The position numbers and the translations under genes are program-made. The notes below the pieces were generated by a model, which saw only the letters and a program-made list of their open reading frames with translations, was not told where the DNA came from and did not search any database. Positions 1-64,000 of a stretch of 64,000 nucleotides of DNA are shown here, piece by piece. Every line of letters begins with the position of its first letter. Positions within the stretch are counted from its first letter, which is position 1. This DNA is from Zymomonas mobilis subsp. pomaceae ATCC 29192 (GTDB lineage: Bacteria; Pseudomonadota; Alphaproteobacteria; Sphingomonadales; Sphingomonadaceae). The stretch is taken from assembly GCF_000218875.1 (NCBI RefSeq), contig NC_015709.1, positions 1,557,001 through 1,621,000 on the forward strand. Direction: 5' to 3'.

Positions 1-1228
1 CACCAGACATACCCCATGCGATATCGGACATGTGAACCATGCCATCAACATCATTATCAAGACCGATGAACAGACCGAATTCAGTTGAATTCTTGACTTC
101 ACCTTCAACCGTAGAACCAACAGGATGCGCTTCAGCAAAGCTTTCCCATGGATTAGGCTGTGCCTGTTTCAGGCCAAGGGAAATGCGGCGTTTTTCAGCA
201 TCGACTTCCAAAATGACAACTTCGACTTCCTGACTGGTGGAAACGATTTTGCCCGGATGAACGTTTTTCTTCGTCCATGACATTTCGGAAACATGCACCA
301 GACCTTCAATGCCTGGTTCTAATTCCACAAATGCACCATATTCAGTGATATTAGTGACGCGGCCCATGAATTTAGCACCGACCGGGTATTTGGCGCCAAC
401 GCCTTCCCATGGATCGGTTTCAAGCTGCTTCATACCAAGAGAAATGCGCTGCGTGTCACGGTTGATGCGAATGATCTGAACGGTAACATTGTCACCAATA
501 GCAATCATTTCGCTCGGATGACCGACGCGACGATAGCTAAGATCGGTTACATGTAACAGACCATCAATGCCACCCAAGTCAACAAAGGCACCGTAATCAG
601 TGATATTTTTGACGACACCAGTGATAATCTGACCTTCAGCCAAGGACTGAATAAGACCTGACCGCTGTTCAGCGCGGGTTTCTTCAAGAACAGCACGGCG
701 GGAAACCACGATGTTACCGCGACGACGATCCATCTTTAAAATCTGGAAAGGCTGCGGAATGTCCATCAAAGGCGCAACGTCACGGACGGGACGGATGTCA
801 ACCTGACTACCCGGTAAGAAGGCAACCGCACCGGAAAGATCAACGGTGAAACCACCTTTAACCCGACCAAAGATTACACCATCAACCCGGCTTGAATTCG
901 CAAATTCCGCTTCCAGTTTATCCCATGCCGCTTCACGACGAGCGCGGTCACGGGAAAGCATTGCTTCACCCTGACTGTTTTCAACGCGGTCAACAAAAAC
1001 TTCGACTTCGTCACCCGCTTTTAATTCGGCTTTTTGGCCTGGGGCTGCAAATTCACGAAGGGGCACGCGGCCTTCTGATTTCAGGCCAACATCAATAACT
1101 GCCATATCATTTTCAATGGCTGTGATGGTGCCTTTGACAACACGTCCTTCAAAGCCTTCTTCTTCACCAAGCGTCTGGTTAAGCAATGCTGCAAAATCAT
1201 CGCGAGTAGGATTTGCCATAGTGGCCAT
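1..1228 (-). CDS. rpsA: 30S ribosomal protein S1 (partial, C-terminus outside window)
   Basis: Ribosomal protein S1 binds mRNA on the small subunit and helps initiate translation. My translation of the minus strand from the ATG at 1228 gives about 409 residues with no stop before the window edge. It contains repeated S1 (OB-fold) RNA-binding domains, each with the typical pattern G-x-V..I-T-x-Y-G-A-F-V-(D/E)-L..G-(L)-x-H-V-(T/S)-(D/E). Full-length alphaproteobacterial S1 is about 560-570 residues, so roughly the last 160 are missing. An AAGGA (1241-1245) lies 12 bases before the first ATG; a second ATG three codons in is a less likely alternative. It is the last gene of aroA-cmk-rpsA, the usual arrangement in proteobacteria. 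The 263-base gap before it probably carries its own promoter and leader. Confidence 0.96.
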   Translation of the reverse strand, partial: MATMANPTRDDFAALLNQTLGEEEGFEGRVVKGTITAIENDMAVIDVGLKSEGRVPLREFAAPGQKAELKAGDEVEVFVDRVENSQGEAMLSRDRARREAAWDKLEAEFANSSRVDGVIFGRVKGGFTVDLSGAVAFLPGSQVDIRPVRDVAPLMDIPQPFQILKMDRRRGNIVVSRRAVLEETRAEQRSGLIQSLAEGQIITGVVKNITDYGAFVDLGGIDGLLHVTDLSYRRVGHPSEMIAIGDNVTVQIIRINRDTQRISLGMKQLETDPWEGVGAKYPVGAKFMGRVTNITEYGAFVELEPGIEGLVHVSEMSWTKKNVHPGKIVSTSQEVEVVILEVDAEKRRISLGLKQAQPNPWESFAEAHPVGSTVEGEVKNSTEFGLFIGLDNDVDGMVHMSDIAWGMSG

Positions 1229-1491
1229 GCAGTTCTATATTCCTTGAGAAATTTTTCCGGCCATCCGGTTGTGTCCGGAGGTCTTTTGGCCGAACCGCTA
1301 TATAGGCCTTATGCCATATATAGCACCGCACATACAGTTTGCCTTATTTAAGACATAGTTTGTAGATTGTATGGCTATATAAGCAGAAAAACGATATTGA
1401 AGCCTCAGCTTGATTCTTTGTTATTCTTTTTAATAACCACAGCATAAAAAAGGCCAGCCCCGACGACCCGATAATTTAAATATCGCCCCCG

Positions 1492-2124
1492 TCAGCTCTG
1501 TACCGTTTCTATCTGTTTTTCTACAAGCGTTACTGCACGCTCGATAGCCTTATCTATACCGAGTAAGCTTGAATCGAGCAAGTCTGCATCTTGGGCCTGT
1601 TTTAAAGGTGAGATGGAACGACTGGAATCTCTTTCATCTCGAGCTTTGATATCGTCTAAAATATCTTCATAGCGTAGCAGCGGATCTTCTTTTACTAGTT
1701 CGTCATAGCGCCTTTTTGCCCTAATTTCGGGCGATGCTGTAATAAAAAGTTTAGCATCAGCTTCTGGTATAATGACGGTTGCAATATCTCGCCCATCAAG
1801 AATGGCTCCGCCTTTTTGGGCGGCAAAATCTCTCTGTCTTTTGACAAGCGCCTGTCTAACTTTGGGGTAAGCTGACAATTGAGATGCTATTTTCCCGATT
1901 TTTTCCGAGCGGAGTCTCGACTCCGATAATAGCGAGTCCGTAAAGTCACAGGCTAAAAAAGCATCTTCTTCACGGGTTGGATCCCCTTTTTTATCTAAAA
2001 GAGAAGCGGCTACTGCCCGATACAGCAAACCTGTATCAAGGTAAGGCAGGCCATAATGGTGGGCGAGAGCACGGGCAATAGTGCCTTTTCCTGAAGCGGC
2101 TGGCCCATCTATCGCAATAATCAT
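1492..2124 (-). CDS. cmk: cytidylate kinase
   Basis: Cytosolic (d)CMP kinase, transferring phosphate from ATP to CMP/dCMP in pyrimidine nucleotide synthesis. The 210 residues match the family length. The P-loop GPAASGKGT is at residues 7-15, the substrate-binding DGRDIAT at 110-116, and the lid segment with RDERDSSRSISPL ends near 174. The start overlaps the stop of aroA in an ATGA arrangement (2121-2124), which indicates translational coupling. rpsA follows downstream, as in many proteobacteria. Confidence 0.97.
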   Translation of the reverse strand: MIIAIDGPAASGKGTIARALAHHYGLPYLDTGLLYRAVAASLLDKKGDPTREEDAFLACDFTDSLLSESRLRSEKIGKIASQLSAYPKVRQALVKRQRDFAAQKGGAILDGRDIATVIIPEADAKLFITASPEIRAKRRYDELVKEDPLLRYEDILDDIKARDERDSSRSISPLKQAQDADLLDSSLLGIDKAIERAVTLVEKQIETVQS

Positions 2125-3500
2125 GCCGATACTCCCATTTCAAATTCAGCTCCTAGCTCTTTGAATAACGCAGTAAAGACAGGAAAACTGGTCATAATCG
2201 GACGACGATCGTCTATTTCAACACCCCCCTTGGAAACAAGTCCGGCTACAGCAAAGCTCATGGCTATCCGGTGATCTAAATGGGATGCTACCGTTACCTG
2301 TTTTTCTTTTTCCCCTAACAGATTTCCTGCCTGTCCTTCGATAATCAAACCGTCTTCTTTTTCTTCTAAAGTAACCCTTAAAGCCTTTAATCCTGCCGCC
2401 ATAACGGCAATCCGATCCGATTCCTTAACTCGCAATTCTCCTAGACCCAGAAGCGTACTTTTTCCTTCTGCCATAGCCGCTGCAATAAACAGAATGGGGA
2501 ACTCATCGATCATAGAGGGGACGATGGATTTAGGAACTTCAATCGCTTTTAAGTGCGAATAACGGACCGCAATATCGGCGACGGGCTCTCCGCCTACTTC
2601 GCGTGGGTTAAGATATTCGATATTGCCCCCCATCGCTTTCAGCATAGTATAAATACCTGCTCGAGTCGGATTAAGTCCGACATTTTCAATAACAATATTC
2701 GATCCTGGAACGATGAGCGCTGCCACCGCCAGAAAGGCTGCCGAAGAAGGATCGCCCGGCACGACAATATGCTGGGGGTTTAAAGTAGCTTCTCCATGAA
2801 TCGAGATGATTCGGACGCCATCTACTTCTTCAACAGAGAGATCAGCCCCAAAACCACGTAGCATCCGTTCGCTATGATCCCGAGTCGGAATGGGTTCAAT
2901 CACCCGTGTGATACCGGGTGTATTCAAACCCGCTAATAAAATCGCTGATTTAACCTGTGCCGAAGCCATCGGTAACCGGTATTCGAGAGGTACGGCTGGA
3001 TAAAGCCCTGTAACCGTCATCGGTAAACGATTACCTTCTGCACCCGAAAAGCGTGCCCCCATCAAGGAAAGGGGCGTCGATATTCGTCCCATCGGTCTTT
3101 TTGAAAGAGACGCATCACCAATAAAAGTTGCTGTAATCGGATGAGAGGCTACCACACCCATCAATAGCCGAGTCGATGTCCCTGAATTACCCATATCAAG
3201 CGCTGTCTCTGGCTCTAATAAACCGCCAACGCCTACTCCGTGAACATACCACCGTCCGTTTTTATCACGTTTAATAGTAGCTCCCATCGCACGCATGGCA
3301 CCGGCAGTAGCCAAGACATCTTCCCCTTCTAACAAACCATCAATCTGGCTTTCCCCTATAGCCAAGGCTGACAGCATCAAAGCCCGATGTGAGATCGATT
3401 TATCGCCCGGTACATGCACAGTGCCGGAAAGAGGGGCTGCCGTACGACTGGTAAGTGGGCAGGGGGAAGCAGGACGGGTCATCATTTTATCCCATGTCAA
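2121..3500 (-). CDS. aroA: 3-phosphoshikimate 1-carboxyvinyltransferase (EPSP synthase)
   Basis: Sixth step of the shikimate pathway: joins phosphoenolpyruvate to shikimate-3-phosphate to make EPSP for aromatic amino acids. The 459 residues show PGDKSISHR at 31-39, GNSGTSTRL at 104-112, SLSKRPMGR at 131-139, IDEFP at 331-335 and LRVKESDRI at 356-364. The RPMGR segment and overall length resemble the class II (Agrobacterium-like) enzymes, but the active-site loop keeps a glycine (NSGT) where the CP4 class II enzyme has alanine. The annotated start is at 3500; two further methionines at residues 6 and 7 are possible starts. It overlaps cmk by four bases. Confidence 0.96.
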   Translation of the reverse strand: MTWDKMMTRPASPCPLTSRTAAPLSGTVHVPGDKSISHRALMLSALAIGESQIDGLLEGEDVLATAGAMRAMGATIKRDKNGRWYVHGVGVGGLLEPETALDMGNSGTSTRLLMGVVASHPITATFIGDASLSKRPMGRISTPLSLMGARFSGAEGNRLPMTVTGLYPAVPLEYRLPMASAQVKSAILLAGLNTPGITRVIEPIPTRDHSERMLRGFGADLSVEEVDGVRIISIHGEATLNPQHIVVPGDPSSAAFLAVAALIVPGSNIVIENVGLNPTRAGIYTMLKAMGGNIEYLNPREVGGEPVADIAVRYSHLKAIEVPKSIVPSMIDEFPILFIAAAMAEGKSTLLGLGELRVKESDRIAVMAAGLKALRVTLEEKEDGLIIEGQAGNLLGEKEKQVTVASHLDHRIAMSFAVAGLVSKGGVEIDDRRPIMTSFPVFTALFKELGAEFEMGVSA

Positions 3501-3751
3501 AGTTGCGGAATGGACAGATTATAGAAAAAATAACGAAACGGATCGGAAAAACCGGCGTTGGCTTTTGACATGCGGCTTAGGCTATGGCAAGGCGCGCGAT
3601 ACTTATCGTGGTCAGGTGTCCTGACCGCGCAATTTGTTATGGAACGATCGAGCAGGATAATTATTCTTTTCGATCTTCTGTTTCCGTGTATTTTTTGCGT
3701 AATCTTTTTACGTAAAATTTTCAATTACCGAAAATTCTGGAAGGACGGCTC

Positions 3752-4075
3752 ATGATCAAGCCTGAATGGGGCACCAAGCGGACTTGCCCGAAATGTGGCA
3801 CCCGTTTTTACGATCTCGGCAAGGAAGATCCTGTTACCTGCATTGAATGCGGAACAGAGTGGAATCCTGAGCCGATTCTCAAATCAAAACAGCCTTTACC
3901 TTTTGAAGAGCCGAAAAAATCTGATGAGGTCGATAAACCCGACGATGATTTAGATGCGGATCTTGATCTGGATGAAGATAGCGACGAAGTTTCACCGGAT
4001 GATGATGTTGATGATTTAGGCGGAAATGAAGATATTGGCGTCAATACATCAGAAGATGAAGACGAAAATAATTAA
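3752..4075 (+). CDS. TIGR02300/FYDLN-acid family protein
   Basis: A 107-residue protein of the alphaproteobacterial FYDLN-acid family, function unknown. The N-terminus carries a treble-clef-like zinc site made of two CxxC pairs (CPKC near 12-15 and CIEC near 30-33) around the signature FYDL. The last half is almost entirely Asp, Glu and Ser, a strongly acidic and probably disordered tail. The start is supported by a GGAAGGA sequence just upstream (about 3739-3745). It stands alone ahead of a tRNA gene. The zinc-ribbon-plus-acid-tail design suggests a protein or nucleic-acid interaction role, but that is only a guess. Confidence 0.9.
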   Translation: MIKPEWGTKRTCPKCGTRFYDLGKEDPVTCIECGTEWNPEPILKSKQPLPFEEPKKSDEVDKPDDDLDADLDLDEDSDEVSPDDDVDDLGGNEDIGVNTSEDEDENN

Positions 4076-4154
4076 AAAATTAAAATAAAGGCTTGCAGGG
4101 GCGCGCAGATCGTTTATAGAGAGCGCGCTCCCGACATAAAGCGGGACAGAAATT

Positions 4155-4230
4155 GGGGCCGTAGCTCAGCTGGGAGAGCGTCGCAATGGCATTGCGAAGG
4201 TCAGGGGTTCGATCCCCCTCGGCTCCACCA
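4155..4230 (+). tRNA. tRNA-Ala(GGC)
   Basis: A 76-base cloverleaf with the CCA encoded. The acceptor stem GGGGCCG pairs with CGGCTCC (one G-U). The D-arm GCTC..GAGC is present, the anticodon stem TCGCA/TGCGA encloses loop ATGGCAT with anticodon GGC, and the T-arm has GGGGTTCGATCCCC. It should read GCC/GCU alanine codons. A factor-independent terminator follows about 40 bases downstream. Confidence 0.97.
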
Positions 4231-4269
4231 ATTTCTAAAAATATGGCAAAAAAAAGCCATAAGGATAAC

Positions 4270-4294
4270 ACCGCGTTTAAACGCGGTTTTTTTT
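4270..4294 (+). terminator. terminator after tRNA-Ala(GGC)
   Basis: Perfect palindrome CCGCGTTTAAACGCGG (4271-4286) followed by a run of eight T. Position and orientation fit termination of the tRNA transcript. Confidence 0.85.
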
Positions 4295-4332
4295 GTATCT
4301 TTTTCTATCTTATGCACCCTTATAGGATCTCA

Positions 4333-4368
4333 GGATCAGGGTTACTCTCGGTAACAATTACCTGATCC
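4333..4368. repeat. nested inverted repeat
   Basis: Outer arms GGATCAGG (4333-4340) and CCTGATCC (4361-4368) enclose an inner stem GTTAC/GTAAC (4341-4345 / 4351-4355) with loop TCTCG and a five-base bulge. No T-run follows on either strand. It sits between the tRNA terminator and the end of the membrane glycosyltransferase gene, so it may stabilise the 3' end of that mRNA or be a dispersed palindromic repeat. Confidence 0.5.
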
Positions 4369-4385
4369 CTACCTCCCCAATTTTA

Positions 4386-5849
4386 TTAAAGTGTAATTAC
4401 TGTAACATCTGGCGATAATTTTTCTGTTTTATGCGGATGGGCTAAAATAATCTGCCAGATAGGACGCGGCGGCGCTTTCCGTTTTGCTTTTAAAGGCAGC
4501 TTAATATCTACTATGCTAACATGAGGAGAGGCTGTGAGCTTTTGTTCCAAGGGTAGACTCGATGCCCCTCGTCTCATAGCTTGCTGGAAATTAAAAAAAT
4601 CTAGTTGATAACTTTTTCCTGCCCAATAACAAATTTCGGCTATATTGCAGATCACAGGCGTTCTTTTTTCTTTTAAACGCGTAATTAAGGCATTCCATTG
4701 CGGCGACTCTGCCTTAATAAGGTGCTCTTCTTTTAAAATACCGGGTAAATAGGAAGGGATCATTATTATAACAGGCAATAGCGTCAGGAGAATTAGCTTA
4801 TAAAAAGCTGTAGGGCTTTGAATATAAAGCGATAACGCTAATCCTACCGTGATCGAAAGCGCCACTAGACTTTCAAAAAAAGCATTATAGGAAACCCCAT
4901 CTCCCAATGATTCTATGAACGCATTAATAAGAGATAAGACCGTAAAAATACCGAATAATATCTGTAGGTTATCTCTGTTTCGATAACGATTTTCTTTACA
5001 GTGAAAAAACGCACTGGAAACAAGGATTAAGGTTAAAAAAATGGCCAGCCGTCCGACTGCCTTATGGATACGACCTAGTTCTAAAACACGCTTATGATGA
5101 AGGATATCCTCTAGCATAAAATTATTATGATAAAGGGTTATAAAGCATAAAATAGAAAGAAGGATGCCGACCACGCCGGTTGTTACCCACAAAAGCGCTA
5201 ATTTTTTATCACGTAGAAAGAGCCAACAGGTAACAGCAAAGGGTAGGGCTAATAAATTATGCTTTACCAAACCGCCAATTATAAACAACGCGGCGGCTAT
5301 TACGACGCGTAAGGGTGATAACTGAGACGCTGGCAATAAAAACATTAAGCCACCTAACATAAAGGCATGGCCTAACCATTGCGGATCATCCATTGCGATA
5401 TAATCACGAAAAAAATAACTACTGTATATCAAAAATAATAAACTGCCGCTGTGAGCGCTGATCTTGTCGCCCCCAGCTTTCTGAATCAGCCTAAAAATAA
5501 AATAACCCGTTAATAACCATGCACATAGAGCCACAATCCGGCCTGCAAAAACCATATCGCCGAGGAAATACCCAATCCAGCCTACAATATAAAAAGAAAG
5601 TGGGGGATAATTATTAAAAATAAGACTGTTCTGAGGATTGGGATAAAGGGGCGCCTGAACCAGGCCTATGGCACGTTCTGCCCAATAAGCATTCCATCCT
5701 TCGTTATAATCAATCGGAATATGCGTAAATATAAGACCGATACGATTTTTTAATAAAAAAAGGACAATACCCCAGCCGATAATAATCCACAGAGAAAAAT
5801 AGCGGGTGGGTGAAGAAAGCGTTCGGTAATTATTAAGAGCGGTAGGCAA
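4386..5849 (-). CDS. GT-C type integral membrane glycosyltransferase-like protein
   Basis: A 487-residue multi-pass inner-membrane protein, function not established. After the first transmembrane helix (about 18-36) comes a periplasmic loop with DYNEGWNAYW (about 43-52). This acidic motif is typical of the catalytic Asp/Glu in lipid-phosphate-sugar-dependent GT-C enzymes (ArnT/PMT/GT39 type). About ten more hydrophobic helices follow, with a soluble C-terminal domain of roughly 120 residues. The start is TTG at 5849, preceded by AGAGG at a six-base spacing; no better start is visible. The family is inferred from topology and the acidic loop only. It could equally be one of the uncharacterised GT-C relatives. 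Confidence 0.7.
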   Translation of the reverse strand: MPTALNNYRTLSSPTRYFSLWIIIGWGIVLFLLKNRIGLIFTHIPIDYNEGWNAYWAERAIGLVQAPLYPNPQNSLIFNNYPPLSFYIVGWIGYFLGDMVFAGRIVALCAWLLTGYFIFRLIQKAGGDKISAHSGSLLFLIYSSYFFRDYIAMDDPQWLGHAFMLGGLMFLLPASQLSPLRVVIAAALFIIGGLVKHNLLALPFAVTCWLFLRDKKLALLWVTTGVVGILLSILCFITLYHNNFMLEDILHHKRVLELGRIHKAVGRLAIFLTLILVSSAFFHCKENRYRNRDNLQILFGIFTVLSLINAFIESLGDGVSYNAFFESLVALSITVGLALSLYIQSPTAFYKLILLTLLPVIIMIPSYLPGILKEEHLIKAESPQWNALITRLKEKRTPVICNIAEICYWAGKSYQLDFFNFQQAMRRGASSLPLEQKLTASPHVSIVDIKLPLKAKRKAPPRPIWQIILAHPHKTEKLSPDVTVITL

Positions 5850-5983
5850 AATTGGCCTCTAAATTTTAGAATAGAACAATGCCCCCTTTAGTAAAAAGCC
5901 ATAGCATTAATCATTCTAAATGACATGACTTTCCTTCCTAAAAGGAGATAAAACTATTTTGGCCTTTATTAAATATATCTGAA

Positions 5984-7765
5984 TTACGCCAGATTATGGA
6001 ATTGTAACTGCGCAAGGCGCGCGTAAAGACCCGCTTTGGCTATTAATTGATCATGGGTACCTTCTTCAACAATTTTGCCTTGGTCCATAACGATGATACG
6101 ATCCGCCGAGCGAATAGTGGATAGTCGATGGGCAATAATAATAGAGGTACGCCCCTTCATCAATTTTTCTAAAGCCTGTTGTACAGCTTGTTCCGACTGG
6201 GCATCAAGCGCAGAGGTTGCCTCATCCAGAAGTAATAAAGGTGCATCGCGTAATAAAGCACGCGCGATAGCAATACGTTGCCGTTGACCACCTGAAAGAC
6301 GGGCGCCACCTTCTCCTAGAAAACTGTCTAACCCTTGGGGAAGAGTTTTTAAAAATTCTTCCGCATTGGCTGCGCGGGCAGCCTGCCATATTTCTTCATC
6401 CTTGGCATCCCAACGCCCATAACGCAGATTATCTCGCGCTGAGGCTGCAAAAATGACTGTCTCTTGGGGAACAACGGCTATTTTGGATCGAAGATCACTT
6501 AAAGAAGCCTCTCGTAAGTCAATGCCATTAAGCGAAATACTTCCTGATTCTGGGTCATAAAAACGTTGAATAAGTTGAAAGAGCGTTGTTTTCCCAGCAC
6601 CAGACGGGCCAATGATGGCCAATCTCTCCCCCGCTTTTACTTTCAGATTAAAATCCTTAAGCGCATAGTTATCAGGGCGAGAGGGATAATAAAAAGATAC
6701 TTCGGAAAAATCTAGCGTGCCTTCAGCCGATTGCGGTAATTTTTTGGGGTGTTTGGGAGAATAAATAGCCGGTTCTTCAGCCAATAAATCATTGAGGCGG
6801 CTGGCTGCTCCAGCACCTCGCAATAAATCCCCATATACCTCACTTAACGCGCCAAAAGCACCGGCTACGACTCCACCCGTTAAAACAAAGGCAGCAATTG
6901 TCCCTCCGGATACTCGACCCGCAGCAACGTCCAAAGTTCCGCGCCACATGATTAAAATAATCGCTGTGAAAATTAACAGGATAATAATTGCTGTCATAAA
7001 AGCGCGAAGCGTAATGCGCTTTCTTGCGACCTGAAAAGCCGTTTGTACCGCCTGATGAAAACGGATAGCCTCCCTTGTCTCTTGCCCAAAAGCCTGCACT
7101 ACTTTTATAGCGCCCAACGTTTCTATAATAAGGCTGCTTAGATCAGCGATGCGATCTTGACTCTTGCGGGACAATTTTTGCAATCGCCGTCCAAGAACAA
7201 TAATCGGCACGACCACAACAGGAATCCCTAACAATAAAAGGGCTGTTAGATGGGGCGCTAACATTAAGAGATAAAGTGTGCCGCCTAAGCCTGTGATAAG
7301 ATTACGAAGCGCGACCGAAACGGTTGAACTGATAATCTGATCAATAAGGGTCGTATCGGTCGTTATACGCGAGGCAATTTCTGAAGGGCGATTATGCTCA
7401 AAAAAGACGGGCGGCATCCGCATCAAATGACGGTCGACAGCCGTTCTAATATCGGCAATTACCCGTTCGCCGAGCCATGATACGCAGTAAAAGCGCACTG
7501 CTGTCGCGAAAGCTAACACGACAACAATGCCTAATAGGTAGCAGAAATAACGGTTTATATCGCCACTATTGCTATGGTCATTGAAGCCACGGTCGATTAC
7601 TAATCGAAACCCAGCGGGTATTGAAATAGTCGCTGTTGAAGACAGAATAAGGGCGAATAAAGCCGCGACAATCCATCCCGGATACCGACTGGCAAACTGC
7701 CATATCATTCGTAACTGGCTAAGATCTCGCTTTTTTTTCAGCGTTGATTCTGTTTTACGCGCCAC
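5984..7765 (-). CDS. ABC exporter, fused membrane and ATPase domains (MsbA-like)
   Basis: A half-transporter of 593 residues expected to act as a homodimer in the inner membrane. Six transmembrane helices lie in roughly residues 25-320. The nucleotide-binding domain has Walker A GPSGAGKTT (386-394), the Q-loop VVPQE (about 432-435), signature LSGGQ (490-494), Walker B LLLLDE (510-515), the D-loop SALD and the H-loop histidine near 546. The start is GTG at 7765 with AGGA eight bases upstream. The architecture is that of type IV exporters (MsbA/LmrA); this clade is widespread in alphaproteobacteria, and the substrate cannot be read from sequence. It stands alone. Confidence 0.92.
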   Translation of the reverse strand: MARKTESTLKKKRDLSQLRMIWQFASRYPGWIVAALFALILSSTATISIPAGFRLVIDRGFNDHSNSGDINRYFCYLLGIVVVLAFATAVRFYCVSWLGERVIADIRTAVDRHLMRMPPVFFEHNRPSEIASRITTDTTLIDQIISSTVSVALRNLITGLGGTLYLLMLAPHLTALLLLGIPVVVVPIIVLGRRLQKLSRKSQDRIADLSSLIIETLGAIKVVQAFGQETREAIRFHQAVQTAFQVARKRITLRAFMTAIIILLIFTAIILIMWRGTLDVAAGRVSGGTIAAFVLTGGVVAGAFGALSEVYGDLLRGAGAASRLNDLLAEEPAIYSPKHPKKLPQSAEGTLDFSEVSFYYPSRPDNYALKDFNLKVKAGERLAIIGPSGAGKTTLFQLIQRFYDPESGSISLNGIDLREASLSDLRSKIAVVPQETVIFAASARDNLRYGRWDAKDEEIWQAARAANAEEFLKTLPQGLDSFLGEGGARLSGGQRQRIAIARALLRDAPLLLLDEATSALDAQSEQAVQQALEKLMKGRTSIIIAHRLSTIRSADRIIVMDQGKIVEEGTHDQLIAKAGLYARLAQLQFHNLA

Positions 7766-7978
7766 AATTCTTTCCTGATTTTGTTTGCCCCTCTCATAAA
7801 GATATTTATGGAGACTATCTTTAAAATCGGCTCTTTGCGAAAAGCCTGAAAATCGTTTTTATTGCAAGTGCGTTATCGTTTTTTGCTGACAAAAGAAAAA
7901 AATGAATGAACCCGCGATGCTTTAAAAGCGTTTTCTTTAGTCGTGGTGAATGTCAGACCCGATATTTGAGGTGCATTG

Positions 7979-9742
7979 ATGCGTATTCTATCGAAGTTAT
8001 TTTTCAATGTACCTGTTCTTATAATAAGGACAGTAATTCCTTTTATAGCGACGGTTGTAAGTGCCAAGGAACCTACTTCTTTAAAAATGCTATTGGCTAT
8101 CAACTATAGAGCAGAAGAAAAAGAGAATAAAGATGTAACTGTTGGTACATCAAACAATGAAGAAATAGCGGGTAAGACTTTCTCTGCTGATGTTTCGCCT
8201 AGTTCGGCGGTTAGTACTCTACGAAATGATACCTCTTCCCAGACACCTCCTTCTGATAAATCTAATAGGATTGCATTCACTTTATCCCCTGACCGGCTAC
8301 GGGACAAAATGGAACAGGCGACCAAGCTTACCCATGAGAATAATTGTCCGGCTTCACTGGCGTTGCTGGATCCTATCATTCCTTCTTTGAAAGGGCATGA
8401 GCGCGTCGCTGCTCAATTACTACGCATTCCTTGTCTGGCTACCTTGGGCTATGACACCCAAATTCCAACCACCTATGAAGATATTAAGGCTATTGAGCCC
8501 GAAAATGGTGCGGTTATTAGTGTTGGTATTTTAATAGCATTAGCATCTGATGACTTTTCCGCGGCTGGAGAACGTTTGCTTTTATTGACCGATAAGGATC
8601 CGGCAAGGGTTGATCATTTTGAAACAGATATGGTTCAGGCCATTCTCAATCAGAATAATACGCCCAACAGACAAGCGCTTTGGCAAAAACTGGTTCTTGG
8701 ATTAGTTCATAGTAGCTGGGGAATATCAGCGGGCCCCGATGTTCGGGATTCTCTTATTAAGAAGGCTATTTCAGTTTATTTAAAAAAGCATCAGGTGGAA
8801 GATGCTGCGGACTTTCTAAGTGAAATCAATGATCCTGAACGTCTGATAGAAATGGCTATATCGCGCGATTATGAGGCTATTTGGCCAGAGATCGAACGCC
8901 ATCTTGGAGTCCATAGCCAAGAAAAAATTACTCAATTCTCTAGCTTTTGGCTAAGGGCTTTATCGGATCAGCCAGACAATCCGCTTTTTATCGATCAATC
9001 GATACACGCTTTTACGCTTTCTGGCCGTTTTGAAGACGCAGTTCGCCTAGGCGAATCCTTTCAAATCATCAGTGACAGTAATGAAATTACTATAAAAGGA
9101 ATCGTGGCAGCGACTAATGCTCAGTTAGCGTTGACGACGTCTGGAAAAATTTCAGCACCTATTTTTCGTTTGCAACAAATTAGTATGCTCGACCCTGCTC
9201 GTAATCCAGAGGTTTTGCATGCTGATGTCAAATTAGCAGAATGGCTCAATCAATCTGGCCGTTATTATGAAGCCCGCACGCTTTCAGAAAAAATGCTTTC
9301 TAATCTTGACCTTTCTCTAACCTCTAAAGAAATTGCTTGGTTTCAACGCAGCGCAGTTTGCTCCATGATGCAGTTGGGTCAAAGGGCCCAGGCTGGCCAA
9401 ATGGCAATCGAGATGGTGCAGAGCCATTTAAATAATGCTCAAGCTGTGGTTGAAGCTTTATTCTGCGCTGGGAAGCCAAAAGAGGCCGTTAATTTTACGC
9501 TTCAAGCCTTACAGAATCCGCTCCAGTCCGATTCTCTTTTAAAAGTTTTACAACCTACAGGCGTATTTTCTGAAGTCAGACCGCCCCAATTGCAGCATTT
9601 TTGGGTAAAATTATATGAAATACCCGCTGTTGAACGCGCATTTTCAAAAACGGGGCGTAGACTACCCGAAAGACTCCGTGTGCAGGAAAATGTAGCACTT
9701 CCCCTGCTAATGCATAATTCGCTTCCTACTATTATCAGTTAA
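7979..9742 (+). CDS. exported/membrane-anchored TPR-like protein of unknown function
   Basis: 587 residues starting at the ATG at 7979, chosen because GAGGTG lies five bases upstream; a TTG one codon earlier is possible. An N-terminal hydrophobic stretch (about 4-30) looks like a signal anchor. A Ser/Thr-rich linker (about 45-95) follows, and then helix-turn-helix arrays with alternating small and bulky residues typical of TPR or Sel1-like solenoids (for example segments near 120-190, 290-350 and 400-520). No enzymatic motif was seen. The shape suggests a periplasmic or membrane scaffolding role; the C-terminus resembles the repeat part of polysaccharide-export TPR proteins, but I cannot assign it. 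It is followed by a 367-base gap and a small HTH-like gene. Confidence 0.7.
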   Translation: MRILSKLFFNVPVLIIRTVIPFIATVVSAKEPTSLKMLLAINYRAEEKENKDVTVGTSNNEEIAGKTFSADVSPSSAVSTLRNDTSSQTPPSDKSNRIAFTLSPDRLRDKMEQATKLTHENNCPASLALLDPIIPSLKGHERVAAQLLRIPCLATLGYDTQIPTTYEDIKAIEPENGAVISVGILIALASDDFSAAGERLLLLTDKDPARVDHFETDMVQAILNQNNTPNRQALWQKLVLGLVHSSWGISAGPDVRDSLIKKAISVYLKKHQVEDAADFLSEINDPERLIEMAISRDYEAIWPEIERHLGVHSQEKITQFSSFWLRALSDQPDNPLFIDQSIHAFTLSGRFEDAVRLGESFQIISDSNEITIKGIVAATNAQLALTTSGKISAPIFRLQQISMLDPARNPEVLHADVKLAEWLNQSGRYYEARTLSEKMLSNLDLSLTSKEIAWFQRSAVCSMMQLGQRAQAGQMAIEMVQSHLNNAQAVVEALFCAGKPKEAVNFTLQALQNPLQSDSLLKVLQPTGVFSEVRPPQLQHFWVKLYEIPAVERAFSKTGRRLPERLRVQENVALPLLMHNSLPTIIS

Positions 9743-10109
9743 GCATTGTATAACTTCATCCATTTCGGATATAAATAAATTACAAAATTGCTTTAATAAT
9801 TCGCGCTCTTTGTGAAAGCGCAAAAGCGTGTCCTTTTGGCTTTTTTGGGTGTAAAAATGTAATTTTTCAAAGAAATTGTCTAAATTTTGTCAAATTTAAT
9901 TATTTGTTATCTTTTCGCTACTATCATCCTAAAAATTTAGGCTTTTCTGGCAAGGATTCCCTAAAAATTAAGCAACTATATGCTTCTAAAAAGAAAAAAA
10001 TTCAAAATGGTGGAATAAATTTAGAAAAGCGATGGACAAGTAGGAAACTATTGAGAACATAAGGGGAACAAAGAGTTAAAAACAGTAAATTTGAAAAGGA
10101 GTTATTGCT
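9743..10109. other. intergenic, AT-rich; weak hairpin only
   Basis: 367 bases without a credible gene. A short stem GCGCT/AGCGC at 9803-9821 just after the preceding gene lacks a T-run. The rest is AT-rich and presumably holds the promoter of the next gene. Nothing else was seen. Confidence 0.5.
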
Positions 10110-10346
10110 ATGTATTTACTCGGCAAAATTGAAAAATATTTAAGCGCAACGGGTATGACGCCAACGCGTTTTGGTCGTGATGCTTTAAATGATCCCCGAT
10201 TTGTGCTGGATTTACGCCGTGGAAGAGAACCCCGTCGTCGTACGCTTAGTCGCGTCCTTACCTACCTTGAACAGCATGGAGCGCTTCTAAGACGGGAAAA
10301 AAGAGATGCTCCGTTTATCCTTTCCCATCACAATGTTTCTATCTAA
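10110..10346 (+). CDS. small conserved basic protein, HTH-like
   Basis: A 78-residue basic protein. It resembles small conserved sphingomonad proteins with a lambda-repressor-like helix pattern: a segment around residues 15-25 (GMTPTRFGRDA) followed by DPRFVLDLRRGREPRRRT (about 28-45), where the Arg cluster would contact DNA. The ribosome site AAAAGGAG precedes the ATG by about eight bases. The DNA-binding role is inferred from fold pattern and charge only. It is convergent with the downstream membrane protein gene. Confidence 0.72.
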   Translation: MYLLGKIEKYLSATGMTPTRFGRDALNDPRFVLDLRRGREPRRRTLSRVLTYLEQHGALLRREKRDAPFILSHHNVSI

Positions 10347-10416
10347 AAATGACCTAGATTAGATGTCAGAATTATTAACAATTTTATCGATAATGTTAAA
10401 AATGTTAAATTATAAT

Positions 10417-11418
10417 TTATGATATTGGTGTATTTTTAGGTTTTTTAAGCACGATCGTTACATTCCGTCGCATTTCGTTTAAAAGATGCAGTGCTTGATA
10501 AAGGGCTTGATCACGGTCTGATTGCAGTAGTTTTACAAAAGCTGGATCGGGCGATACATGATCGGGAGAATCCTGTATCGGTTTTTGAAAAATATACTCG
10601 GAAGATAATAATAAGGCGTCTTCTTCTGATGTTATTTCTTTTGAAGAAGGAGAGGACTGGACATCGTCAGAAAGAACTTTTTCTGAATCGATAGGGTGCT
10701 CTCCTTCTTTTTTGCCTTCTATATCATGATAGTTATTTCTGGATTTAGAAGAAATATCTTCTTTTGTTTGAAGATGAATTCCATCTACTTCAGATTTTTT
10801 ATCAATAAATACTATAACTTCTAAATTTTTAGCCTGAGCGTTTTTGTGAAGTGTATCTGATGATAAGGAAAGGGACTCTCCGCTTTTCTCATCAATGATA
10901 ACGGCGGCCTCTGGATTTTCCTTTGGTTTATAAAAGGGAGAAGTCGAAAGGCTTTCTTGATTTATTCGCTTTTCTTTTATCTGTGAAATCGGCGATTGTG
11001 CTCTTTTATCAGATTCTTTTTTTTCATAAAAAATATTGGATAATTCTATCTCGCTTTGAACCTGATTTCGATAATCCTGCTCAAAATAGGTCTGTGTATA
11101 AATATCCTCTGTTTGATCTTCTTTTTTCAAGGAAGATTCTATCTGATGGCGGAAATAAGCAAATAGCGTCACCATTATAAGGGCTGTAGACCCTCCTGTT
11201 ATCGTCGCTAGGGGAATCGCTAAAGCTAGTCGGGCCAAGAGTGTTGTAGATGACGTAAAACGTGTTAACCCTACGACATTTTCCCAATTTGATAAAATAT
11301 CAGGAGGCATCGCGATCAAGAAAGCGAAAGAAGCTAGCGCTAAGGATATAGAAGAAAATCCGATAAGTATCTTTTCTTTGCTGCGGTTATCACCATAATT
11401 TTTTCCTACAGCTATCAT
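10417..11418 (-). CDS. membrane-anchored protein with long disordered tail, unknown
   Basis: I do not recognise this 333-residue protein. It has two hydrophobic helices (about 18-40 and 62-88), the second running into a basic juxtamembrane stretch. About 240 residues rich in Ser, Glu, Lys and Asp follow with no predicted fold, ending in a short amphipathic segment with basic residues (about 300-330). The start is ATG at 11418 with AAGGAG upstream. The tail includes loosely repeated pieces such as VIIDEKSGES and VIFIDKKSEVD. A tail of this kind often serves as a tether or protein-binding platform; no function is assigned. Confidence 0.65.
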   Translation of the reverse strand: MIAVGKNYGDNRSKEKILIGFSSISLALASFAFLIAMPPDILSNWENVVGLTRFTSSTTLLARLALAIPLATITGGSTALIMVTLFAYFRHQIESSLKKEDQTEDIYTQTYFEQDYRNQVQSEIELSNIFYEKKESDKRAQSPISQIKEKRINQESLSTSPFYKPKENPEAAVIIDEKSGESLSLSSDTLHKNAQAKNLEVIVFIDKKSEVDGIHLQTKEDISSKSRNNYHDIEGKKEGEHPIDSEKVLSDDVQSSPSSKEITSEEDALLLSSEYIFQKPIQDSPDHVSPDPAFVKLLQSDRDQALYQALHLLNEMRRNVTIVLKKPKNTPIS

Positions 11419-11619
11419 GGGGGCTTTCTCCTTGGGTTTTCTATCGGACCGCCTATGTCGAATAAGGCTATATTGGATAAAAACGATAAAATAATTAACG
11501 TTTCATTCTGACCCATTTCATAAAAATATTATCTTATCCTGTGGTATTCTATTTTTTATCGACATTATTCCATCACTTAAAAGTTGATTTAACAGTTTAT
11601 TCTTTATTCGGGGAAAAGA

Positions 11620-12744
11620 ATGCCGCAGCAAACAGACAACGGGGTGCTGACTTCACCAGAAGAAATAGCGTTAATGCATCATCAAATAACGGAGTGGTTT
11701 TCTCAGCATTATATTCAGCTCCTGATCGCTATGACCATTGGCATCTTGCTCTTTTTTGGTCTTTTGACCTTAAGACGTATGGCAGAGCGTTTTTTAAAAC
11801 GTAGCGCTTTTCTTAGTGAATGGACTACTATTGTCGGTGAAGCCGTTGGCCGGACTAATATTTTCTTTTTGGCGATACTAACCCTGCGGTTAATCACCAG
11901 TTACACGGGTAGTTCCGAACGTATTTACGAGACCATACAATTTTTATGGGTGATTGCGAGTACGCTACAATTTGCAATTTGGGCAAGACAGCTCATCTTG
12001 GGATTGATAACCTATCGGGTAGAACAAGCTAATAATACTAACCGTAATCTTGATAATGCCCTTAACCTTATCCAACTTTTAGTTTCCTTGGCGCTTTTCC
12101 TTGTCGCCGCCATCGTCATTCTCGATAATTTAGGCGTGAATGTCACTGGTTTAATTGCGGGTCTGGGGATCGGAGGTATCGCTATTGGTTTAGCGGCTAA
12201 AGGTATTTTTGACGATCTGTTTTCGGCCTTAGTAATCATTTTTGATCAGCCTTTTAGAAAAGGAGATATTATCAGCTGGAAAGATTCAAGTGGAACAGTG
12301 GAAAGGATAGGTCTTAAAACGACCCGTATTCGCGCAGGCACAGGGGAAGAAATTATTGTCGCTAACAATATGCTTGTTAACCTTGAAATGCATAATCTTA
12401 GTGAACAAACACGTCAGCGTTTTTCTTTGCAAATTGGTGTTGTCTGCTCAACTACGCCGACCGAATGCGAAAAATTGGTTTCGATATTGCGGGAGGAAAT
12501 AAGCCAAATTACGCTTTGTAAGGTTGTTCGAAGTTGTATGAAAGGGATCGGGGCTTCATCTTTCGATTTTGAAATAGTTTGTGATGTCCAGTCAGGCGTA
12601 CCAGATGATTATTTTTCAGCGAGGACCCAAGCCTGCATCAATATTTTAAAAAGGTTGGAAAAGGAAGGGATCGTACTCGCTTATCCAACAGTAACTAATT
12701 ATAATTATAACGCAGATAAAGCGATATTCTCTTCGCCAGAGTAA
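11620..12744 (+). CDS. MscS-family mechanosensitive channel
   Basis: A 374-residue inner-membrane channel protein expected to form heptamers and release solutes under osmotic downshock. N-terminal helices lie at about 29-50, 80-100, 110-130 and 148-170. The pore-lining TM3 is the glycine/alanine-rich GLGIGGIAIGLAAKGIFDD (about 181-199), followed by the family beta-domain motif DQPFRKGDII (about 209-218). A cytoplasmic alpha/beta domain completes it. It has more N-terminal helices than E. coli MscS (286 residues), so it belongs to the larger MscS-like group. It is followed on the same strand by the ABM genes. Confidence 0.9.
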   Translation: MPQQTDNGVLTSPEEIALMHHQITEWFSQHYIQLLIAMTIGILLFFGLLTLRRMAERFLKRSAFLSEWTTIVGEAVGRTNIFFLAILTLRLITSYTGSSERIYETIQFLWVIASTLQFAIWARQLILGLITYRVEQANNTNRNLDNALNLIQLLVSLALFLVAAIVILDNLGVNVTGLIAGLGIGGIAIGLAAKGIFDDLFSALVIIFDQPFRKGDIISWKDSSGTVERIGLKTTRIRAGTGEEIIVANNMLVNLEMHNLSEQTRQRFSLQIGVVCSTTPTECEKLVSILREEISQITLCKVVRSCMKGIGASSFDFEIVCDVQSGVPDDYFSARTQACINILKRLEKEGIVLAYPTVTNYNYNADKAIFSSPE

Positions 12745-12906
12745 ATTGCGTCATTTTATAAAAGAAGTATTTGAATTACATTTCATTATAAAAATCTATA
12801 AATAATGATAATTACTTTTCTGTTTTATAAGCGTTTCTTAGGCGCTGACAGGATTCGTTATTTGTCCTGTCGCTCTGACAGAATAATTCATGTGATAGGT
12901 GCAGCA

Positions 12907-13215
12907 ATGCCAAATAAAAAAGAGTATAAAACGGTCGTCGCTGTCATTCATGCTTTACCTCAGTATGACGATGAAGTCGAAAAAGGCCTAAGTGATTTGG
13001 CCATACAGGTCAGAGCGGAACCGGGCAATGTCACCTTTATGCCGTATCGGAATGTTTCTGAAAGTCATAGCTACATTGTTTATGAAATCTATCAGAATGA
13101 AACCGCTTTTTTACAGCATGTGAATGCTCACTATACGAGAGCCTTTAATAAAATGCTGGAAACGGCAGCTAAAGGTGGTAAATCACAAGTATTAGAAGTC
13201 AGTGATATTCTCTAA
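12907..13215 (+). CDS. ABM-domain protein (cytosolic copy)
   Basis: A small antibiotic-biosynthesis-monooxygenase (ABM, YgiN/HmoA-like dimeric ferredoxin fold) protein of 102 residues. The upstream ATG at 12805 would add 34 residues with no relation to the paralogues. The ATG at 12907 has AGGTG five bases upstream and brings the domain to the N-terminus, so I prefer it. Shared family features are VxxxIHALPQY near the start, GNVTFMPYRN, and SYIVYEIYQNETAFLQH followed by a late F-N-K-x-L. No signal peptide is present, unlike the two downstream paralogues. Relatives include quinol monooxygenases and heme-degrading enzymes; the actual substrate is unknown. Confidence 0.82.
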   Translation: MPNKKEYKTVVAVIHALPQYDDEVEKGLSDLAIQVRAEPGNVTFMPYRNVSESHSYIVYEIYQNETAFLQHVNAHYTRAFNKMLETAAKGGKSQVLEVSDIL

Positions 13216-13295
13216 AATATCATGCGTAATGATAGTATAAATATATAGAGTGGGTCTAAAATAAATATCCCACTAAAAGTAGGACGAGGATTATA

Positions 13296-13700
13296 ATGTT
13301 ACGTTCTTTTTATAAATATGCCGCTTTGGGTTTAGCCGCTGTTGGGGCGACCTCTGCTTTCATGGCGCCTGTTTCGGCTAAGCCTTCGGTTATTGCTGAT
13401 AACCCTGCCTATGTAACGGTTATTGCGACAATGCACACCCAACCACAATATTATAATACGGTTGGCACAGAGCTGAAGGCTTTGGCTCAGCAGGTCAGAT
13501 CTGAAAAAGGCAATGTTGTCTTTATGCCTTATAGCAATCCTGATGAAAGCAACAGTTACGTTGTTTATGAGGTCTATCGTAACGAAGCGGCTTTTCAGAC
13601 GCATATTACCTCTGACCATACAAGATCGTTCAACAAATTGTTGGAAACGCAGGCTCTTGGCGGTAAATCCGATGTGGCCAAGGTAAAAACAATCTTCTAG
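13296..13700 (+). CDS. exported ABM-domain protein, copy 1
   Basis: 134 residues. Residues 1-28 form a clear Sec signal peptide (basic start, hydrophobic core, cleavage after PVSA). An ABM domain of about 100 residues follows, with the VTVIATMHTQPQY, GNVVFMPYSNPDES and SYVVYEVYRNEAAFQTH segments. GAGGA lies five bases before the ATG. The next gene is nearly identical: about 10 residues differ over 134, and the first 36 residues are the same. A periplasmic location is unusual for this mostly cytosolic family. The catalytic substrate is unknown. Confidence 0.85.
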   Translation: MLRSFYKYAALGLAAVGATSAFMAPVSAKPSVIADNPAYVTVIATMHTQPQYYNTVGTELKALAQQVRSEKGNVVFMPYSNPDESNSYVVYEVYRNEAAFQTHITSDHTRSFNKLLETQALGGKSDVAKVKTIF

Positions 13701-13759
13701 TTTTTCCTAATTTTATAAACATTTTATAATAAAAATAATACTTTAAGGACATGGTTATA

Positions 13760-14164
13760 ATGTTACGTTCTTTTTATAAATATGCTGCTTTGGGTTTAGC
13801 CGCAGTTGGGGCAACTTCTGCTTTCATGGCCCCTGTTTCGGCTAAGCCTTCAGTTATTGCTGATAACCGTGCCTATGTAACGGTTATTGCGACAATGCAC
13901 ACCCAGCCACAATATTATGATACGGTTGGTAAAGAACTGAAGAATTTGGCAATGCAGGTTCGCGCTGAACGAGGCAATGTAGTCTTCATGCCTTATTCGA
14001 ATCCTGACGAAAGCAACAGTTATGTTGTTTATGAAGTTTATCGCAACGAAGCGGCTTTCCAGACTCATATCAACTCTAACCATACGAGAGCCTTCAACAA
14101 ATTGTTGGAAACCCAGGCTCTCGGTGGTAAATCCGACGTGGCTAAAGTAAAAACGATCTTCTAG
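13760..14164 (+). CDS. exported ABM-domain protein, copy 2
   Basis: Tandem duplicate of the preceding gene: 134 residues with the same Sec signal peptide and an ABM domain. Differences cluster in the first helix (YYDTVGKELKNLAMQVRAERG against YYNTVGTELK and so on in copy 1). I start it at the ATG at 13760, homologous to the start of copy 1, with TAAGGA ten bases upstream; an in-frame ATG three codons earlier sits too close to that site. A strong terminator follows, so the transcript carrying the ABM genes ends here. Confidence 0.85.
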   Translation: MLRSFYKYAALGLAAVGATSAFMAPVSAKPSVIADNRAYVTVIATMHTQPQYYDTVGKELKNLAMQVRAERGNVVFMPYSNPDESNSYVVYEVYRNEAAFQTHINSNHTRAFNKLLETQALGGKSDVAKVKTIF

Positions 14165-14193
14165 TTTTTTAGATCGATATTTTTGCAACTTTT

Positions 14194-14229
14194 ATTGCCG
14201 CTGTTTTCGTGAACAGCGGCAATATTTTT
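14194..14229 (+). terminator. terminator of the ABM gene cluster
   Basis: Perfect 12-bp stem, ATTGCCGCTGTT (14194-14205) with AACAGCGGCAAT (14212-14223), loop TTCGTG, followed by ATTTTTA. Confidence 0.9.
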
Positions 14230-14353
14230 AATCCCGAAGCCTTTGTTAACATTTTGAAAGAAGAAAAGAACGATAACGGGCTTTTTTTGAGGCCATAATC
14301 TTGCCAATAGACCTTTAAGAGGCAGCACTTCTTTCGGGCAGGATAATAATGGC

Positions 14354-15382
14354 ATGTTAAAACACTTCCGTGAATCTTTTATCGTAACATTTTTAGGGTT
14401 AATAACCGCTTTTGTTTTTGGCTATTATTCGCAAGCTCATCAAATTTCTGCCGGTTTGAATGCTGCTTTTTTAGCCTTTTTATTAAGTATATTAGAAACA
14501 GCATTCAGTTTTGATAATGCCGTTGTTAATGCTTCTGTCTTAAAAACACTCAGTCCTAAATGGCAGAAATATTTTTTGACATGGGGTATGCTGATCGCTG
14601 TCCTTGGAATGAGGATTCTATTTCCTCTATTAATCGTTTCTTTTTCGGCGTGGGTTAATCCTTGGGAGGCCACCCAAATCGCTCTATTTAATCATCCTCT
14701 TTATGAACAGGTCATGATACAGGCGCAGGCCAGTATTGCCGGTTTCGGCAGTGCTTTTTTAATGCTGGTTGGGCTTAGTTTCTTCGTCAAAGGGGTTCAT
14801 GAGCCGGTATGGATTCGCTGGATCGAGAATCCTTTAATGAAGCTTAATCACATTCCTTTTATCTCTTATTGGCTTACGATCGCTATCCTCGGTAGTTTCA
14901 TCGTATGCTTTAACTGGGATGATGCCTATCATTTTGGGATCGCTGCTTTGTGTGGAATGGGCGCTTACTTTCTTTTAGAAAGACTAGAACATGCTATAGG
15001 GCGTCCCAAAAGTGGCGCTGGCCTTGCCACTTTTATCTATCTTGAATTTCTGGATGCCTCTTTTTCTTTCGATGGTGTAATTGGGGCTTTTGCTGTTACG
15101 AATGATATTGTTTTGATTGCTATCGGCTTGGGTATCGGGGCAATGTTTGTGCGTTCTTTAACGGTTGCACTGGTACAGGGAGGGCATCTTTCCCAATATG
15201 CCTATCTGGAAGCAGGCGCTTTTTACGCCATTGTTACTCTGGCTTTTATTACAGCCCTTAACGTTAAAATCGAGGTGCCAGAAGTGATTAGCGGTTTAAG
15301 TGGAATCGCTTTTATTGGGAGCGCGCTGCTCTATTCGATTTTCTGCAATCATAAGCATCAAAAGTCTCCGTTAGAACATTAA
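14354..15382 (+). CDS. DUF475/TerC-like integral membrane protein
   Basis: A 342-residue protein with about eight to nine transmembrane helices, belonging to the DUF475 branch of the TerC/LysE-like superfamily. The two pseudo-symmetric acidic membrane motifs are SFDNAVVNA (about 53-61) and SFDGVIGAFA (about 237-246), the pattern seen in metal-ion exporters of the TerC/Alx group. A role in metal efflux is therefore plausible but not proved. AGGA lies about 12 bases before the ATG. The upstream region does not show a yybP-ykoY manganese riboswitch. Confidence 0.85.
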   Translation: MLKHFRESFIVTFLGLITAFVFGYYSQAHQISAGLNAAFLAFLLSILETAFSFDNAVVNASVLKTLSPKWQKYFLTWGMLIAVLGMRILFPLLIVSFSAWVNPWEATQIALFNHPLYEQVMIQAQASIAGFGSAFLMLVGLSFFVKGVHEPVWIRWIENPLMKLNHIPFISYWLTIAILGSFIVCFNWDDAYHFGIAALCGMGAYFLLERLEHAIGRPKSGAGLATFIYLEFLDASFSFDGVIGAFAVTNDIVLIAIGLGIGAMFVRSLTVALVQGGHLSQYAYLEAGAFYAIVTLAFITALNVKIEVPEVISGLSGIAFIGSALLYSIFCNHKHQKSPLEH

Positions 15383-15403
15383 AATTAAATTTCGTCACGC
15401 AGT

Positions 15404-15438
15404 AAAAAGCCCCGCCCTTTAAAAGGGCGAGGCTTTTA
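15404..15438. terminator. bidirectional terminator
   Basis: Stem AAAAGCC-C-CGCCC pairs with GGGCG-A-GGCTTTT around loop TTTAAAA, with A-run and T-run on the two sides. It separates the convergent DUF475 and aminopeptidase genes. Confidence 0.88.
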
Positions 15439-15461
15439 TTATTTTAAAATACCTTATTTAT

Positions 15462-18077
15462 TTATGCACCCACCCAACGCTGTAAAGCAGGGGTAAGCAG
15501 GGTGCGCTGAACATTGTTATACAATATCTGGTTAGAGACACGCTGTGCTGTCTGCCGTGAGCGTTCTGGTAAATACTTCTGGGCATAAGCATTCACGCTT
15601 GCTGCTAAAGAAGGATTGTCACCGGTAATCGCTAAATTGACAATAAAGCGCGCGCGTGCCGTTTCTTCAATCAGTTCGTTAACCTTATCGCCATGATCTA
15701 CTGCCCAGTTAAAGGCCAGATCAGGATGATTGCGCGCTACGGCTGAAATCAAAGCTGCACGTGTAGGCACATTAGCCTCATCAGATAAAGCGAGGTCAAG
15801 TGTCCGTCTGGCCAGTTCGTCATTTCTGGCTGTTGCTAAGGCCGTATAAAGCTGAAATTTTCCATTAGGATCTTTTTCAGATCTCGCCATATCATGCAGC
15901 TTGTCCCACATGTCTTTATCAGCATTATAGCCAACAACATTTAAAACGGCTTCCCGAATAGAGGGCGGGATCGTATCAAGGCCGTTGCTCAGATAGCGAC
16001 GCGCTTCTACGATCGTATCCTTATCGCCTAAACGCCCTAACAACGGGATAACATCTTCGCGTAATTCACCTGTTGAGGTGGATTCACCCTGTGTAACTGC
16101 CCATCCAACACGATTTAACTGAGGCTTTAAGAGTGCAATAGCTCTGCTTCGATAAGCCGGTTGAAGGGTGGTACGATCAAGCCGTTTATCAAAACCATCT
16201 AGCTGTTGCAGTACCACATTCCATAATAAAGGATCAGCATCCGGCGTTATTTGGCCTAAAAGTGCCAAATGACGGTCAAGAGACTGATAATTGCCGCTTG
16301 CCAAAGCCATGCTGTCGCTGACAAAGCCGATCTGGTCTGAAAGCGGCAAGGTCAATAATCTATCACTTAACGCTTTAAAATGCTGTGGAGCATAAAGCGT
16401 TCGATAATAGCCGAATTGTCCAGGATTAAGGATCGGGAGTGTATCAATCGTAGCATGGACAGACTGATAAGACGGGCCACTGATCGTAAAGGTTGCTGCT
16501 GGTTTTTCCTGCCCGGCCGCCGACATGGCTACTGGAACGAACCAATCTCGAGGCGTATGTGAGGCTGGATCTAAAGCAAAACGATCCTGTGAAAGATTGA
16601 TCCGTGTAATGCCCCCAGCGATAGTTGGCTCACTGGAACGGATTAAAGGCACTCCCCCTTGTAACGTAAAGCTATCGGCAAAACGTTTTACATCCTGTGC
16701 CGAAGCTTGGCTTAAAGCACCCCAAAGGTTATCTGTCGTCGTATTCGTATATTTATACGTAGCCATGTAATGACGAAGACCATCACGGAAACGATCGGGC
16801 CCAATCGCCGCTTCAATCATACCGATAACAGCCTGACCTTTAGAATAGGTAATTGTATCAAAGGCCTGATCAATTTCATCCACGGTAGCAATATGCTGAA
16901 TAATAGGATGAGTCGTTGATTTGGCATCAACGGCAAGGGCTGCTTGGCGCGTATAAGCAACAGTCTGGGCAGGGATATTCCAGTTGGGGTTAAGATCACC
17001 CGTAACTTTTGCGGCCATCCATGAAGCAAAACCTTCATTAAGCCACAGATCATCCCACCAGTTCATGGTGACAAGGTCACCAAACCACTGATGCGCCATT
17101 TCATGGGCAACTACATTAAAGATATACTGATGCGCGCTATCTGGACTGCGTTTTGGATCGAACAGAACGGCTCGATCAAAATACATAATAGCGCCCCAAT
17201 TCTCCATTGCCGAGAAAAACTGTGACGTACCCGGTACGGCGATCATATCCATTTTAGGTAAAGGAAAAGGCGTCCCGAAATAGTCGTTATAATAATTTAA
17301 AATCTGGGAAGCGGCATTCAGGGCGTAATCGCCCTGATCGGCAGCACCCCGACGGGTAATAATACCGACTTCCGTATTGCCGACTTTTACTGTCTTTCGA
17401 TCAAGTTTACCTACCCCCAAGAACAATAGATAGCTCGACATTTTGGGCGTTTCAGCAAAACGGGTCGTAATTAAGTCTTTGCCATTTTTTTCAGTTGCCA
17501 CAACAGGCATATTCGAAAAAGCTAACTCATCAGAAGGCGCCGTAACCGCCATCGTAAAGGTTGCTTTGGCATCTGGTTGATCCCACATCGGTGCGAAATG
17601 ACGGGCATCTGCCGGTTCAAACTGAGTAACCAGCATTCGTTGCGGGCCCGCGCTATCTTGATAATCAACGGCAAATAGACCTGCCGCCGACTGGTTGATT
17701 TTACCCCGATAGTCGATAACCAATTGATGCTGGCCTACGGATATACCATTATTGGGGGCATTAATAAGAAGTTGTTGCGCCGCAGGCTCTAATTTCCAAT
17801 TTACAGTTTGACCATCCAGCTTAATGCCATTGATAGTCAGGTCTGCTGAATTAAGGGTGATCTGTTGTTCCGGGTTTTGAACATCCACGGTGATGGTTTC
17901 ACGACCGGTAAAATTTAGATCCTTGGCGTTAGGCGCTACTGAAATTTCATAATGAAGTGGCTTTGTACCTTCTGGCAACCGTCCTTCAGATTGGGCAAAA
18001 GCTGATGTCGCCAAGGCTGGTAATAAAAGTAATGGCGCATGTTGAAGAAAGGATTTTAAATGGTTTTTCTTAAACAT
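15462..18077 (-). CDS. pepN: M1 family aminopeptidase (periplasmic)
   Basis: An 871-residue zinc aminopeptidase removing N-terminal residues from peptides. Residues 1-28 form a Sec signal peptide (basic start, hydrophobic core, TSAFAQ), so it should act in the periplasm, unlike cytosolic E. coli PepN. The beta-sandwich domain comes first. Then come the exopeptidase motif as SAMEN (289-293; the family usually has GAMEN), zinc ligands HEMAH (325-329) with the third ligand Glu348 in WLNEGFASW, and a C-terminal helical ERAP-like domain (about 540-870). A GAAGGTC site precedes the ATG. It is more like the eukaryotic-type or Caulobacter M1 enzymes than E. coli PepN, so the gene symbol is by family. 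Confidence 0.93.
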   Translation of the reverse strand: MFKKNHLKSFLQHAPLLLLPALATSAFAQSEGRLPEGTKPLHYEISVAPNAKDLNFTGRETITVDVQNPEQQITLNSADLTINGIKLDGQTVNWKLEPAAQQLLINAPNNGISVGQHQLVIDYRGKINQSAAGLFAVDYQDSAGPQRMLVTQFEPADARHFAPMWDQPDAKATFTMAVTAPSDELAFSNMPVVATEKNGKDLITTRFAETPKMSSYLLFLGVGKLDRKTVKVGNTEVGIITRRGAADQGDYALNAASQILNYYNDYFGTPFPLPKMDMIAVPGTSQFFSAMENWGAIMYFDRAVLFDPKRSPDSAHQYIFNVVAHEMAHQWFGDLVTMNWWDDLWLNEGFASWMAAKVTGDLNPNWNIPAQTVAYTRQAALAVDAKSTTHPIIQHIATVDEIDQAFDTITYSKGQAVIGMIEAAIGPDRFRDGLRHYMATYKYTNTTTDNLWGALSQASAQDVKRFADSFTLQGGVPLIRSSEPTIAGGITRINLSQDRFALDPASHTPRDWFVPVAMSAAGQEKPAATFTISGPSYQSVHATIDTLPILNPGQFGYYRTLYAPQHFKALSDRLLTLPLSDQIGFVSDSMALASGNYQSLDRHLALLGQITPDADPLLWNVVLQQLDGFDKRLDRTTLQPAYRSRAIALLKPQLNRVGWAVTQGESTSTGELREDVIPLLGRLGDKDTIVEARRYLSNGLDTIPPSIREAVLNVVGYNADKDMWDKLHDMARSEKDPNGKFQLYTALATARNDELARRTLDLALSDEANVPTRAALISAVARNHPDLAFNWAVDHGDKVNELIEETARARFIVNLAITGDNPSLAASVNAYAQKYLPERSRQTAQRVSNQILYNNVQRTLLTPALQRWVGA

Positions 18078-18522
18078 TAAATGACCTTCGAAAACTTAAT
18101 TTATTAGAAAATCTAAATATTATTAAAGTACAATTCAATAATATCTTAAATTAAAATCAGCAATGTTTATTTTAAAATGCTGAATTTTATCCATAAATTG
18201 GTCTATCCATTTTGATTTTTAATCACAAAAAATTATCTTTTATAAAACTGTTCTAACTCTAAAAAGTTCATTATTTTTTATTCGGATATTATGAAAATTT
18301 ATGGAATTAATAAATATCTTTGAAAGATTAATATTTTATTGGATCAGGATTATTATCAAAAGGCCTATCTTCAAGCGATACGACCAAAATGACTAGCCTT
18401 AATCCCTTTCGTTTTGGTCAGAGATCCAAAATTAAATATCGGGTTAAAAAAGCGTATTTTAACCCGATACAATTCACTTCATAAAATTTGAAACACCAGA
18501 TAACGACAGACCCATCCTAGAT
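18078..18522. other. AT-rich intergenic region with two inverted repeats
   Basis: 445 bases with no credible gene. The part next to the aminopeptidase gene (18100-18350) is very AT-rich and probably contains its promoter. Two inverted repeats lie in the distal part: GACCAAAA (18382-18389) with TTTTGGTC (18412-18419), and the 13-bp stem at 18437-18469 listed separately as a terminator. Confidence 0.6.
18437..18469 (-). terminator. probable terminator of the PRISE reductase gene
   Basis: TATCGGGTTAAAA pairs with TTTTAACCCGATA (13 bp) around a seven-base loop. On the minus strand it is followed by the U-rich ATTTAATTTTGG. It lies 50 bases past the stop of the reductase gene. Confidence 0.75.
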
Positions 18523-19587
18523 CTAGGGGATAAGACGCTCTGCCCGTAAGCGTGTAAATAAATCGATGAAAGAGTCCGGTGAATACTGATAAGCGGTAAA
18601 TCCGAGCTTTCGGCTTTTGCTCATGTCGGTAATATTTTCAATCGGAAGACCCAGATCGGCATCTGTATGCCATGCGGAGGTCAGATGACTTATACGCGCT
18701 TCTTTCAATCCATATTTTAGACTGATTTCTTTCCATATTTCTGTATCGGCGGCTAACTGTCGTTCCAATGACAGGGCCTGTCCAGAATATGCTGCCGATT
18801 CAATGCCAAACCATGCTGCTAATTGAGGCCAGAGCCATTTCCAGCGGAAGACATCTCCGTTAACAATATTGAATGCTTCGTTTTTACCAGCTGAATTTGT
18901 GGCTGCCCATAAAAGATGTCGGGCAAGCTGGCGCGCATCGGTAACATTTACCAAGCCATGCCATTGTGTGGGCGAACCGGGAAAAACAAAAGGTCGTCCT
19001 GTTTCCTTACAGATCGCCGCATAAACAGCTAATGTAATGCCCATGTTCATCGCATTTCCAAGGGCATAGCCAATAATGGTGCTGGGTCGATGCACACTCC
19101 ATGAAAATCCGTATTGTGCAGCCGCTTCATAGAGCGCGTCTTCTTGATCATAATAGAAATTTTCTACATTCAGTCTTGGCATCATCTCGCGAAAGGGCGT
19201 TTCTGGGGGGGTGCCTTTGGCATAGGCTTCGAATGGCCCGAGATAATGTTTTAGACCTGTAGTCAACGCTACATGGGATAAAGCATAAGGATCAGGTAAT
19301 GCTGCAAATACATGCCGCAGCATTGCGCTATTAACGCGTCGGTTTTCGGTCTCGGTTTCTTGCCGTAGCCATGAACAGAAAAATACATGGGTCGGTTTAA
19401 TATTTAACAGTGCCTTTTTCAGGCTCTCTATATCCAGTAGATCTGCGGCAATGGGAATAATGGGGGCCATATCCTGACGCGGATGACGCGCCAATCCATA
19501 AACGACCCAGCCTTCTGCTGCGAGCCGCATTGCCAGATTTTGACCAACGATACCGGTCGCCCCAACAACAAGCGCTGTATAAGTCAC
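18523..19587 (-). CDS. PRISE-type short-chain reductase (progesterone 5-beta-reductase/iridoid synthase-like)
   Basis: A 354-residue NAD(P)H-dependent reductase of the extended SDR class. It has the nucleotide motif GATGIVG (9-15), the PRISE signature TTGLKHYLGPFE (109-120) with its conserved Lys, and NFYYDQED (143-150) carrying the active-site Tyr. SWSVHRPSTIIGY follows near 162-174. Plant members reduce the C=C bond of enones such as progesterone and 8-oxogeranial; bacterial members are poorly studied, and an enone or aldehyde substrate is an inference. The start is GTG at 19587 with AAGGA about eight bases upstream. It is divergent from an HxlR-type regulator, which probably controls it. 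Confidence 0.88.
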   Translation of the reverse strand: MTYTALVVGATGIVGQNLAMRLAAEGWVVYGLARHPRQDMAPIIPIAADLLDIESLKKALLNIKPTHVFFCSWLRQETETENRRVNSAMLRHVFAALPDPYALSHVALTTGLKHYLGPFEAYAKGTPPETPFREMMPRLNVENFYYDQEDALYEAAAQYGFSWSVHRPSTIIGYALGNAMNMGITLAVYAAICKETGRPFVFPGSPTQWHGLVNVTDARQLARHLLWAATNSAGKNEAFNIVNGDVFRWKWLWPQLAAWFGIESAAYSGQALSLERQLAADTEIWKEISLKYGLKEARISHLTSAWHTDADLGLPIENITDMSKSRKLGFTAYQYSPDSFIDLFTRLRAERLIP

Positions 19588-19663
19588 AACAATATCCTTC
19601 CAGATGATTCGATTACTTTGTTATTTTCTGGACTGTGTACCCTTGGTATTTCTTGTACTAGAC

Positions 19664-19679
19664 GGCACTATATTGTGCC
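19664..19679. promoter_or_regulatory. candidate HxlR operator in divergent promoter region
   Basis: Inverted repeat GGCACTATATTGTGCC (arms GGCAC/GTGCC) lies 27 bases before the regulator start and 77 bases from the reductase start. A wider flanking pair, TTGGTA and TACCAA, surrounds it. HxlR/MarR-like winged-helix dimers bind such dyads between divergent genes; this is inference. Confidence 0.5.
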
Positions 19680-19705
19680 CTAGGTACCAAAAGGTTCCCT
19701 ATTAC

Positions 19706-20116
19706 ATGACTATATCTTTACCTTCAGAATATCGGACCGCCCCTTTTGACGAAAATTGTGCTCCACGTCGGATATTGCGTCTGTTCAATGGTAAGTGGAC
19801 AACTATGATTCTTCACGGATTGCATTTGTTGGGCGGGGCCTCTCGTCCGGGACGACTACTACGCAGTATTCCGGGGCTATCTAAAAAGATGATGACGCAG
19901 ACACTACGGGAACTGGAAAGCGCAGGCTTGATTGAACGTATAGTGCATCAGATTATGCCGCCCAATGTTGAATATCGTTTAACACCACGCGGCCATATTT
20001 TTGTCGAGCCAATCGAAATGCTTTATGATTGGAGTATTCAGCATTCTACAGTGTTGGATCAACTCTTCACCGAAATAGCGCGATCTCAAAAGACATCTGA
20101 AGATAATAATGGGTAA
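19706..20116 (+). CDS. HxlR-family transcriptional regulator
   Basis: 136 residues from the ATG at 19706. The longer frame opening at 19604 would place an unrelated hydrophobic stretch before the domain. The body matches the HxlR winged helix: C-x-PRRILRLFNGKWTTMILHGL (Cys near 17), then RPGRLLRSIPGLSKKMMTQTLRELESAGLIERI, the recognition helix, then the wing VEYRLTPRG. HxlR proteins commonly sense aldehydes, quinones or oxidative stress through an N-terminal cysteine, and one is present here. The divergent PRISE reductase is the likely target. Confidence 0.9.
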   Translation: MTISLPSEYRTAPFDENCAPRRILRLFNGKWTTMILHGLHLLGGASRPGRLLRSIPGLSKKMMTQTLRELESAGLIERIVHQIMPPNVEYRLTPRGHIFVEPIEMLYDWSIQHSTVLDQLFTEIARSQKTSEDNNG

Positions 20117-20197
20117 ATGTTTGGATGAACGGATAAGGGGATAATATTGGGCTACCATAATAGGTTAGGTGCTCTATTCTATAGATAGAGGAATAAC

Positions 20198-20524
20198 ATG
20201 ATTATCCAGTTCAAAGGTAAGGGGCTTCTCACGCTTTTTATCATTATTTTAGTAGTTTATCCGGGATTTTATTGGGTAAAAAAGATAAACTTGAAGAGCA
20301 ATGATGCCTTTGTTTTTAGTGGTCTTTTTTTTATCGCAGCTATTATAAATTGGTTTGTCGGGCGATATTGTAATCGGTATGCTATTCCGGTTCAGGGTCA
20401 TTTATTCTCAAAAATTTTCTATTCGGCTCCGCATCAATTTCTCTTTCAGCCGATGGAATTCTGGTCAATTCCCCTTATCATTACAGCTTTGTGGATGATA
20501 ATCAGAGGTTTCTATAGCGCCTAG
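20198..20524 (+). CDS. small integral membrane protein, unknown
   Basis: A 108-residue protein with three hydrophobic segments (about 9-26, 37-55 and 86-104). AGAGGA lies six bases before the ATG, which supports translation. There are no conserved motifs that I recognise. It follows the HxlR gene by 81 bases on the same strand and could be cotranscribed with it. Confidence 0.6.
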   Translation: MIIQFKGKGLLTLFIIILVVYPGFYWVKKINLKSNDAFVFSGLFFIAAIINWFVGRYCNRYAIPVQGHLFSKIFYSAPHQFLFQPMEFWSIPLIITALWMIIRGFYSA

Positions 20525-20678
20525 CGTAAGACCACCGCTTAAACCATTTAAGGGAATGGTATCGCCTTGTTTTTGGAAGCTAGAAAATCAGACTTTGTTT
20601 CTATGAAAATTTTTAAAAAACAAAAAAGGATAGTTGCAAGATCCCTATTGGGCGGTTAAGAACATGCCCAGAATAGGC

Positions 20679-20754
20679 GGGGCTGTAGCTCAGATGGGAG
20701 AGCGCTGCAATCGCACTGCAGAGGTCAGGGGTTCGATTCCCCTCAGCTCCACCA
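20679..20754 (+). tRNA. tRNA-Ala(CGC)
   Basis: A 76-base cloverleaf ending in an encoded CCA. Acceptor stem GGGGCTG/CAGCTCC, D-arm GCTC..GAGC, anticodon stem CTGCA/TGCAG around ATCGCAC giving anticodon CGC, and T-arm AGGGGTTCGATTCCCCT. It reads GCG alanine codons and is a close relative of the tRNA-Ala(GGC) near 4155. Confidence 0.96.
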
Positions 20755-21052
20755 GCCGCCTTATTTAATCCCCCCTTGTTCTATTTATCTGTTGCTGTCC
20801 CCATATTTTGGGGGCTGTTGATAAAATAAATATCTCATAGCATTGAGATGCGCATAATCTTGTTACAAACTATTCTTTGTGGATTGCTTTGATTTTTTAT
20901 AATAAAATAAATCTTGCAAAAAGAAAAATAGTATAATTTAATGTTTCCTTAATTCTAAAAATTACAATCGCTATCAGAACGTTATCTTCTTCATGGACTC
21001 GGCTAGGGTTTGATAGACTGTCTTTCCCAATTGCTGCCATAAAGAGGATAAG

Positions 21053-21883
21053 ATGAAATATGTAACGCTGCCTGATGGTAAAAAAGTGCCAGCTTTAGGG
21101 CAAGGCACATGGATGATGGGTAGCTCTAGCAATCGTGGGGCCGAAGTCGCTGCCTTGCAGGCCGGTATCGCCTTGGGCATGACTTTGATCGATACGGCAG
21201 AAATGTATGGGGAAGGCGCGGCAGAAAGCTGTGTCGGAGAGGCAATTAAAGGTACGCCTCGCGATAGTTTATTTCTGGTCAGCAAAGCCTATCCGCAAAA
21301 TGCTTCCCAAAAATTGATGCCCCAAGTCTGTGAAGCCAGCCTAAAACGATTAGGGACAGATTATCTTGATCTCTATCTTTTGCATTGGCGGGGTAGTGTG
21401 CCTTTTTCTGAAACCATAGAAGCAATGGAAGCTTTACAGCAGGCGGGTAAAATTAAGCGATGGGGGGTCAGCAATCTTGATACCCATGATATGGCAGAAT
21501 GGATTGCGGCGGGGGGAAAAGACTGCACAACAGATCAAATTCTCTATAATCTAACCAGACGTGGGCCGGAATATGATCTTATACCTTGGTTAAGGCGACA
21601 CAAGATTCCTATCATGGCTTATAGCCCCGTCGAACAAGGGCGTTTACTCAAGAATAATGCCCTGCTTCAGTTAGCAAAAGAACATGATATTACGCCGGCA
21701 CAGCTGAGCTTAGCGTGGATTCTGCGTCAACCTGATATTATGGTTATTCCTAAAGCCAGCCATATTGCCCATGTTAAAGAGAATTTTGATGCTCTTTCAA
21801 TAGATCTGGATGAAGCGACATTGGCTGAACTCGATAAAATCTTTCCTGCACCGACTAGAAAACAGCATCTCGCTATTCTTTAA
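21053..21883 (+). CDS. aldo/keto reductase
   Basis: A 276-residue NAD(P)H-dependent carbonyl reductase with a TIM-barrel fold. The catalytic tetrad is visible: Asp47 and Tyr52 in DTAEMYGEG, Lys78 in VSKAYPQN, and His111 in YLLHWRG. C-terminal cofactor-binding residues lie in VIPKASH. It is close to the AKR5/YeaE-like bacterial group acting on small aldehydes and 2-oxoaldehydes; the exact substrate is not readable. The start is supported by GAGGA just upstream. Together with the two following genes it makes three unrelated reductases within 3.4 kb. Confidence 0.92.
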   Translation: MKYVTLPDGKKVPALGQGTWMMGSSSNRGAEVAALQAGIALGMTLIDTAEMYGEGAAESCVGEAIKGTPRDSLFLVSKAYPQNASQKLMPQVCEASLKRLGTDYLDLYLLHWRGSVPFSETIEAMEALQQAGKIKRWGVSNLDTHDMAEWIAAGGKDCTTDQILYNLTRRGPEYDLIPWLRRHKIPIMAYSPVEQGRLLKNNALLQLAKEHDITPAQLSLAWILRQPDIMVIPKASHIAHVKENFDALSIDLDEATLAELDKIFPAPTRKQHLAIL

Positions 21884-21960
21884 TCCGTTTTATAATTTAT
21901 CCTGTTCTGCCTTAAATTTTGTAACATTTTTTGAGCATTTATCCGTTCATCTTTATAAAG

Positions 21961-21997
21961 GAGGGTTAAGTTTTATAGGACTTGACCCTCTCTTTAT
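21961..21997. terminator. hairpin between convergent reductase genes
   Basis: GAGGGTTAAGT (21961-21971) pairs with ACTTGACCCTC (21980-21990), with one G-U, around TTTATAGG. It is followed by TCTTTAT on the plus strand. It serves the aldo/keto reductase and possibly the opposing gene. Confidence 0.72.
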
Positions 21998-22019
21998 ACC
22001 TCGAAGATCCGCTGTTATT

Positions 22020-23018
22020 TTACGGTTGCATCGTTAAAACAATTTTTCCGCAATGTTGTCGACTTTCCATCCGTTCATGGGCTTCTTTTACCGATTTTAG
22101 CGGGAAGACCCTGTCGATTAAGGGAATACATTTACCTTTTTCCAATAATGGCCACACTTGTGCTTTGAGAGAAAAAGCAATTTTACCTTTCTCTTCACGG
22201 CTTCTTGCACGCATGGTTGAACCGCTTATTGTTGCGCGTTTAAAGATCAAAGGTAACAGATCAAATTTATCGGCAATGCGTCCACCCATTGATCCGATAA
22301 TTACCAATCGTCCCCCAAAGGCCAAGGATTTCATATTGCGTGAAAAATAGGGGCCTCCAATAATATCAAGGATAATATCGACTCCTTTACCCTCGGTTTT
22401 TTCCTTAATGACCTCTAAAAAATCTTGTTTATTATAATTGATAGAATATGCGCCTAAGGCTTCAACGGCCGCTGCTTTCTCTGCACTACTTACTGTCGTA
22501 AAAACTGATAGACCAAAAGCCTTTGCCAGGGAAATAGCCGTAGTGCCAATGCCGCTATTTCCTCCATGGATTAAAACCGTTTCACCGGCTTTTGCCTGCC
22601 CAATATCAAAAAGATTTGCCCAAACAGTAAAATAGGTTTCTGGTATTGCGGCCGCTTCTATCATTGAGATGCCCTTGGGGATGGGCAGGGCTTGTTCTGC
22701 TGGAATAAGGCCATATTCGGCATAGCCTCCTCCATTAGTCAGGCCGCAAACCTTATCCCCAATTTTAAAACCCGTAACTTCTTCTCCAAAGGCTATAACC
22801 TCGCCTGCGATTTCAAGACCGGGGACAGGGGAGGCATCAGGGGGAAGGGGATATTGCCCCATACGTTGAAGAATATCCGGTCGATTAACACCTGCCGCAT
22901 GAATTCGGATCAGTAATTCCCCTGCTTTGGGTTCCGGTATCACTGCGTCTTGTAGAGACAGCATTTCGGGCCCGCCCGCCTCGCGAATAACGACTTCCTG
23001 CATGATCGCCTGTGTCAT
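22020..23018 (-). CDS. NAD(P)H quinone oxidoreductase / zeta-crystallin-like (PIG3 type)
   Basis: A 332-residue medium-chain dehydrogenase/reductase without the zinc-binding cysteines of alcohol dehydrogenases. It has a GroES-like N-terminal domain with GVNRPDILQRMGQYPLP (about 44-60) and GLEIAGEV, then a Rossmann domain with VLIHGGNSGIGTTAISLAKAFG (about 148-169). It reduces quinones or enones with NADPH. GGAGG precedes the ATG at optimal spacing. Zymomonas has quinone reductases implicated in aldehyde tolerance, but I do not claim this is one of the characterised ones. Confidence 0.9.
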   Translation of the reverse strand: MTQAIMQEVVIREAGGPEMLSLQDAVIPEPKAGELLIRIHAAGVNRPDILQRMGQYPLPPDASPVPGLEIAGEVIAFGEEVTGFKIGDKVCGLTNGGGYAEYGLIPAEQALPIPKGISMIEAAAIPETYFTVWANLFDIGQAKAGETVLIHGGNSGIGTTAISLAKAFGLSVFTTVSSAEKAAAVEALGAYSINYNKQDFLEVIKEKTEGKGVDIILDIIGGPYFSRNMKSLAFGGRLVIIGSMGGRIADKFDLLPLIFKRATISGSTMRARSREEKGKIAFSLKAQVWPLLEKGKCIPLIDRVFPLKSVKEAHERMESRQHCGKIVLTMQP

Positions 23019-23253
23019 AAATTATCCTCCGATACCCCACGCGCGATAAGACTATAATGTTAATTTAAATGATCTCTGTCGCATATTTAAAAAGCATCGC
23101 TGATAAAAACTAAAATAAATATAGAAACCATTCAGTATTTTTTTCCAAAATTTTTGTAACCAACCTTGCAGCATGTCTTTGAAAAGCCAAATAGACAACA
23201 ACGCAGCTGAAACCACCAAGAGGAAGTAGGCTCAATAAGATGAAAGAAGATTT

Positions 23254-24411
23254 ATGCTGAATTTTGACTACTATAATCCAACGCATATCGCTTTTGGTAA
23301 AGATAGTATTGCAAAGCTCGATACCCTGATACCACAAGATGCCTGCGTTATGGTATTATATGGGGGTTCTAGTGCTAAAAAGACGGGTACGCTGGATGAA
23401 GTAAAAACAGCGCTTGGTAGTCGTAAAATCCATGAATTTGGGGGGATTGAACCTAATCCCAGCTATGAAACCCTGATGCAGGCTGTAGAACAGGTTAAAA
23501 AAGAAAAGATTGATTTTTTATTGGCTGTCGGCGGCGGTTCAGTCATTGATGGTACAAAATTTGTCGCTGCGGCAGTGCCTTATGAAGGTGAGCCTTGGGA
23601 AATTTTGGAAACGGACGGTAAAAAGATAAAAAAGGCGCTGCCTCTGGGCACTGTCCTTACGTTACCTGCCACAGGTTCTGAAATGAATCCTAATAGTGTG
23701 GTCACTCGTAAATCGATAAAAGCAAAACGTGCTTTTCATAATAAAATTGTTTTTCCTCTTTTTTCGATTCTCGATCCTACGAAGGTTTATACTTTACCGC
23801 CTCGCCAGATAGCGAATGGCATTGTCGATTCTTTTGTTCATATTACCGAACAATATCTGACCTATCCGGTAGAAGGCATGGTTCAGGATGAGTTTGCTGA
23901 AGGTCTGTTGCGTATTTTGATTAATATCGGCCCCAAGCTGTTGAAGGATCAGAAGAATTATGATCTTGCCGCCAATTTTATGTGGACAGCTACGTTAGCA
24001 CTCAATGGTCTTATCGGAGCAGGGGTGCCTCAAGATTGGGCTACGCATATGATAGGCCATGAGATTACGGCGGCTTTCGGGGTCGATCATGGACGCACTT
24101 TGGCTATTATTTTACCTTCTCTGCTTCAAAATCAGCGTCAGGTAAAAAAAGACAAATTGCTGCAATACGCTAAAAATGTTTGGCATATTGAAAGCGGTTC
24201 AGAAAAGGAACGGATTGATGCTGTCATTGCTAAGACCCGTAGCTTTTTCGAAGAAATGGGCATCCCAACGCATTTATCTGATTATAATATTGGTAAAGAA
24301 TCCATCGATATGCTCATCCATGAATTAGAAGCGCATGGTATGACTAAACTGGGTGAACATAATGCGATTACGCCTGATGTGAGCCGTGCTATCCTTATTG
24401 CCAGCTTATAA
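23254..24411 (+). CDS. yqhD: iron-containing (YqhD-like) alcohol dehydrogenase
   Basis: A 385-residue NADPH-dependent aldehyde reductase of the group III metal alcohol dehydrogenases. It has GGGSVIDGTKF (93-103) for cofactor binding and metal ligands at Asp192, His196, His265 and His279, which sit in the same pattern as E. coli YqhD (194/198/267/281). It should reduce short aldehydes including furfural-type compounds. It is clearly distinct from the Zymomonas ethanologenic AdhB, which belongs to another branch. The ribosome site is weak (GAAAGAAG). It ends in a bidirectional terminator. Confidence 0.93.
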   Translation: MLNFDYYNPTHIAFGKDSIAKLDTLIPQDACVMVLYGGSSAKKTGTLDEVKTALGSRKIHEFGGIEPNPSYETLMQAVEQVKKEKIDFLLAVGGGSVIDGTKFVAAAVPYEGEPWEILETDGKKIKKALPLGTVLTLPATGSEMNPNSVVTRKSIKAKRAFHNKIVFPLFSILDPTKVYTLPPRQIANGIVDSFVHITEQYLTYPVEGMVQDEFAEGLLRILINIGPKLLKDQKNYDLAANFMWTATLALNGLIGAGVPQDWATHMIGHEITAAFGVDHGRTLAIILPSLLQNQRQVKKDKLLQYAKNVWHIESGSEKERIDAVIAKTRSFFEEMGIPTHLSDYNIGKESIDMLIHELEAHGMTKLGEHNAITPDVSRAILIASL

Positions 24412-24420
24412 CTTTATCCA

Positions 24421-24460
24421 AGAAAGGTCATTGTCATCTGTTGAGAATGACCTTTCTTTA
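24421..24460. terminator. bidirectional terminator
   Basis: AGAAAGGTCATT (24421-24432) pairs with AATGACCTTTCT (24446-24457), 12 bp, loop 13, followed by TTATTAT. It lies between the convergent YqhD-like and LpoA-like genes. Confidence 0.82.
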
Positions 24461-24477
24461 TTATCCTTCAGTTCAGT

Positions 24478-25731
24478 TTATTTTTCAAAACTGGACGGGG
24501 CAGGATCGATTACGGAAAGACCTTCTTCTGAAATTTTTTGAACCGCTAAACCGCGATCTGCGATACCATTGGCTTTAAAGCGAAAAATACCATCAATGCC
24601 ATTAAAACCAGTGGGCGAAAGAAGCATTTTTTCTGGAAAATTGCCTTCTGATGGCCATTGGGGTGCGATACGCGCTGCTAATAGAATGGCATCATAACCA
24701 AGGCTGGCAAGCCGCGAAGGCGCTGCCCCATAACGAGATTTATATTTAGCCGATAGCTGTCGAAATAGCGTATCCGGTACCGACGCAAACCATGCTCCAT
24801 AAAGCGAAGAGGCTGTTTTAAGGTTATTATCGGTAGCCCATAACTCTGTCCCTAAAATTTGGGGTGATGTTCCGGCAGTTTGGGTGACGAGTGGGGCGGC
24901 CTCCCGTGCGACACGCACACTATCTGCAATCAAAACGGCATCATAATCATGCCCCAGCTTAGCAACAGCTTCGCCTATTGCTTGCGGATTACGATTGTAA
25001 TTGGCCAATCCTGAAACGCTTCCACCATTATTCGCTACGGTTCGTAGTAGCGTTGCCGAAGCGCGGCGGCCATAGGTACCATTAGGTAATAGCCCTGCAA
25101 AACGAGATAATTTATGATCAATCGCATAAGTTACAACGCGCTGAATAGCCTGTACCGGTGTGAAGCCCAGCGTATAGACACCATTACCCGCAAGGCTTGT
25201 ATCATTTGAAAAAGTCAGCACAGGTATATTGGCATTATGGGCCATAGGCCCAATGATCCGGACATCGCTAGGTAATAGAGGCCCCAAAATGAGTTTGTTA
25301 CCCTCGGTGATAGCTTGTGTGGCTGCCTCAGCGGCACCCTTTGCACTATCATAGCGCGTTATCTTCAAACCCGTATTACGGTCACTGATATCACGGACCG
25401 CCATATCCGCTGCATTGGCAATAGACTGACCAATATTGGCATATGGACCCGATAAAGGAACAATGATGGCTATAGAATGCGTTACCTGAACGGGCGAATT
25501 CTCTGTATTCGTTAGGGTTCCATTACTGTCGCCTAAGGCTTGATTATCTGAAGGCGAGGTTGTTTGGGACATTTGTGTCGTTGTCCCCGTCGGTGCTTTT
25601 GGGGGCGCATTGGACGCAACCGTATTAGGATGAGGTTCAGAAGAGCCACCACAACCCGCCAGCAGAGTGGTCAATAGTAGCCCAGAAAGAACCGTAAAAG
25701 CTTTTTTAATCGGGTATTGAATAGCATTCAT
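24478..25731 (-). CDS. penicillin-binding protein activator-like lipoprotein (LpoA/YraM family)
   Basis: A 417-residue outer-membrane lipoprotein. The lipobox LLAGC places the lipidated Cys at 27. A Ser/Thr/Pro linker (about 30-80) and a type I periplasmic-binding fold (about 85-410; IAIIVPLSGPYANIGQSIANAADMAV is the start) follow. In gammaproteobacteria LpoA stimulates PBP1a; here the N-terminal TPR-like domain is missing, so it corresponds only to the C-terminal domain. The divergent rsmI and yraN next door reproduce the E. coli yraL-yraM-yraN neighbourhood, which supports the assignment. Confidence 0.85.
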   Translation of the reverse strand: MNAIQYPIKKAFTVLSGLLLTTLLAGCGGSSEPHPNTVASNAPPKAPTGTTTQMSQTTSPSDNQALGDSNGTLTNTENSPVQVTHSIAIIVPLSGPYANIGQSIANAADMAVRDISDRNTGLKITRYDSAKGAAEAATQAITEGNKLILGPLLPSDVRIIGPMAHNANIPVLTFSNDTSLAGNGVYTLGFTPVQAIQRVVTYAIDHKLSRFAGLLPNGTYGRRASATLLRTVANNGGSVSGLANYNRNPQAIGEAVAKLGHDYDAVLIADSVRVAREAAPLVTQTAGTSPQILGTELWATDNNLKTASSLYGAWFASVPDTLFRQLSAKYKSRYGAAPSRLASLGYDAILLAARIAPQWPSEGNFPEKMLLSPTGFNGIDGIFRFKANGIADRGLAVQKISEEGLSVIDPAPSSFEK

Positions 25732-25792
25732 ATTTGCCTCATCCTTTTATTCATTGCGGTAGGGCCTTGTCCTCTGCCATGACAAGGGGGCT

Positions 25793-26674
25793 ATGACTTT
25801 ACCTGATCAAGATATGCCCCTAAACGCCCAAGCCGACAAACTACGTCCCGGCTTGTATATCGTGGCCACCCCTATCGGCAATCTTTCTGATTTATCACTA
25901 AGAGCCGTTGATACCCTAAAAAGAGCTGATCTTCTGGCGGTAGAAGATAGTCGGGTAACCGCTAAATTATTGCATCATGTTGGTATTAAGCGACCAATGA
26001 TCGCCTATCATGATCATAATGCTGATTATGTACGTCCTCAACTTTTATCACGCCTTAACCAAGAGGTTATAGTTCTGGTTTCTGATGCGGGCACGCCGCT
26101 TATTTCTGATCCCGGCTTTAAACTAGTACGGGATGCCCGCGCTGCCGGCGCTTTTATTACTACTATTCCTGGACCTTGCGCCGCTATTGCTGCCTTGACC
26201 TTATCCGGACTTCCTTCTGACCGTTTTATGTTTATTGGTTTTCTTCCACCAAAAGAAGGTGCCAAAAAAACAGCAATTGAAGAAGTTGCCGCGGTTTCCG
26301 CTACTTTGATTTTTTATGAGACGGGGCCACGTCTTGTTGCCACCTTAACAGCGTTACAGCAGGGATTGGGCGACCGTGAAGCGGCTGTTGTGCGAGAAAT
26401 TACAAAAAAATTTGAAGAATGTCAGACAGAAAAACTTTCGGAACTTATTATTCGCTATCAAGAAAAATCACCCAAAGGTGAAATTGTTCTCATTGTCTCT
26501 CCACCAGAAAAAAAGGCGCAAGCTGACAAAGTAGAAGTTGATACCTTACTAAAAGCAGCTTTAGAAGATCATCCGGTAGGAAAAGCGGCTGCTCTTGTTG
26601 CCAAAAAAACAGGTTTATCGCGTCAACTGTTATATGATCAAGCTATGCAGTTACGGCAGCGATCTCAAAAATGA
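25793..26674 (+). CDS. rsmI: 16S rRNA (cytidine(1402)-2'-O)-methyltransferase
   Basis: A 293-residue SAM-dependent enzyme that methylates the 2'-O of C1402 in the 30S decoding centre. It has the tetrapyrrole-methylase fold. Motifs seen are LYIVATPIGNLSDLSLRAV (about 22-40), EDSRVTAKLLHH, YHDHN, VSDAGTPLISDPG (about 98-110) and PGPCAAIAALTLSGLPSDRF. The start lies 61 bases from the divergent LpoA-like gene. It overlaps yraN by four bases (ATGA), which suggests coupled translation. Confidence 0.95.
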   Translation: MTLPDQDMPLNAQADKLRPGLYIVATPIGNLSDLSLRAVDTLKRADLLAVEDSRVTAKLLHHVGIKRPMIAYHDHNADYVRPQLLSRLNQEVIVLVSDAGTPLISDPGFKLVRDARAAGAFITTIPGPCAAIAALTLSGLPSDRFMFIGFLPPKEGAKKTAIEEVAAVSATLIFYETGPRLVATLTALQQGLGDREAAVVREITKKFEECQTEKLSELIIRYQEKSPKGEIVLIVSPPEKKAQADKVEVDTLLKAALEDHPVGKAAALVAKKTGLSRQLLYDQAMQLRQRSQK

Positions 26675-27051
26675 GGAAAAAACCTTTCCCTATGAAACAG
26701 AGGCAAAAAGCCGAAAAACTTGGTCGGATGGGAGAACTGATCGCCTTATGGTGGCTAAGATTTCATGGTTGGCATATCGTCAAAAATGGGAAACGCGCTA
26801 AAACAAAACAGGGCGAAATCGATATTATCGCGAGACGGGGCGGGATATTGGCCTTTATCGAAGTTAAAACCCGTCGATCTGCCCAAAATTTAGACGATGC
26901 CATTGATAAATACCGACTGCGAAGGGTCGCTGCGGCCGTTCACAGTCTCGCCCCACGATTGATGCGCCCTGATGAATCTATCCGTATAGATGTTATTTTA
27001 TGGTGCCCATGGCATTGGCCACATCATATTATCAATGTTTGGTATGATTAA
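26671..27051 (+). CDS. yraN: YraN family (UPF0102) nuclease-like protein
   Basis: A 126-residue protein of the conserved UPF0102 family. It has the PD-(D/E)xK-type signature GEIDIIARR (about 49-57) followed by FIEVKTR (about 63-69), the acidic and Lys residues expected to hold a metal. Its biological role is not established. It overlaps rsmI by four bases, and the C-terminus is directly followed by a hairpin. Confidence 0.9.
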   Translation: MRKKPFPMKQRQKAEKLGRMGELIALWWLRFHGWHIVKNGKRAKTKQGEIDIIARRGGILAFIEVKTRRSAQNLDDAIDKYRLRRVAAAVHSLAPRLMRPDESIRIDVILWCPWHWPHHIINVWYD

Positions 27052-27083
27052 ATACATCCTGAAATATTCAGGATGTATTCTTT
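27051..27083. terminator. hairpin downstream of yraN
   Basis: Perfect 13-bp stem AATACATCCTGAA (27051-27063) with TTCAGGATGTATT (27067-27079), loop ATA, then CTTT. The T-tract is short, so efficiency is uncertain. It sits between convergent genes. Confidence 0.65.
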
Positions 27084-27090
27084 AAAAAAA

Positions 27091-27711
27091 TTATTTTTCA
27101 CGGGATCCATAGGCAATATGATTAGCAATAATGGCATTTTCTTTCATAGAAGCCTCTTGCTTTTCGCGTTGATCTTTTTCCTTTTCTTTTTCTTCTGCTT
27201 CTTTCTTTTCTTTGTTTTCTGGTTCTAAAACATTACTCGGAGAGAGTTCTTTTAACGCTTTATGGTAGCGTGTATCATAATTATTATCGATCATAGGTTC
27301 TGAAGGCCGATCACCATCTTTAATATGGGCCGTCATCGGGGTCGTCATACCCGTTGCCATAGCATCGGCCATAATTTGGCTATCTTTGGTGGTCTTTCCA
27401 TAACCTTGCCGTATGGATTGCGGTGCCTCGCGGTCAATAACCCGATCTGGCGGTAATTTTTTCGTCAGATTTTTAGTGCCATCGTCTGGCATGGTAATCG
27501 GTTTTGTAGGAAGCGGCATACTGCTCATAGGCCCTGTCTCAGGCGCAGGCGGTAGTGCATTATTCAATGGTTCGGTATGTTCCATTTCATTGATCGTCAA
27601 AGGGGTCTTATGATCAGTTTGGTTTTGAGCCGCTTTTTGATGATCCGAACAGCCAGTAGCAGACACCCCCGCTAATAAAGCCATTGCTATCCATGGCATG
27701 CGAATATTCAT
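27091..27711 (-). CDS. hypothetical lipoprotein, charged C-terminus
   Basis: 206 residues; lipobox SATGC with Cys21 predicted to be lipidated. The mature part is low in hydrophobicity and Pro/Thr/Met-rich (about 30-95). It ends in a Lys/Glu-rich probable coiled-coil stretch (about 163-190). No family is recognised. It lies downstream of the L,D-transpeptidase on the same strand with a 52-base gap, so cotranscription and an envelope role are plausible. Confidence 0.7.
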   Translation of the reverse strand: MNIRMPWIAMALLAGVSATGCSDHQKAAQNQTDHKTPLTINEMEHTEPLNNALPPAPETGPMSSMPLPTKPITMPDDGTKNLTKKLPPDRVIDREAPQSIRQGYGKTTKDSQIMADAMATGMTTPMTAHIKDGDRPSEPMIDNNYDTRYHKALKELSPSNVLEPENKEKKEAEEKEKEKDQREKQEASMKENAIIANHIAYGSREK

Positions 27712-27763
27712 AACTGAAAAACGCCCCTAAAAGAGAAAACAGAATATTTGTATATCATATTTG

Positions 27764-29314
27764 TCAATTGTTTGACCGTCCCTGAACTGCTTGGCCGATA
27801 GTTTCAATTTTTTGAGCCAGCAATTCATCCCATTTATAAGGATCATCTCTAAAACTTAAGGCATTTTCACCACTACCAAAAGCGGTCCAGTAAAAAAGAA
27901 AAACGGCAACGGGTTGTTTCAACTTAACGCGTTGCGTTTCATTTTTATCAATTTCGCTACGCAACCGATCCCCTGTCCAAGTAGGATCAGAAGCTAGTAA
28001 ACGTTCCCCCAATGCAATCGGATGTTCAAGCCTAATACAGCCATGACTTTCGAGCCGACTAAAGCGGTTAAAAGCCCCTCTACCAGGCGTATCATGCAAA
28101 TAGACTGAATAGGTGTTCGGAAAATCAAATTTAAGCTGTCCTAAAGAGTTACGAGGGCCTGGTTTTTGCTGTAATCTTTGGCCTTTTCCTTCTCCAATAA
28201 CTTTAAAACCAGCGGCCTGAAGATAGCCGGGATGCGCCTTCTCTTTTGGCCATAATTCTTTTTTAGCAATCGAATCTGGCACATTCCATGGTGGATTGAT
28301 GACCACACTATAAATCGTAGAACGCAGCATTGGGGTTTCGTTACCGGGCCGACCTGTAACACTTTTCATGGACATAACAGGCTGATTCTTGTCGAATAAA
28401 GTCAGAACGGCGGCAGCAATATTTACCTGAATACGATTGGCAGGCAAATTTCGGGGTAACCAGCGCCAACGTTCCATATTGGCCATAATCTGATGGATAC
28501 GCAATTTTATCGGTTGATTTAAGGCCTCTAGCGTCTGTCTCGATACTACCCCCGTAGGATTAAGCCCATAGCGTTGTTGTGCCCTTTTGACAGCTTCTCT
28601 TAGCTTGGCATCAAAATGGCTGGAGCCATCATCCTTCAAATCTTTATCTTCGAGTGAAAGCCGCTTTTTTAAAATTCTTACACGCGATCCTTCGCTACCC
28701 ATAGAAAGATCTGCCCCTGTAGGGATAACAGGCCATCCACCTTTTGCGGCTATCGCTCGGTAATACATCAGACCATTTTTTAAGCCGTTATAACCAGAAT
28801 AGGGTGGGGGTAAATTACCGGCCCAGTCATTCAGCGTATTGTTACTGACCGCATTTTTAAAATCAGGCCATGGATCATAAGCATCCGGCTTTAATCCCCA
28901 ATTCCTATCAAAATCATTGGGTGAAAGTCGTCCATTATGCACTGCCCGAGCATAATCTAAGGTGGCATCAATCAAAGCCTCACCTGTTAAATGATGCAGT
29001 GCCATATCTTTTTTTTCGCCGATTAGGCCTTCGTCTTTCATTGTATCTAGCAAATGATTGAGAAAAGCTGTCTGTGTTTCTGTCAGATTCAAGTTTTCAC
29101 GACGAACAGGCGGGCTATTATTCGCAGCAGAGGTTACTGATTGATTAGAATTGATCAGAACAGTATTCGCTATCGCGGCATTTGTCGTATCACTGTTTTG
29201 TGCAAAAACAGCCGCCGTGGGCAAAAGACACGCCGCTAAAAATACAGATTGCCATGATTGGCGATAGAGAGTTTTGTGCGCCACCCTATTGCTTTCCTTT
29301 TTAGATGTCAGCAC
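27764..29314 (-). CDS. L,D-transpeptidase (YcbB/LdtD-like)
   Basis: A 516-residue periplasmic enzyme that makes 3-3 peptidoglycan cross-links or attaches proteins to the wall. The order is signal peptide (about 15-38), a scaffold region, a peptidoglycan-binding domain (about 205-260, GSEGSRVRILKKRL..LNPTGVVSRQTLEALN) and a YkuD catalytic domain with His-containing YSVYLHDTP and the active site SHGCIRLE with Cys426. The size and domain order match the YcbB group rather than small ErfK enzymes. It is followed on the same strand by a hypothetical lipoprotein. Confidence 0.93.
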   Translation of the reverse strand: MLTSKKESNRVAHKTLYRQSWQSVFLAACLLPTAAVFAQNSDTTNAAIANTVLINSNQSVTSAANNSPPVRRENLNLTETQTAFLNHLLDTMKDEGLIGEKKDMALHHLTGEALIDATLDYARAVHNGRLSPNDFDRNWGLKPDAYDPWPDFKNAVSNNTLNDWAGNLPPPYSGYNGLKNGLMYYRAIAAKGGWPVIPTGADLSMGSEGSRVRILKKRLSLEDKDLKDDGSSHFDAKLREAVKRAQQRYGLNPTGVVSRQTLEALNQPIKLRIHQIMANMERWRWLPRNLPANRIQVNIAAAVLTLFDKNQPVMSMKSVTGRPGNETPMLRSTIYSVVINPPWNVPDSIAKKELWPKEKAHPGYLQAAGFKVIGEGKGQRLQQKPGPRNSLGQLKFDFPNTYSVYLHDTPGRGAFNRFSRLESHGCIRLEHPIALGERLLASDPTWTGDRLRSEIDKNETQRVKLKQPVAVFLFYWTAFGSGENALSFRDDPYKWDELLAQKIETIGQAVQGRSNN

Positions 29315-29491
29315 AAAGCCTCCCCAAATAATAATATATTAAATTAAAAGTTTTTGAAAAATCAACGGCTTCTATACGTTACTCTTAGCACTGTTACTTA
29401 TTTTTACGCTCAATAAATTATATCCTGTTTGGGCAATAGACAATAAAAATACATCAATAACAGTTTTTTATTTTAATACTCAGTGACTTTA

Positions 29492-30460
29492 TCAACGAAA
29501 CCAATGCTTGCGAACAAAGTAAAGCGCAATAATAACCGCCGTTAGAACACAAATAACAATGACCCCATTGAAAGCCCAAGGCGCATTAGCAAAAGGTATC
29601 CCTGCAACATTCATACCTAATAAGCCGGTGAGAAAAGTAAGGGGAAGAAAAATCAAGGCAACAATAGATAATAACAAGCCCCGTGTATCGATCTGTTCAG
29701 AACGCAGGTCTGTTAATTGTTCATGGAGTAAGGCTGCCCGTTCTCGCACGGCTTCTAATTCTTCAGCCATGCGTGCAAAACAATCGGCAGCGCTGTGGAG
29801 ATGAATACGATCGTCATCTGCTAACCATGTAACGCGACAATTGGCCATTGTTTCCAAGGCTTGACGTTGCGGGGTCGCAAAACGACGATAGCTGATGGCT
29901 AGTGATCGCACCGAGGCAATATTTCGCCGCATTTCCCAAGCATCATCGGAACTTAGACGCGCTTCACAACTATCTACCCGATCACCTAAAGCCGCAACTA
30001 CTGGATCAAGTGTTTCGGATACTTTTTCTGCGATCAAAGCGATTAAATCTCCCGGATCGCGGATATTGCCTTCCTGCATTGATTTTCTGATTGCGGCACT
30101 CGCGGCTAATTGATCAAAACAAACTGAATAAACCCGAGATTGTTCGACCCATAAACGAATAGAAATCAAGCCATCTGGATCATCTTTCGGGGTAATACCA
30201 AGACCGCGTAAGTTAATTAAAACCCCCGTATCCATAACCTGAAAACGGGGGCGCGTTTCGATTGCGGTTAAAGCCGATATAGTCGGATCAATAAGCGTGG
30301 TATTGTTTTTCAACCACTGCTCAACAGCTTCAGCTTGATCTTGAAGATGAACCCAAACAAAACTGTCGGTAATGGTTTCTGGGACAACAGAAGATAATTT
30401 ACTAGGATCAAGGGCTTGGACGGCCCCATTTTTCGATAAGAGATAGGCTTTAATTTCCAT
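29492..30460 (-). CDS. zntB: CorA superfamily transporter, ZntB-like
   Basis: A 322-residue divalent-cation channel or transporter forming pentamers in the inner membrane. The cytoplasmic funnel domain is residues 1-260. Two C-terminal helices follow, with the family signature GMN at 282-284 as GMNVAGIP, the form typical of the ZntB branch (zinc) rather than CorA (YGMNF). An AGAGG ribosome site precedes the ATG, and the leader can fold into a strong hairpin (see separate entry). Zn2+ as substrate is from family knowledge only. Confidence 0.87.
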   Translation of the reverse strand: MEIKAYLLSKNGAVQALDPSKLSSVVPETITDSFVWVHLQDQAEAVEQWLKNNTTLIDPTISALTAIETRPRFQVMDTGVLINLRGLGITPKDDPDGLISIRLWVEQSRVYSVCFDQLAASAAIRKSMQEGNIRDPGDLIALIAEKVSETLDPVVAALGDRVDSCEARLSSDDAWEMRRNIASVRSLAISYRRFATPQRQALETMANCRVTWLADDDRIHLHSAADCFARMAEELEAVRERAALLHEQLTDLRSEQIDTRGLLLSIVALIFLPLTFLTGLLGMNVAGIPFANAPWAFNGVIVICVLTAVIIALYFVRKHWFR

Positions 30461-30475
30461 AGCTGGACCTCTGAT

Positions 30476-30510
30476 GGGGTTAGCCTTCTTTGCTAACCCC
30501 TATCGGGGGC
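30476..30510 (-). promoter_or_regulatory. leader hairpins upstream of the ZntB-like gene
   Basis: GGGGTTAGC (30476-30484) pairs perfectly with GCTAACCCC (30492-30500) around CTTCTTT, ending only a few bases before the ribosome site. On the minus strand the GGGG of one arm can instead pair with the preceding CCCC across GATA, which gives a competing small hairpin. There is no T-run, so it is not a simple terminator of galU. Confidence 0.45.
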
Positions 30511-30548
30511 CAATTATTGACAAGATAAGAAGGCAGAATCCATAAAAC

Positions 30549-31418
30549 TTAGAAACTCTGATGCTTCAGATATTCTCTGACCGCGGGGCCTATATCAGGC
30601 CTTTCGAGCGCTAAAGCAACATTTGCCTGAATAAATCCTGCCTTGTCCCCACAATCATGCCGAATACCATCAAATCGACAGGCATGAAAAGGATACTGCC
30701 CAATCAATTGTGCCATAGCATCTGTTAACTGTATTTCACCACCAACACCGCGATTATCTTCTGCCAACAAATCCATAATTTCCGGTTGGAGAATATAACG
30801 ACCGACCATCGCTAAACGGGATGGAGCATTAGTTTCTGGCTTTTCAACTAGACCTTTCACTTCATGCACATCACCCTCAGTTTTATCGGGATCAATAATA
30901 CCATAGCGATGGGTATGCGCTTCTGGCACTTCCATAACGGTTACAACATTACCGCCTTTGATATTATAGGTTTCAACGAGTTGGCATAGACTGGGTTGTT
31001 TAGGATTCCACAATAATTCATCCGGCAACAGAACGGCAAAGGGTTCATTTCCAATCAAGTCTCTGGCACACCACACGGCATGGCCTAAACCCAAAGGTTC
31101 TTGCTGGCGAATAAAACAAGCGCGTCCGGGTTCCAATCGGCTATCAGCGAGCAGATCCAGCATCGCTATTTTACCTTTGGCATGAAGAGAGGCCTCTAAT
31201 TCATAGGCTATATCGAAATAATCTTCGATGGCCTGTTTGCCACGCCCCGTAACAAAGATTAGCTCTTCGATCCCAGCCGCCCGCGCTTCATCAACAGCAT
31301 ATTGGATAAGAGGACGGTCAACGACTGGCAACATTTCTTTCGGCATGGCTTTAGTCGCAGGTAGAAAACGGGTCCCTTGGCCTGCGACAGGGAAAATAGC
31401 CTTACGAACAGGTTTCAT
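30549..31418 (-). CDS. galU: UTP-glucose-1-phosphate uridylyltransferase
   Basis: A 289-residue enzyme making UDP-glucose for surface glycans. It has the nucleotidyltransferase signature FPVAGQGTRFLPATKAMPKEMLPVVDRPLIQY starting at residue 9, with its catalytic Arg and Lys. GLGHAVWCARDL and LVEKP occur further on. The length is normal for bacterial GalU. It stands alone, upstream of the ZntB-like gene. Confidence 0.95.
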   Translation of the reverse strand: MKPVRKAIFPVAGQGTRFLPATKAMPKEMLPVVDRPLIQYAVDEARAAGIEELIFVTGRGKQAIEDYFDIAYELEASLHAKGKIAMLDLLADSRLEPGRACFIRQQEPLGLGHAVWCARDLIGNEPFAVLLPDELLWNPKQPSLCQLVETYNIKGGNVVTVMEVPEAHTHRYGIIDPDKTEGDVHEVKGLVEKPETNAPSRLAMVGRYILQPEIMDLLAEDNRGVGGEIQLTDAMAQLIGQYPFHACRFDGIRHDCGDKAGFIQANVALALERPDIGPAVREYLKHQSF

Positions 31419-31549
31419 GCAAAAGCTTTCCTGTTGTTAAAATCACAATAATTTCAGAAAACAGAGAAACAGATATATCTATTCTTCCATTCCTTTGAAA
31501 TAATATCATTCCATTCATACTATTCAAAAATGAATATAGGCTGATCGTT

Positions 31550-32824
31550 TTATTGCTGATTATCCCAGAATGGTCTCAATTCATCGCGCATCAAATCTTC
31601 GACTGACTGTCTTTTACGGATAAGCGACGACTTCTTACCTGACACCATGACTTCAGCGACTAGAGGCCGCGAATTATAGGCACTTGCCATCGTGGCGCCA
31701 TAGGCACCGGCTGACATAATAGCGATAAGATCATTAGCTTTAAGCGGTGTAATCATGCGGTTATGCGCAAAAATATCGCCCGTTTCGCAAACCGGACCGA
31801 CAATGTCGGCCTGATAGACACCTTTTTTGGGGGTCACTGCACGGATCTCGTGAAAAGCCTCATAAAGTGTTGGCCGAATAAGGTCATTCATCGCAGCATC
31901 GACTACGACAAAACGGGCGTTTTTGCTTTCCTTAACCCGAATAACTTTCGATAATAGTAAACCCGCATTAGCAATAATCGCCCGTCCGGGTTCAAAGATC
32001 AATTGGCAATTCCAACCAGCGGTCGCACGCCGCACCATATTTCCGTATTCCTCAGGGGTCGGCGGTTCTGGCTGATCCTCACTGTATTTCACGCCAAGAC
32101 CACCCCCAAGATCAGCCGTCGTAATTGTATGACCCGCTTCTTCTAACAAGGTAATGATTTCATGGATACGCTGAGCCGCGGCTTCAAAAGGGGCAAGATC
32201 CGTGATTTGGCTACCAATATGGCTGGCAATCCCTTTCACTTTTAAAGTGGGATAGCGAGCGGCCTCATTATAAGCTTCTAGCGCTTGCTCCGCTGCGATA
32301 CCGAATTTAGTATCAGCCTTGCCCGTCGCAATTTTTGCATGCGTTTTTGCATCGACATCTGGATTAATTCGTAACGCGATCGGGGCAATCTTCCCCGCAA
32401 CGGCGGCAACATCAGCCAACATTTCGATCTCAGGAATAGATTCAATGTTAAACTGACCAATCCCTATATCCAAGGCATAGGCCATTTCTTCGGCAGTTTT
32501 TCCAACACCAGAAAAGACTATTCTTTCTGCCGGTATACCTGCCGCTATAGCGCGTTTAATTTCTCCTGCCGAGACAACATCTGCACCCAGACCCTGCGAG
32601 GCCAATGTTGCTAATACAGCCTGTGAAGGATTAGCCTTTACTGCAAAGGCAATCAGCGCTTTGCCTTTTCCTGCCCCCTCTAACGATCGGCTGAAGCGTT
32701 GCGCTCGCTCAATCAAATAAGATTGAGAGTAAACATAGCAAGGTGTGCCATATTTTTCAGCGATTTCAGAGAGGGGTATTTCCTCAGCATAGAGGGAATC
32801 AGCAATCATAGGAAAAGGGTTCAT
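31550..32824 (-). CDS. lysA: diaminopimelate decarboxylase
   Basis: A 424-residue PLP enzyme catalysing the last step of lysine synthesis, meso-DAP to L-lysine. It has the PLP lysine at 63 in FAVKANPS, a glycine-rich phosphate site DLGGGLGVKY (about 244-253), EPGRAI, and the partner-subunit active-site VGPVCETGDIF. It is in an operon with lptM and argH, 14 bases after lptM. Confidence 0.95.
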   Translation of the reverse strand: MNPFPMIADSLYAEEIPLSEIAEKYGTPCYVYSQSYLIERAQRFSRSLEGAGKGKALIAFAVKANPSQAVLATLASQGLGADVVSAGEIKRAIAAGIPAERIVFSGVGKTAEEMAYALDIGIGQFNIESIPEIEMLADVAAVAGKIAPIALRINPDVDAKTHAKIATGKADTKFGIAAEQALEAYNEAARYPTLKVKGIASHIGSQITDLAPFEAAAQRIHEIITLLEEAGHTITTADLGGGLGVKYSEDQPEPPTPEEYGNMVRRATAGWNCQLIFEPGRAIIANAGLLLSKVIRVKESKNARFVVVDAAMNDLIRPTLYEAFHEIRAVTPKKGVYQADIVGPVCETGDIFAHNRMITPLKANDLIAIMSAGAYGATMASAYNSRPLVAEVMVSGKKSSLIRKRQSVEDLMRDELRPFWDNQQ

Positions 32825-32838
32825 AGCGTATGACTTTA

Positions 32839-33111
32839 TTAGCGTGGAGGAAGATCGAAATAATCTTCGGTTCGTACATCAGAGTGTAATAACAGGTCCT
32901 GTCGGCGACCCGGACGCGCTTGAGTCGGCGGATTCATTAAATCCTGCTTATCCATCGCCTGACGTGCGGTTTCTGGTTGCACCGGTTTGGCATGACCGGC
33001 AGGAATAGATAAAGATCCTCTTTGACCGCATCCTTCCAAGGATAGACCACTGATAAGAAATAGGCCTAATCCTAACGCTTTTAACGTAAGAATGCGGTAA
33101 GAAGTCGTCAT
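32839..33111 (-). CDS. lptM: LptM (YifL) small lipoprotein
   Basis: A 90-residue lipoprotein with lipobox SLEGC (Cys28) followed by GQRGSLSIP, the hallmark of the LptM/YifL family, whose E. coli member helps mature the LptDE lipopolysaccharide translocon. The start ATG overlaps the stop of argH by one base (TAATG), and lysA follows. Location between argH and lysA is typical of proteobacteria and supports the call. The C-terminal half is rich in Arg, Gln and Pro and is not conserved. Confidence 0.85.
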   Translation of the reverse strand: MTTSYRILTLKALGLGLFLISGLSLEGCGQRGSLSIPAGHAKPVQPETARQAMDKQDLMNPPTQARPGRRQDLLLHSDVRTEDYFDLPPR

Positions 33112-34484
33112 TAGTTTAACCCTAAAGCTTTTTTGGCTTCTAGAACACGTTGACGCACTTGATCAGGGGCCGTCCCCCCATAGCTTTTGCGAGATGCCAC
33201 CGAGGCATCAACCGATAAAACCGCTTTCACAGATTCATCAATGCGCGGATCAATCGCTTTTAAAACGTCGATAGGTAAAGCATCAAGCGCTATACCTTTT
33301 TCTTCCGCTAGGCGAACTGCCGTGCCAGTAATATGATGCGCTTCACGGAAGGGAATACCCGCTTGACGTACCAGCCAATCCGCTAAATCTGTTGCCGTAG
33401 AAAAACCCGCCTCTGCTGTTTTACGCATTTTATCAGGTTGAAAAGTAACTGTTTCGATCATTCCACTCATAGCCGCTATGGCAAGAGACAGCAAATCATG
33501 CGCTTCAAAAACAGGTGGCTTATCATCTTGCATATCTTTGGAATAAGCAAGCGGCAGCCCTTTCATTGTCATCACCAAGGCGGTCATACAGCCTGCAATC
33601 CGTCCACTATGGCCACGAACTAATTCTGCCGCATCGGGATTACGCTTTTGTGGCATGATAGAAGAACCGGTCGAATAGGCATCAGGGAGGCTTATAAAAC
33701 CATAAGGCTGACTGGCCCAAATAATCAATTCTTCTGCCAGTCGTGACAGATGAAGTGCCGTTTGGGTTGCCGCCATCAGATAATCAAGCGCAAAATCACG
33801 ATCTGATACAGAATCCAATGAATTGGCTGTGGGCCCATCAAACCCTAATTCTTTTGCGGTTTGATAGCGATTGGTGTCAAAACCAGTGCCGGCTAAAGCC
33901 GCGGCCCCTAAAGGCGATTGATTTAGTCTTTTTCTGGCATCTTGGAACCGAGAGCGATCCCGCACAATCATTTCATAATAAGCCATCAGGTGATGGCCCA
34001 ACGTGACTGGTTGTGCAATTTGTAAATGCGTAAAACCGGGCATCACTGTTGCTGTATGTTGTTCAGCACGGGTGACAAGCGCTATTTGAAGCGCTTTCAG
34101 CCCGTTATCGACCATGTCGATTGCATCTCGTACCCATAATTTGAAATCGGTAGCTACCTGATCATTACGTGATCGCGCTGTATGAAGTCGGCCAGCCGCA
34201 CTTCCAATCAGATCAGCCAACCGTTTTTCTGTTACCATATGAATATCTTCAAGTGACCAGTCTTCTGGCACACCTTTTTCGGCATATTCTTGGGCAATTT
34301 TATCAAGGCCCTCATGAATTTTCTGACCATCGTCAGGGCTTACGATATTCTGAGTAACCAGCATATTAAGATGCGCTTTAGATCCGGCAATATCCTGTTG
34401 CCACAACCGTTTATCAAACGGAATCGAGGCATTGATTTCCCGCATCACGGAGGTTGGACCTTCAGAAAAACGCCCCCCCCACAT
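33111..34484 (-). CDS. argH: argininosuccinate lyase
   Basis: A 457-residue tetrameric lyase that splits argininosuccinate into arginine and fumarate. It starts [10 protein letters not shown], has TARSRNDQV (about 102-110) and the signature [11 protein letters not shown] near residues 273-283, which carries the catalytic Ser. No in-frame start lies upstream before a stop codon, so ATG 34484 is the start, yet no clear ribosome site precedes it. The second to fifth codons contain a run of eight G. It is first in argH-lptM-lysA. Confidence 0.96.
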
Positions 34485-35044
34485 CGTATTCGATTCTGTC
34501 TTGCGTTCGGTGATTGTCTGTCTCCCGGATCAGCGCGCTGCCTTCATTTTTTCCTCTATACAAGGATTAAGGGCAAATTATCTAAAAATATAACACCGCT
34601 TTTTACGGCACTGTTCGCCTAGGCAAAATGATCTACTTCTGCAAGATAGATGATGCTTGTAGTATCGATAACAACGCTAAAATATTTTCTGGAATAGCAA
34701 AGATTTAAAAGATTGCGTATTTTATAAATATATTAGATATAGCCTACTAATATATTAAAAGAATAAAAATTTTTAAATAAAATTAATAAATATATATTAT
34801 AATAATATATAAAAAAATTATTATACAATGATATATTTTGTTTTTATTAAAAAATATATAATATTACTATTTTATTTTTAAAATAATAAAGGCATAAATT
34901 TTGTAATTCTGACTATATGAAATGAATTTCAAAATTCACTGTTTTGCTTTTATATAGCAAAAACGCTCGATTTATAGAAGAATGCAGGGCAGGGATAACA
35001 ATAGCCCCGTTTCCTTACACAAAAAAATATTATAGAGGCAGAAT
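34485..35044. other. AT-rich divergent intergenic region
   Basis: 560 bases between argH and bamD. About 34720-34920 is extremely rich in A and T with many TATA/ATTAT stretches. It must hold the promoters of both genes; no hairpin, RNA or conserved ORF was seen. Reading frames are full of stops. Confidence 0.6.
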
Positions 35045-35983
35045 ATGGCCTCAAGATTTTCTCGTTCACTGGTGATAGCTTTAACAGCTATTGCGGTTCT
35101 GCCGATGGCTGGTTGTACTGGTCGTGGTAAGAAGAAAACCGATACGCGCTACGTCGCGCGGGATGTCGATACACTTTATAATGCGGCAAAACAGAGCCTT
35201 GCTAATGATCAGTACAAGGCAGCCGCTGGCTTCTTTGATGAGGTCGAACGTCAGCATCCTTATTCTATTTGGGCGCGTCGCGCACAGCTTATGAGTGCTT
35301 TTTGTAATTATCGGGCTCGTAATTATACGGCTTCTATTGCCTCGGCTCAGCGATTTCTTGCTGTCCATACGGGCAATAAAGATGCGCCTTATGCGATGTA
35401 TTTGATCATGATGGATTATTATGAGCAAATTCAGGATGTTAATCATGATCAGCATATTACGCAGCAAGCTTTGGATTCGATGAATGAGCTTATCCGGCGT
35501 TATCCAGACAGTTCTTATGCTGCTGATGCGCGCCTAAAAATCGATCTAGTGCATGATCATCTGGGCGGCAAGGAAATGGCCATTGGGCGTTTCTATGAGC
35601 AGAATCACCTTTGGTTAGCGGCGACATTACGTTTTCGGCGTGTTATCGATGAGTATCAAACAACGACTTATGTCCCCGAAGCGTTAGAGCGTTTAACGGA
35701 AAGCTATCTTGCCTTAGGGTTGCGGAGTGAAGCGCGTAATGCTGCCGCCGTTTTAGGTGCGAATTTTCCTGGCTCCAAATGGTATAGCCGCGCTTATCAT
35801 CTTATCCGAGAACATTATCCTCAGGCATTTACACAAGTGCATTTACAAGATCCTGAGGAAACAGATATGCCAGAAAAGGCGGCATCTGAGGATAGCGATC
35901 ATCCTAAAGTTCCCGCTGCTTCGCCTGAAAATAGTGATAAATTAACGGTTCCGGCCGAAGATGTCGGTACGCATGAAGATTGA
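35045..35983 (+). CDS. bamD: outer membrane assembly lipoprotein BamD
   Basis: 312 residues; lipobox PMAGC puts the lipidated Cys at 24. TPR-type repeats follow (LYNAAKQSLANDQYKAAAGFFDEVERQHPYSIWARRAQLMSAFC and similar units to about residue 240). This is the BamD/ComL/YfiO scaffold of the BAM complex, which inserts beta-barrel proteins in the outer membrane. The C-terminal 45 residues are acidic, Pro-rich and probably disordered. It is monocistronic, with a strong terminator 160 bases downstream. Confidence 0.94.
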   Translation: MASRFSRSLVIALTAIAVLPMAGCTGRGKKKTDTRYVARDVDTLYNAAKQSLANDQYKAAAGFFDEVERQHPYSIWARRAQLMSAFCNYRARNYTASIASAQRFLAVHTGNKDAPYAMYLIMMDYYEQIQDVNHDQHITQQALDSMNELIRRYPDSSYAADARLKIDLVHDHLGGKEMAIGRFYEQNHLWLAATLRFRRVIDEYQTTTYVPEALERLTESYLALGLRSEARNAAAVLGANFPGSKWYSRAYHLIREHYPQAFTQVHLQDPEETDMPEKAASEDSDHPKVPAASPENSDKLTVPAEDVGTHED

Positions 35984-36145
35984 TATAAAAAAATATATAA
36001 AGCGTTTCGGTGTCAGATTAAAATAGTAAGGCATTGATTTTGCTGATATTTTTAATGAACTGGACTTAAATATTACCTTTGATATATAGCTTTCTAAGTT
36101 TTTTGAACATTAATTTAGCGACTATCTCTATATGGACTTATCCAT

Positions 36146-36183
36146 AAAAAACCCCGTTTTATCTGAATAAAACGGGGTTTTTT
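36146..36183. terminator. bidirectional terminator
   Basis: AAAAAACCCCGTTTTA (36146-36161) pairs with TAAAACGGGGTTTTTT (36168-36183), loop TCTGAA. A and T runs on the two sides terminate bamD and gntK. Confidence 0.93.
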
Positions 36184-36213
36184 AGGCATTCTAGAAAATA
36201 GGAAGTTTAAAAA

Positions 36214-36711
36214 TTACTTCCAATTGGCCATTTCTTTTTTAACAGTATTCACGATAGCATCTGGATCTTCACGGATATCGACAACGAAAACATTGTCTTC
36301 TCCTGATGGATCTTCAAGCGTTTCAAACTGACTATGTAGGAGCTTCGGATTAAAGAAGTGGCTGGAACGATGCGATAAACGATCAGCAATCAGTTCTTCG
36401 CTGCCTTTCAGATAGACAAAATGAACATCATCCTTGTCATTTAAGAGATCACGATAGGCTTTTTTCAAGGCTGAACAGGCGAAAACGACACTGCGCCCTG
36501 CTGCTTTTTCTTTATCCATGTAATCGCGGATAGCATGCAACCATGGCCAGCGATCTTCATCTGTCAAAGGAATTCCGTTTGACATTTTATCTTTGTTGGC
36601 CTGCGGATGAAAATCATCGGCATCCTGAAAATCACATTTTAAATGTTTGGCAAGATCAGCGCCGACAGTGCTTTTTCCGCAACCTGAAACGCCCATCACA
36701 ACAATAATCAT
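36214..36711 (-). CDS. gntK: gluconokinase
   Basis: A 165-residue kinase turning gluconate into 6-phosphogluconate, the entry metabolite of the Entner-Doudoroff pathway. It has the P-loop GVSGCGKST (7-15), the DADDFHP substrate motif (about 31-37) and the CSALKKAYRD segment. The length is normal. It is downstream of gntP on the same strand (119-base gap), so the two form a gluconate uptake and phosphorylation unit. No GntR-type regulator is present nearby. Confidence 0.95.
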   Translation of the reverse strand: MIIVVMGVSGCGKSTVGADLAKHLKCDFQDADDFHPQANKDKMSNGIPLTDEDRWPWLHAIRDYMDKEKAAGRSVVFACSALKKAYRDLLNDKDDVHFVYLKGSEELIADRLSHRSSHFFNPKLLHSQFETLEDPSGEDNVFVVDIREDPDAIVNTVKKEMANWK

Positions 36712-36830
36712 GATGCATTCCTTACTTAGTTAGATTCTAAAGAAATCTGTTTTTTGTTCTTTGGTGGAAACTCATACTGCCTCGAAGAAGAAAGACTCTA
36801 TGCAATAAAGTCTTTCTTCTACTAAAAATA

Positions 36831-38186
36831 TTAGAGTCCGAAAGCCTGAAGAACAAAAGTGAAGATCAGAGCGGCAACCGAAGCGATAGTTACAGACACT
36901 GTCCATGTTTTGAAGGTCTGGCTGACCGTCATATTCAGATATTCTTTCAACAACCAGAAAGCACCATCATTCACGTGAGACAGGATCGAAGAACCCGCAC
37001 CGATCGAGAGAACCAGTAATTCTGGGCTATGAAAGCTTGGCATGCCGAAAATAATCGGTGCCAGCATACCACCAGACATGGACATAGCCACGGTCTGGGA
37101 ACCCGTTGCAATACGAATAACCGCAGCAATAATAAAGCCCAGCATAATCGGTGACAGATGCATAACATGCGACAGGTCTGCCATCGCATTACTAACACCT
37201 GCGCGATAAAGAATTTCACTGAAACCGCCGCCGGCACCAATCAGAAGCAAAATGCCTGCCGTTGGTCCAAGACTGTCATTGGTGAACTTCAACAAATCGG
37301 CACTGTTAAATCCACGCCAAAAACCAAGCGTGACCATGCTGACTAATAAAGCAATAACAAGGGAGACGACTGGATCACCAAGGAAGTTGAAAAAAGCGCG
37401 CAATTCGTTGCCCTGAGGCAAGAAAATATTGGCACCACTTGAACAGACCATCAGCAGAACAGGCAAAAGAATAGAGAACAGGGTAAGACAAAAACCCGGT
37501 AAATCTTTATCTTGGCCGCTATTACCTTCAAGATTATCCGCAAATGGATTGTGCGCCGGTAAGGTAATCCGTTTCGCAATCCATGTACCATAAAGTGGAC
37601 CAGCCAAAATAGCTGCTGGGAAACCAATGATAAAACCATAAAGGATTGTTTTACCGACATCGGCATGCAGCATTTCAACGCATTGCATGGAACCCGGATG
37701 CGGGGGCAACAGACCATGAACGGTCGCTAAACCAGCGCAAAGCGGGATAGTCAATTTAACAAGGGAAATTCCACTCGCGCGTCCTAAGGTGAATACCAAA
37801 GGAATCAGCAGAATAAAGCCGACTTGATAAAAAATCGGGATACCGACAATAAAAGCGATAACGAGCATAGCCCAATGAATGAGCTTTGGCCCGAAAACGG
37901 CAATTGTCGTTTTGGCGATGCGTTCAGCACCACCGGATTCTGCCAATATCTTGCCGAGCATGGTGCCGAGCGCGATAACGCTGGCCGTTGATCCCATACC
38001 GGAACCAACACCATCTTGGAAAGCAGACAAAACTTTGGTTAATGGCATGCCGGTGACAGCACCCATACCAATAGAGACTAAGATTAGAGAGACAAAAGGG
38101 TTTATACGCCATTTAGCTATCATCAAAATCAAAATGATGATCGACGCCAATGCATATAAAAGGAGCATTGTTCCATTTGAGTGCAT
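36831..38186 (-). CDS. gntP: gluconate:H+ symporter, GntP family
   Basis: A 451-residue inner-membrane permease with about 12 hydrophobic helices. It has family segments GIPIFYQVGFILLIPLVF (about 114-131) and LLPPHPG near 160 (which matches the GntP signature), and the C-terminal GAGSSILSHVNDGAFWLLKEY. Gluconate is the likely substrate because gntK follows immediately; other sugar acids are possible for this family. Confidence 0.95.
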   Translation of the reverse strand: MHSNGTMLLLYALASIIILILMIAKWRINPFVSLILVSIGMGAVTGMPLTKVLSAFQDGVGSGMGSTASVIALGTMLGKILAESGGAERIAKTTIAVFGPKLIHWAMLVIAFIVGIPIFYQVGFILLIPLVFTLGRASGISLVKLTIPLCAGLATVHGLLPPHPGSMQCVEMLHADVGKTILYGFIIGFPAAILAGPLYGTWIAKRITLPAHNPFADNLEGNSGQDKDLPGFCLTLFSILLPVLLMVCSSGANIFLPQGNELRAFFNFLGDPVVSLVIALLVSMVTLGFWRGFNSADLLKFTNDSLGPTAGILLLIGAGGGFSEILYRAGVSNAMADLSHVMHLSPIMLGFIIAAVIRIATGSQTVAMSMSGGMLAPIIFGMPSFHSPELLVLSIGAGSSILSHVNDGAFWLLKEYLNMTVSQTFKTWTVSVTIASVAALIFTFVLQAFGL

Positions 38187-38579
38187 GGTTACTCATCCGT
38201 TTTTTTAGGAAAGGCCTAAAATTTAGGCCTGACACTAGATGCAGAAATTCCAATTATGGGAAAGCCAGCATTCAGCTTGTTTTGCAAGGAAATAATGAGA
38301 TTTTTTTAAATTGATAATATTTTAAAATTATTGATGAAATATAAATTTTTACTATTGTGTATATAAACAATTATATATTTACTTCTTATGTAAAAATTTT
38401 TTACATAAGAAGAATTTAAGAATAAAAAATATTTTATTATTTTGTTTAGAGTTTACATTTTACACTTATCTAATATTTGTTTTATTTTCAATGACATCTA
38501 TAGACGCAAAAAAATCTCTTTGAGATAATATCTTCTTTGAATAAAGCATGAATTCACAAATGAAAGGTGGACCAACGTC
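38187..38579. other. AT-rich divergent intergenic region
   Basis: 393 bases between gntP and thyA, very AT-rich (38300-38480). It holds the two promoters. The thyA ribosome site AAAGGTGG is at 38563-38570. No RNA gene or hairpin of note was seen. Confidence 0.6.
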
Positions 38580-39470
38580 TTGTCAGAACATCAATATCTT
38601 AATCTGGTCTCTGATATTTTAAATAAAGGTGATCGTCGCTGTGACCGAACAGGAATTGGCACACTTTCCCTATTCGGCGCGATGATGCGTTTTGATTTAT
38701 CCCAAGGTCAGATCCCTATACTAACCACTAAAAAGCTGGCTTATCGTTTGGCTATTCGGGAAATGCTGTGGTTCCTCTCGGGGGAGACCAATATCCGTCC
38801 TTTGGTGCTTCAAGGGGTTTCTATTTGGACAGACTGGCCGCTTGCTCGTTACAAAAATGAAACGGGAGAAAACCTGAGTAAAAAGGATTTTGAACAACGT
38901 ATTATTGAAGACGAGACCTTTGCACGTCAATGGGGCGATCTTGGGCCCGTTTATGGGAAACAATGGAGACGCTGGCAAGGCAGTGATGGGAAAGAATATG
39001 ATCAGATTGCTACAATCATCGAAAGCCTAAAATATAATCCGACTAGTCGACGAATGCTTTTTCATGGTTGGAATGTTGCAGATTTAAAAGATATGGCGCT
39101 TCCACCCTGCCATATGGTTTATCAATATCATGTGACTTCGGATGGGCGTCTTAACAGCCTTCTCTACCAAAGAAGTGCGGATGTCTTTTTAGGGTTACCT
39201 TTTAATCTGGTCGGGGCGTCTATCTTGCAGGCTATGCTCGCAGAGCAAGCGGGATTAGCTTTAGGTGACTTGGTGTGGACAGGGGGCGATGTCCATATCT
39301 ATCTCAATCATAGAGATCAATTGAAAGAACAGCTAACGCGTACACCACGCAGTTTTCCTTCTTTGCGTTTTTTACGACATCCCGATTCTATTTCAGAGTA
39401 TCAACTCGAAGATTTTATAGTCGAAGGGTATAATCCTCATCCGCCTATTAAGGGTACAGTCGCGGTATAA
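38580..39470 (+). CDS. thyA: thymidylate synthase
   Basis: A 296-residue enzyme converting dUMP and methylene-THF to dTMP and dihydrofolate. Catalytic Cys177 lies in LPPCHMVYQ. RCDRTGIGT and the dUMP-binding YQRSADVFLGLPFN and DVHIYLNH motifs are intact. The start is TTG, since the first in-frame ATG lies beyond the conserved RTGIGT, and AAAGGTGG is well placed. It is about 30 residues longer than E. coli ThyA, with an insertion near residues 90-115. No folA follows, although thyA is often next to it. Confidence 0.95.
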   Translation: MSEHQYLNLVSDILNKGDRRCDRTGIGTLSLFGAMMRFDLSQGQIPILTTKKLAYRLAIREMLWFLSGETNIRPLVLQGVSIWTDWPLARYKNETGENLSKKDFEQRIIEDETFARQWGDLGPVYGKQWRRWQGSDGKEYDQIATIIESLKYNPTSRRMLFHGWNVADLKDMALPPCHMVYQYHVTSDGRLNSLLYQRSADVFLGLPFNLVGASILQAMLAEQAGLALGDLVWTGGDVHIYLNHRDQLKEQLTRTPRSFPSLRFLRHPDSISEYQLEDFIVEGYNPHPPIKGTVAV

Positions 39471-39784
39471 ATATAAGAAATTTTGGAAAAATTATCTGAA
39501 ATTCCATCTCAAAAGGGAACTATTGCCTTTCCTGTAAGTTAATTTAGGGATGAATGATTTTTTATTAAGTAATGATGATAAGATAAAATCTTTAATATAG
39601 GTTTTTTCTTTAATTAATATTAATATTGTTATGAGATTAACTTAAGTAATATAATTTTAATTTATATCTATAACAAAATTATTTTAGATGTCGCGAAATT
39701 AATCCCTAAAATAACTGAAGTATTTCTTTCGGCGGTGAGCGAATGACTATTTCAGTTAAGTGATAAGGAAAGGTAGTTTTCCCA
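39471..39784. other. AT-rich intergenic region
   Basis: 314 bases with no gene; AT-rich, with short inverted A/T runs at 39610-39680. It presumably contains the promoter of the aldehyde dehydrogenase gene, whose ribosome site is AAGGAAAGG. Nothing else was seen. Confidence 0.55.
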
Positions 39785-41164
39785 ATGGCTTATGAAAGTG
39801 TTAATCCTGCAACCGGCGAAACTGTAAAAAAATATCCTGATCTTTCCGATGCCCAAGTTAAGGAAGCTATAGATCGGACTTTCGATGTTTTTCAGAAAGA
39901 TTGGGGTAAACGTTCGATCGAAGATCGGAGCAAAATCCTTCATAAGGCAGCTGAAATATTCCGCTCTGATATTGATAAATATGCAAGATTAATGACGCTT
40001 GAAATGGGAAAGCGCATTGAAGAAGCGAGAGGCGAAGTAAAATTATCCGCTGATATTTTAGATTATTACGCCAAAAACGGCTCAACTTTTCTAGCGCCTC
40101 AAAAAGTTGAAGAGAAACCTGGTGCCGTTGTCAAAGCTTTCCCTCTGGGTCTGATTTTAGCTATCGAACCATGGAATTTTCCTTATTATCAGTTAGCGCG
40201 TATTGCAGGGCCCTATCTTGTAGCTGGTAATGCCTTGTTGGTGAAACATTCTTCTTCTGTGCCCCAATGTGCCCATGCTTTTGAAGAGGTTTTAGAACAG
40301 GCTGGGGTCCCCAAGGGCGCTTACACTAATCTTGATGCTTCTCCTGCGCAGGTAAGTAGTCTGATTGAAGATTCTCGGGTACGCGGGGTTACAGTTACAG
40401 GAAGTGCTTCAGTTGGTGCTGAATTGGCAGCCAAAGCCGGTAAAATGTGGAAAAAATCGGTTATGGAACTGGGCGGCAGTGATGCGTTTATCGTTCTTGA
40501 AGGGGTTGATATCGACGATAAACTTATTGAACAGGCTGTTTATGGACGTTTGTTCAATGCTGGGCAGGTATGCTGTGCAGCCAAACGCTTTATTATTGTC
40601 GGAAAAAAACAGGCGGAAATTTTTACTGAAAAATTAAAGGCTCGCTTTGAATCGTTAAAAATTGGCGATCCTTTTGATGAAAAAACTACTTTGGCGCCGC
40701 TCTCTTCTATAGCTGCACGTGATCAAGTTGTCGCACAGGTAGAAAAAGCTGTTTCAAACGGGGCGACCTTAGTCTGTGGGGGAAAAGCGCTTAAAAGACC
40801 GGGGGCTTTTATGGAAGCCGGTATTCTAACGGATATTTCCCGTGATAACCCTGCTTATTTTGAAGAATTTTTTGGACCTATTGCCCAGATCTATAGTGTA
40901 GAAAGTGAAGCTAAGGCTATCGAATTAGCAAACGATTCCCCTTATGGCTTAGGGGGCGCTGTTTTTGCTAAGGATATAGAACATGGCTGTAAGGTCGCAG
41001 AGCAGATCGAAACCGGCATGGTATCTGTCAATAAACCTTTATGGACGGCACCAGAGTTACCATTTGGGGGTGTTAAACATTCAGGATATGGTCGTGAATT
41101 ATCCCATTTTGGTATTCAGGAATTTATTAATTGGAAATTGATTGACGCCTCAGCTGCTGAATGA
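39785..41164 (+). CDS. NAD(P)+-dependent aldehyde dehydrogenase (succinate-semialdehyde type)
   Basis: A 459-residue soluble enzyme oxidising an aldehyde to an acid. The general base Glu228 is in VMELGGSD and the nucleophile Cys263 is in NAGQVCCAAKR. Cofactor motifs EPWNFP and GSASVG are present. It is closest to the short SSADH-like (GabD/SSADH-related) group, and I recall a Zymomonas homologue considered able to turn acetaldehyde into acetate; substrate is not determined here. It is monocistronic, ending at a bidirectional terminator. Confidence 0.92.
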   Translation: MAYESVNPATGETVKKYPDLSDAQVKEAIDRTFDVFQKDWGKRSIEDRSKILHKAAEIFRSDIDKYARLMTLEMGKRIEEARGEVKLSADILDYYAKNGSTFLAPQKVEEKPGAVVKAFPLGLILAIEPWNFPYYQLARIAGPYLVAGNALLVKHSSSVPQCAHAFEEVLEQAGVPKGAYTNLDASPAQVSSLIEDSRVRGVTVTGSASVGAELAAKAGKMWKKSVMELGGSDAFIVLEGVDIDDKLIEQAVYGRLFNAGQVCCAAKRFIIVGKKQAEIFTEKLKARFESLKIGDPFDEKTTLAPLSSIAARDQVVAQVEKAVSNGATLVCGGKALKRPGAFMEAGILTDISRDNPAYFEEFFGPIAQIYSVESEAKAIELANDSPYGLGGAVFAKDIEHGCKVAEQIETGMVSVNKPLWTAPELPFGGVKHSGYGRELSHFGIQEFINWKLIDASAAE

Positions 41165-41198
41165 CGCAATGATTTTGCTTTTATAGAATTTATATTAA

Positions 41199-41235
41199 AA
41201 AACAGGCTCTGAAATTTCCAGAGCCTGTTTTATTT
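41199..41235. terminator. bidirectional terminator
   Basis: AAAACAGGCTCTG (41199-41211) pairs with CAGAGCCTGTTTT (41219-41231), loop AAATTTC, then ATTTTG. It separates the convergent aldehyde dehydrogenase and ferredoxin reductase genes. Confidence 0.93.
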
Positions 41236-41274
41236 TGATTTTCTATTGGGATAATCTTTTAAAGGTTTATTCTA

Positions 41275-42102
41275 TTAATCCACAAAAGCACGTTCGATGA
41301 CAAAGTCACCCGGAGCTTTATTAGATCCTTCTTCAAAACCCATATCGCGCAGCATTTTTTCAAAATCCTTGATCATATCCATGCTGCCGCACAGCATCAG
41401 ACGATCATTTTCAGGATCTAATTTCTTGGGTAATCCTATGCGCTCATTAAATAACGATCCATCTTCAATAAGCTTATTGATCCGGCTGGTACGCTCGAAG
41501 GTTTCGCGGGTTACCGTAGGCACATAGGTAAATTGACGTGCAGCTTCTTCTGCTACTAAGGGATCATCCGCAATCTGGTTAATGAGATCGTCATAATAAG
41601 CTAGGTCACTAACCTGCCGCACGCTATGGACGAGGATAATTTTTTCAAAACGTTCGTAGATGTCAGGGTCGCGGATAATACTTAAAAAAGGTGCAAGGCC
41701 CGTTCCTGTTGCTAGCAGAAAAAGTCTTTTTCCCGGTGTAAGCGTGTCTGCAACCAAGGTGCCGGTAGGTTTACGTCCAAGATAAATCTCATCCCCTGCC
41801 TTAATTTTTTGTAAATGAGAGGTAAGGGGGCCATTTTCGACTTTAATAGAGAGAAATTCTATTTCTTCTGCATAAGAAGGACTGGCTACCGAATAAGCCC
41901 GTAACAAAGGTTTTGTACTTTCTCCGGGTAAACCAATCATAACGAACTCCCCCGAACGGAAGCGAAAACTACTAGGGCGAGAGATCGCAAAACTGAATAA
42001 GCGATCATTCCAATGTTTTACCCATTGTACTTTTTCTACCGTCAGGATTTTATTCGGCTGTAATCCTGTCGTGTTTTCTAAGATTTCAGCGAATTCGCTC
42101 AT
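41275..42102 (-). CDS. fpr: ferredoxin-NADP+ reductase
   Basis: A 275-residue flavoprotein moving electrons between NADPH and ferredoxin or flavodoxin. It has FAD-binding RAYSVAS (about 69-75), NADP-binding GTGLAPFLSI (about 132-141) and LCGSMDMIKD (about 236-245), and the bacterial C-terminus VIERAFVD without a terminal aromatic residue. It is of the Rhodobacter-type subclass I. A strong inverted repeat lies 67 bases upstream of the start and may be its operator or an upstream terminator. Confidence 0.93.
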   Translation of the reverse strand: MSEFAEILENTTGLQPNKILTVEKVQWVKHWNDRLFSFAISRPSSFRFRSGEFVMIGLPGESTKPLLRAYSVASPSYAEEIEFLSIKVENGPLTSHLQKIKAGDEIYLGRKPTGTLVADTLTPGKRLFLLATGTGLAPFLSIIRDPDIYERFEKIILVHSVRQVSDLAYYDDLINQIADDPLVAEEAARQFTYVPTVTRETFERTSRINKLIEDGSLFNERIGLPKKLDPENDRLMLCGSMDMIKDFEKMLRDMGFEEGSNKAPGDFVIERAFVD

Positions 42103-42492
42103 TATTTTTCCTTAAAATAACTAATAAAAATTAATGTTATTACTATAATTGCAAGGTGCCATTTTTATAAATTCTTATCCTTTGTAAAGGATAAGAATTT
42201 AACTAGTTAATAAATAGGATTGTCTTGAATTAGTCTTTAATCTATCTGTCACCTGATTTTTTTAGAAAAAATTTGATCTCTTTCCTAAAAAAATAAGATA
42301 TTCTTCAGAAAATCCATTCATTATTTATTGTGCAACCCGATAGCATGAATAATTTTTATCATTTTGTTATAGCGGAAGATGCCTATTCGCGATGATAGAA
42401 ACAAGTCGTTTTTGCTAATAAATTACAATAACAGTAATCGTTTAAAACGATTAAAAAGCAGAATTTATATTATTGTATTAATGATATTTAAC
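42103..42492. other. intergenic region with strong inverted repeat
   Basis: 390 bases between fpr and a small lipoprotein gene. It contains the perfect inverted repeat at 42169-42200 and A/T-rich sequence around it. No further gene is supported. Confidence 0.55.
42169..42200. repeat. perfect inverted repeat, arms 15 bp, gap 2
   Basis: Left arm AAATTCTTATCCTTT (42169-42183) and right arm AAAGGATAAGAATTT (42186-42200) match without mismatch. It lies upstream of fpr (start 42102) and downstream of the lipoprotein gene on the same strand. There is no T-run after it on the minus strand, so it may be either a weak terminator or an operator-like site. Confidence 0.75.
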
Positions 42493-42795
42493 TTATTTCT
42501 TTTTGGGTTTCAAAGGTTTTTCAGGCATATTTTTTTTATCAGAATAGGTGTTGTGGCTTTCTGTATCTAGAGCTGTGTTATCTGTTATCTTAAGATTATC
42601 AGAGGGTACATCCTCAATGATGGCCATATTCTCACTGGTATTATCGTCATCGGTATCTGACGCTATTTCATCCGCGTTAGCCATTTCCTGATTTTGATCA
42701 GGTAGGGGGGCGGCTGATTTATGATAGCAGGCCGTTAGAATAAAAACTGACATCAAGATCGATAACGACCTCATAAAGCGTTTAATATAATACAT
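42493..42795 (-). CDS. small hypothetical lipoprotein
   Basis: 100 residues; lipobox LTAC with Cys23. The remainder is acidic (Asp, Glu, Asn) and ends in Lys/Pro (PEKPLKPKKK). AAGGAG at five-base spacing before the ATG supports translation. No family is recognised. A second small acidic lipoprotein lies next to it on the same strand. Confidence 0.75.
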   Translation of the reverse strand: MYYIKRFMRSLSILMSVFILTACYHKSAAPLPDQNQEMANADEIASDTDDDNTSENMAIIEDVPSDNLKITDNTALDTESHNTYSDKKNMPEKPLKPKKK

Positions 42796-42898
42796 ATTTC
42801 TCCTTTCTGGATGTTGTATGATCCATAAAGCACAGGATCATCGCAACAGAAAGGCGATGAATGGAATAGCTTTCCACGATATTTTTCAAAAAAATTAT

Positions 42899-42936
42899 AA
42901 AAAAGGCCGCCTTTTTATTAAAGAGCGGCCTTTTTT
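42899..42936 (-). terminator. terminator of small lipoprotein gene
   Basis: AAAAAAGGCCGC (42899-42910) pairs with GCGGCCTTTTTT (42925-42936), loop 14 bases. A/T tracts on both sides allow function in both directions; on the minus strand it ends the gene at 42977-43237. Confidence 0.88.
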
Positions 42937-42976
42937 TTAAAAAAAGACAGGTGAAAATACCTGAATTTTAAAAAGC

Positions 42977-43237
42977 TTATTTTTCGGTGTGCGTCGTTTT
43001 GCTGGTGCTCGTGCTAACGCGAACGTTGGTTGCGTTTTCAACGGCATTACCAGCAACAGCATTGTCGATAGCAGCATTTTCGGCAGCGTTTGTATCTAAA
43101 ATCGCCTCATTGTCGGTGCCATTGGTATCAATGACTACGCTGCTATTTTCAGTAGCGGTCTCATTGGCAGGTTTCGAGCAAGCTGACAGACCAATAGAGG
43201 CAGCAGCAACGAGTGACAGGGCAATAATCTTCTTCAT
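42977..43237 (-). CDS. small Ala/Asn-rich lipoprotein
   Basis: 86 residues from the ATG at 43237; the frame opens ten codons earlier but the signal peptide MKKIIALSLVAAASIGLSAC begins here, with Cys20 lipidated. The mature chain consists of short repeats of the type (E/D)-N-A (AAENAAIDNAVAGNAVENATN) and a Ser/Thr tail. It resembles entericidin-like or spacer lipoproteins in composition only. AAAAGG lies 12 bases upstream. It ends at a clear terminator, so it is transcribed on its own. Confidence 0.72.
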   Translation of the reverse strand: MKKIIALSLVAAASIGLSACSKPANETATENSSVVIDTNGTDNEAILDTNAAENAAIDNAVAGNAVENATNVRVSTSTSKTTHTEK

Positions 43238-44009
43238 AATAAGGCTAACCTTTTGAATGTAATGCAAACCTGAAAAAAGCGCGTATATTCTTTTTTATTA
43301 ATTCAGCCTGTTTCCTGTAGAAACCTGCAATCTGCTCTTTAGCGAAAACTACAGGTTACCGCAATGAAAAAGCCTTTATAGGCTAGAGTGAAACAAACTG
43401 AAATAAAATATACTCAGTACATTTTCTTATAAAAGCGTCAATCTCTTTTTAGAAATTTTAGTCCTTCTTTAAAATAGGTGCAATAATTTAATTCTATTCA
43501 TTGTTTTTTATATAAATATTAATAATTAATCACAATATTATAATATTTTTATAAAAAAAGACATTATTTATTATTTTGATCTTATTTATAAGAAGAAAAT
43601 AAAAAAATGTGGTGATTATTGTGGATATAATAAAAACTATCTATCTGTTTTTTTACATTAGCGGACTAATTTCTATCTAAGCTATACTCTGAATTTTTGC
43701 ATGTTCATCCAAAGTTATAAATATTTTTTGTTTTACTAAATTTAATGAAATAATCTTTCTTTATGAAAAAATGAAAATCTTTAACACAAGAGTTGATTTA
43801 AAAACGATTTTTGAATTTTCTATATTTTATAACTATAAAATATCCTTTTTAAATCAAGATTTTCTCTCAGCGGATACTTAGATTTAATATAATTAAAATA
43901 AAAATGGTTTCTATAATATCGGTGTTTATTAAAATTATAAAATTCTATACATAATTTATTATTTTTTATAGCCTCATTAGAATTGCTGATTTAATTTTTT
44001 GCTAAAAAT
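43238..44009. other. long AT-rich intergenic region
   Basis: About 770 bases without a credible gene, mostly A and T from 43480 onward, with stops in all frames. One inverted pair CCTGTAG (43314-43320) / CTACAGG (43349-43355) with a 28-base loop occurs near the lipoprotein gene. A small RNA cannot be excluded but no conserved RNA was recognised. Confidence 0.6.
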
Positions 44010-45020
44010 TTACTTCGTGTTTTCGCCCTTGGCATCTTCTGGAATAGAAGGTTGCTCAACTTCAGGCTTAGCTGCTTGCGGCTGAATGGCAGGATCAACA
44101 GAAACCGCCGGCGTAGCCGGGGAAGGGGATGTAACGGGATTTTGATTTTTATCAGGTGTTTGGGATGGCGTCGTACTACGTGATTGTAAATCAGCAACAG
44201 CACTATCTAGCGCCGGATCACCCGTTGAATCATCAAGACCACTGCTGCCTAGCTGGGCATCGGTACTCGCATTATTCGTATCGCTGCTGTTACTAGCGGC
44301 GTCTTGGTCAAGAATTTGAGCTTGGCGATGCTGTAAATAAGCGGAGCGTGCCGCAGCATAAGGATCAAGACTGCTTTCGAGAAAACCATCTGCCCCCGAT
44401 TCGGCGACCTGAGCCCGCATTTTCAAAACAGCCAGAATGCTAATACCATAGGTAGCCGCATTCGGAATAAAATGACATTCACGAATACAATAATTAAAAG
44501 GATCTGCCCATTGGGCGATACCCGTTCCAACAGCATCGCGCATGGTAGTTGGCCCCATAAAGGGCAAAACAAAATAAGGACCGCCATTCATACCCCAGCG
44601 TCCCATGGTCTGACCAAAATCTTCTACAGTAGAAATAACCCCGATCTTTGTGGCTGGATCGCGAATACCGCCAATACCGACAGTCGTATTAATCGCCATT
44701 CTGGCTATATTTTTGCCTGCTAAATAAGGCTTTCCTTGCAACAGGTTATTGATGGCATTGAAAGGTTCTTCAAGATTGGCAAAAATGCGGATAACCGCTT
44801 TTCGAACGGGTGCTGGGACTTTTTTGTTATAGTAACGAGCGGCTGGGCGCATGGCCATCTTATCGAGGGTCATGTTGATATTCCAGACTTTACGATTGAA
44901 CTTTTCCAAAGGGTCTTTCTGAGCGAGCCTATCTGAGCCAGGCGTAATCGTGCATCCGCTAAGAAGGGCTACCACAGTTAAGGTAAAGCTGGGTTTAAGA
45001 AAAGATTTTAGCTCAATCAT
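44010..45020 (-). CDS. mlaA: MlaA (VacJ) outer-membrane lipoprotein
   Basis: The phospholipid-transport lipoprotein of the Mla system, removing mislocalised phospholipid from the outer leaflet. The frame opens at a TTG (45047), but the ATG at 45020 gives a normal signal peptide with lipobox LLSGC (Cys23). Family motifs are DPLEKFNRKVWNIN (about 36-49), AINTTVGIGGIRDPA, EDFGQTMGRWG and GPYFVLPFMGPTTMRDAVG. The C-terminal 95 residues, rich in Ser, Asp, Pro and Gln, are an unusually long low-complexity tail. No other mla gene is in the window. Confidence 0.92.
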   Translation of the reverse strand: MIELKSFLKPSFTLTVVALLSGCTITPGSDRLAQKDPLEKFNRKVWNINMTLDKMAMRPAARYYNKKVPAPVRKAVIRIFANLEEPFNAINNLLQGKPYLAGKNIARMAINTTVGIGGIRDPATKIGVISTVEDFGQTMGRWGMNGGPYFVLPFMGPTTMRDAVGTGIAQWADPFNYCIRECHFIPNAATYGISILAVLKMRAQVAESGADGFLESSLDPYAAARSAYLQHRQAQILDQDAASNSSDTNNASTDAQLGSSGLDDSTGDPALDSAVADLQSRSTTPSQTPDKNQNPVTSPSPATPAVSVDPAIQPQAAKPEVEQPSIPEDAKGENTK

Positions 45021-45090
45021 CACGAAGCGGTGCCATAGCAAAAACAATTACACAAGTCGTTGACTTTTATTAGTGACCACTATTATTCTC

Positions 45091-45106
45091 ATAAAGATAT
45101 ATTTAT
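45091..45106. promoter_or_regulatory. candidate regulator-binding dyad upstream of the met operon
   Basis: ATAAAGATATATTTAT is a 16-base dyad with seven of eight pairs symmetric, about 155 bases before the ArsR-methyltransferase gene. A short A/T dyad of this kind could be an autoregulatory or met-operon operator. Support is only symmetry and position. Confidence 0.4.
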
Positions 45107-45262
45107 ATGTTGAATTAATGTGTAAAATTGTATCTTTGATCCTTACCGATCTGATAAAAAAGATAATTAAATCAAAACTTAAAAGTAATTTGTATCATTA
45201 TATTTCAGCATGGTTAAAAAATAACAAAAGTGACAATAGGACAATAAAGGCAATATGCATTC

Positions 45263-46207
45263 ATGGATAATTTACTGACCATTTTTCGTGCTTTGACGGA
45301 TCCTACACGGATTCGTATTTTGTTATTACTGCACGAAATGGAATTATCCATTGGTGAAATCGCCCAAATATTGGGTCAAAGCCAGCCGCGCGTTTCTCGT
45401 CATGTAAAGGTATTGGTAGAAGCTTCGCTGGTCGTTCGTCGAAAAGAAGGCAGTTGGGTTTTTCTGCATTTGGGTGCGAAAGAGCGGGTGGAACCTCTTT
45501 TTTCAGCGTTAGACTCTTGGGACAAAGAAAAATCCTGGCGTAACAGTGATTTGGCGCGCCTCAATGCAGTGCGGGCTGATCGTGCAGCCGCAGCAACCCG
45601 CTATTTTAAGTCTCATGCCGCCGAATGGGACGCGATTCGTTCTATGCATGTCGCCGAATCTGAAGTGGAACAGGCTATTGTTGCAATGGCTGGTGATAAA
45701 AGCTTAGGCCGTCTGGTCGATATCGGCACAGGCACAGGGCGAATGCTGGAACTTCTGGGATCAAAAGCAGATAGTATGATTGGTCTTGATCGTAGCCCAG
45801 AAATGTTACGCATCGCCCGAACAAAACTCGAAAATAAAAATCTCTCTCATATGAGTCTTTGTCAGGGGGATATGTATGCCTTGCCTCTGAAGGATAATTC
45901 TGCGGATTTCGTTATTTTGCATCAGGTTTTGCATTATGCACAGCAGCCTAGTCTGGCCATCGATGAAGCGGCAAGAGTGTTGGATAAAGATGGTCAATTG
46001 ATGATTATTGATTTTGCGTCCCATGATAAAGAAGAACTTCGCATTAATAATGCGCATGTTCGGTTAGGCTTTTCGGACGAACAAATCAGTGAATGTTTTT
46101 CAGCAGCCGGCCTTCTGATGAAGGATGTTCGGCAATTAAAGGGGGGCGCTTTGACCGTCAAATTATGGATAGCCACCCGTTCGGATAGTGTTTCAGGAAA
46201 GAACTGA
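45263..46207 (+). CDS. ArsR-type regulator fused to SAM methyltransferase domain (SahR-like)
   Basis: A 314-residue two-domain protein. Residues 1-95 are an ArsR winged helix (LFRALTDPTRIRILLLL, then SIGEIAQILGQSQPRVSRHVKVLVEA as recognition helix). No metal-binding cysteine motif is present. Residues about 135-300 form a class I methyltransferase fold with VDIGTGTGRMLELL (about 152-165) and DLPLKD-like acidic loops. Such fusions head methionine-cycle operons in alphaproteobacteria, and the described family regulator SahR responds to S-adenosylhomocysteine; identity here is inferred from architecture and from metF, four bases downstream. Confidence 0.85.
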   Translation: MDNLLTIFRALTDPTRIRILLLLHEMELSIGEIAQILGQSQPRVSRHVKVLVEASLVVRRKEGSWVFLHLGAKERVEPLFSALDSWDKEKSWRNSDLARLNAVRADRAAAATRYFKSHAAEWDAIRSMHVAESEVEQAIVAMAGDKSLGRLVDIGTGTGRMLELLGSKADSMIGLDRSPEMLRIARTKLENKNLSHMSLCQGDMYALPLKDNSADFVILHQVLHYAQQPSLAIDEAARVLDKDGQLMIIDFASHDKEELRINNAHVRLGFSDEQISECFSAAGLLMKDVRQLKGGALTVKLWIATRSDSVSGKN

Positions 46208-46211
46208 TTGA

Positions 46212-47114
46212 ATGGACAGGATACTTAAAGAAAATCCGAATTTTGCCGATGTTGCCTTTTTGGGGGATAAAACAACGAACATCTCTTTTGAATTTTTCCC
46301 ACCGAAAAACGAACAATCCGACAAAATGTTGTGGCAATCTGTCGAAAGATTAGCGCCTTTAAATCCGCGTTTTATGTCAGTAACCTATGGTGCAGGCGGC
46401 ACCACGCGTGAACGTACTCATGCAACGGTTACACGTATTGCACGGGAGACCTCCATTCCAGCGGTCGCGCATTTAACCTGTGTTAATGCCAGTCGCGAGG
46501 AAATCGACGAGATTGCTCAGGATTATTGGAATGCGGGTATCCGTCATATCGTTGCCTTAAGGGGTGATCCCCCAGGGGGGGGGCGTTTTGAAGCACGACC
46601 CGATGGATATGCGAGTGCAGTTGAATTAGTAGAAGGGCTAAAGAAAATCGCGCCTTTTGAAATTTCAGTGGCCTGCTATCCTGAAACCCATCCTCAAGCG
46701 CTTAGTCCTCAAGCGGATATCGACTTTCTTAAACGTAAATTTGATGCCGGAGCGACTCGCGCTATAAGTCAGTTCTTCCTGTCACCTGAAGTTTTTTTGC
46801 GCTTCCGTGACCGTGTTGCGGCGGCTGGAATTACCGCAGAGATTTTGCCCGGTATCATGCCTACTTCTAATATCAGTGGCCTTAAACGGATGGCACATAG
46901 TTGTGGTATTGAGATACCTGAAAGACTAAATCAACTGATGGATAGTCTCGATAAGGACGATGCGGCTATAAAACAGATGGTTTCTATGGCGGTTGTTACC
47001 GATTTATGTGGACGTCTTGCCAAGGAAGGCGTTGACTCTTTTCATTTTTACACCATGAACAGAGCCGATATCACGTCAGCTTTATGCCGGTTATTGGGAA
47101 GACAACCCGCTTGA
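46212..47114 (+). CDS. metF: 5,10-methylenetetrahydrofolate reductase
   Basis: A 300-residue flavoprotein producing 5-methyl-THF for methionine synthesis. It has ISFEFFPPKN (about 24-33), VTYGAGGTTRERTH (about 58-71), LRGDPPGGG (about 117-125) and FDAGATRAISQFF (about 176-188). It starts four bases after the regulator gene and 68 bases before metH part 1. The GDPPGGG motif is encoded with a run of nine G (46575-46583), a possible slippage point. Confidence 0.95.
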   Translation: MDRILKENPNFADVAFLGDKTTNISFEFFPPKNEQSDKMLWQSVERLAPLNPRFMSVTYGAGGTTRERTHATVTRIARETSIPAVAHLTCVNASREEIDEIAQDYWNAGIRHIVALRGDPPGGGRFEARPDGYASAVELVEGLKKIAPFEISVACYPETHPQALSPQADIDFLKRKFDAGATRAISQFFLSPEVFLRFRDRVAAAGITAEILPGIMPTSNISGLKRMAHSCGIEIPERLNQLMDSLDKDDAAIKQMVSMAVVTDLCGRLAKEGVDSFHFYTMNRADITSALCRLLGRQPA

Positions 47115-47182
47115 TTCTTCCTTAAATCCATGATGTTTCTGGATGGGGGGCGTATCAAACCTACCGAATATTGAAGGAATAA

Positions 47183-48244
47183 TTGATCATGGAAGAAAGT
47201 GCTGCCGCAAAGCGTCTGCGAGAAGAAGCGAGTAAACGTGTATTGCTGACCGACGGCGCTTTTGGCACTATGATTCAGCGCTATAATCTGAATGAAGCCG
47301 CTTATCGTGGTCATTATTCCCTTAATCATGAGCAGAAGGGCAATAATGACCTGCTTGTCTTGACAAGGCCAGACGTCATTGATGCTATAACGCGCGCTTA
47401 TTTGGATGCCGGTTCTGATATCGTTTCTACCAACAGCTTTAATGCCAATAAGATTAGTCAATCAGATTACCAGGCCGAAGCGCTGGTAACCGAGATGAAT
47501 CAGCAAGCGGCAGCTATTGCTCGAAAAGCGGCTGATGAATATCAAGCCCGTGATGGACGGCCGCGTTTTGTCGCGGGGGCTGTTGGGCCTACGAACAAAA
47601 CTTTATCGCTTTCCCCAGATGTTAACGATCCGGGTTATCGTGCCATTACCTTTGATGAATTACGGGAAGTCTATGCCCATCAGATTGCTGGTTTAATAGC
47701 AGGTGGTGCCGATTTTATCCTGATTGAAACGATTTTCGATACGCTTAATGCCAAGGCGGCGGTGATGGCCGTCATGCAAGAAAGCCAACGTTTGGAAAAA
47801 GAAATTCCGATGATGATTTCTATGACCATCACGGATATGTCTGGGCGTAATCTTTCGGGCCATTCTATTGAAGCTTTTTGGTATTCAATACGCCATGCCA
47901 AACCTTTAACGATTGGTCTTAACTGTTCCTTTGGGGCTGATAAATTAAGACCCCATGTCAAAACGCTTTCTGCGCTCGCCGATACTTTGTTGATGGCCTA
48001 CCCGAATGCGGGCCTTCCTAATGATCTTGGGCAATATGATGAAATGCCAGAGACAACAGGCGCTCTTATCCATGAATGGGCAGAATCAGGTCTAGTGAAT
48101 ATTGTGGGTGGATGTTGTGGTTCGACACCCGATCATATCGCTGCCATGGCGCGTGCCGTTAAGGGATACCCGCCGCGTAAACTGGCTCTATTGCGGCCTG
48201 CTATGCGTCTTTCTGGTCTTGATCCTATGATTATTCCCGCTTGA
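47183..48244 (+). CDS. metH: methionine synthase, homocysteine-binding module (split MetH, part 1)
   Basis: A 353-residue zinc-dependent homocysteine S-methyltransferase domain. It has LTDGAFGTMIQRY (about 22-34), and zinc ligands in GLNCSFGA (Cys near 247) and GGCCGSTPDHI (two Cys near 310-311). In E. coli this is the first module of one 1227-residue MetH; here it is a separate gene followed 102 bases later by the rest. The split arrangement is known in several alphaproteobacteria. The two polypeptides must assemble or act together for cobalamin-dependent methionine synthesis. Confidence 0.93.
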   Translation: MIMEESAAAKRLREEASKRVLLTDGAFGTMIQRYNLNEAAYRGHYSLNHEQKGNNDLLVLTRPDVIDAITRAYLDAGSDIVSTNSFNANKISQSDYQAEALVTEMNQQAAAIARKAADEYQARDGRPRFVAGAVGPTNKTLSLSPDVNDPGYRAITFDELREVYAHQIAGLIAGGADFILIETIFDTLNAKAAVMAVMQESQRLEKEIPMMISMTITDMSGRNLSGHSIEAFWYSIRHAKPLTIGLNCSFGADKLRPHVKTLSALADTLLMAYPNAGLPNDLGQYDEMPETTGALIHEWAESGLVNIVGGCCGSTPDHIAAMARAVKGYPPRKLALLRPAMRLSGLDPMIIPA

Positions 48245-48252
48245 ATTAGGTC

Positions 48253-48278
48253 AATTATCAGTTTGTTTTCTGATAATT
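48253..48278 (+). repeat. hairpin between the two metH genes
   Basis: AATTATCAG (48253-48261) pairs with CTGATAATT (48270-48278), loop TTTGTTTT, followed by ATTCTATTTT. It could be an attenuator or processing site controlling the ratio of the two subunits, or a weak terminator. Confidence 0.5.
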
Positions 48279-48346
48279 ATTCTATTTTGTTCAGGCCTTT
48301 TATTTAATTAGGTCTTTTAATTTTCCCTTATTGAGGGTGTTTCCTC

Positions 48347-50956
48347 GTGACCGATCTTCCTTCTGAAAATAACGCCGCTCGTTTTTTTAACATTGGTGAA
48401 CGTACCAACGTAACGGGTTCTGCCCGTTTCAAAAAAATGATCTTATCAGGTAATTATACTGCCGCCGTCGAAGTTGCGCGCCAACAAGTAGAAAATGGGG
48501 CGCAGATTATCGATGTTAATATGGACGAAGGTTTGCTGGATGCCAAAAAGGCCATGGTCACCTTTTTGCACCTCTTGATGGCTGAGCCGGATATTGCCCG
48601 CTTACCTATCATGGTCGATAGTTCGCGTTGGGAAGTTATCGAAGCCGGTCTTCAGTGTGTTTCTGGAAAACCGATCATTAATTCAATCAGCATGAAGGAG
48701 GGTGAAGCTCTTTTTCTGGACCATGCGCGCACGGCGATGGCCTATGGTGCCGCTGTTGTTGTGATGGCTTTTGATGAGCAAGGTCAAGCGGATACGCGCG
48801 AACGTAAAATAGAGATATGTAAACGCGCTTATGATCTCCTTTTGGGTATCGGTTTTTTACCCGAAGATATTATCTTTGATCCTAATATTTTTGCGGTCGC
48901 CACAGGTATTGATGAACACCGTCGCTATGCCATTGATTTTATTGAAGCTTGTCAAGAAATCCGGCGTCTTTGTCCCCATACCCATATTTCAGGGGGCGTT
49001 TCCAATCTGTCCTTTTCCTTTCGTGGAAATGAGCCTGTCAGACGCGCCATGCACAGTGTTTTTCTTTACCATACCGTTAAAGCCGGTATGGATATGGGGA
49101 TTGTTAACGCCGGTCAGCTTGATGTTTACGATATAATCGATCCTCTCTTACGAGAAGCCTGTGAAGATGTAATCTGGGATCGCCGCGAAGATGCAACCGA
49201 AAGGTTGATTACCTTAGCCGAAAGCTATCGTGGGGATAGCGCCCAGCAAGCGAAAAAAGCTGAAGAATGGCGTAGCTATGATGTTTATAAACGCCTCGAA
49301 TATGCGCTGGTAAAAGGTATCGATAGCCATATTGTCGAAGATACAGAAGAAGCCCGTTTGATTGCCGATCGTCCAATCGAAGTGATCGAAGGGCCGTTAA
49401 TGGACGGCATGAATGTTGTCGGTGATCTTTTTGGCAGTGGAAAAATGTTTCTGCCACAGGTGGTGAAATCCGCCCGTGTCATGAAAAAAGCGGTGGCGCA
49501 TCTTCTTCCTTATATCGAGGCCGCTAAGGATAAAAATGCGCGCGCCAAAGGCCGGATTATCATGGCTACGGTTAAAGGCGATGTCCATGATATTGGTAAA
49601 AATATCGTCGGGGTCGTTTTGCAATGTAATGGCTATGAAGTCATTGACCTTGGTGTGATGGTGCCTTGGGAAAAAATTCTGGAGGCTATTAAGGCACATG
49701 ATGCTGATATTGTTGGTCTTTCTGGTTTAATTACTCCATCGCTTGATGAAATGGTGACAGTGGCCAGCGAAATGGAGCGCGCCGGCTTGACCCTACCCTT
49801 GATGATCGGGGGGGCTACGACCTCAAAAGCGCATACTGCTTTAAGAATTGAACCTGCTTATTCTGGGCCTGTTGTCCATGTTTTAGATGCCTCACGTACT
49901 GTCGGTGTTGCCTCGGCCTTGCTATCCGATACGAGACGGGATCAGTATGTTGCCGATATTGCCCACGAATATCAAAAGATACGCGAAACCCGCGAAGGGC
50001 GGGGGCAATCTGAATTGCTTCCTCTTGAGGATGCCCGTAAAAATAGTTTTGTCATTGATCCTGCTTTAAAACCTCCTGCACCTAAAAAACCGGGGATTCA
50101 TCTTTTTGAAAATTGGGATCTAGCCGAGTTACGACGCTATATTGATTGGACGCCTTTCTTCAGAGCGTGGGAGCTTGCCGGTAATTTTCCGGCGATCCTT
50201 GATGATGAAGTCGTCGGTGAAACAGCCACGTCTCTTTATAAAGACGCTCAAGCGATGCTGGATCAGATAATCGAAGAAAAATGGCTGACGGCCAAGGCGG
50301 TTGTAGGCTTATGGCCCTGTCGGCGGCAGGGTGATGATATTCTGGTTGACTATGAAGGCAAAGAAATTCGCTTGCCTATGCTTCGCCAGCAAATGGTAAA
50401 AAGGGCGGGGCGCGCTAATATGTGTCTCGCTGATTTTATTACCGAAGAGGAAGATTGGATCGGCGGTTTTGCGTTAACCTCGGGGCATGGTATTGAAAGC
50501 CATCTGGCGCGTTTTCGTGCTGAAAATGATGATTACCGCGATATTTTGTTAAAGGCATTGGCTGACCGACTGGCAGAAGCCTTAGCCGAATGTTTACACC
50601 AATATGTCCGTACTACTCTTTGGGGTTATGCCCCAGATGAAATGCTGGATAATCAGGCTTTGATTTCTGAAAAATATAAAGGCATTCGTCCAGCGCCCGG
50701 TTATCCGGCTTGTCCAGATCATAGTCTTAAATCTATTCTTTTTGACATGTTGGATGTCCCCCGTGCTGTCAATGTGACTTTGACAGAAAGTCTGGCAATG
50801 TGGCCTACCGCTGCTGTTTCTGGTTTTTATTTTGGGCATCCCCAATCCAGCTATTTTGGGGTCGCTCGCATCGGAGAAGATCAGCTTTCTGATTATGCAC
50901 GGCGTCGGGATATTGACCTTGAAACGGCGAGAAGGTGGTTGACACCAAATTTATAG
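48347..50956 (+). CDS. metH: methionine synthase, folate/cobalamin/reactivation modules (split MetH, part 2)
   Basis: An 869-residue polypeptide holding the remaining MetH modules. The methyl-THF-binding TIM barrel comes first ([15 protein letters not shown] at about 14-28). The helical cap and cobalamin-binding Rossmann domain follow, with DVHDIGKN at about 411-418 carrying the cobalt-coordinating His, and GLSGLITPS and GGATTSKAH supporting the cofactor. The SAM-binding activation domain is last (about 570-869; [15 protein letters not shown] near 785). GTG is the start at 48347. It completes the arsR/metF/metH operon. Confidence 0.95.
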
Positions 50957-51081
50957 AAATTAAAAATTAATATCACTCAATTAGTATTAAAAAGCTACTT
51001 ATGTGGCTTCCTTGTGCTTGAAAGCCAGCAGCGAAATGCTGATATTTAAGTCATAATTTTAAAGATTTCAGAAAAAAGACG

Positions 51082-51118
51082 TGTCTTATAAAAGACAGGG
51101 GGTTCTTTTTTTTGTGAA
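51082..51118 (+). terminator. possible terminator after metH
   Basis: TGTCTT pairs with AAGACA (51082-51087 / 51092-51097) around ATAA, then GGGGG TTC and eight T. The gap between stem and T-run makes it uncertain. Confidence 0.4.
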
Positions 51119-51187
51119 GGATCGTCTTTTATGATTAATGTTTAGGGCCGGTTTAAATTGCCTCGGCCTGATGTAAAGGAGAGGCGG

Positions 51188-52096
51188 ATGCCCAAACGGG
51201 TGCAAGATATCGATATTATGGACGAGATGGTCGCGCGGGGACATTTACCTATCCTACCTGCTGGTATGCGACTTTATGCTATTGGGGATATGCACGGTCG
51301 CAAAGATCATTTTGATGTTCTGATGCAACAAATCATCGAAGATAATAATTTGCGCGGCTCCCCGGGGCGCCAAGGTACCCATATCGTCGGTCTTGGGGAT
51401 TATATTGACCGTGGTATGGAATCAAAGGCGCTTATTGATTTCTTTTTGCACCCGATGCCTTCTTCTTTCCATTGGCATTTTATCGGTGGCAATCATGAAA
51501 CGGCTATGATCAATATATTTTCTTCGTCGCCTCGGAAAATTACGGCTGAAACGCTATCTGATTGGTTGTCCCGTTATGGTGGACGCGAAACGATGATTAG
51601 CTATGGTGTCGAAGCCCATGTTATTGATAAAGCTGCTGAAAATCTGAAATCGAAACATGTCACTCAGAATTTTATCGATAAATTATTAATGGCATGGCGT
51701 GCCCGCATTCCGCCTTCTCATTTTGAATTTCTATTTTCTTTACCGGATAGTCTGCAATTTGGTGATTATTTTTTTGCTCATGCCGGTATTCGACCAGGCA
51801 TTACCTTGAATAAACAAAAAAGTGATGATCTCCGCCGGATTAGAGGTGAGTTTTTACGCGATAAAAGCGATCATGGAGCCGTTATTGTACACGGACATAG
51901 TATGAAGCCAGAACCACAAATCCGTTCTAATCGTATTGGTATTGATACGGGTGCTTATACGCCTTCTGGGCGATTAACGGTGTTAGGATTGGAAGGGGGG
52001 TCTCGTTGGCTGATGGCCTCAGGTCGTCCCGGATTTATTGGTGCAGAAGCTTTAAAACAGGGGCCACTCCCTTCAATTTCTAAGGCTTTCTACTGA
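51188..52096 (+). CDS. PPP-family metallophosphoesterase (serine/threonine protein phosphatase-like)
   Basis: 302 residues from the ATG at 51188, which has AAGGAG six bases upstream; an in-frame TTG ten codons earlier has no good site. The metal-binding series is complete: GDMHGR (about 33-38), GDYIDRG (about 67-73), GGNHE (about 100-104), a later AHAG, and HGHS (about 237-240). This pattern is shared by bacterial PPP phosphatases such as PrpA/ApaH relatives. Protein phosphatase or diadenosine-polyphosphate hydrolase activity cannot be distinguished. It sits alone before lepA. Confidence 0.88.
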   Translation: MPKRVQDIDIMDEMVARGHLPILPAGMRLYAIGDMHGRKDHFDVLMQQIIEDNNLRGSPGRQGTHIVGLGDYIDRGMESKALIDFFLHPMPSSFHWHFIGGNHETAMINIFSSSPRKITAETLSDWLSRYGGRETMISYGVEAHVIDKAAENLKSKHVTQNFIDKLLMAWRARIPPSHFEFLFSLPDSLQFGDYFFAHAGIRPGITLNKQKSDDLRRIRGEFLRDKSDHGAVIVHGHSMKPEPQIRSNRIGIDTGAYTPSGRLTVLGLEGGSRWLMASGRPGFIGAEALKQGPLPSISKAFY

Positions 52097-52198
52097 TTTT
52101 AGGCTTCCTTTGTAAAAGATAGAAACAGGATGATTTTATTCCTGATCAAAATACGATAAAGGCTGGTACTTTCTTCGCTTTCACCTGATGGGTAATCT

Positions 52199-54007
52199 GT
52201 GACTCCACTCGACCATATCCGCAATTTTTCAATTATTGCTCACATTGATCATGGCAAATCCACGCTGGCGGATCGCTTGATTCAGACAACGGGTGGCCTG
52301 ACCGCTCGCGAAATGTCGGAACAAGTGCTCGATAATATGGATATCGAGAAGGAAAGGGGCATCACCATTAAGGCGCAAACTGTGCGGCTTAATTATACAG
52401 CAAAAGATGGGGAAACTTACGTCCTTAATTTGATGGATACCCCGGGGCATGTCGATTTTGCTTATGAGGTCAGCCGTTCTCTTGCTGCCTGTGAAGGGGC
52501 TTTACTGGTTGTCGATGCTTCACAAGGGGTCGAGGCGCAAACACTGGCTAATGTCTATCAGTCGATAGAACATGATCATGAAATTATTCCGGTTATCAAT
52601 AAAATTGACTTACCCGCTGCTGAACCTGAAAAAGTTAAGCAGGAAATAGAAGATATTATTGGCCTTCCTGCCGAAGATGCCGTGTTGGCTTCTGCTAAAT
52701 CGGGTATTGGTATTGAGGATATTCTGGAAGCCTTGGTAAAACGGATTCCGCCTCCAAAAGGGGATATTAATGCGCCCTTAAAAGCCATGCTGGTCGATAG
52801 TTGGTATGATCCATATCTGGGTGTTGTCATTTTGGTGCGGATCATTGATGGTTCGTTAAAAAAAGGCCAACAAGTTACCTTCATGCAGGCTGGAACGACC
52901 CATCTTATTGATCGGGTAGGATGCTTTCGTCCTAAAATTGAAATATTGGATGCTTTAGGGCCAGGGGAAATCGGCTTTATTACCGCCCAAATTAAAGAAG
53001 TTAGTCAGACCGCTGTCGGGGATACTATTACCGATACTAAACGGCCAACTGCGACAGCCCTTCCTGGTTTTAAAGAAGTCCAGCCCGTTGTTTTTTGCGG
53101 TTTATTTCCCGTAGATGCCGCCGATTTTGACAAGCTGAAAGAGTCACTGGGCAAATTACGCTTGAATGATGCCTCTTTCTCCTTTGAACCAGAAAATTCT
53201 GCTGCCCTTGGCTTTGGTTTTCGTTGTGGTTTTCTGGGTTTGTTGCATCTTGAAATTATTCAAGAGCGTTTATCACGCGAATATGATCTTGATTTAATCA
53301 CTACAGCCCCTTCTGTGGTTTATCACTTGACCTTGACCCATGGTGGTGGAGAAATGGATCTCCACAATCCGGCCGATATGCCCGATGTTACTAAAATCGA
53401 ATCCATTGATGAGCCGTGGATTGAAGCGACTATCTATGTGCCGGATCAATATCTTGGGGCTATTTTGAAATTATGTCAGGATCGCCGCGGGATTCAGAAA
53501 AATATGACCTATGTCAGCGGTCGCGTCCAGCTAGTCTATGAATTACCGCTCAATGAAGTAGTTTTTGATTTTTATGATCGCTTGAAATCAATAAGCCGTG
53601 GTTATGCGAGTTTTGATTATCATCAGACGGGGTATCAAGAAGGTGATCTCGTCAAAATGACGATTATGGTAAATGGTGAAACGGTCGATGCGTTATCTAT
53701 GATCGTTCATCGACAGGCTGCCGAAGCTCGTGGACGACAGATGTGTCAGCGGATGAAAGAATTAATTCCAAGGCATCTCTTTAAAATTCCGATTCAAGCT
53801 GCGATCGGTGGTAAAGTGATCGCGCGTGAAACCATCGGTGCTATGCGAAAAGATGTGACGGCTAAATGTTATGGTGGAGATATTTCGCGTAAGAAGAAAC
53901 TTTTGGAAAAACAAAAAGAGGGCAAAAAGCGGATGCGGCAATATGGTAGCGTCGATATTCCGCAGGAAGCCTTTATCGCTGCTTTACGAATGGGAGATGA
54001 CGGTTAA
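52199..54007 (+). CDS. lepA: elongation factor 4 (LepA)
   Basis: A 602-residue GTPase back-translocating or remodelling stalled ribosomes. It has G1 AHIDHGKST (14-22), DTPGH (about 80-84) and NKID (about 134-137), followed by EF-G-like domains II, III and V and the LepA-specific C-terminal domain. GTG at 52199 is the start; the nearby ATG at 52188 is out of frame. The length is normal for the family. Confidence 0.96.
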
Positions 54008-54054
54008 ACCGCCTTCTTTTCTATAAAATTGCTTCTAATCTAAGGAAAATATTT

Positions 54055-54345
54055 ATGACTGATACGCCTCCTGATCATCTTTCGGTTTTCCCTGACAGTG
54101 AATGGTTTGATGCGGCCCCTTTACGGCGTGGTGTTGGTATCCGCTTCAAAGGTCATGAACGCACGGATGTTGAAGAATATTGTGTGTCAGAAGGTTGGGT
54201 TCGGGTCGCTGCGGGTCGTAGCCGTGATCGTTTCGGACGGCCTATGACGGTTAAACTATCTGGTGAAGTCGAAGCCTTCTATCAGAATGATAATGCTGAA
54301 AGCGAAGCTAAAAAAGAGAGTAATCAGGATACAACCACTGCCTAA
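54055..54345 (+). CDS. DUF3297 family protein
   Basis: A 96-residue protein matching the short alphaproteobacterial DUF3297 family: PDSEWFDAAPLRRGVGIRFKGHERTDVEEYCVSEGW (about 15-50), GRSRDRFGRPMTVKLSGEVEA. An acidic tail follows. Function unknown. It follows lepA by 47 bases on the same strand and may share its transcript. Confidence 0.88.
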   Translation: MTDTPPDHLSVFPDSEWFDAAPLRRGVGIRFKGHERTDVEEYCVSEGWVRVAAGRSRDRFGRPMTVKLSGEVEAFYQNDNAESEAKKESNQDTTTA

Positions 54346-54498
54346 TCAGGGAAACGTATTACGTTTAGCAAGCTTTTCGACAAGTGGCATACCTTATCGG
54401 CTTCGCAATCCGATTGGCGTAATAATGTCACCTGTGTTCATAGGGCAGACTGTCTTATCGTTTCTCGTCTCTAAAGCCCTAAAAGCAGGAGCGAAAGA

Positions 54499-55725
54499 GT
54501 GATATTTGCCCATTCGCCGCTTGTCGATTTGCGATCCCAACCTTTTTTTGAAGATAAAAATCGTGCCTTTTGGATGCTGCAATCGGTCGGATGGACGGGC
54601 TATTTTGTCCTGAGAGCTTTAGGTGGTCTCGCCAATTCAATGGGGCTGCTTTATATTGTTCCGACGGCTCTTGCGACCGTAACCGGTTATTCTATTACGC
54701 TTTTAATGTCAGTTGCCTATCGTCGTTTAATTCATGCGACACCTGTTGTCACATGGAGTATTTCTATCTTCATTTTAGTGGCAGCTTCTGGCATTTTTTC
54801 AATGATAGAAGTTTGGGCTCATGCCACTTTTTATCGGTCGGTTTCTATGCCGGTAGGCATCGAGTTTTTAGGCGCTATTCTTTTGGATTTTGCGTTGCTG
54901 ATTGCATGGTCGGCGCTTTATTATGGTATCAATTATTATCTTATGCTGGAAAAGCATATGGGACGGATTCACCGGATAGAAGCCCAAGCTTCGGCAGCCC
55001 AACTAGCTATGTTACGTTACCAGTTGAATCCGCATTTTTTGTTCAATACTTTAAATTCTATTTCAACTTTGGTTTTATTAAAACAAACTAGCCGCGCCAA
55101 TGCGATGCTCTCTCGGTTATCCTCCTTTTTACGCTATACTTTGGCGAATGAGCCTACCGCTATGGTGACGCTGGAACAGGAAGTTGAAACGTTAAAGCTG
55201 TATCTTGAAATTGAAAAAATGCGTTTTGAAGAACGCTTACGTCCGCATTTTGATATTGATCCTGATGTTGCCCAAGCAAGGTTACCGTCTTTATTGCTTC
55301 AGCCCCTTATCGAAAATGCGATAAAATATGCTGTGACACCTTGTGAAAATGGCGCTGATATTTCGCTTTCGGCCCGTTTTGAAAATGGTCATGTGCGTAT
55401 TGATGTAGTGGATAGTGGCCCCGGTGTTATTGAAGAAGATGAAAGCGACGCTTTGGAAGAGTCAGCTTCTATAAAGATTTCGGATGCCAGTAGAACCTCG
55501 ATTACGACGGAAAATTTGAAAACAGATACTGTAAAATCAGTTATGACCGAGAAAAATCATCATAACTCTGGTTCAACGGGGGTAGGATTACCCAATATAA
55601 GAGACAGACTTTTTCAGGCTTATGGGACAGAACAAAGCTTTCAGACTTTTAATCGTGCTGAGGGTGGATTTGCCGTTGTTATTGAGATTCCCTATCAGAC
55701 AGAAGATAAGACAGTCAGGAAATAA
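54499..55725 (+). CDS. LytS-type membrane sensor histidine kinase
   Basis: 408 residues starting at GTG 54499 with AGGAG seven bases upstream. Four hydrophobic helices (about 20-150) form the sensor region. The His_kinase module follows, with the phosphorylated His179 in LNPHFLFNTLNSI and the N-box LIENAIKYA at about 270. The ATP lid contains a 50-residue acidic insert between DSGPG and GVGLPNIRDRLF (about 310-360). It is immediately upstream (two bases) of a LytTR response regulator, so they are a two-component pair. The signal is unknown. Confidence 0.9.
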   Translation: MIFAHSPLVDLRSQPFFEDKNRAFWMLQSVGWTGYFVLRALGGLANSMGLLYIVPTALATVTGYSITLLMSVAYRRLIHATPVVTWSISIFILVAASGIFSMIEVWAHATFYRSVSMPVGIEFLGAILLDFALLIAWSALYYGINYYLMLEKHMGRIHRIEAQASAAQLAMLRYQLNPHFLFNTLNSISTLVLLKQTSRANAMLSRLSSFLRYTLANEPTAMVTLEQEVETLKLYLEIEKMRFEERLRPHFDIDPDVAQARLPSLLLQPLIENAIKYAVTPCENGADISLSARFENGHVRIDVVDSGPGVIEEDESDALEESASIKISDASRTSITTENLKTDTVKSVMTEKNHHNSGSTGVGLPNIRDRLFQAYGTEQSFQTFNRAEGGFAVVIEIPYQTEDKTVRK

Positions 55726-55727
55726 TC

Positions 55728-56528
55728 ATGGCTATTCGTACAATTATTGTTGATGATGAGCCTCTTGCCGTTCAAGGCTTGCAATTAAGGCTGGAAGACT
55801 ATCCTGATATTCAGGTTATCGAGACCTGTCTTAATGGCCGTGAAGCGATCCGTGCTATTAAAACACATAAACCTGACTTGGTCTTTTTAGATATTCAGAT
55901 GCCCGGTTTTGATGGTTTTTCTGTCTTGCAAGGTATCATGGAAGTAGAGCCGCCTTTAGTCGTTTTTGTCACAGCCTATATGGACCATGCTTTACGGGCT
56001 TTTGAAGCCAATGCAGTTGATTATCTGATGAAGCCTGTTGAAACCGATCGTTTGGCTGATACTTTAGAAAGGGTTCGGGGACGGCTAAAAAATCGACGTG
56101 CTGTTGATGAAGCAGAAAGATTAAAGGAAGTTCTGGCCGAGGTGGCGCCTGATGCGGCTGAAAATCTAACCGATCTAAGCAAACAACCTACTGCAAGCCG
56201 CTATGAAAAAATTATCAACATTAAAGACCGTGGTCAGATTTTTCGCGTAGATGTCGATACAATCGAACGGATCGACGCCGCTGGTGATTATATGTGCATC
56301 AATACAGGTGATAATACGCTTATTTTACGAGAAACGATGAAAGATCTCGAACGCAGATTAGACCCGCGTCGTTTCCAACGGGTGCATCGCTCTACGATTG
56401 TCAATCTTGATCTTGTGCGTCAAGTTCGTCCCCATACCAACGGCGAATGTTTTTTGATTCTGCAATCAGGTGCCGAAGTCAAAGTGAGCCGTAGTTATCG
56501 AGAAGTTGTTGCCCGGTTTGTTTATTAA
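55728..56528 (+). CDS. LytTR-family response regulator
   Basis: A 266-residue DNA-binding regulator. The receiver domain has acidic Asp9/Asp10 and phosphoacceptor Asp55 in LVFLDIQMPGFDGF. A short linker (about 125-160) leads to a LytTR domain (about 165-266) with IERIDAAGDYMCINT and RVHRSTIVNLDLVRQV, the typical beta-sheet DNA-binding signature. It starts two bases after the kinase gene. The targets are not visible in the window, but the downstream glycan gene is a candidate by position only. Confidence 0.93.
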   Translation: MAIRTIIVDDEPLAVQGLQLRLEDYPDIQVIETCLNGREAIRAIKTHKPDLVFLDIQMPGFDGFSVLQGIMEVEPPLVVFVTAYMDHALRAFEANAVDYLMKPVETDRLADTLERVRGRLKNRRAVDEAERLKEVLAEVAPDAAENLTDLSKQPTASRYEKIINIKDRGQIFRVDVDTIERIDAAGDYMCINTGDNTLILRETMKDLERRLDPRRFQRVHRSTIVNLDLVRQVRPHTNGECFLILQSGAEVKVSRSYREVVARFVY

Positions 56529-56632
56529 ATAATTTGAGTATCCTCATTATCCAACTGTAAGCGGTTTGCTGTGAAAGTCTGTTCTCTGTTCTTTTCCTGT
56601 TTCTACCGCTTTTTTAGGTAAGAACAGAAAAC

Positions 56633-57715
56633 ATGTCTTTTAAAATAGCCTATATCATCAATTCTGTAGAAGGCGGCGGGGCCGCCTTACCTATACCCTG
56701 GATTGGCGAAGTTCTTAAAAAGGGAGGGGCTGATGTACGTATTTTTGCTCTCACGCGTCGTAATGGTCGCGCTTTAAGGCCCATTCAACAGGCGGGTCTT
56801 GATATTGTTGTAAGGGAGGGGGGTGAAAAGGATCACTTAGCGGCCTATTTATGGCTTAAGAAAGAAGTCAAAAGCTGGGGGGCAACTCATCTTTGGACAT
56901 CCCTTACACGGGCCACTTTATTAGGCCAAACGGTTGGTCATCATTACAAATTACCTGTTATTAGCTGGCAACATTCTGCCCGTCTCAAGAACATAAATAC
57001 CTTTTTATTAAGGCAATTCCAACGACGTTCAGCTTTTTGGCTTGGGGATTCTCAACAGGTTACTGACTTAACAGGCGCACGATTGCATATCCCGCCCGCA
57101 CGGCTTTTTTGTTGGCCTATTTTTCGGGCTAATCCCGATGCTCCACACGCTAAGGCATGGCAACAAGGCGAAGTTCTCCGTATCGGCAGTTTAGGGCGTT
57201 TGCATCCGTGCAAAGGCTATGATTTTCTTATTGAAACGGTAAAACAATTTAAAACACTGGTAAAACAGCCTTTTACGCTTGATATTGGGGGCGAAGGTCA
57301 AGATAAAGACAAACTAACCGCGGCTATAAACGAAGCGGGTTTACAGGATGTTATCCGGTTAGTCGGCTATGTTGATAATCCCCAAGCCTTTCTTGCTAAT
57401 CTGCATCTTTATGTGCAGCCCTCTTATTGGGAAGGCTTTTGCGTGGCCGCTCATGAAGCTATTCAAGCTGGGTTACCCGTTATTGCGTCTGCAGTGGGTG
57501 AGATGCCACATTCCATTGACAATAACAGAACAGGCTTTCTTGTCCCCCCTCAGGATAAAACAGCCTTAGTAAAAGCTTTTATAAAGGCTTTGGCCCATCC
57601 CGAAAAATTATCCGCGATGGGAAAGAGAGGAAAGGAAAAACTCTTCCAAAGATTAAGCCCTGAAAGCTTTGAAAAAACAGGTCTGGAAATCGTATCAGCT
57701 TTCCAAAAACTGTGA
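56633..57715 (+). CDS. GT4 family glycosyltransferase
   Basis: A 360-residue GT-B glycosyltransferase. The nucleotide-sugar site is visible as GSLGRLHPCKGYDFLIET (about 186-203) and the C-terminal E-x7-E pattern in YWEGFCVAAHEAIQAGLPVIAS (about 265-287). No transmembrane helix is present, so it is a cytosolic or peripheral transferase for a surface glycan. An 8-bp inverted repeat (CTGTTCTT 56586-56593 / AAGAACAG 56620-56627) lies directly before the start. It is convergent with the propeller-protein gene. Confidence 0.9.
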   Translation: MSFKIAYIINSVEGGGAALPIPWIGEVLKKGGADVRIFALTRRNGRALRPIQQAGLDIVVREGGEKDHLAAYLWLKKEVKSWGATHLWTSLTRATLLGQTVGHHYKLPVISWQHSARLKNINTFLLRQFQRRSAFWLGDSQQVTDLTGARLHIPPARLFCWPIFRANPDAPHAKAWQQGEVLRIGSLGRLHPCKGYDFLIETVKQFKTLVKQPFTLDIGGEGQDKDKLTAAINEAGLQDVIRLVGYVDNPQAFLANLHLYVQPSYWEGFCVAAHEAIQAGLPVIASAVGEMPHSIDNNRTGFLVPPQDKTALVKAFIKALAHPEKLSAMGKRGKEKLFQRLSPESFEKTGLEIVSAFQKL

Positions 57716-57722
57716 TTCCCCT

Positions 57723-58619
57723 TTAAAAAAGACGTTTTCTCACTTCATATTGCAAAGCAATCAGCGCGCCTTTGGCAGAGCGTGCCCGATGTTTAACATC
57801 AATCAAGGTTACCTCGCCAGCCGCGGATAGCGTATGTACGCCGTCAATGGGATAAGGAAAACCAGAAGGTTCCCCCAAAGGTGCGCCTAGACGCGTTTCT
57901 ACTTTATCGCGGGATAAACAGTCAAAATAGAGCGGTCGGATAGCCTTCCCATAAGTTTGGGTACAATCTTGAACCGGCAGCACCAGCTTGCTTCCCATAA
58001 TAAAGGGAGTGCCTCCGGCACGACTACCTGAAAGTCCACGGTGAATAGGGTTATGGGGATGCGGATGCCACGGGCCCGACAGTGTTTTTGCCCATGCTAC
58101 TTCCAAACGCGTTTTTCTAAATTTTAGAGGCCATGCCGGACTATAGAATAGCCACCATAATCCGTCATAATAAACCGGGGTGGCATCAATCGGAATACAA
58201 CCGGGGTTAATAATAGAAGCGGCTTCCCAACGATAAGGAAATTCTACAGCCCGATAAAGGGTAAGCTGTCCACTATGCCATGCTTCTGGCAGCATCCATA
58301 TTTCACCTTCCGCCTCTATTAGATAAGGGTAAGAAAGATGCCATGGTTCAGATAGAATAATACGACGATCTAATAAACGATAACTTTTATCGTAGATGAA
58401 AAGCTCGATCGCTCCCTTCTTGTAGCGATAGTCAAAATATTCACAGAAAAGATATAATTTATCATTTTGCCATAGACCAAAAGGATCGGCACGAAAACGA
58501 TAATTACCAGCATCGGGTAACCAAAAACATTCAAGACCTGCTAGAGAACCACGGCCTACAATTTCAGCTATTGGTGCCTTGATGATTGCCGAATGCCATA
58601 TATCTTTTCGCAAACCCAT
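57723..58619 (-). CDS. GINT1-type beta-propeller glycosyltransferase-associated protein
   Basis: A 298-residue protein resembling the N-terminal five-bladed propeller domain of glucosamine inositolphosphorylceramide transferase (GINT1). Repeated blades are seen: RADPFGLWQNDKLYLFCEYFD (about 43-63), LSYPYLIEAEGEIWMLPE (about 94-111) and ATPVYYDGLWWLFYS (about 147-161). In bacteria this domain occurs alone or fused to formyltransferases in polysaccharide loci. Its own catalytic role is unclear. It lies between two glycan-transfer genes, which supports a surface polysaccharide function. Confidence 0.75.
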   Translation of the reverse strand: MGLRKDIWHSAIIKAPIAEIVGRGSLAGLECFWLPDAGNYRFRADPFGLWQNDKLYLFCEYFDYRYKKGAIELFIYDKSYRLLDRRIILSEPWHLSYPYLIEAEGEIWMLPEAWHSGQLTLYRAVEFPYRWEAASIINPGCIPIDATPVYYDGLWWLFYSPAWPLKFRKTRLEVAWAKTLSGPWHPHPHNPIHRGLSGSRAGGTPFIMGSKLVLPVQDCTQTYGKAIRPLYFDCLSRDKVETRLGAPLGEPSGFPYPIDGVHTLSAAGEVTLIDVKHRARSAKGALIALQYEVRKRLF

Positions 58620-58722
58620 GAAGATTCTTTCCCGTTATAGTCATCCTTATTCTCATCCTATGCAGGAAGAGATATAGCTTTATCTATTTTCTATCAGAAA
58701 AGCGGATGAATAGAGATTTCTT

Positions 58723-59934
58723 TTATCCTAATTTTCTAGGATACCTTTCTTCTTCTATCTGATGCGCTATTTTCAAAATAGCTTTAGCTGCCCTATCTTC
58801 TGATGGTTCGTCAGTCAGGTTAAAACTTTGGTTGAATAACGCTTGCTGCACAGGTTTATAAATAGACTGCTGCCGTTCAAAGCTTAGCTCTAAGGCCTTA
58901 TCTAGTTCTTCCTGTACATCAGAAATAACATCTCCGGTTTTCCAATGCAGATAATTCGGATCATCTTGCCAATCAACCTGATGACTATTAATAAAAATGC
59001 AAGGCCGTGGTCGATAGAGGAATTCATAAATCTGGCTTGATACATCCCCGAGATAAATATCCGCAGCACTAGTATAGGTCATATTGTTTGAAGCCGGACT
59101 TCCAAGATCGATATGGATATTGGGGGCCTTCCAGTATTTTTTAGCAATTCTTCCCGGCATACTAAAGCGGAGCTGATCGATTGTCAGGACAAAAGGGCGA
59201 TGGAACAGCATAACATGGGGTGCAAATATTAAATTATAGCGGTCGCTTTTTAAAAAATACTCTAAAATTTGTCGCCCATGTTGATACCATGAAGAGAGAT
59301 GGGGCGCAGGATGGGGATTATAAAGCACCGTCGGACGGCCATTAGCCTGCATCGGCAACAGCGGTGGTTTATCTGGGAGCAAACTGAATTTGGGATAACC
59401 GATTACCGAAATTTTATCAGGGCTAACCCCGGCTTCTTGGATAAGACGATCTTGAATCTTTGGTCCTGATACTAAAACATGGTCAAATAAAGCACTGGCC
59501 TTATCAAAACCGACCGCACGATCGCCCGCGCCATGCCGTGTGTGAATAATTTTTAGATGATTTAGATGATAGCGACTCTTTAAAATAAGCGAGGTTTTTT
59601 CGGCTACGACCAGAATATCCAAGGATCGAAAAAAATTGAGATTATCGTGATAAATACTTAGTTTTTTCGCAGGTAAAAATTTTTCAAGCGCCTGTGCGAG
59701 AAAACGTGTGAAAGGTTTCCGTAACTGTAATTCCAAAACGGGTAAATGCGGCATCCCAAGTTTAGCCGCCAAACGCCTTATTTCAGCAGTCAGCTTATCA
59801 TTAGTCGTTGCAATGATGACCTCCATTTCTGGAGCTATGCGCATAAGAGCAAGTGCTGTCGGCAGAGCATGGGCGATCTGATGAGCTTGATCATGATTAA
59901 ATAAAAACGCAATTTTGATCGGTGGAACAGCCAT
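58723..59934 (-). CDS. CDP-glycerol glycerophosphotransferase-like protein
   Basis: A 403-residue GT-B fold protein. The C-terminal half has the teichoic-acid polymerase-like pattern TYTSAADIYLGDVSSQIYEFLYRPRPCIFINS (about 288-318). Earlier it has HTRHGAGDRAVGF and VLYNPHPAPH, comparable to the phosphate-binding elements of TagB/TagF. It lacks the hydrophobic membrane patch of TagF. Sphingomonads carry related unexamined transferases, so transfer of glycerol-phosphate onto a glycan is an inference. Confidence 0.75.
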   Translation of the reverse strand: MAVPPIKIAFLFNHDQAHQIAHALPTALALMRIAPEMEVIIATTNDKLTAEIRRLAAKLGMPHLPVLELQLRKPFTRFLAQALEKFLPAKKLSIYHDNLNFFRSLDILVVAEKTSLILKSRYHLNHLKIIHTRHGAGDRAVGFDKASALFDHVLVSGPKIQDRLIQEAGVSPDKISVIGYPKFSLLPDKPPLLPMQANGRPTVLYNPHPAPHLSSWYQHGRQILEYFLKSDRYNLIFAPHVMLFHRPFVLTIDQLRFSMPGRIAKKYWKAPNIHIDLGSPASNNMTYTSAADIYLGDVSSQIYEFLYRPRPCIFINSHQVDWQDDPNYLHWKTGDVISDVQEELDKALELSFERQQSIYKPVQQALFNQSFNLTDEPSEDRAAKAILKIAHQIEEERYPRKLG

Positions 59935-60189
59935 GCTTTATAATACCATCTGAATAACAAGGATTCTGTAAAACGTATTTGTTTTAATGATTTATGATGT
60001 CGGTAAGCTTTTTAACCCTGCGACGCGCATCGGAAAGCATCTGTGCTGTTCATTCTGTTTGTTTGCTAGCAAGGCCATCCCGCTTTCATTATTCTGATAT
60101 TCTCAGTTCGAGGTATAGAAGCCAGAAAAATGCCTATTTTATGACAGGCTATCTTAAAAGATTGTGAAAAATACATAATTATTCATTTT

Positions 60190-61587
60190 TTAAGTCATCT
60201 TTAGTTTTTCCGAAGTTTTATAAAATAAAATAGCAAAGAGAAATAACCCGCAACTTTCTAAAATACAGGCATGGATACCTGCACCATAAAGACCAAAATG
60301 AATAAGCATCCAAGGCAATAAGGGATAAAGACCGATATTGATAAAAATCGTAATCAAGACCGGATGATGGGGACGGCTGATTGTTGTCAAACCCGAAAGA
60401 ATCGGAGTCGCAATGAGGCTGATTGCCCGCGCGGTTGCAACTAATAAGACAAGAAGGCTCCCGCTATCAAAGGTTTTTCCACCAACAGAAACCATTAACT
60501 GTCGGCCAAATAAAGCAATAAGCGTTAGGAAAATAACAGAAACGATAACCGAAAGACCTGATCCCCGCCAAACCGTATGTTGCAACATACGATAATTTTT
60601 ACGCGCAGCTATCTTAGCCAAAACAGAATAGCTGGCCTGCAATAAGAGAAGAGCGGGCTGTTGTAAGATATTACTAGCTTTTTGAGCTAAGCTAAAAAGT
60701 CCTGTTGCGGATGTGCCTAGGCACCAACCAATAGTCAGAGGAACAAGGTTGGGCGTTAATTCTCGCAAAGTTAAATCAAAATTAGTCATGATAGCAAAAT
60801 GAATTAGACCCGGTTGTTCTTTTGGAACGCTGCGCCATGCTCCGAAGAAAGGCTGATTATGGGATAATTTGGGCCATTCATGGGCAGCTAGAGCCCACAT
60901 AGCAAGGCATTCAATAACCGCTGAAATCATCCATACCATGATAAAACTATCTAAACCGCCCCTTGTTAACCAAGCTATTAATGTTCCGATAAGACGAAAC
61001 AGCGGCATAGTTACCTGATGTAATCCGATAAGATCGAAGCGATGGGCTAACTGTAAAATACCTTGGGGGGTCTGTCTTACGGTAGCTAAAACAGCGAGAC
61101 TAAAAATTTCCGCTTCTGTCATAATATTGGGTGGCCATCCCAGATGTGGGCCAATAATCGGTGCAAGAATTGCGGCAATGATAACAGCTATAATGCCGCA
61201 GCTACCTTCAATAACAGCCATGCAGCGCACAAGACGGGCAAAAAAAGAATAGCGCTTATTTTCCAGTGCAATGGCTCCGTAACGGACAACTCCGTGAAAG
61301 CCTGAAAAAGCGACTAAGTTACCAATAAGGAGACTATAGCCATAAAGAAGCGTTAAAACACCGTAACCCGTTGCACCAAGATAGCGCGTTACAATTAAAA
61401 GATAAACAATACTAATCAGGCCACCGATAGCTTTTCCACCAACTAGCTGAATAAAATTAATAATTATCTGTAGTAATCCTGATTTTTCAGACGATTTTGA
61501 TGGTATTTCATCTGTGCTTTTAGAAGAAGAAAAATCACCCTCTACTTTTTTAGAAGAATTTCCTGTATCAGAAGAACTAGATGTCAT
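60190..61587 (-). CDS. Wzx-type polysaccharide flippase (MATE/MOP superfamily)
   Basis: A 465-residue membrane protein with about 12-14 hydrophobic helices. A Ser/Asp-rich cytosolic N-terminal stretch (1-40) precedes VGGKAIGGLISIVYLLIVTRYLGATGYGVLTL, the usual beginning of oligosaccharide flippases. It should move lipid-linked glycan repeat units across the inner membrane. It is the third gene on this strand of the glycan group and is separated by 255 bases from the next. Confidence 0.88.
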   Translation of the reverse strand: MTSSSSDTGNSSKKVEGDFSSSKSTDEIPSKSSEKSGLLQIIINFIQLVGGKAIGGLISIVYLLIVTRYLGATGYGVLTLLYGYSLLIGNLVAFSGFHGVVRYGAIALENKRYSFFARLVRCMAVIEGSCGIIAVIIAAILAPIIGPHLGWPPNIMTEAEIFSLAVLATVRQTPQGILQLAHRFDLIGLHQVTMPLFRLIGTLIAWLTRGGLDSFIMVWMISAVIECLAMWALAAHEWPKLSHNQPFFGAWRSVPKEQPGLIHFAIMTNFDLTLRELTPNLVPLTIGWCLGTSATGLFSLAQKASNILQQPALLLLQASYSVLAKIAARKNYRMLQHTVWRGSGLSVIVSVIFLTLIALFGRQLMVSVGGKTFDSGSLLVLLVATARAISLIATPILSGLTTISRPHHPVLITIFINIGLYPLLPWMLIHFGLYGAGIHACILESCGLFLFAILFYKTSEKLKMT

Positions 61588-61705
61588 AATAAATTCATTT
61601 ATAAAGCCGGTCCTTTTTATTTAAAAAAGACCGGCTTCTGGTGAAATGTAGGGTGATAAGTGCATCACCTGATTATTTATTCGGTACCCTATCGTAAAAT
61701 GACGT

Positions 61706-62647
61706 TTAGGCAGCCCCGCTAGCGATTTCCAAAGATTTGAATCGTTTCTGATATGTTTTAGTCAGAGTCTCTGCGAGTAAATGGAATTCCTTCTCGCAAG
61801 GGCTTCCCTTACGCCAGACCAGCGAAATTGTCCGTGAAGGATGTTGTGAGGCTAAAGGCCGTGCATCAATTTGGGTATTTTCTAATAATCCCGCATCGAT
61901 AGCCATTTTAGGTAAAAGGGTAATGCCTAATCCATTATCAACCATTTGTACGAGTGTATGAAGCGAAGTACCCATCATAGTTGCTTCAGCCCGTAATTCT
62001 GGTCTGTTGCAGGCCGCCAGTGCATGGTCTTTTAGACAATGCCCATCTTCGAGCAATAACAGCCTTTTTTCGTCAATTTGATCCGGTGTAATGACATCGG
62101 GCAGATTGGTGTTCTCACCCGGAGGGAAGGCGACATAGAGTCTGTCATCAAATAGATCAACAGAAGCAATATCACCGCAATGATAAGGAAGCGCTAATAA
62201 AACGCAATCCACATGTCCCCGATGGAGAGAATCGCAGGCCGCATTTGTCGTCTCTTCTCGTAAGAAGAGTTTAAGCTCTGGCCATTCCTGGCGCAAATCA
62301 GGCAAAATACGAGGTAGTAAGAAAGGGGCTATAGTAGGAATAACGCCCATCCGCAATTCGCCGCATAAAGGTTTCCCTGCGGCACGCGCCATATCGCTTA
62401 ATTCTTCAGCTTCGCGAAGCACGCGCTGCGCTTTTTCTGAAATACGTAAACCTAAAGGCGTAAAACGGACTACGCGGCGTGTTCTTTCTACCAGCGTAAC
62501 CCCAATCAGAGACTCAAGCTCACGCAGTCCTGCCGACAAGGTCGACTGGGTGACGAAACAGGCATCTGCTGCCCTTCCGAAATGGCCATGATCCTTGAGG
62601 GAAACCAGATACTGCAATTGTTTGAGCGTAGGGAGGTAGGTTGTCAT
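61706..62647 (-). CDS. oxyR: OxyR, LysR-type peroxide regulator
   Basis: A 313-residue LysR-type activator. The N-terminal HTH is residues 1-60 (HFGRAADACFVTQSTLSAGLRELE), followed by the effector domain. The redox cysteines Cys204 and Cys213 in EDGHCLKDHALAAC have the nine-residue spacing of E. coli OxyR Cys199/208, so it should sense H2O2 by disulfide formation. It is divergent from ahpC with a 191-base shared promoter region. Confidence 0.95.
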   Translation of the reverse strand: MTTYLPTLKQLQYLVSLKDHGHFGRAADACFVTQSTLSAGLRELESLIGVTLVERTRRVVRFTPLGLRISEKAQRVLREAEELSDMARAAGKPLCGELRMGVIPTIAPFLLPRILPDLRQEWPELKLFLREETTNAACDSLHRGHVDCVLLALPYHCGDIASVDLFDDRLYVAFPPGENTNLPDVITPDQIDEKRLLLLEDGHCLKDHALAACNRPELRAEATMMGTSLHTLVQMVDNGLGITLLPKMAIDAGLLENTQIDARPLASQHPSRTISLVWRKGSPCEKEFHLLAETLTKTYQKRFKSLEIASGAA

Positions 62648-62838
62648 TATTGTCCCTCTCGATCAATGCAAGCTTCATAATCAATTTGATCACAGAAGGG
62701 CAACTGTTATTTATAGTTTCAGTAGTAAAGCAGACATTTTGCTGCGATAACTGAGTAAGTGATCTGGTATTGAATTGATACGTACCTATAATATTACAGT
62801 TATTGTAGCCCATTCTGTGAAATTTAGGAGTTCTAAAA
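62648..62838. promoter_or_regulatory. divergent oxyR-ahpC promoter region
   Basis: A TATAAT at 62787-62792 is placed about 47 bases before the ahpC start and has no good -35 at 17 bases (CTGGTA), as expected of an activator-dependent promoter. Several ATC/GAT-type half sites occur at about 62670-62690 and 62755-62780; an exact OxyR site could not be fixed. The ahpC ribosome site AGGAG lies ten bases before the ATG. Confidence 0.6.
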
Positions 62839-63381
62839 ATGCTTACGGTTGGTGATAAATTTCCTGCGTTGAAATTACCTGTTCAGCAAGGCATCTCAGC
62901 TTTGCCAAACGGTGAAACTATTGACCTTGGCGAGACGAATGGCAAGTGGAAGGTTGTCTTTTTCTGGCCGATGGACTTCACTTTTGTCTGCCCTACGGAA
63001 ATTGTGGGCTATAATGACATTAAAGAAGACCTCTCTTTACGTGATGCTGTTTTGATCGGTGGTTCTTGCGACACAGCCTTTGTACATTATGCATGGCGGA
63101 AATCGGATGAACGACTGGCCAATGCTGATTTCCCCTGGATTGCCGATAATTCCAAAAAATTGGCTTCAGCCTTGGGTATTGTTAATGAAGAGGCCGGCGT
63201 GGCCTATCGTGCAACTTTCATCGTTGATCCTAATAATGTGATCCAACATGTAACGGTTAACTCTTTGAATGTGGGTCGGAATCCCGCTGAAGCGCTTCGT
63301 GTTCTTGATGCCTTACAGACCGATGACCTTTGCCCTTGCAATTGGCACAAAGGTGAAAAGGTATTAGATCCAACGGCCTAA
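62839..63381 (+). CDS. ahpC: alkyl hydroperoxide reductase C (Mycobacterium-like peroxiredoxin)
   Basis: A 180-residue thiol peroxidase with peroxidatic Cys51 in TFVCPTEI. The C-terminus LCPCNWHKGE has Cys165 and Cys167. Three-cysteine AhpC with this C-terminal CxC occurs in Mycobacterium, where AhpD (not AhpF) reduces it; which reductase serves it here is open. It is driven divergently from oxyR, which is a strong clue for OxyR control. Confidence 0.95.
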   Translation: MLTVGDKFPALKLPVQQGISALPNGETIDLGETNGKWKVVFFWPMDFTFVCPTEIVGYNDIKEDLSLRDAVLIGGSCDTAFVHYAWRKSDERLANADFPWIADNSKKLASALGIVNEEAGVAYRATFIVDPNNVIQHVTVNSLNVGRNPAEALRVLDALQTDDLCPCNWHKGEKVLDPTA

Positions 63382-63449
63382 ATTATAGGCTTGGTATCTT
63401 AGAAGGGTCGTTAGACCTGACTTTCATAATCCTTCTTTTTAGTTCAAAG

Positions 63450-63480
63450 CAGCCTGATGAACGCGTCAGGCTGTTTTTTT
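63450..63480 (+). terminator. terminator of ahpC
   Basis: CAGCCTGA (63450-63457) pairs with TCAGGCTG (63466-63473), loop TGAACGCG, followed by seven T. Confidence 0.9.
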
Positions 63481-63776
63481 ATTAGAGCTGCTTTTTTGCA
63501 CTATTTGCAAAGCTTGAGGTCTTTAACCAGGTTTTAAAATAAAATTTTTTTGTTTTGATAGCAAAAGATAGATTTTTTTCCTGAAAGTGCAGCGCTTGTT
63601 CCTTTCCTATTCCCCGTAATGCTTTATGGTATTTTCTGTTCTCTTTTTTAGAGAAGAAACCGATTTTGAAATAGAGTACATCTTTATAAGGTACCGGCTC
63701 TAAGCTACAGGATATGAAAACTGCACAACAGAAGCCTTATGCGGAGTGCCTTTTTTCTCAAAAGAGAGGGTAATCC
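63481..63776. other. intergenic region before cysE
   Basis: After the ahpC terminator about 300 bases remain before cysE. They are T-rich with no credible gene. The cysE promoter must lie here. No RNA motif was recognised. Confidence 0.5.
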
Positions 63777-64000
63777 ATGCTAAATTCTTTTATTTCATAC
63801 CTTGAATCTATCAAAATGCGTGATCCTGCCCCTCGTTCACGCTGGGAGATTTTACTCTATCCTGGCGTATGGGCACTTGCTTTACATCGGCTGGCGCATT
63901 GGCTTTATCAGGGAGAGTTATATTTCCTTGCTCGTATGATAAACCATATCTCGCGTTTCTTGACCTGTATTGATATTCATCCCGGGGCCAAAATAGGCCG
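63777..64000 (+). CDS. cysE: serine O-acetyltransferase (partial, C-terminus outside window)
   Basis: First step of cysteine synthesis: serine plus acetyl-CoA to O-acetylserine. Translation from the ATG at 63777 gives 74 residues: [21 protein letters not shown].., then [22 protein letters not shown] and DIHPGAKIG at the window end. This is the N-terminal helical part and the beginning of the left-handed beta-helix (hexapeptide) domain of EpsC/CysE enzymes. GAGAGGG lies six bases before the ATG. Confidence 0.9.

Follow-up and report, generated by a model that had tools for sequence, protein, structure and literature searches.

A tandem ABM gene cluster of Zymomonas with a conserved, apparently exported and strongly expressed paralogue

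Beside a gene for a cytosolic ABM-domain protein, Zymomonas genomes carry a longer ABM gene whose product has the hallmarks of a Sec signal peptide and whose codon usage falls in the range of ribosomal proteins, with the cytosolic copies lower. In the 64,000-nucleotide stretch of the Z. mobilis subsp. pomaceae ATCC 29192 genome analysed here (the window), the exported gene is present twice. The feature is real and well conserved, and its origin is plain: an ABM gene was duplicated and a signal peptide acquired. What is unusual is the strong expression of the exported protein, not its local doubling; the exported form looks strongly expressed both from its codon bias and from the values reported for its inferred orthologue, ZMO1779.

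Three ABM-fold open reading frames lie in tandem on the plus strand within 12907-14164 (Table 1), the first lacking a signal peptide and the other two of exported type (ex1 and ex2), as the earlier note had described them. All three exceed the Pfam ABM (PF03992) gathering cut-off of 23.1 bits, at 44.8, 49.5 and 51.5 bits, and these scores together with the structural model of ex2 bear out the proposed fold. The first gene is taken to start at 12907, because the longer frame from 12805 carries stop codons in all three other Zymomonas genomes. The claimed near-identity of the two long copies is confirmed by alignment: they differ at 10 of 134 residues, with residues 1-36 common to both, and at 48 of 405 nucleotides. 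Neither tryptophan nor cysteine occurs in any of the nine Zymomonas ABM proteins of the cluster, and the isoelectric point is 7.0-8.9 in the mature exported proteins, compared with 5.7-5.8 in the cytosolic ones. Three more ABM genes are found elsewhere in this genome.

Table 1. Features of the ABM gene cluster and its surroundings (positions in the window)
Feature	Position	Strand	Details
MscS-type channel gene, conserved neighbour	11620..12744	+	Pfam MS_channel_2nd 4.1e-21; same place in 3/3 relatives
Conserved non-coding block preceding the ABM genes	12771..12819	+	43/49 columns invariant in 4 Zymomonas genomes
Hairpin in probable 5' leader	12846..12872	+	8 predicted pairs; four sequences only
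Cytosolic ABM protein, 102 aa	12907..13215	+	Pfam ABM 1.4e-11; start backed by upstream stops in 3 relatives
Exported ABM protein copy 1 (ex1), 134 aa	13296..13700	+	Pfam ABM 5e-13; signal-peptide hallmarks
Signal peptide of ex1	13296..13379	+	Basic N-terminus, hydrophobic stretch, V-S-A motif; likely cleavage after VSA28, by eye
Exported ABM protein copy 2 (ex2), 134 aa	13760..14164	+	Pfam ABM 1.1e-13; model mean pLDDT 94.0 (mature part)
Signal peptide of ex2	13760..13843	+	Amino acids identical to those of ex1; likely cleavage after VSA28, by eye
Intrinsic terminator ending the ABM operon	14193..14224	+	14-pair stem, then TTTTTAATCC
DUF475/TerC-family membrane protein, conserved neighbour	14354..15382	+	Pfam DUF475 1.9e-112; behind terminator, separate unit inferred

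The export signals read on the two long copies are supported by a home-made test, which found the Sec hallmarks (basic N-terminus, hydrophobic stretch and, ahead of the folded domain, a site of the A-X-A type) in both, and indeed in all five exported copies, two here and one in each of three relatives; the five results are not independent, because residues 1-18 are identical in all five copies from the four genomes. The top-scoring cleavage site of the test is residue 18, earlier than the VSA28 site, whose counterparts in the relatives were read by eye as ASA, AAA and AVA. The test accepts cleavage only ahead of the ABM domain, hence its negative outcome for the four cytosolic Zymomonas proteins was preordained and is no control; the short protein has no space for a signal peptide, since its ABM domain begins at about residue 7. 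The exported proteins, having no cysteine, are not lipoproteins. On these grounds the long form is apparently sent to the cell envelope, where the periplasm would be its compartment. The first 26 coding bases (13296-13321 and 13760-13785) are invariant in the five copies of the four Zymomonas genomes, synonymous sites included, whereas codons 19-36 are merely 57-65% identical between this genome and its relatives, so the 5' end of the exported gene may be under constraint as DNA or RNA too, through selection on translation start or on the RNA. A signal peptide common to other genes was ruled out, the 26 bases occurring at only these two sites of the genome with up to three mismatches.

Exported ABM proteins had been called unusual, and such genes are rare in the family but not unique to Zymomonas. 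The same home-made test marked two of 89 sampled Sphingomonadaceae ABM genes, one with a Sec-like (L051) and one with a Tat-like signal (L120), in a census that excluded Zymomonas rows and was not random, combining 30 fetched loci with 59 places picked down the score-ordered matches listed, some passed over.

All three other Zymomonas genomes have the same gene order, MscS, cytosolic ABM, exported ABM and DUF475, in agreement with the expected co-occurrence of the cluster in relatives. Each of the three has a single exported copy; export thus characterises the genus, and the doubling alone is peculiar to this genome. The earlier note had held that a pair existing only in this strain would speak against it; the pair is indeed limited to one of the four Zymomonas genomes examined, but the exported gene is present in all four. 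Outside Zymomonas the best identity does not exceed 32% (59 genomes including this one and three Zymomonas, 12 of them matched, E up to 0.001), and a profile match at 1e-9 was obtained in 4 of 385 Alphaproteobacteria, this genome among the four. Spread by plasmids was considered and ruled out: plasmid matches are all distant, none above 43% identity, and the Kozakia plasmid homologue has a neighbourhood that differs from the Zymomonas cluster.

In a tree of 46 rows, a chosen part of the loci with long rows trimmed, the nine Zymomonas proteins fall into a single clade with support of 99/94, and the nearest rows, L128 and L068, both come from outside the genus. The exported copies are not monophyletic, ex1 and ex2 of this genome grouping with cytosolic proteins (93/86). 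Since ex2 is 57% identical to the cytosolic copy of this genome and only 45-46% identical to those of the relatives, partial gene conversion between ex2 and the cytosolic gene of this genome is possible. Duplication of the exported gene is supported; that this happened recently, as had been supposed, is not borne out. Silent changes separate ex1 and ex2 at 31 of 124 same-residue codons (25%), about the divergence between Zymomonas sister species (22-25% among the relatives' exported copies, 39-52% between this genome and the relatives), which would place the doubling after the split from the mobilis group yet not in recent time, unless gene conversion has blurred the silent count. The first 18 residues common to both copies carry no age signal, because they are identical in all four genomes.

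The codon adaptation index (CAI) is 0.657 for ex1, 0.686 for ex2 and 0.740-0.772 for the exported copies of the relatives, against 0.589-0.649 for the cytosolic copies (0.625 in this genome). The 40 open reading frames of the window with at least 200 aa have a median of 0.583 and a maximum of 0.670, and each exported copy exceeds at least 39 of them. The weights were taken from 23 open reading frames of the ribosomal region (2 of 25 were dropped as spurious), whose own CAI is 0.60-0.77; the index is a rough sign, because these weights come from this genome and the ABM genes are short. The gap between exported and cytosolic copies here is modest, and the cytosolic copy of one relative tops 38 of the 40 window frames.

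A published table points in the same direction for ZMO1779, the likely ZM4 orthologue of the exported gene. The mapping is inferred by gene counting: ZMO1776 is aminopeptidase N (PMC7487341, PMC8237431), and counting from it in the ATCC 10988 locus leads to the exported ABM gene; by this count ZMO1780 would be the cytosolic gene. One plasmid contig of genome G002 matches an ATCC 10988 plasmid at 100% identity across the 5000 bases compared. Under the name antibiotic biosynthesis monooxygenase, ZMO1779 is tabulated as one of 19 candidates for strong expression, in a predicted operon, with values of 15.08 on the array, 11.24 in RNA-seq and 7.52 in the proteome (PMC6417218). The same table gives a reporter value of 0.02 for the intergenic piece before the gene, its lowest entry, under those of weak promoters too (PMC6417218); we read this as the sign of a gene internal to an operon, and it does not show strong transcription. 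In ethanol the tabulated log2 change is -1.1 for the protein and -0.2 on the array (PMC3712917).

The AlphaFold monomer of mature ex2 is a confident ABM model with the ferredoxin-like alpha+beta fold. Its nearest solved structures are nearly tied by Z score (4zos 16.0, 2bbe 15.9, 1y0h 15.8, 2omo 15.8, 3qmq 15.6, 4dpo 15.5, 1x7v 15.3), and Z values of 14-16 link it to YE0340, SO0527, Rv0793, LsrG, PA3566 and PA0709/ArqI. Residues E70, E92 and H103 (precursor numbering) do not vary in an alignment of 42 ABM sequences, selected from the loci for their closeness to the Zymomonas set and with long rows trimmed. All nine Zymomonas proteins keep these residues, in line with a common pocket.

Upstream of the three genes, the conserved block is the probable promoter region of the ABM operon; the promoter and terminator scan of the region reported no consensus promoter within it. 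The block is conserved about as well as the best-kept stretch of the cytosolic gene. In the leader hairpin one pair is compensatory (A-U in three sequences, G-C in one) and one is broken in one of the four sequences. A riboswitch or other known RNA in the leader was ruled out, as Rfam gave no match at gathering scores in 11400-14400. A link of the ABM genes with DUF475 is not supported, because the strong 14-pair terminator lies between them, and a joint operon was rejected on that ground; terminator-like sites in the region are near chance expectation (4 vs 3.2), and a comparable hairpin with a T run was seen by eye 3' of the exported gene in AN0101. The MscS and DUF475 genes flank the cluster in all four Zymomonas genomes and probably belong to separate transcription units. 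A second DUF475 gene of this genome lies at G000:C1:1214904-1215764, and one each was found in genomes G001 and G002. Farther upstream, a 333-aa open reading frame on the minus strand (10417-11418), with no Pfam or NCBIfam match, is a fast-evolving gene: identity with the frames at the same place in the other Zymomonas is about 32%, against 69-84% for MscS, the ABM genes, DUF475 and PepN; the 588-aa frame at 7976 shows 52-66% in the same comparison.

How could this arrangement have arisen, and what might the exported protein do? We favour a history in which an ABM gene of the Zymomonas lineage was duplicated, one daughter remaining cytosolic while the other acquired a Sec signal peptide, its product becoming periplasmic and strongly expressed; the pomaceae lineage would then have doubled the exported gene again, with dosage as the probable benefit. 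Once mature, the protein, of a small alpha+beta fold, would form a homodimeric barrel by analogy with its relatives, with neither cysteine nor tryptophan and probably with no cofactor. Its most likely role would be that of a periplasmic cofactor-free oxygenase or isomerase, acting on a small enolisable carbonyl or a phenolic or quinol compound that would be met in sugar-rich, alcoholic plant sap. Taken as a whole, from duplication to the class of substrate, we hold this scenario tentatively, at somewhat less than even confidence. Several observations count against it: the exported copies do not form one clade, which leaves room for another order of duplication and export or for conversion with the cytosolic gene; the identity of ZMO1779 depends on the gene count; the reporter value before that gene is low and its protein falls in ethanol; and the codon gap between exported and cytosolic copies is modest here. 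A bolder and rather unlikely extension is that the genus-specific exported enzyme and its cytosolic paralogue from the same operon clear a small, reactive molecule from the two compartments that the inner membrane separates. That would amount to a periplasmic detoxification or signal-removal system, a kind that to our knowledge has not been described for the ABM family.

The exported copies could instead be abundant proteins that are not enzymes, keeping the ABM fold for periplasmic binding, buffering or structure. Such a role would suit the codon bias in the ribosomal range, the higher isoelectric points of the mature exported proteins and the array, RNA-seq and proteome values of ZMO1779, which stand beside those of glycolytic genes (PMC6417218) and would surpass the need of most detoxifying enzymes. 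The three invariant residues are nevertheless kept in all nine Zymomonas proteins, and we consider the non-enzymatic role unlikely, if far from negligible. Somewhat less probable again is that one of the two exported copies, the second, is redundant, with no effect and retained by chance. Its presence in only one of the four Zymomonas genomes would agree with this, but both copies have stayed intact through 25% silent divergence, with 10 amino-acid changes against 31 silent codon changes, and codon adaptation remains high in each.

More specific assignments to known ABM enzymes fare worse. An LsrG-like isomerase removing AI-2 type dihydroxypentanedione outside the cytosol would explain why LsrG is the sole NCBIfam match of the three ABM proteins (E up to 0.001) and why it is among the nearest folds (3qmq); it would also suit the reported response of Z. 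mobilis to added AI-2, the making of its own AI-2 requiring added pfs and luxS genes (PMC8198075). This genome gave no LuxS match, where the control search was positive in 5 of 14 genomes. Against it, the three proteins reach only 21.2, 23.0 and 21.9 bits where the NCBIfam equivalog cut-off (NF007791) is 135, the Z scores of more than five other ABM structures differ from that of LsrG by less than 1, and LsrG binds the phosphorylated form (PMC12274486), which is not expected in the periplasm; we regard this assignment as improbable. An AI-2 system was set aside on the missed LsrG cut-off and the lack of a LuxS match in this genome. Least credible of all is a heme-degrading protein of the IsdG/HmoB kind, for which the common fold superfamily and weak profile matches to the chains of HmoB and of Rv3592, known as MhuD (6ds7 2.2e-07, 3hx9 6.3e-07), could be cited. 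Heme degraders of the IsdG type use an Asn-Trp-His triad, which is excluded here because all nine Zymomonas proteins lack tryptophan, and membership of the IsdG/HmoB group was rejected.

In Z. mobilis, a model organism for ethanol production, ZMO1779, if the inferred mapping is right, is a strongly expressed and apparently exported ABM paralogue conserved in the genus; the tables of PMC6417218 and PMC3712917 give it no name beyond hypothetical protein or antibiotic biosynthesis monooxygenase. Beyond these expression tables, we recognised no study of the protein among the matches listed from open-licence PMC text. The exported paralogue is a concrete target for asking which task an ABM protein performs when strongly expressed in the periplasm, and secretion work in Z. 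mobilis may profit from its signal peptide and leader.

Among known ABM proteins, LsrG (3qmq, 2gff), a cytosolic AI-2 modifying protein, resembles ex2 in its ABM fold (Z 15.6) and through the weak NCBIfam match; it is 16% identical to ex2, and the Zymomonas proteins stay far below its equivalog cut-off. PA3566 (1x7v) and Rv0793 (1y0h) are distant in sequence, both at 22% identity, the former over 98 aligned residues (Z 15.3) and the latter over 95 (Z 15.8), PA3566 being the second-best single-sequence PDB match (6.6e-06); we know of no settled function and no signal peptide for either. YgiN (1r6y), the cytosolic quinol monooxygenase of E. coli, has the ABM fold in common (Z 13.9, 20% identity), as does the glyoxal-induced ArqI/PA0709 (8ecx, 8eif; Z 14.5-14.6, 19% identity). 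ArqI is reported to bind PqsA and to share an operon with the glyoxalase gene gloA2 (PMC12274486), whereas a Pfam scan of six proteins from the Zymomonas cluster detected no glyoxalase. The two signal-bearing Sphingomonadaceae genes, L051 (G083) and L120 (G154), resemble the Zymomonas ones in that a signal, Sec-like or Tat-like, precedes the ABM domain, but lie outside the Zymomonas clade on long branches of unsure placement. Uniqueness is also contradicted by Saro_1420 of Novosphingobium aromaticivorans, an ABM protein reported in a periplasmic fraction; it loses no signal peptide, only its methionine, and has a disulfide bond (PMC3608174), whereas the Zymomonas proteins contain no cysteine.
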